Positions 1 through 7,389 of a DNA stretch of 7,389 nucleotides are shown in pieces. The notes under the pieces are model-generated. The model saw nothing but the letters and a program-made list of their open reading frames with translations, had not been told where the DNA came from and made no database searches. Location: positions 27,620 through 35,008 of the forward strand of contig NZIY01000021.1 in assembly GCA_002691795.1 (NCBI GenBank), in the 5' to 3' direction. The stretch's first letter is position 1. Every line of letters begins with the position of its first letter. Both the position numbers and the translations under genes were made by a program. Origin of the DNA: SAR116 cluster bacterium (GTDB taxonomy: Bacteria; Pseudomonadota; Alphaproteobacteria; Puniceispirillales; Marisalimonadaceae).

Positions 1-548
1 GGTGATGGTGCGTTATTTTTTAAATAATACATTCCTATTTCAAATTCTTTTTTAGCTACATAGTTTCTTAAATATTCTAATTTTGGTTTGGAGTCTTTTG
101 CATACTTAGAGTTAGGATATTTTTTAATTAATTTTTTGAACTTTTGAATAGCAGTCTTGGTAAATTTGCCATCTCGAGTTGGATCAGATATTTGCACATA
201 AAAACACATAGCAATTAGATATTCTGCATACTCTGTAAATTTACCCTTAGGGTTCATTATAATATATTCATTTAAAATAATTATTGTTTCATCTAATTTA
301 TTTAGTTCAAAATTTAGATAAGCGTTGTAAATTTGTGATTGAGCTGAAAAATCTGAGTAAGGAAATTCATCAGTAATTTTTTTAAATTCAATTATGCTTT
401 CTTTGTACTTTTTATCTTTAATAAGATCTAAACCTTTATTAAAAATTTTCTTATCAGTTTCGGTTTCATTTTCTGTAATAATTTTGACATCTTTCGAAGA
501 ACAAGAAACAACTAATAAAAAGAAAAAAATTTTTAAAATATACATCAT
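1..548 (-). CDS. bamD: Outer-membrane assembly lipoprotein BamD (3' end outside window)
   Basis: The frame is open from the ATG at 548 to the window edge, giving 182 residues. No stop is reached. BamD (formerly ComL/YfiO) is an essential lipoprotein partner of BamA in the complex that folds beta-barrel proteins into the outer membrane. Residues 1-16 form a lipoprotein signal: a short hydrophobic stretch ending in VVSC, with Cys16 the lipidated residue. Ser follows the Cys, with no Asp at position +2, so outer-membrane sorting is expected. TPR-like helices follow from about residue 34. The strongest signature is residues 120-176: ISDPTRD, then AIQKFKKLIKKYPNSKYA and KKEFEIGMYYL, which match the BamD family closely. 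Full-length BamD is usually about 240-290 residues, so roughly the last third is missing. Two consecutive ATG codons (548 and 545) could both start it, and no clear Shine-Dalgarno sequence is visible. It lies 53 bases after lpxC, the usual alphaproteobacterial arrangement. Confidence 0.93.
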   Translation of the reverse strand, partial: MMYILKIFFFLLVVSCSSKDVKIITENETETDKKIFNKGLDLIKDKKYKESIIEFKKITDEFPYSDFSAQSQIYNAYLNFELNKLDETIIILNEYIIMNPKGKFTEYAEYLIAMCFYVQISDPTRDGKFTKTAIQKFKKLIKKYPNSKYAKDSKPKLEYLRNYVAKKEFEIGMYYLKNNAPS

Positions 549-557
549 AATTAAGTC

Positions 558-574
558 AGTTAGATAAACTAACT
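558..574 (-). repeat. Short inverted repeat in the lpxC-bamD gap
   Basis: AGTTAG and CTAACT form a perfect 6-bp stem around a 5-base loop. It ends 9 bases before the bamD start codon. Read on the minus strand no T-run follows, so it is not a terminator for lpxC. A T-run follows it on the plus strand (577-583), but no plus-strand gene is present. It could fold in the bamD leader, where no Shine-Dalgarno sequence is seen. The stem is short and AT-rich and may be chance. Confidence 0.3.
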
Positions 575-601
575 TATTTTTTTAATTATTCCAAATTATA
601 A

Positions 602-1552
602 TTAAGCAACATTAATATTTGTTAAAATATTATTCTGCATTGGAAAATATGGTTGAAATGAATTAGATTCTTCAATCTTAAAATTATCTTTATTTTTAAA
701 AATTTTCTTTAGTAATTTGTTATTTAATTCGTGGCCTGGTTCTGATGCATGAAATTTACCTATAATTGGTAGCCCACACATGTAGAAGTCACCAACGCAA
801 TCTAAGACCTTATGTTTAACAAATTCTTGTTTACATCTCAATCCTGAAGAATTTAAAAGCTTATTTTCATCTACAACAATAGCATTATTAAGATTTCCTC
901 CAAGCCCATAACCATAAGCTCTGAGTTTAGTAACATCTTTTGACATACAAAATGTCCTCGCGTAGCAAATTTCATTTAAAAAGTTGTGCTTGTTATGAGT
1001 ATAACAATACTTATCTTTCCCTATCAAAGTGTTGGGATAATTTATTTTCACTGTAAATGAAAGTGATGCTGATGGGTCAACTTTTATAAATCGTTCACCT
1101 AATTTTACACTAATTGTTTTTTGTATTTTAACTATCTTTTTAGGTATTTTTTGTATTTTTATACCTATTTCGTTTATTTTATTTGTAAATTCATTTGAAC
1201 TTCCATCCATTGCAGGTAATTCTGAAGAATTGATCTCGATTAATAAATTATTTATATCAAGCGCATGAAGGGTTGCCAGGAGATGTTCTATAGTAGATAC
1301 AAACACACCTTTATTGTTCTTTAATTTCGAACAAAATCTTGAATCTTCAATATTATTCACATCAACTTTGATTAAGTTATCTTTTTCTAAGTCAACTCTT
1401 TTGAATATTATACCAAAATTTTCTTGAGCAGGTATTAACTTCATATTTACAGCTTTGCCAGAATGAATGCCAACACCATTGAAATAAATTACGGAATTTA
1501 TTGTTTTTTGGTTAACATCAATGTTAAGTATATCTGAATTAAGTATGTTCAT
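602..1552 (-). CDS. lpxC: UDP-3-O-acyl-N-acetylglucosamine deacetylase LpxC
   Basis: LpxC removes the acetyl group from UDP-3-O-acyl-GlcNAc, the committed step of lipid A synthesis, in the cytoplasm. The 316-residue protein has the family's usual length (about 300) and both of its repeated domains. Known active-site residues are visible: Glu89-His90 in TIEHLLATLHAL (equivalent to E. coli E78/H79), MDGSS at 115-119, His247 and Asp251 in KHKVLDCVGDF (the other zinc ligands), and His274 in FHASEPGHELN (catalytic His265 in E. coli). The glycine-rich YGLGGNLNNAIVVD lies at 215-228. The only ATG near the N-terminus is at 1552. It gives about 10-14 more residues than E. coli LpxC before the conserved GVGIHSGK (26-33). 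No convincing Shine-Dalgarno sequence precedes it. It follows ftsA directly after a 90-base gap where ftsZ would normally be. Its presence implies the cell makes lipid A. Confidence 0.97.
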   Translation of the reverse strand: MNILNSDILNIDVNQKTINSVIYFNGVGIHSGKAVNMKLIPAQENFGIIFKRVDLEKDNLIKVDVNNIEDSRFCSKLKNNKGVFVSTIEHLLATLHALDINNLLIEINSSELPAMDGSSNEFTNKINEIGIKIQKIPKKIVKIQKTISVKLGERFIKVDPSASLSFTVKINYPNTLIGKDKYCYTHNKHNFLNEICYARTFCMSKDVTKLRAYGYGLGGNLNNAIVVDENKLLNSSGLRCKQEFVKHKVLDCVGDFYMCGLPIIGKFHASEPGHELNNKLLKKIFKNKDNFKIEESNSFQPYFPMQNNILTNINVA

Positions 1553-1566
1553 AATTATAGGATTAT

Positions 1567-1595
1567 AATATATGGGCTGAAATTCTATATATCAA
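1567..1595 (-). promoter_or_regulatory. Possible sigma-70-type promoter for lpxC-bamD
   Basis: On the minus strand TTGATA (1595-1590) is followed after 17 bases by TATATT (1572-1567). Each box is one mismatch from the TTGACA/TATAAT consensus, and the spacing is ideal. Transcription would start near 1560, only about 8 bases before the lpxC ATG, so the mRNA would be almost leaderless. That would fit the lack of a Shine-Dalgarno sequence there. An overlapping TATAAT at 1567-1562 lacks a good -35 box. In DNA this AT-rich such matches arise easily, so this is tentative. Confidence 0.35.
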
Positions 1596-1606
1596 ATCAA
1601 ATATAG
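1585..1606 (-). repeat. Inverted repeat in the ftsA-lpxC gap
   Basis: CTATAT and ATATAG are perfect 6-base inverted arms separated by 10 bases, which hold a tandem ATCAA/ATCAA on the plus strand. The element overlaps the putative -35 box of lpxC, as an operator would. No T-run follows on the minus strand, so it does not look like a terminator for ftsA. The arms are pure AT apart from the end base pair, and chance is a serious alternative. Confidence 0.25.
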
Positions 1607-1642
1607 TTACTAAATGTTTCACTTTTTATTAAATTAGTATGG

Positions 1643-2860
1643 TTATCCTAAAAACATTTTTTTAAGTTTATAAATAAACGAAAATAAACTTTGATTTTCG
1701 CTCTCCCTTGAACTTTTCAATACTAAACCAACTAAGCAACTAAAGCTTGGTGATTGAAGAAGATCAGGTGCATTTAAAAGACCAATAGGCTTGCCAATTC
1801 TAACATCACATTTGAAATAATTTTTAGCAATATTACTAATTCCATGTAGATTTGATGTTCCACCTGTTATTATAATTTTTGAAATTTTTGAATAATCGGG
1901 AAATGATTGGTTTAATTTATTTACAATTAACTCAAATATTTCTTCTACTCGAGGCTTTATTATTGCAGTTAACATTGATTTAGGAAAATCATGGGATGTT
2001 ATTTCACCTTTTTCAGTTATTATTTTAACATCAATTTTTTTAAAAGCATCAACTTGATCATTATCAACTGACCCATGTAATATTTTAAGTTTTTCCGCCT
2101 CTTCTGCTTCTGTACCTAAACCCTTAACAAGATCACTAGTTATATGGATTCCACCTACTTTTATTATGTTAGAGAAGACCAAATTATCTTTTAAATATAC
2201 GCCAATAGATGTTAAGCTTGCTCCTATATCTATAATTATAGCTCCATGATGCCGTTCTTCTCTAATCATAGTTGAAATTCCTGTTAATTCTGGAGTTATA
2301 TAAAACTTATCTATGTTTAAATGACATAGCTCTACAGTTTTATTTATATTTGTTAAAACATCTCTATCAACAAAAGTATTAATTGCGTCAAGAGTTAAAC
2401 TTTTACTTTTAAGTCCAACTGGGTTGTCAACTTCAAAATCATGATCAATTTTAAATGCTTTAGGTGTTCGACTGAGTGGGACATATTGTTGGTATTTATC
2501 TTTATATTTGTCATCATTCAATAATTTTAAAATATCATGTTTTTTTATAAATTCATTATCAATTTGTAGATTATTAGTTGTGATTTCAGAAAACGGTGAA
2601 CCTCCACTTATGTTACAGTTAAGATTTGAAACCCTGAAACCAGCCATTTCTTCAGCTTTTTCTACAGCTTTGGATATGGCATGAGACAATTTAACTAAAT
2701 CTGTAACTTTTCCTCTATTCAAGCCCATCGAAATATGCTGTCCGAAACCTAGAACTTTTATTTGAATATTATTATTATCTACTGATTGTCCAATCAAACA
2801 TGCAATTTTACTATTACCAATATCTAAACCAACGTGAATTTTATGACTATTTTTTTTAAT
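1643..2860 (-). CDS. ftsA: Cell division protein FtsA, with probable ATT start
   Basis: FtsA is an actin-like ATPase that tethers FtsZ filaments to the inner membrane and recruits later divisome proteins. With the ATT start it has 405 residues, a normal length. Visible actin-fold motifs are phosphate-1 (HVGLDIGNSKIACLIG, 9-24), phosphate-2 (IIIDIGASLTSIGVYL, 208-223) and the adenosine motif (IIITGGTSNLHGI, 329-341). The FtsA-specific 1C region lies around 105-190. Residues 391-405 (SLFSFIYKLKKMFLG) form the C-terminal amphipathic membrane-targeting helix. The first standard start codon in frame is a TTG at 2797, but it falls after phosphate-1 and would remove the first beta strand and part of the ATP site. 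The frame upstream contains no ATG, GTG or TTG before a stop at 2873-2875. ATT at 2860-2858 sits correctly behind a strong GAGGTGAT, so I place the start there. The start is inferred; the family assignment is secure. ftsZ does not follow. Confidence 0.93.
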   Translation of the reverse strand: MKKNSHKIHVGLDIGNSKIACLIGQSVDNNNIQIKVLGFGQHISMGLNRGKVTDLVKLSHAISKAVEKAEEMAGFRVSNLNCNISGGSPFSEITTNNLQIDNEFIKKHDILKLLNDDKYKDKYQQYVPLSRTPKAFKIDHDFEVDNPVGLKSKSLTLDAINTFVDRDVLTNINKTVELCHLNIDKFYITPELTGISTMIREERHHGAIIIDIGASLTSIGVYLKDNLVFSNIIKVGGIHITSDLVKGLGTEAEEAEKLKILHGSVDNDQVDAFKKIDVKIITEKGEITSHDFPKSMLTAIIKPRVEEIFELIVNKLNQSFPDYSKISKIIITGGTSNLHGISNIAKNYFKCDVRIGKPIGLLNAPDLLQSPSFSCLVGLVLKSSRESENQSLFSFIYKLKKMFLG

Positions 2861-2871
2861 TGAATCACCTC
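2858..2871 (-). promoter_or_regulatory. ftsA Shine-Dalgarno sequence and ATT start codon
   Basis: GAGGTGAT (2871-2864) gives eight contiguous bases complementary to the usual 3' end of 16S rRNA, the best such match in the window. Seven bases separate its GAGG core from ATT at 2860-2858, which is optimal spacing. An in-frame stop lies at 2873-2875. AUU is a known rare start codon in bacteria (infC and pcnB of E. coli), and in infC it makes translation sensitive to IF3. The next codons are A-rich (AAA AAA AAT), which favours initiation. Confidence 0.7.
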
Positions 2872-2888
2872 TTTAAAAATATTTAAAG
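2871..2888 (-). promoter_or_regulatory. Hairpin filling the ftsQ-ftsA spacer
   Basis: CTTTAAA and TTTAAAG form a perfect 7-bp stem around a 4-base loop. It starts two bases after the ftsQ stop codon, and its last base is the first base of the ftsA Shine-Dalgarno sequence. In the mRNA it would be melted by ribosomes finishing ftsQ, so it could couple ftsA translation to ftsQ. The stem has a single G-C pair and is weak. As DNA it is also a near-palindrome. The role is inferred. Confidence 0.45.
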
Positions 2889-2889
2889 T

Positions 2890-3681
2890 CTAATTAATTT
2901 TTGGTTTAAGAAAATATTTTCCATTAATTCTTAAATCAATTTCAACAAAATTACCGTTCAGAAGATTATTCTCTGTGTCAACTTTTTTTAAAAGCACTAG
3001 AGTTTCTAATACTTTCATTTCAGGTAATAGAATCTTTACTCCATTCTCTAGATTAATATTCCACCTTCTTTCATTTACAAAAGAAAATGAGTTAAAATTT
3101 AAATTAATTTCACTTTCACTTATTAATCTTAATATAAGATTTGCATTTTTGTTAGAATTTTTTCCTAAAAAAGTTGGTATATGAAATAAATTTGGAGTTA
3201 ATTTAAATGGAATTAAATTATTTTTTCTATCTATCAAAAAATCTTTACTTTTTATACTGGTAAATCCAATAATATGTTTTTCTTCTATTTTAATTAAAAT
3301 TATATTTTTTGAAGATCTCTTTATAATAAATTTCTTAATTAATTGATTTTGTTTTAATACATCTGATATTATGTGAAGATCATTATTAATTTTTGAATTT
3401 CCTAAATTTTTGTTTATGCTTAGGAGTAATTTATTAATGTTCACATATTGATTTCCTTCAATTAATATCTTCGGGATTGATTTTTTGTCATCTGAAGCCA
3501 ATAAAAAAGTCTTTACATTTAAAAAATGGTTTATGAACATTTCCTTTTTTACTGCTAGGATAGAAAAAATTAAAATAACTAAAATTAGAAAAATAATTTT
3601 AAAAAATGTAAGCTTTATTTGATTTGATAATTTTATAATATTGTAAATTATATTAAACCTTCTCAAATTTTGCTTTTTCAA
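2890..3681 (-). CDS. ftsQ: Cell division protein FtsQ (start uncertain)
   Basis: FtsQ is a bitopic inner-membrane protein that links early and late divisome proteins through its periplasmic part. From the TTG at 3681 it has 263 residues, a usual size. It has a short basic cytoplasmic N-terminus, one membrane segment (about 25-44, FFKIIFLILVILIFSILAV), and a POTRA domain of about 70-137 (starting IPKILIEGNQYV). The beta domain follows, with ERRWNINLENGVKILLP at 204-220 and VEIDLRINGKYFLKP near the end, both typical of alphaproteobacterial FtsQ. It lies between ddl and ftsA, as expected. No ATG exists before the membrane segment. Candidate starts are TTG at 3681 (29-base overlap with ddl, no Shine-Dalgarno sequence), TTG at 3666, or ATA/ATT at 3651/3648 behind GAGAAGG. 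All keep the membrane segment. The protein is rich in Lys, Asn and Ile, as the AT bias predicts. Confidence 0.92.
   Translation of the reverse strand: MKKQNLRRFNIIYNIIKLSNQIKLTFFKIIFLILVILIFSILAVKKEMFINHFLNVKTFLLASDDKKSIPKILIEGNQYVNINKLLLSINKNLGNSKINNDLHIISDVLKQNQLIKKFIIKRSSKNIILIKIEEKHIIGFTSIKSKDFLIDRKNNLIPFKLTPNLFHIPTFLGKNSNKNANLILRLISESEINLNFNSFSFVNERRWNINLENGVKILLPEMKVLETLVLLKKVDTENNLLNGNFVEIDLRINGKYFLKPKIN
3646..3664 (-). promoter_or_regulatory. Possible ftsQ ribosome-binding site with ATA/ATT start
   Basis: GAGAAGG (3664-3658), inside the last codons of ddl, is the best Shine-Dalgarno-like sequence near the ftsQ N-terminus. The two in-frame codons at suitable distance are ATA (3651-3649, 6 bases away) and ATT (3648-3646, 9 bases away), just past the ddl stop at 3655-3653. 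Either would give an FtsQ about 10-11 residues shorter, with the membrane segment intact. The GAGAAGG could instead be simply Glu-Lys coding sequence of ddl. Confidence 0.35.
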
Positions 3682-4576
3682 TAAGTTGATGGACTAATTC
3701 TGTCAATGATATATTACAATAGTTTGCTTGTTCTGGGGATAATGAAGTTTTTGTCATACCTGGTTGAGTATTTATTTCAAGCATAAATAATTCTTTTGTA
3801 ATATCGTTATATCTAAAATCACTTCTAGTGATCCCTGAACAGCCCAATAATTTGTGAGCAGATTTAGCCCAATTCATTACTTTTTTATATGTATAATGAG
3901 GTAATTTTGCGGGTAATATGTGATTTGATCCATTGATTGAATATTTTGATTTATAGTCATAGAATAAACTTTTTTTAGACATAATTTCTGTAACTACCAT
4001 AGGTTTGTTATTTAAGACTGAAACAGTTAATTCCCTATTACCAACCAAAGGCTCAACTATAAATTTATCATTAAAAATTTGTTTTTCATGACAATTTAAA
4101 TCACTTTCATTTTTTAAAATCTCTACTTCAACTGAACTACCTCCGGAAATTGGTTTTAGAACTAGTGGCAAAAATTTTCTATATTCTTTCAATGATTTGA
4201 AAAAATATGTGTCTGGAAAAATAATACTTTCTGAGCCATCTTTTGTAGAAACAGTTAAAAAGTGTTTAGTTAACAATTTATTCATGGCTAAGCATGATGT
4301 ACTTGATCCAGAATGAGTGTACGGGATTTTAATTTTATTTAAAAAGGACTGTATAGTACCATCTTCTCCAAACGAACCGTGTAAAGCATTAAAGCAAATG
4401 TCTGGTTTGATATTTAAAATTTGAGCATAAAAATTTTTATTAACTACAATTTTTGATGCTGAATATCTTTTTTTATCAATTGCTTCATAACAGGCGTTTC
4501 CTGAATTCATTGATACTTCTTTTTCTTTACTTAATCCACCCATTAAAAAAGCTACATGTAATTTTTGATTTTTCAT
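3653..4576 (-). CDS. ddl: D-alanine--D-alanine ligase
   Basis: Ddl joins two D-alanines using ATP in the cytoplasm, making the dipeptide that MurF adds to the peptidoglycan precursor. The 307-residue length matches E. coli DdlB (306). Visible family motifs: MGGLSKEKEVSMNSG (12-26) for the first D-Ala site, with Glu18 equivalent to E. coli Glu15; ALHGSFGEDGT (64-74); the ATP-grasp lid LKPISGGSSVEV (140-151); EPLVGNRELTV (175-185); the omega-loop FYDYKSKY (205-212); RSDFR (251-255); and the metal-binding LEINTQPGMT (266-275, Glu267 and Asn269). Tyr207 and Ser147-148 fit the catalytic Tyr/Ser pair. The ending TKTSLSPEQA is typical of alphaproteobacterial Ddl. The ATG start overlaps the murB stop as ATGA (4573-4576), with GGTGA just upstream, so it is probably translated by coupling. 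The YDY loop predicts a true D-Ala-D-Ala rather than a D-Ala-D-Lac ligase. Confidence 0.97.
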   Translation of the reverse strand: MKNQKLHVAFLMGGLSKEKEVSMNSGNACYEAIDKKRYSASKIVVNKNFYAQILNIKPDICFNALHGSFGEDGTIQSFLNKIKIPYTHSGSSTSCLAMNKLLTKHFLTVSTKDGSESIIFPDTYFFKSLKEYRKFLPLVLKPISGGSSVEVEILKNESDLNCHEKQIFNDKFIVEPLVGNRELTVSVLNNKPMVVTEIMSKKSLFYDYKSKYSINGSNHILPAKLPHYTYKKVMNWAKSAHKLLGCSGITRSDFRYNDITKELFMLEINTQPGMTKTSLSPEQANYCNISLTELVHQLIEKAKFEKV

Positions 4577-5445
4577 TTTTCACCAATTATTTTTATTTCC
4601 CAATTAAGTTTTCTTCCTGTTTTTTTAAAAACTTTATCTCTAACTAATTCTCCTAAATTTTCTATATCAGTTGCGCTTGCGTAATTTTCATTAATTATAA
4701 AATTACAATGTTTTTCAGATATAACTGCTCCACCAACTTTCAATCCTCTACACCCAGCATTATCAATAAGTTCCCAAGCCTTGAAATCTTTTCCATTCAT
4801 GAATGTACTTCCACCTGTTTTTAATCCAGTTGGTTGACTGTCCTTTCTAGATTTTATAATTTCTTTCATTTTATCTTGAATACGATTGATAGAACCTTTA
4901 TTTGATCTGAAATTTGCTTTTAAAAACATCCACTCCTGACTAAGACTATTAGATCTATAATTTAGACCTAATTCTTCAACCGTGAATGTTTTTAAAATTC
5001 CCTTTTTATTTACAGCTATAACATTAATTAAAAAGTTTTTTATTTCAGACCCGTAAGCGCCAGAATTCATTCTAATTCCACCGCCAATTGTTCCTGGTAT
5101 CCCAATTAAAAACTCTAATCCACTTCTTGCATTATTTCTTGCAAATCTTGCGACTTCTGCGTCCATAGCACCACAATAAGATGTAATTGTTCCTTTATTA
5201 TCAATTGAAATTTTATTTAATTTATTAAAATGAATTATAATGCCATTATATCCTTTATCTCTAATAACTATGTTGGATCCTGCGCCTAAAGGATAGATGT
5301 TCAAATTAGATTTATTTTTTTTTAAAAATGATATTAAATCTTCTTCAGTTTCTGGTTGAAAATAAATTTTAGATGTTCCGCCAACTCCGAACCAAGTTAA
5401 TCTATTTAATTTTTTATTTTTGACTATATTATTTTTTTCAATCAT
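4573..5445 (-). CDS. murB: UDP-N-acetylenolpyruvoylglucosamine reductase MurB
   Basis: MurB reduces UDP-GlcNAc-enolpyruvate to UDP-MurNAc with NADPH and FAD, in the cytoplasm. The 290-residue protein shows the FAD-binding LGAGSNIVIRD (53-63) and GIPGTIGGGIRMNSGAYG (115-132), with TWFGVGGTSKIY near the start (17-28). NYRSN (162-166) carries the substrate-binding Tyr-Arg. GGSTFMN (211-217) provides Ser213, the proton donor that corresponds to E. coli Ser229, and Glu283 in NWEIKIIG is the final catalytic acid. It resembles the shorter type II MurB common outside enterobacteria. I chose the ATG at 5445, five bases after the murC stop. A TTG at 5457 would add four residues (LLNK) and overlap murC by 7 bases. 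Neither has a good Shine-Dalgarno sequence, so coupling to murC is likely. Its TGA stop overlaps the ddl ATG. Confidence 0.96.
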   Translation of the reverse strand: MIEKNNIVKNKKLNRLTWFGVGGTSKIYFQPETEEDLISFLKKNKSNLNIYPLGAGSNIVIRDKGYNGIIIHFNKLNKISIDNKGTITSYCGAMDAEVARFARNNARSGLEFLIGIPGTIGGGIRMNSGAYGSEIKNFLINVIAVNKKGILKTFTVEELGLNYRSNSLSQEWMFLKANFRSNKGSINRIQDKMKEIIKSRKDSQPTGLKTGGSTFMNGKDFKAWELIDNAGCRGLKVGGAVISEKHCNFIINENYASATDIENLGELVRDKVFKKTGRKLNWEIKIIGEK

Positions 5446-5450
5446 CTTGT

Positions 5451-6869
5451 TTAACAATTTTCTAAATTTTTTAATTCTTGTTTTAAATTATTTGCAATTT
5501 TTGTTATATTCCCAGCACCTAAAAAAATTATAATTTCATACTTATCTATTTTGTTGAATATAAATTTATAAATATCATCATCCTTTTTAAGAAAATTTAC
5601 ATTTTTATGCCCATAATTTCTAATGCCATTTTCTAGATTAATACTCTCAAAATTGTTCATTTTTTTTTCACCTGCTGGATATACATTAAGTAAAACAACT
5701 TCGTCTGCATCATTAAAACATGAGCAAAATTCGTTAAAATGATTTTTTAATCTAGAATATCTGTGTGGTTGAAATATAGCTAAAACTTTACTATTTCGTT
5801 TTAACAATTTTGTTGCACTTAATGCTGCTTTTATTTCTTCGGGATGATGTCCGTAATCATCAATTATTTTTGATTTTTTATAGGTATCAATTAGTTGAAA
5901 ACGTCTTTGTACACCGTTAAAATTTTTAAGAGCAGTCTTAATAATTTTAATATCAATGTTTAATTGTAAAGCTACAGATATTGAAGCTAAAGCATTTTGA
6001 ATATTATGTAATCCTAACATTGAAAATGCAATATTTTTGATTGTCATCATTTTGTCATTACTTTTGTTTTTATAAGTGACATCAAAGTACATTTTTTCAT
6101 CTTTAGTAATTATATTAGTTCCTCTTACATCGGCATTCGGTGATAATCCATAACTGATAATTTTTCTATTCTTTAAATTTGAAAAAATTTTTTGAACTCT
6201 TGGGTGATCTATACATACTGAACATAATCCATAAAATGGTATTGAGGACATAAAATTTATAAAAGCATTCTCAAGATTTTTTTCTGTTTTATGAAAGTCA
6301 AGATGCTCTAAATCTATGTTTGTGATAATTGCTATAGTTGGCATTAGTTTAGAAAAGCTTCCATCACTTTCATCAGCCTCTACAACCATCCATTCTCCTT
6401 GACCTAATTTTGCATTGCTAGCTAATGAAGAAATAATTCCTCCATTAATTATGGTTGGATCCATTTTATTTGTATCAAGAATTTTTGAAACTAAAGAGGT
6501 AGTTGTAGTTTTTCCGTGAGTGCCTGCAATTGCAATAGATTTTTTAAGTTTCATTAATTCCCCAAGCATTTCAGATCTATGAATTATAGGTATAAATAAT
6601 TTTTTTGCTTCAATCAGTTCAGGATTATTTTGTTTAATTGCTGAAGAAAATATAACTATACTAGCGTTTTGGATTTGTTTTTTATCATGACCAATAGAAA
6701 TTTTAGCCCCTAAAGAAATCAAACGACTTACTATTTTAGAAGAGGATAGGTCACTTCCTTGGACTTGATATCCAGATTTAAGTAAAATTTCAGCTATTCC
6801 ACTCATCCCAATGCCACCAATTCCGATAAAATGAAAAAAACCAAAGTTTTTAGGAATGTTAATTATCAT
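5451..6869 (-). CDS. murC: UDP-N-acetylmuramate--L-alanine ligase MurC
   Basis: MurC adds L-alanine to UDP-MurNAc with ATP, the first amino acid of the stem peptide. At 472 residues it is of normal length. The N-terminal Rossmann-like domain has FIGIGGIGMSGIAEIL (14-29), binding the UDP part. The central domain has the P-loop AGTHGKTTTTS (115-125), VEADESDGSF (163-172) and TNIDLEHLDFH (183-193). The C-terminal domain has DDYGHHPEEIKAAL (337-350), FQPHRYSR (366-373), the segment NVYPAGE (395-401) and GAGNI (451-455). All known Mur ligase signatures are intact, and GHHP plus HRYSR distinguish MurC from MurD, MurE and MurF. The ATG overlaps the murG stop as ATGA (6866-6869). GGAG eight bases upstream (6881-6878) is a good Shine-Dalgarno sequence, so it can be translated both by coupling and independently. 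Confidence 0.98.
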   Translation of the reverse strand: MIINIPKNFGFFHFIGIGGIGMSGIAEILLKSGYQVQGSDLSSSKIVSRLISLGAKISIGHDKKQIQNASIVIFSSAIKQNNPELIEAKKLFIPIIHRSEMLGELMKLKKSIAIAGTHGKTTTTSLVSKILDTNKMDPTIINGGIISSLASNAKLGQGEWMVVEADESDGSFSKLMPTIAIITNIDLEHLDFHKTEKNLENAFINFMSSIPFYGLCSVCIDHPRVQKIFSNLKNRKIISYGLSPNADVRGTNIITKDEKMYFDVTYKNKSNDKMMTIKNIAFSMLGLHNIQNALASISVALQLNIDIKIIKTALKNFNGVQRRFQLIDTYKKSKIIDDYGHHPEEIKAALSATKLLKRNSKVLAIFQPHRYSRLKNHFNEFCSCFNDADEVVLLNVYPAGEKKMNNFESINLENGIRNYGHKNVNFLKKDDDIYKFIFNKIDKYEIIIFLGAGNITKIANNLKQELKNLENC

Positions 6870-7389
6870 TTTTTATTCTCCGATGTTGAAATGTGTGTCA
6901 TTAAAACATTTGTGATAATTTCAACTGAAGATTGAAAATTTGTTTTGTCATTATTTTTGGTAGAATATTTTTCAAAATTGTTTTTTATTTTTTTTAATAA
7001 CTTTTTATTCAAGATAATACTTTCAATTAGTTTTGTAAAATGTGCATTATTAAAATAATTTTCATTAATTACCCAGCCCAATTTATAGTTTTCAATAATT
7101 TTACTATTAAAAAATTGATGGTTATCTAATGAATTGGTTAATGGAAAAACTATGCAAGGTATTTTCAGATGAAGAATTTCAGCTATAGTTGAACCACCAG
7201 CTCTACAAATGAGTAAGTCAGTACTTTTATATAATTTTTCTATATTTGGGAAAAAATCTCTTATATCTGACAAAATATTATTTTGATGATATTTTTTTTT
7301 TACACTCTTTAAATTTGAAGTTGTTATTTGATGAGAAATAAATATATCCTTTTTAATTTTGTTGTTTAGGTTTATTACAGATTTTACTA
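6866..7389 (-). CDS. murG: Lipid II synthase MurG, C-terminal part (5' end outside window)
   Basis: MurG is the membrane-associated GT-B glycosyltransferase that transfers GlcNAc from UDP-GlcNAc to lipid I, making lipid II. The frame stays open to the window edge, so about 173 residues are visible of the usual 350-370. They cover the end of the linker and the C-terminal UDP-GlcNAc-binding domain. The hallmark is LICRAGGSTIAEIL (59-72 of the fragment), matching the MurG loop with its conserved Glu that contacts the sugar nucleotide. It is followed by CIVFPL and SLDNHQFFNS (86-95), which fit the conserved PL and DxxQ motifs that bind the donor. A TTG at 7273 is not the start, because recognisable MurG sequence (for example IFISHQIT) lies upstream in the same frame. 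Its TGA overlaps the murC ATG. MurG heads murC-murB-ddl here, as in other alphaproteobacterial dcw clusters. Confidence 0.94.
   Translation of the reverse strand, partial: VKSVINLNNKIKKDIFISHQITTSNLKSVKKKYHQNNILSDIRDFFPNIEKLYKSTDLLICRAGGSTIAEILHLKIPCIVFPLTNSLDNHQFFNSKIIENYKLGWVINENYFNNAHFTKLIESIILNKKLLKKIKNNFEKYSTKNNDKTNFQSSVEIITNVLMTHISTSENKK

What the first reader, a model, noticed from the sequence alone, without database searches (positions are those of the whole stretch)
2858..2871. FtsA appears to start at an ATT codon behind the strongest Shine-Dalgarno sequence in the window
The essential phosphate-1 segment HVGLDIGNSKIACLIG is encoded in frame upstream of every ATG, GTG or TTG. The only initiation site that fits is ATT at 2860-2858, seven bases after the GAGG of a GAGGTGAT. 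AUU starts are very rare; the classic case, infC, is controlled by IF3. A weak start codon paired with a perfect Shine-Dalgarno sequence could hold FtsA at low, initiation-factor-sensitive levels. Automatic annotation would probably pick the internal TTG at 2797 and lose 21 residues.
Basis: partly seen in the sequence, partly recalled or inferred. Interest (0 to 1): 0.7.

Follow-up and report, generated by a model that had tools for sequence, protein, structure and literature searches.

The report
Marine ftsA likely starts at AUU
In one genus of marine SAR116 bacteria the cell-division gene ftsA has no ATG, GTG or TTG ahead of its conserved beginning in any of the nine genomes where it was found, so its translation likely starts at a conserved ATT codon, which would keep the FtsA protein scarce, and four other genes there likely use similar unusual starts.

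Summary
In the window, ftsA (1643-2860, minus strand) has no ATG/GTG/TTG between its in-frame stop (2873-2875) and the phosphate-1 segment. ATT (2858-2860) lies 7 nt after the GAGG of GAGGTGAT, a Shine-Dalgarno (SD) pairing stronger than in any of 464 background genes. It is not an error: all 9 ftsA copies found in the 13 held genomes of this SAR116 genus lack a standard start and keep AGG-N7-ATT, and the 14 codons just before the internal TTG change only synonymously. Of the 60 best protein clusters (65% identity or more), 57 are truncated; the truncated/ATT rows form one supported clade. Sister genera have ATG or TTG.

A two-genome survey (510 ortholog pairs) found four more conserved near-cognate starts: infC (ATA), lptB (CTG), an M23 peptidase (CTG) and a QuiC-like gene (ATT). 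For lptB and M23 the same site is GTG or TTG in some relatives. AUU initiation of ftsA is therefore very likely. Its proposed purpose, low IF3-sensitive FtsA dosage, is inference; lineage-wide tolerance of weak starts is the main rival. The very strong SD is special to the window species; relatives keep only the AGGT core.

The parts
2858..2860 (-). ATT, predicted start codon of ftsA
   Evidence: No standard start upstream of the conserved N-terminus; ATT in 9 of 9 genus copies
2864..2871 (-). Shine-Dalgarno GAGGTGAT; core AGGT kept in 9 of 9 genus copies
   Evidence: Duplex energy -13.3 kcal/mol, none of 464 background genes as strong; core invariant
2873..2875 (-). In-frame TAA that closes the ftsA frame upstream
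   Evidence: Sequence
1643..2860 (-). ftsA coding sequence read from ATT (405 codons plus stop)
   Evidence: TIGR01174 ftsA 269.6 bits, cut-off 175.85; Pfam PF14450; translation
2798..2839 (-). Codons 8-21, IHVGLDIGNSKIAC, conserved segment with phosphate-1 loop upstream of the internal TTG
   Evidence: Amino acids identical in 9 of 9, synonymous changes at 8 of 14 codons
2795..2797 (-). Internal TTG (codon 22) chosen by automatic annotation; TTA in one of 9 genomes
   Evidence: P0002 begins here; codon table; no SD
2890..3681 (-). ftsQ, the gene upstream; its stop (2892-2890) begins 32 nt before ATT, 13-14 nt in the 8 relatives
   Evidence: Pfam FtsQ_DivIB_C and POTRA_1; distances
602..1552 (-). 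lpxC, the gene downstream of ftsA (ftsZ is not here)
   Evidence: Pfam LpxC; neighbour check

Best explanation
Translation of ftsA in this SAR116 genus likely starts at the conserved AUU codon, which the AGG 7 nt upstream is predicted to place in the ribosomal P site for ordinary initiator tRNA. Shown: no standard start codon precedes the conserved N-terminus in 9 of 9 copies, ATT and the AGG spacing are invariant, and the segment upstream of the internal TTG is under protein-level constraint. Inferred: the first residue is formyl-methionine; the mismatch at the third codon position makes initiation slow and sensitive to IF3, partly offset by the SD (strongly so in the window species). Inferred: a low FtsA dosage is what selection keeps, since excess FtsA over FtsZ blocks division (recalled from E. 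coli). The same logic probably applies to infC, lptB, the M23 peptidase and the QuiC-like gene.
For: 9 of 9 genus copies without ATG/GTG/TTG before GLDIG, all with ATT at the same place. A-10 G-9 G-8 T-7 and A-1 invariant; codons 8-21 change only synonymously, codons 2-7 all vary in amino acid. 57 of the 60 best protein clusters truncated at the internal TTG position or a later ATG; the ATT/truncated rows are one clade, support 100/99. The N-terminus so read aligns with residue 2 of FtsA 7q6d and adds profile positions 3-20 of TIGR01174, 18 bits. Near-cognate codons upstream of the standard starts carry an SD at 6 of 29 conserved positions against 4 of 179 for other codons. infC uses ATA with an SD in 49 of 49 loci looked at in the order, so near-cognate initiation is expected to work here. 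Precedent: conserved AUU and AUA starts with extended SDs in S. aureus, about 10% of AUG output in poor medium (PMC13009471, passages).
Against: No protein or ribosome data. The ATT codon being invariant is modest evidence alone: 5 of 30 other conserved Ile columns are all ATT. The relatives' SD is ordinary in 3 of 8 (35% of background genes are as strong or stronger), so a strong SD is not a general partner of the weak codon. Nothing tests low dosage or IF3 dependence, and genes of quite different function share such starts, which fits mere tolerance as well.
Confidence: 0.74

Rival explanations
1. AUU is the start, but only because this lineage tolerates weak start codons; it is drift without a regulatory role.
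For: Five genes of different function have conserved near-cognate starts in about half a genome; lptB has CTG in 10 of 13 loci of other genera, with TTG in 2 and GTG in 1 at the same site, so the codons are exchanged.
Against: ATT is one base from ATG yet held in all 9 copies, and no full-length form appears in the 57 truncated clusters; substitution to AUU is very rare elsewhere: 1 of 61,358 AUG and 1 of 5,080 GUG ancestral starts (PMC5622118, passages).
Confidence: 0.3
2. Ribosomes that finish ftsQ reinitiate at the AUU, so FtsA output is tied to FtsQ by termination-reinitiation.
For: The ftsQ stop begins 13-14 nt before ATT in 8 genomes; the QuiC-like ATT overlaps the upstream stop and the M23 CTG lies 6 nt from one.
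Against: In the window the distance is 32 nt, and coupling was almost abolished at about 20 nt in E. coli and Haloferax (PMC10666635, abstract). An upstream frame ending within -35..+5 is common: 205 of 464 background genes. infC is at -53 or -54.
Confidence: 0.2
3. FtsA starts at the internal TTG and lacks the first strand and phosphate-1 loop.
For: Automatic annotation places it there; TTG in 8 of 9 copies.
Against: No SD (+0.6); TTA in one genome; the 14 codons before it change only synonymously; profile positions 3-20 would be lost.
Confidence: 0.02
4. Sequencing or assembly error, or a decayed gene.
For: The genome is incomplete (85%, 82 contigs) and some of its other contigs carry N bases.
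Against: The same pattern in 8 other genomes, seven of them full copies 71-73% identical in protein to the window's, frames open without stops.
Confidence: 0.01

Closest known systems
infC of E. coli (AUU start, autocontrol by IF3) and pcnB (AUU)
   Same: A near-cognate AUU start behind an SD; known to lower expression (passage in PMC1780047)
   Different: Here the gene is ftsA, of the divisome; IF3 dependence not tested. The infC of this order has ATA
cvfC1 (AUU) and ccpN (AUA) of Staphylococcus aureus, PMC13009471
   Same: Non-canonical start and SD conserved among relatives, found by comparison and ribosome data (passages)
   Different: There shown by profiling and reporters; other genes and another phylum; the long SD is conserved there, only its core here
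Bacillus licheniformis lepA with inferred AUU start, PMC1780047
   Same: Full length restored only if AUU is taken as the start (passage)
   Different: One inferred case as quoted there; here a whole clade with a fixed site

Membership tests
FtsA | Match to the curated FtsA model over its cut-off | tested here: met
   TIGR01174 269.6 bits against 175.85; PF14450 116.8 against 31.8
FtsA | N-terminal strand and phosphate-1 loop present | tested here: met
   Present only if read from ATT; aligns with 7q6d from residue 2
FtsA | Place in the division cluster after ftsQ | tested here: met
   ftsQ upstream; ftsZ is displaced
Genes with near-cognate (AUU type) start | No AUG/GUG/UUG in frame before the conserved N-terminus | tested here: met
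   9 of 9 genus copies
Genes with near-cognate (AUU type) start | Start codon and SD spacing conserved among relatives | tested here: met
   AGG-N7-ATT in 9 of 9
Genes with near-cognate (AUU type) start | Initiation at that codon shown by peptide, profiling or reporter | not testable with these tools
   No such data at hand
IF3-controlled genes (infC type) | Output depends on IF3, and no longer does after change to AUG | not testable with these tools
   Only indirect: infC itself has ATA with an SD in 49 of 49 loci looked at
Termination-reinitiation pairs | Upstream stop overlapping or within a few nt of the start | tested here: not met
   ftsQ stop begins 13-14 nt before ATT in 8 genomes and 32 nt before it in the window

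The most novel reading that the evidence does not exclude
FtsA, LptB, an M23 peptidoglycan peptidase and a QuiC-like enzyme form, with infC itself, a start-codon regulon: their near-cognate starts tie cell division and envelope growth in these marine bacteria directly to IF3 level and ribosome supply, without any dedicated regulator.
Probability: 0.2. Interest if true: 0.82.

Novelty: new variant of a known kind. Interest (0 to 1): 0.62.

Why it matters
A divisome gene with a clade-wide AUU start was not found described in the held papers by the searches made. It would be a simple way to set the dose of a protein whose excess blocks division (recalled). It also shows that gene calling limited to ATG/GTG/TTG truncates FtsA throughout a marine clade (57 of the 60 best clusters), and that comparing start sites between near relatives can reveal a set of such genes: five in about half of one genome, including CUG starts exchanged with GUG or UUG at the same site.

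Tried and rejected
Sequencing error or pseudogene: rejected by 8 further genomes with open frames.

Start at the GTG inside the SD: it is in another frame, and in the relatives with AGGTGAAATAA that frame stops two codons on (sequence). FtsQ-FtsA fusion by frameshift: the distance from the ftsQ stop differs between window and relatives, and a fusion to the C-terminus of FtsQ would put FtsA outside the cytoplasm (recalled topology).

A changed initiator tRNA as special cause: the gene in G000 has A29-U41 in place of the first of the three anticodon-stem G-C pairs (L287; numbering recalled), but so do all 25 matching genomes of 58 in the family and all rows printed for the 64 matching genomes of 115 in the class. 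It is class-wide background and does not single out this genus.

RNA structure at the start: the window folds no better than shuffles (z -0.14); four relatives have z 0.93 to 1.71, that is little structure. Nothing specific.

A viral-contig scan for ftsA relatives confirmed none. The first ortholog scan listed many antisense frames; overlapping frames were removed (510 of 586 pairs kept). I classed the rows by eye, dropping those internal to a gene (for example KdsA, or later codons of infC); one search repeats the count by rule. Searches (wrong motif; script error) gave no result and were redone. Paper searches gave background only.

Full report
What the window is. The 7.4 kb window is a division and cell-wall cluster on the minus strand: murG (partial), murC, murB, ddl, ftsQ, ftsA, lpxC and a bamD-like lipoprotein gene (murG, murC and murB named by reading the translations). 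It lies in a 2.04 Mb genome of 82 contigs, 85% complete. Relatives in named records are SAR116 cluster Alphaproteobacteria: isolates AG-920-B04, AG-919-I04, AG-919-I05, AG-895-J18, AG-891-N20, AH-326-A17 and AH-287-A08, and MED-G100 (the titles say MAG, the AG-/AH- names are, from recall, those of single-cell genomes).

The observation. The ftsA frame opens after TAA at 2875-2873 and holds no ATG, GTG or TTG before TTG 2797-2795, although HVGLDIGNSKIAC is encoded before it. ATT at 2860-2858 sits 7 nt after the GAGG of GAGGTGAT. The duplex energy, -13.3 kcal/mol, is the best of 9 candidate starts tested in the window, and none of 464 background genes of the same genome is as strong. FtsA structures and profile begin where this reading begins: the Ile encoded by ATT aligns to residue 2 of chain 7q6d, and TIGR01174 gains profile positions 3-20 and 18 bits over the TTG-started form.

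Is it conserved? Of 13 genomes held for the genus, 9 have an ftsA match, one of them a fragment at a contig end; the other 4 (G046, G049, G050, G052), all incomplete, gave none. All 9 lack a standard start upstream, and all 9 have ATT ten codons before the Gly of GLDIG. The window is 71-73% identical in protein to the seven other full copies. Aligned at ATT, A-10 G-9 G-8 T-7 and A-1 are invariant (so are A-12 and nothing else from -16 on). Codons 2-7 all vary in amino acid; codons 8-21 never do, though 8 of the 14 show synonymous changes. The TTG at codon 22 is TTA in one genome. Invariance of the ATT codon alone is modest evidence: 5 of 30 other conserved Ile columns are also all ATT.

How wide is it? 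Among predicted proteins (120 listed of 1562), the 60 best clusters (P0002-P0061, lowest identity 65%) are 40 that start at the position of the internal TTG (383-388 aa), 17 that start at a later Met (361-363 aa) and 3 full-length ones (P0042, P0043, P0047). In a tree of 88 rows the 65 truncated or ATT rows are one clade with 100/99 support, in 100% of 200 bootstrap trees, and the 3 full-length clusters are its sister. Sister genera have standard starts: TTG (L012) and ATG (L013) in g2, ATG in all 29 loci of g3 and g4 examined. One change to AUU at the base of the clade fits. The DNA of the three sister clusters and of most truncated clusters was not seen.

Is ftsA alone? I compared open frames of about half of the window genome with 1.12 Mb of G047: 586 reciprocal best pairs, 510 after removing overlapping frames. 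At positions where both genomes have the same codon upstream of any standard start, near-cognate codons (ATT, ATA, CTG) carried an SD in both genomes at 6 of 29 positions, against 4 of 179 for all other codons (sums mine; Fisher p 0.0006; positions within a gene are not independent). The 6 are five start sites plus one internal infC codon; the 4 are internal to infC or M23. The five are infC (ATA), ftsA (ATT), a QuiC-like gene (ATT), lptB (CTG) and an M23 peptidase (CTG). Names come from profile matches; the QuiC match is far below its curated cut-off (495 against 1200 bits).

These hold up in more genomes. infC: ATA with an SD in 49 of 49 loci looked at (of 53 genomes with a match, 61 searched), 11 of them in the genus; 13 of the 49 also have a standard codon somewhere in frame before the conserved motif. 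QuiC-like: ATT in 4 of 4 genus genomes that have the gene, of 13. M23: CTG in 10 of 10 genus loci; in the 20 loci of other genera that were cut out, of 33 matches, the site is GTG in 19 and TTG in 1. lptB: CTG in the 9 genus loci where the motif was found, and in the tenth (G052) on re-reading; in 13 loci of other genera, of 33 matches, CTG 10, TTG 2, GTG 1. Four of those 10 CTG loci also have a standard codon upstream in frame, in L294 an ATG directly before the CTG. The exchange of CTG with GTG or TTG at one site is the best sign that these are true start codons.

How it likely works. Inferred: the SD holds the AUU in the P site, initiator tRNA (CAU) pairs with two of three bases, and IF3 makes such complexes unstable, so the rate is low. 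The window species offsets this with a near-perfect SD, the relatives less (-8.5 in 5, -4.0 in 3). In S. aureus, conserved AUU and AUA starts with extended SDs gave about 10% of the AUG output in poor medium, and infC starts with AUA there too (PMC13009471, passages). Substitution to AUU is very rare: 1 of 61,358 ancestral AUG and 1 of 5,080 ancestral GUG starts (PMC5622118, passages). Low FtsA makes sense because excess FtsA over FtsZ blocks division (recalled). In g1 and g2 ftsA is followed by lpxC, with ftsZ about 14 kb upstream in the window genome, whereas in the 20 g3/g4 loci read ftsZ follows ftsA (FtsZ recognised by its N-terminal sequence). Separate control of FtsA may thus have become useful, but g2 has the same order with standard starts. 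Termination-reinitiation after ftsQ may help where its stop begins 13-14 nt away (8 genomes), hardly in the window (32 nt), given how fast it fails with distance (PMC10666635, abstract).

What is not shown. There are no peptide, ribosome or reporter data; low dosage, the IF3 link and a shared regulon are inference. A lineage-wide tolerance of weak starts explains much of the pattern as economically. The A29-U41 pair of the initiator tRNA is class-wide. A change at the neighbouring pair 30-40 was reported to weaken discrimination against CUG (PMC11497404, passages), so it could be a permissive background, but it does not single out this genus.

Literature. Searches for ftsA with non-canonical start codon, SAR116 with start codon, ftsA with start codon and AUU, CUG start codon with lptB and non-AUG initiation in alphaproteobacteria listed no paper that by its title or abstract describes these starts. 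Only open-licence papers are held.

Noticed in passing
L222-L227, L229-L231, L301 (genus); L290-L300, L302, L303 (other genera): lptB, the LPS-export ATPase, has a CTG start after an SD in the genus; elsewhere in the family CTG 10, TTG 2, GTG 1 of 13 loci.
   Followed up: partly
L237-L246 (genus); L252-L271 (other genera): An M23 peptidase gene has CTG in 10 of 10 genus loci, and GTG (19) or TTG (1) at the same site in 20 loci of other genera.
   Followed up: partly
L218-L221: A QuiC-like gene (sugar-isomerase plus HPPD-like parts) has an ATT start that overlaps the stop of the upstream gene, 4 of 4. The copy in L220 was reported with one in-frame TGA in its match.
   Followed up: partly
L082-L092 and order-wide infC loci: infC starts with ATA after an SD in 49 of 49 loci looked at, in place of the AUU of E. 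coli (recalled).
   Followed up: yes
window 602-1643; G000:C30:44215-44499: ftsZ does not follow ftsA in g1 or g2: lpxC does, and ftsZ lies about 14 kb upstream in the window genome; in the 20 g3/g4 loci read ftsZ follows ftsA.
   Followed up: partly
L287 (G000:C38:35440-35560): The initiator tRNA has A29-U41 instead of the first of the three anticodon-stem G-C pairs; so do all rows printed for the class.
   Followed up: yes
window 5445-5457: murB may start at TTG 5457 or ATG 5445; neither has an SD (-0.3 and -0.1 kcal/mol).
   Followed up: no
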